DNA from: a bacterium
GTDB taxonomy: Bacteria; ARS69
Length of the DNA stretch: 5,581 bases
Reading direction: 5' to 3'
Assembly (NCBI GenBank): GCA_025774865.1
Contig: JALGZO010000585.1
Coordinates: 1 to 5,581 of the forward strand
Part shown: piece by piece, positions 1 to 5,581 of the stretch
How the letters are laid out: every line of letters begins with the position of its first letter
Numbering within the stretch: the first letter of the stretch is position 1
Notes under the pieces: generated by a model
What the model was told of the DNA's origin: nothing
Seen by the model: the letters and a program-made list of their open reading frames with translations, nothing else
Database searches by the model: none
Made by a program: the position numbers and the translations under genes

Positions 1-489
1 TTCGTAACAATAGGCTTCTTGCCTCGCCTGGAGGCCTCGGTGCGGGCGACGGTCTTTCCCAACACGGAGCTGCTGGAGGGCGAGGACGCGCCCCAGGTCG
101 ACCGCTCGGCGAGTGCCCGGATTCAGATCCTCCGAGGGGGGCGGTGGCCAGCCGTCGCGGTCGGCATCGACGACGTCCGCGGGAATCGCCTCTTCCACTC
201 ACTGTATGCCGTTGGTACGCAATCGATTCAGGCGCTGACGCAAGTCGAGCTCCGGGGATCGCTGGGCTACGGTTCGACCGCGCTCGATGCCCGAGAACAC
301 ACTCTGGACGGGGTCTTCGGGGGATTCGAGGGGATATTTTGGCACCGTGCGTCGTTGATCGTTGACTTGGACACCGAGAAAGTTAATTCTAGTATCCGTC
401 TGATGATCTTCAATCGAGTGAGCCTCCACCTGGCGTGGCTGGATTTGGAAACCGTCTCGGGGGGGTTAGGCTGGACTCAGGTCTTCTGA
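1..489 (+). CDS. YjbH/DUF940-like outer-membrane beta-barrel protein, C-terminal part (5' end off the window)
   Basis: The reading frame is open from base 1 to a TGA at 487-489, giving 162 visible residues. The gene begins upstream, so the TTG at 19 is only an internal codon. The fragment starts with FLPRLEASVRAT, followed by a Asp-Arg-Ser-Ala-Ser segment, then PAVAVGIDDVRG and LDGVFGGFEGIF, and ends in SGGLGWTQVF. This alternating pattern, the 'PAVAVG(I/V).D..G' strand and the 'LDGVFGG.E' strand resemble the C-terminal barrel of the YjbH (DUF940) family, which is linked to exopolysaccharide secretion in enterobacteria. The last residue is Phe, the usual C-terminal signal for BAM-mediated insertion of outer-membrane barrels. 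From this I infer an outer-membrane protein of a diderm bacterium. The exopolysaccharide role is known for the family only; no polysaccharide genes are visible here. Another barrel family is possible but less likely. Confidence 0.7.
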   Translation, partial: FVTIGFLPRLEASVRATVFPNTELLEGEDAPQVDRSASARIQILRGGRWPAVAVGIDDVRGNRLFHSLYAVGTQSIQALTQVELRGSLGYGSTALDAREHTLDGVFGGFEGIFWHRASLIVDLDTEKVNSSIRLMIFNRVSLHLAWLDLETVSGGLGWTQVF

Positions 490-584
490 GGGGGCCATCG
501 GGCGGAAGCCAAGTGCCACAATGCTTCACTGAATAGCACCACAGGCGGTGAGCTCTCTCGTGCGGCCGAGCGTCACCTCCCAAT

Positions 585-590
585 GGGGGA
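585..590 (+). promoter_or_regulatory. Ribosome binding site for the cysteine-rich exported protein
   Basis: GGGGGA lies 8 nt upstream of the ATG at 599. It favours that ATG over the in-frame GTG at 548, which would put a 17-residue hydrophilic extension in front of an otherwise standard signal peptide. Confidence 0.5.
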
Positions 591-598
591 TCTGCACT

Positions 599-964
599 AT
601 GTCTCTGAAATCACATCCGAAGCTCGTCCTCGCGGTGCTCTGTCTCTCCCTCTTCGCCATCGCCGGCGCAGACTCGAACTGCGCCAAGGTCAGCGACCCG
701 GTCTCGCCCGGAGACGGCACTGGTCTCCAGGCATCGGGCGGTGGGCGGTCCGATTGCATGAAAGCGTGCACGCGGGCCAAAAACGACGCCAAGAGAGAAG
801 AGCGGGATCTGCACCGGGATAACGTCGACGCTTGCGACAGCGATCCCGAGTGCCTCCGCGAAGAGGCGGCACGCCACGCGGCTCGCATGGCCGAGATCAT
901 GCGTGATTTCCACGTGTGCCGAGAGGACTGCCACGAACAGGGCGGCGGCGGCGGCGGCCAATAG
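599..964 (+). CDS. Small exported protein with symmetric cysteine pattern (predicted disulfide-stapled helical hairpin)
   Basis: This is a 121-residue protein of no family I can name. Residues 1-24 form a classical signal peptide: MSLKSHPK is basic, then a hydrophobic stretch LVLAVLCLSLFAIAGA, with an Ala-Gly-Ala cleavage motif before Asp25. No lipobox Cys is correctly placed, so a soluble periplasmic or secreted protein is expected. The mature part has Cys28, then Cys53, 57, 79, 85, 107 and 111. The spacing is CX3C-X21-C-X5-C-X21-CX3C, an exact mirror image. The X21 segments are highly charged (Lys/Arg/Glu/Asp/Ala) and look helical, and CDSDPEC forms the turn. I infer an antiparallel helical hairpin with Cys53/57 paired to Cys107/111 and Cys79 to Cys85. 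The protein ends in six glycines and Gln. It follows the YjbH-like gene by about 110 bp, and I see no convincing promoter of its own. Its function is unknown. Confidence 0.75.
   Translation: MSLKSHPKLVLAVLCLSLFAIAGADSNCAKVSDPVSPGDGTGLQASGGGRSDCMKACTRAKNDAKREERDLHRDNVDACDSDPECLREEAARHAARMAEIMRDFHVCREDCHEQGGGGGGQ
941..958 (+). repeat. (GGC)6 trinucleotide repeat encoding the C-terminal poly-Gly
   Basis: Six perfect GGC units sit just before the final Gln codon and stop of the cysteine-rich gene. They are in frame, so changes in copy number would only lengthen or shorten the Gly tail. Confidence 0.8.
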
Positions 965-1029
965 CCGCGGGCGGTGATCCGTCGGGTTCGGCAGATCCGC
1001 GCATTCGACAGCCTTGCCAGAGACACGGG

Positions 1030-1057
1030 CTCACGGCGACGTGACCGGCGTCGTGAG
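1030..1057. terminator. Hairpin in the convergent gap, possible bidirectional terminator
   Basis: The left arm 1030-1041 and right arm 1046-1057 pair over 12 positions (11 pairs including one G-U, one mismatch) around a TGAC loop. It lies between the converging 3' ends of the cysteine-rich gene (stop at 964) and the LMF-family gene (stop at 1087). Neither side has a T-tract, so an intrinsic terminator is not proven; it may only protect 3' ends or be chance structure in GC-rich DNA. The rest of the gap 965-1086 shows nothing else recognisable. Confidence 0.35.
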
Positions 1058-1086
1058 TTCGAGTGCCCGCCGCTGATCGTGGAGCC

Positions 1087-2535
1087 TCACCTCGCCACGT
1101 CGAGCACCGGACAGTACGGTCCGATCTCTTCGCGCACCCACCAGCTTCCGCTCGCCTCCCTGACCGGGGGCTCCGCGAACCGGTAGTCCCACACCACCGC
1201 ACGCAAGTAGCGCGGCGGACGCTCCGGAAACGGATTCGAGCCGAGGAGTCCCAGCACGGGCGGTGATCCTTCCCCCACGCGCCGCAGGAACGAAATGAAC
1301 CAGGGGTGGGATCGCGGGCTTCCGAGCGCGGCGAACCACATCTGCCAGTCGAGCCGCGGCATGTGTGGTTGCACGAACTCGGGCCGACGGTCCGGATCGC
1401 CCGGCTTCCACTGGAACTCGTACGGCGTCCAGGCTTTCCCGTCGTTCGAACCCTCCACGACGATCTCCCGACGCACCGTCGTCATGTTCGCGAAGAGTCC
1501 GTACCCGTTGATCGTCCGGAATGGCTGCACGGCCTGCACCGCGACGATCGCGAAACGTGGCAGACTATCGTAGCCCGCGAACCGCCCCTGCATCTGGATG
1601 CCCGAGAGCATGACGAAGACACCCATCATCGTCCACGCGAGTCCGTGTCCCCACCGGCTCGGCTTCCGAGAGCCGGCGCCCGGTGGCCCCGGGGAGACGC
1701 CGAACAGCGAGTCGTCCAGAAGCATGAGGCAGAGAACCACGGTCAGCAGGTTGAAGAAGCCGTAGTTCCCCGTCGCCGCGATGCCGAGCTGCAGCAGCGT
1801 GATCAGGACGGCGGCCCCGGCCCGAAAGCGGGAGGGCGTGAACACGAGAAACGGCACCCCGAGCTCCGCCACGAACATCAAGGCCGTGGACACCCGATGG
1901 AACATCTCCGGCATCCAGTGCACGTGCCAGCCCACCCACACCGGCAGACACGTGGTCCAGAAGTGGTACTCGAGAGCCGAAAGGTCCCGCCAAGTGGGAT
2001 CGCCGCTCGTGAGCTTCACGACGCCCGACATGAACACGAGCTTGAACAGCAGCAGCCTCAGCAACCAGACGGCGACGCGCGACGGGGGCCGATCGCTCGC
2101 GAGACCGGGCGCCCACACCTTCCACGGCGCGACGAACGCGGCAAGCGCGAGGGTCTCGAGCAGCAGAATGTCCCACTGAAAGCTGAAGAAGACGCTGCCT
2201 ACCGCGACGAGCGAGAGATAGACCGCCCAGAGCAACACGCAAGCGAGTCCCGGGAGGACCCCGGCCAGAAGCATCACGGACAGCATGATCCCGGTGCCGG
2301 TGAGCGCACTCAGAGCCGACCCGTTGGTCCCGACCCACCAGCAGAGCGTCGGCGCCCGCCAATAGCACGCGGGGCTTTCCTCCATGAGCGACAGGGTCTC
2401 CGACGCCGGCTGGATTCCCTCCGGCCCCACGAGCCCTTGGATCTGTGAGCCCAGGGAGACGAATGCAATCGCCGTGGTGACCCCGAGCGCGCGCAGGAAC
2501 AGCCAGCGCGCGACGAGGAAGCGAGATTCGCTCAG
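1087..2535 (-). CDS. Lipase maturation factor (LMF) family polytopic membrane protein
   Basis: This 482-residue product counts from a proposed CTG start. It has N-terminal membrane helices (about 6-28, 82-138, 156-178, 215-233, 239-273, 296-312) and a C-terminal soluble beta-rich domain (about 335-480). Family-typical segments are LGSQIQGLVGPEGIQPA (28-44), SFQWDILLLE (118-127), FMSGVVKLTSGDPTWRD (168-184), TGNYGFFNLLT (255-265), NGYGLFANMT (343-352) and NPFPERPPRYLRA (434-446). Eukaryotic LMF1 is an ER membrane protein needed to fold lipoprotein lipase; the role of bacterial members is unknown, and I infer an inner-membrane location. The first ATG/GTG/TTG in frame is the GTG at 2430, which would remove helix 1 and half of the first motif. 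Upstream the frame stays open with conserved-looking sequence. The CTG at 2535-2533 overlaps the upstream TGA as CTGA and has GAGG 8 nt before it. The gene is therefore probably translated by coupling to the upstream methyltransferase/reductase. The family call is firm; the start is less so. Confidence 0.9.
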   Translation of the reverse strand: MSESRFLVARWLFLRALGVTTAIAFVSLGSQIQGLVGPEGIQPASETLSLMEESPACYWRAPTLCWWVGTNGSALSALTGTGIMLSVMLLAGVLPGLACVLLWAVYLSLVAVGSVFFSFQWDILLLETLALAAFVAPWKVWAPGLASDRPPSRVAVWLLRLLLFKLVFMSGVVKLTSGDPTWRDLSALEYHFWTTCLPVWVGWHVHWMPEMFHRVSTALMFVAELGVPFLVFTPSRFRAGAAVLITLLQLGIAATGNYGFFNLLTVVLCLMLLDDSLFGVSPGPPGAGSRKPSRWGHGLAWTMMGVFVMLSGIQMQGRFAGYDSLPRFAIVAVQAVQPFRTINGYGLFANMTTVRREIVVEGSNDGKAWTPYEFQWKPGDPDRRPEFVQPHMPRLDWQMWFAALGSPRSHPWFISFLRRVGEGSPPVLGLLGSNPFPERPPRYLRAVVWDYRFAEPPVREASGSWWVREEIGPYCPVLDVAR

Positions 2536-4406
2536 CCGACTGACCTCGACGTGCGGTGAGATTCCGGAAGGACCTCCAAGACCTGGAGGGCAGCCTTCGT
2601 GCTGTTGAACGGAGGCATCACGTAGACGCCCTGGGCGAGGGGCAAGCTATCCAGGAGAGCTTCGCGCGCGACGTCGATCCCCACCCGACGCGCGTCCTCG
2701 GGGCTTGCGCTGTCCGCGAGCCGTTTCAGGATCCGCTCGGGCACCTCCATGCCGGGCACCTCGTTCGAGAGGAACTCCGCGTTCTTGTAGTTGCGCAACG
2801 GGAGAATCCCCACGAGCGTCGGAATTCGACAGTGCTCCGTCCGGCGAATGAAGTTCTCGAAGACACTCGAATCGTACACCGGCTGCGTCATGCAGAACTC
2901 CGCTCCCGCCTCGACCTTGTACTCGAACCGGCGGATCTCTTCGTCCAGGTTGATCGCGGCCGGGTTCGCCCCGCAGCCGAGTAGCAGCCCCGTGGGCTGA
3001 TCGATCGGATTCCCCGCCAGATCCTGCCCGTGGTTCAGTCGGTTCGCGATCTGCATCAACCCGATCGCGTCCACGTCGAAGACCGCCGTGGCGTCCGGGT
3101 AGTCACCGAGCTTCGGAGGATCACCCGTGATGATGAGGATGTTGCGGAGGCCGATGGCCCCGGCTCCGAGCAGGTCGGACTGCATGCTCAAGAGGTTCCG
3201 GTCCCGGCAGCAGTAGTGCAGGATCACGTCGATGGCGACGCGCTGCGTCGCCAGGATCGCGAGCGCGGCGGAGCTCATTCGAGCGCTCGCCCGCGGCCCG
3301 TCCGGAATGTTCACCGCGTCGACCCCCGCCTCCCTGAGACGTGCGATCCTCTTGAGGCTCTTCTCCGGATTCGGACTCTTCGGCGGGGAGATCTCGACCG
3401 ACGTGACGAACTGGCCCGCGGCGATCTTGGCCGCGAGGTCCGATTTCTCCGCTTGCGGCACCGGAGCCGCCGCCGACTCGACGACTCGTACCGCCGGGAT
3501 CGGCTCGGTCGGCGTGAGCTTGTGATCGTCGGGGCGCACGGATAGAACGGCGCGTTTCACGGCCCTCACGTGTTCGGGCGTCGTTCCGCAGCAACCGCCG
3601 ATCACTCGCGCGCCCGCTCTCACGAATCTCCGCGCGTACTTGGAGAAGTACTCCGGCGACGAGAGGTACATGAAGCGACCCTCGACGAGTCGCGGCGATC
3701 CGGCATTCGGCATCACGGCCGTGGGGCGATCCGTACAATTGATCATTCTCTGAAGCGCCTCGAGCATCGGCTGCGGACCGACCGAGCAGTTGAGTCCGAT
3801 CACGTCGGCGCCCCACTCGTCCAGGCTGCGCGCGATCTTCTCCGGCGGGTCACCGAGAGCGGAGTCCCGATCTTCCGTGATGCTCACCATAGCGACCACG
3901 GGCTTGTCCGAGACCTCGCGAACGGCCGCGATCGCTTCGCGGACTTCCTCCAGCCGGCGAATCGTCTCGATCAGGAAGAAGTCCACGCCGCCTTCTTCGA
4001 GAGCTTCGGCCTGCGCGCGGAAGGACGCCCGAGCCTCCTCGAAAGCGATCCGTCCGATCGGCTCGAGCGGTACACCGAGTGGCCCCATCGATCCGCCAAC
4101 CCAGGCGCGGTCCCCCACCGCCTCGCGGGCGAGCTCGGCGCCCCGGCGGTTGAGCTCGGCGACGCGGTCGGAAAGCCCGTGGGACACGAGTTTGAAGTCG
4201 TTGGCGCCGAACGTGTTCGTCTCGACGAACTCGGCCCCCGCCTCGACGTAGGCGCGGTGGATTTCCTGGACGAGCTCGGGCGAGGTGGCGTTCAGCTCGT
4301 CGAAGCAACGGTTGATATAGACGCCCTTGGCGTAGAGCATCGTGCCCATCGCGCCGTCTCCGACGACGACACCCGCCTGCAATCTCTCCGCGAAGGTGAG
4401 TCTCAC
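2532..4406 (-). CDS. Bifunctional homocysteine S-methyltransferase / 5,10-methylenetetrahydrofolate reductase
   Basis: This 624-residue cytoplasmic protein has two catalytic domains. Residues 1-290 are a homocysteine S-methyltransferase barrel (VGDGAMGTMLY at 15-25, ETNTFGAND at 62-70). The zinc ligands are visible: Cys207 in GLNCSVGP, and Cys272-Cys273 in IGGCCGTTPEHV. A linker at about 290-325 leads to an FAD-dependent MTHFR barrel. That barrel has VEISPPK (Glu338, the usual catalytic Glu), HYCCRDRN (397-404), IITGDPP (425-431, Asp429 near the flavin) and MTQPVYD (506-512). The reductase makes 5-methyl-THF; the first domain transfers a methyl group to homocysteine. The architecture matches YitJ-type fusions. 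No cobalamin-binding or reactivation domain is present, so either these act from a separate protein or another methyl donor is used. The start is a GTG with GGGGGAAG 5 nt upstream (4419-4412). The gene is first in a pair with the LMF-family gene and is preceded by a terminator-bearing leader. Confidence 0.95.
   Translation of the reverse strand: MRLTFAERLQAGVVVGDGAMGTMLYAKGVYINRCFDELNATSPELVQEIHRAYVEAGAEFVETNTFGANDFKLVSHGLSDRVAELNRRGAELAREAVGDRAWVGGSMGPLGVPLEPIGRIAFEEARASFRAQAEALEEGGVDFFLIETIRRLEEVREAIAAVREVSDKPVVAMVSITEDRDSALGDPPEKIARSLDEWGADVIGLNCSVGPQPMLEALQRMINCTDRPTAVMPNAGSPRLVEGRFMYLSSPEYFSKYARRFVRAGARVIGGCCGTTPEHVRAVKRAVLSVRPDDHKLTPTEPIPAVRVVESAAAPVPQAEKSDLAAKIAAGQFVTSVEISPPKSPNPEKSLKRIARLREAGVDAVNIPDGPRASARMSSAALAILATQRVAIDVILHYCCRDRNLLSMQSDLLGAGAIGLRNILIITGDPPKLGDYPDATAVFDVDAIGLMQIANRLNHGQDLAGNPIDQPTGLLLGCGANPAAINLDEEIRRFEYKVEAGAEFCMTQPVYDSSVFENFIRRTEHCRIPTLVGILPLRNYKNAEFLSNEVPGMEVPERILKRLADSASPEDARRVGIDVAREALLDSLPLAQGVYVMPPFNSTKAALQVLEVLPESHRTSRSVG
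2543..2547 (-). promoter_or_regulatory. Ribosome binding site supporting a CTG start of the LMF-family gene
   Basis: On the minus strand GAGGT (2547 to 2543) lies inside the last codons of the methyltransferase/reductase gene. The core GAGG ends 8 nt before the CTG at 2535. This spacing, the CTGA stop-start overlap and the conserved helix downstream all point to initiation here. Confidence 0.5.
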
Positions 4407-4470
4407 GAGCGCTTCCCCCGTTCCGGAGATTGTTCCACAGGATCGGACCGCGCGTCGACGTAGGGGGACG

Positions 4471-4514
4471 AAAAAGAGCGCCGCGCCCGGCGACTGCTCC
4501 GGGGTGCGGCGCTC
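4471..4514 (-). terminator. Intrinsic terminator upstream of and facing the methyltransferase/reductase gene
   Basis: A perfect 9-bp outer stem (4476-4484 with 4506-4514) and a 5-bp inner stem (4486-4490 with 4499-4503) enclose an 8-nt loop, with a 1x2 internal loop between them. On the minus strand the stem is followed immediately by five U residues (4475-4471). The plus strand has no T-tract after the stem, so the signal has a direction. It ends 64 nt before the GTG start. Since no other gene is read on this strand just upstream, premature termination in the leader is the simplest role. Confidence 0.7.
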
Positions 4515-4585
4515 CCTTGTGGAGTGGCCTGAGATTCCCTCGGGGTCTGCGCTGTCCCCGGCGGGGGTCCGGACCCGAGCCGGTG

Positions 4586-4618
4586 ACCCGGGGCCCTTCG
4601 TCCATCAGTACCCCGGGT
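4586..4618. repeat. 8-bp perfect inverted repeat in the divergent intergenic region
   Basis: ACCCGGGG at 4586-4593 and CCCCGGGT at 4611-4618 are perfectly complementary around a 17-nt loop. In the minus-strand RNA this would be an upstream hairpin of the leader; in DNA it could equally be an operator. It lies about 35 bp upstream of the peroxiredoxin -35 box. Confidence 0.5.
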
Positions 4619-4652
4619 GGCGAGTCGGGTTCCCGAGAATCGGGGGCGATCC

Positions 4653-4681
4653 TTGACTCGGACCACAGGCTCCGGAATGAT
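4653..4681 (+). promoter_or_regulatory. Sigma70-like promoter for the peroxiredoxin gene
   Basis: TTGACT (4653-4658) matches 5 of 6 bases of a -35 box. After a 17-bp spacer, AATGAT (4676-4681) matches 4 of 6 of a -10 box. Transcription would begin near 4688, just before the ribosome binding site at 4695, giving a leader of about 20 nt and ruling out the in-frame start codons at 4617, 4677 and 4680. Confidence 0.5.
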
Positions 4682-4694
4682 GCGGGAGTTCGGG

Positions 4695-4701
4695 AAAGGA
4701 G
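4695..4701 (+). promoter_or_regulatory. Ribosome binding site deciding a TTG start for the peroxiredoxin
   Basis: AAAGGAG, a near-consensus Shine-Dalgarno sequence, ends 5 nt before the TTG at 4707. The earlier in-frame GTG (4617) and ATG codons (4677, 4680) have no comparable site. Confidence 0.65.
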
Positions 4702-4706
4702 CCGCC

Positions 4707-5249
4707 TTGACCGTCGAGAGAGCCGGCGTCACGGAGTTCGGGGGAAAGCCCATCACCCTGGTCGGACCCGAGATCCAGGTCGGGGAACGCGCCCCGGCCT
4801 TCGAGGTTTTGGGCACGGATATGCGGCCTCTGTCGTCGGACCTACTCGAGGGGAAGGCACAGATTCTGCTGTCGATCCTCTCGGTCGACACGAACGTCTG
4901 CCGGGCCGAGATGAAGGAGTTCTCGCGTCGGCTCTCGACCCAGCCGGGCCTCGAGATCCTGGTAGTCTCCACCGACCTTCCGTTCAACATGAAGCGATGG
5001 GCCGTCGCCACCGACGTGACGAACATCACCTTCGGATCGGATCACCGGGAGTTGTCGTTCGGCCGCGCGTGGGGCGTTCTGATGAAAGAGGTGCGGCTGT
5101 TCTCGCGCGCCGCGTTCGTGGTGAACCCCGCCGGCGAGGTGACCCACGCGGAGTATGTTCCCGTGATCGGTGACCAGCCGGATTTCGACGCCGTGTGGGA
5201 AGCCGCGAAGGAGGCCGCCACGGCTTCGGAACCTGGCGAACGACGCTGA
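4707..5249 (+). CDS. tpx: Tpx-type thiol peroxidase (atypical peroxiredoxin) lacking the resolving cysteine
   Basis: This 180-residue protein, close to the family's usual 165-175, starts at TTG. The N-terminus MTVERAGVTEFGGKPITLVG is the typical Tpx beta-hairpin, followed by VGERAPAFEV. The active site reads SVDTNVC, with peroxidatic Cys65 and Thr62; Arg134 in LFSRAAFVV is the probable third catalytic residue. STDLPFNMKRW (88-98) is the Tpx-specific helix. In E. coli Tpx the resolving Cys lies 34 residues after the peroxidatic Cys in this helix; here that position is Ala99, and Cys65 is the only cysteine. The usual Pro before Val-Cys is Asn. The enzyme should reduce hydrogen or alkyl hydroperoxides in the cytoplasm, but through a 1-Cys cycle that needs an external thiol. 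It is transcribed from its own promoter, divergent from the methyltransferase/reductase, and converges with the gene at 5256. Confidence 0.9.
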   Translation: MTVERAGVTEFGGKPITLVGPEIQVGERAPAFEVLGTDMRPLSSDLLEGKAQILLSILSVDTNVCRAEMKEFSRRLSTQPGLEILVVSTDLPFNMKRWAVATDVTNITFGSDHRELSFGRAWGVLMKEVRLFSRAAFVVNPAGEVTHAEYVPVIGDQPDFDAVWEAAKEAATASEPGERR

Positions 5250-5264
5250 CGCCGATCAGCGTTG
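5241..5264. terminator. Hairpin containing the stop codons of both converging genes
   Basis: Arms 5241-5249 and 5256-5264 pair over 9 bp (one G-U) around the 6-nt loop CGCCGA. The plus-strand TGA of the peroxiredoxin gene (5247-5249) pairs with the complement of the minus-strand TGA (5256-5258). No T-tract follows on either side, so it may end transcription weakly or protect 3' ends of both mRNAs. Confidence 0.45.
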
Positions 5265-5581
5265 GAGAAGAACTTTGGCGGTGGCGACCTCGCCGCGTGA
5301 AGTCGTCGCCCGCACGAAGTACATGCCGGGCGCCACCGGCTCCCCGTGGTAGTCTCGGCCGTTCCAGACGATTGTGCCGCTCCCGGCCTCGTAGCGGCCG
5401 GAGCCAGCCAACGCGACGCGCCGTCCGGCCGTGTCGTAGATGGTGAATACGACGACTCCGGGCCTCGGCAGGTGGAACTCGGCGAACGCACTCCCGCGCG
5501 CGGGGTTCTGAAGCACGCGAAGGCCGAACGGCTCGTTCGCCCCTGCAACGTCGGGCGCCGACGTCGGATCTCCGTCGGGGG
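5256..5581 (-). CDS. C-terminal FlgD-Ig/secretion-sorting-like domain of a surface or secreted protein (5' end off the window)
   Basis: The frame is open from the right edge to a TGA at 5258-5256, giving 107 visible residues; the GTG at 5516 is an internal codon. A Pro/Ala/Asp-rich linker (about 1-16) leads into FGLRVLQNPARG (18-29) and FAEFHLPRPG (32-41). Then come FTIYDTAGRRVA (45-56), GTIVWNGRD (68-76), GEPVAPGMYFVRA (79-91) and the end VATAKVLLQR. The order 'NP..G...F.LP..G', 'YD.AGR.V', 'W.GRD..G.PV..G.Y' is that of FlgD Ig-like and T9SS-type C-terminal domains. These are appended to many secreted enzymes and surface proteins in FCB-group bacteria. The rest of the protein is outside the window, so its activity cannot be told. 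Use as a sorting signal is inferred. Its stop is only 6 bp from that of the peroxiredoxin gene. Confidence 0.8.
   Translation of the reverse strand, partial: PDGDPTSAPDVAGANEPFGLRVLQNPARGSAFAEFHLPRPGVVVFTIYDTAGRRVALAGSGRYEAGSGTIVWNGRDYHGEPVAPGMYFVRATTSRGEVATAKVLLQR

Follow-up and report, generated by a model that had tools for sequence, protein, structure and literature searches.

The window, by which we mean the whole stretch of 5,581 nucleotides analysed, carries on its minus strand a gene for a bifunctional homocysteine S-methyltransferase/MTHFR, an assignment made in the earlier note and upheld here by the match to NF006396 (Table 1). A thiol peroxidase gene (tpx) with a canonical promoter diverges from it, and the two genes have a 300-nt intergenic region (4407-4706) in common. 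Because of this divergent layout, minus-strand transcription is the only target that a terminator in the region could have. A thiol peroxidase promoter, TTGACC-17-GATATT, was also observed at L118 6034-6062 (+), and the gene is thus accompanied by a canonical promoter in two genera; the gene itself was not found in the related genomes G002, G003 or G004. On its other side the methionine gene is adjoined by a minus-strand gene (1087-2430) whose bacterial product combines the two lipase maturation factor domains (PF06762, PF25179); this family is familiar mainly from animals.

Table 1. Features of the locus and of the corresponding hairpins in two related genomes
Feature	Position	Strand	Basis or remark
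Bifunctional homocysteine S-methyltransferase/MTHFR gene	4406-2532	-	GTG start; NF006396, 731 bits against a cut-off of 453
Intrinsic terminator hairpin (predicted)	4518-4472	-	Fold; same element in G001 and G002; pair counts
U5 tract of the terminator	4475-4471	-	Sequence; T7 in G001, T4 in G002
ACCCCGG, 5′ side of the hairpin	4505-4499	-	Sequence; perfect complement of leader CCGGGGT
Promoter-like site below the hairpin	4427-4458	-	TCGACG (4458-4453), 18 nt, AACAAT (4434-4429)
CCGGGG segment, possible alternative pairing with the 5′ arm, depending on the transcript start	4556-4561	-	Pairing prediction
CGGGGTAC, leader element CGGGKTAY, candidate antiterminator	4615-4608	-	Inferred, post hoc
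Leader stretch aligning with the G002 leader	4546-4696	-	0 of 500 shuffles as good
Thiol peroxidase promoter TTGACT-17-AATGAT	4653-4681	+	Promoter scan; canonical
Divergent thiol peroxidase gene (tpx)	4707-5249	+	TTG start most likely
Hairpin in G001	C15 11806-11755		T7 tract
Hairpin in G002	C6 9982-10032		T4 tract

The minus strand of the intergenic region is predicted to form a hairpin with 13 outer and 5 inner base pairs, in which the 5′ arm (4518-4506) leads into the inner helix and the loop is AGCAGTCG. Its folding energy of -32.3 kcal/mol (z -3.6) was equalled by none of the shuffled sequences, and the distance from the hairpin to the GTG start of the gene is 64 nt. The sequence features expected of an intrinsic terminator, a GC-strong hairpin and an immediate U tract, are both present and are kept in three genera. 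A strict scan of the whole window returned this hairpin as the only one with a U-run below -25 kcal/mol, and 60 shuffled windows gave 0.08 such hairpins per window at -25 and none at -28 kcal/mol. The earlier note had described a strong U5 hairpin pointing at the gene, with no other minus-strand gene to terminate, and both statements agree with our data: no minus-strand gene lies between the hairpin and 5256, and no second strong terminator was detected on that strand from 5256 to 4518. The further upstream hairpins described in the same note are what GC-rich sequence yields anyway, as the whole 311-nt leader is no more stable than its shuffles (z 0.05).

To place the hairpin in its lineage, we used a phylum-level group of five genomes, including that of the window. 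Four of the five carry the MTHFR gene, the other three copies being 66-72% identical to that of the window. A near-identical hairpin stands at the same position before the gene in the window, G001 and G002, which represent three genera with 70-72% identity among their gene proteins; in a fourth genus, G003, no hairpin precedes the gene copy. The 3′ arm CCGGGCGCGGCG (12 nt), the 5′ CGCCGC and the CCC are identical in all three hairpins, and the outer stem varies between the genomes with most of its pairing retained and with two-sided changes at three pairs. The four-fold degenerate sites of the gene are 45-49% identical among the three genera, against a saturation expectation of 39-40%. As neutral sites are therefore near saturation, the hairpin, with its identical 12-nt 3′ arm, owes its preservation to selection and not to recency. 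A covariance model of the hairpin (R1) recovered exactly one strong site in each of the three genomes (E 1e-12 or better) and no further copies elsewhere in them, the next match (E 0.014) being about ten orders weaker. Among 285 genomes outside the phylum there was no copy except for one 35-bit match in an unrelated gene context (G156, L180). The hairpin is thus real, selected and tied to this gene.

The upstream neighbours are different in the three genomes: beyond tpx lies a gene for a protein with a T9SS-type tail in the window and a MarR-type gene in G001, and in G002, as also in G003, tpx is missing and the T9SS-tail gene is directly upstream. The hairpin therefore accompanies the methionine gene and not any particular upstream gene, and we rejected the terminator of an upstream gene as a full account. 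In G002 a second terminator-like hairpin, CCGATCTCC..GGGAGGTCGG-TTTTT, was observed 3′ of the T9SS-tail gene, at approximately L119 4830-4862 (+), about 160 nt above the conserved one.

In agreement with the earlier note, which had recognised no known class, Rfam searches matched no family in the window, in the leader alone or in the loci of G001, G002 and G003; the SAM, SAH, cobalamin, THF and T-box families were without a match at these loci at E values up to 5-10. SAM-I was found in none of the five genomes of the phylum. A cobalamin riboswitch occurs once per genome, away from this gene, and we rejected these loci as evidence of attenuation in the phylum, since the stretch scanned below them has no U-run. 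A match resembling the sul1 riboswitch at 4568-4641 (+) of the window is probably due to chance (E 0.42; 18 bits, with the cut-off at 36.2), and the Rfam matches to mir-2830 and ctRNA, far under their cut-offs, were treated likewise.

In Acidobacteria, mostly Blastocatellia, SAM-II precedes the orthologous gene in 12 of 20 loci, and in one further locus, so that elsewhere this gene is commonly under RNA control, though by another element. SAM-II (SAM_alpha) is best known from alpha-proteobacteria; here it was seen before the homocysteine methyltransferase/MTHFR gene at L043 2794-2869 and at 12 further loci (L040, L041, L044, L049, L050, L051, L053, L056, L058, L061, L064 and L072).

Above the hairpin, the leaders of the window and G002 share some 150 nt of alignable sequence, more than chance would give; the alignment of the G001 and G002 leaders is marginal (33 of 500 shuffles as good), and that of the G001 and window leaders is not significant (108 of 500). 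No compensatory changes were seen there between the leaders of the window and G002, and their common structure does not exceed that of shuffles (206 of 300 as good once the terminator is left out), in a comparison whose power is low with two clearly alignable leaders. A conserved aptamer with covarying helices, as in a riboswitch, was not detected in these two leaders. The riboswitch or attenuator proposed in the earlier note is thus supported in part: the terminator is kept at the gene in three genera, but compensatory changes that would speak for an aptamer were not seen upstream, and the G001 leader is not clearly alignable. A BLAST search of the leader against the phylum revealed no regulon. 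Nor was there a sign of a leader-peptide attenuator, for which a conserved short ORF rich in Met or Cys codons would be expected before the terminator: the ATG frames of the window and G002 leaders, read by eye, share no peptide and are not Met-rich, and the gaps between these leaders are not multiples of three. The word CGCAGAC, common to the three leaders, was dropped: its distance to the terminator varies, and by our own estimate it is expected by chance at about 0.2.

Word matches and alignments of the three leaders also picked out the element CGGGKTAY, which recurs as CGGGGTAC, CGGGTATT and CGGGGTAC at -104, -164 and -108 from the hairpin. Pairing of this element with the 5′ arm is predicted for a range of transcript starts. 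Seven perfect pairs, CCGGGGT with ACCCCGG, make up the match in the window; as read from the sequences, the fourth of these pairs is changed on both sides in G001 and is replaced by a bulge in G002. The pairing ranks in the top 9, 2 and 2% of leader blocks, with a combined post hoc p of about 0.003, or about 0.01 (our own combination of the three fractions, also post hoc) when only GGG-containing blocks are considered, in a test that was devised after the sequences had been viewed. Compared with shuffles, the best antisense duplex that the leader can form with the arm does not stand out (23, 192 and 46 of 200 as good). The CGGGKTAY pairing thus lends weak support to an antiterminator and may serve as a lead. 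The partner suggested in the earlier note, CCCCGG at plus-strand positions 4556-4561, is present, and with some transcript starts it could pair with the arm, but it has no counterpart at that place in G001 or G002.

Concerning the start of transcription, the best promoter-like site on the metF strand of the window leader is TCGACG-18-AACAAT, below the hairpin. It is overlapped by CAATCT (4432-4427), which recurs as TATTCT 42 nt before the gene start in G001 and as TAATCT 55 nt before it in G002, so that each of the three genomes has a -10-like element, YAWTCT, between its hairpin and the gene; the position below the hairpin is also that of the best -10-like element in the window and G001. TATTCT and TAATCT lie within short matches, CCGCTATTCTGCCGG/CCGCTAATCTCCCGG (8 of 500 shuffles) and GGTCCGA..AATCT.CCGGAAC (17 of 500). 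The promoter scores below the hairpin are modest, with p 0.05 in the window and G002 (0.05-0.14 over sites) and p 0.5 in G001, where the -35 element is missing. Above the hairpin, no good sigma-70-like site was found on the metF strand of the window or G001, and G002 has one, at -198. In G003, GCTACCCT was rejected as a -10 element because it is too weak (p 0.38). Taken together, the modest sites below the hairpin fall where the earlier note had placed the start that would refute its reading (4470 to 4406 in the window); a promoter there, if true, would make the hairpin an insulating terminator.

Our tentative preference is for a lineage-specific transcription attenuator. Transcription of the MTHFR gene would begin some 110-160 nt above the hairpin, and RNA polymerase would stop at the hairpin by default; when CGGGGTAC pairs first with ACCCCGG of the 5′ arm, the hairpin would be blocked and read-through would follow, the trigger being perhaps a methionine-cycle metabolite, a protein or the state of translation. 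We infer this upstream start, antiterminator and regulation from the retention of the hairpin at the gene in three genera while the upstream neighbours change, from the pairing rank of CGGGKTAY and from the presence of SAM-II before Acidobacterial orthologues. The missing upstream promoter in the window and G001, with the best -10-like element below the hairpin, argues against an attenuator, as do the lack of covariation above the hairpin and a best arm duplex no better than shuffles; furthermore, the stability of the hairpin is very high in comparison with 5′ terminators, which average -16.5 kcal/mol (PMC2965389), and it is the hairpin and not the leader that is best conserved, the reverse of ordinary riboswitches, where a conserved aptamer is combined with a variable expression platform (PMC13273304). 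As part of the same reading, the sensor might reside inside the terminator hairpin itself, with the unpaired A before CCC and the GAGCA-like loop as the features to consider. In this poorly known phylum the MTHFR gene would then be controlled by a very small riboswitch, or by an attenuator that senses a protein, either of them new; we think this special case unlikely.

Almost as probable, in our view, is an insulating terminator. The gene would then be transcribed from a promoter of its own, located between the hairpin and the start codon, and the hairpin would do no more than stop transcription coming from upstream, in the window that of the T9SS-tail gene through the antisense of tpx. The TCGACG-18-AACAAT site and the recurring TATTCT/TAATCT point to it, as do a stability like that of 3′ terminators and the lack of another strong minus-strand terminator from 5256 to 4518. 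Yet the promoter scores are modest, G001 being without a -35, and the hairpin is nearly unchanged although the upstream genes vary and that of G002 has a separate terminator. The alignment of some 150 nt between window and G002 would also suit an independent small RNA from 4520-4700 that ends at the hairpin, the MTHFR gene starting separately; this is unlikely, however, as no promoter for it was found in the window or G001, its sequence is not kept in G001 and no Rfam small RNA matched. Very improbable is a strongly diverged riboswitch of a known class, for which SAM-II, frequent before the Acidobacterial orthologue, would be the first choice, given the Rfam results at the four loci and the lack of SAM-I in the five genomes.

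The metXZ RNA element of beta-proteobacteria (PMC4239095), found by footprinting, is similar in being a candidate terminator/antiterminator leader of a methionine gene, present in one copy per genome and with its ligand, as here, not identified; it differs in that conservation there covers six leader regions and leaves out the terminator sequence, whereas here the terminator is conserved and most of the leader is not. The HMP-PP (thiS) riboswitch, whose aptamer lies within the terminator (PMC6478431), is a known exception to the pattern of conserved aptamers, and shares with our element the conserved nucleotides within an otherwise classic terminator stem and loop. Its sequence is another one, however, its known motif found no Rfam match here, and our comparison comprises three sequences only. 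SAM-II (RF00521) before the Blastocatellia orthologue has the same gene and leader position, but no SAM-II match was obtained in this lineage. The uncharacterised 5′ terminators of Naville and Gautheret (PMC2965389) also have the same orientation and lie less than 300 nt from the start, and the downstream gene is closer to them than a co-directional gene upstream. The window hairpin is far more stable than their average, and is closer in stability to 3′ terminators (mean -20.2 against -16.5 kcal/mol for 5′ ones; PMC2965389), for which the high GC content accounts in part. As 5′ terminators are no more conserved than 3′ ones (PMC2965389), conservation alone cannot decide between attenuator and insulator.

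If the hairpin is an insulator, it would be an ordinary terminator. Set against neutral sites that are nearly saturated, the part under selection is the terminator itself, and this is uncommon among riboswitches. To our knowledge, nothing is known about methionine control in this phylum. If the attenuator is true, it would be a regulatory element outside the assigned classes that acts on a gene of the methionine cycle, in a phylum in which SAM-I was not detected.
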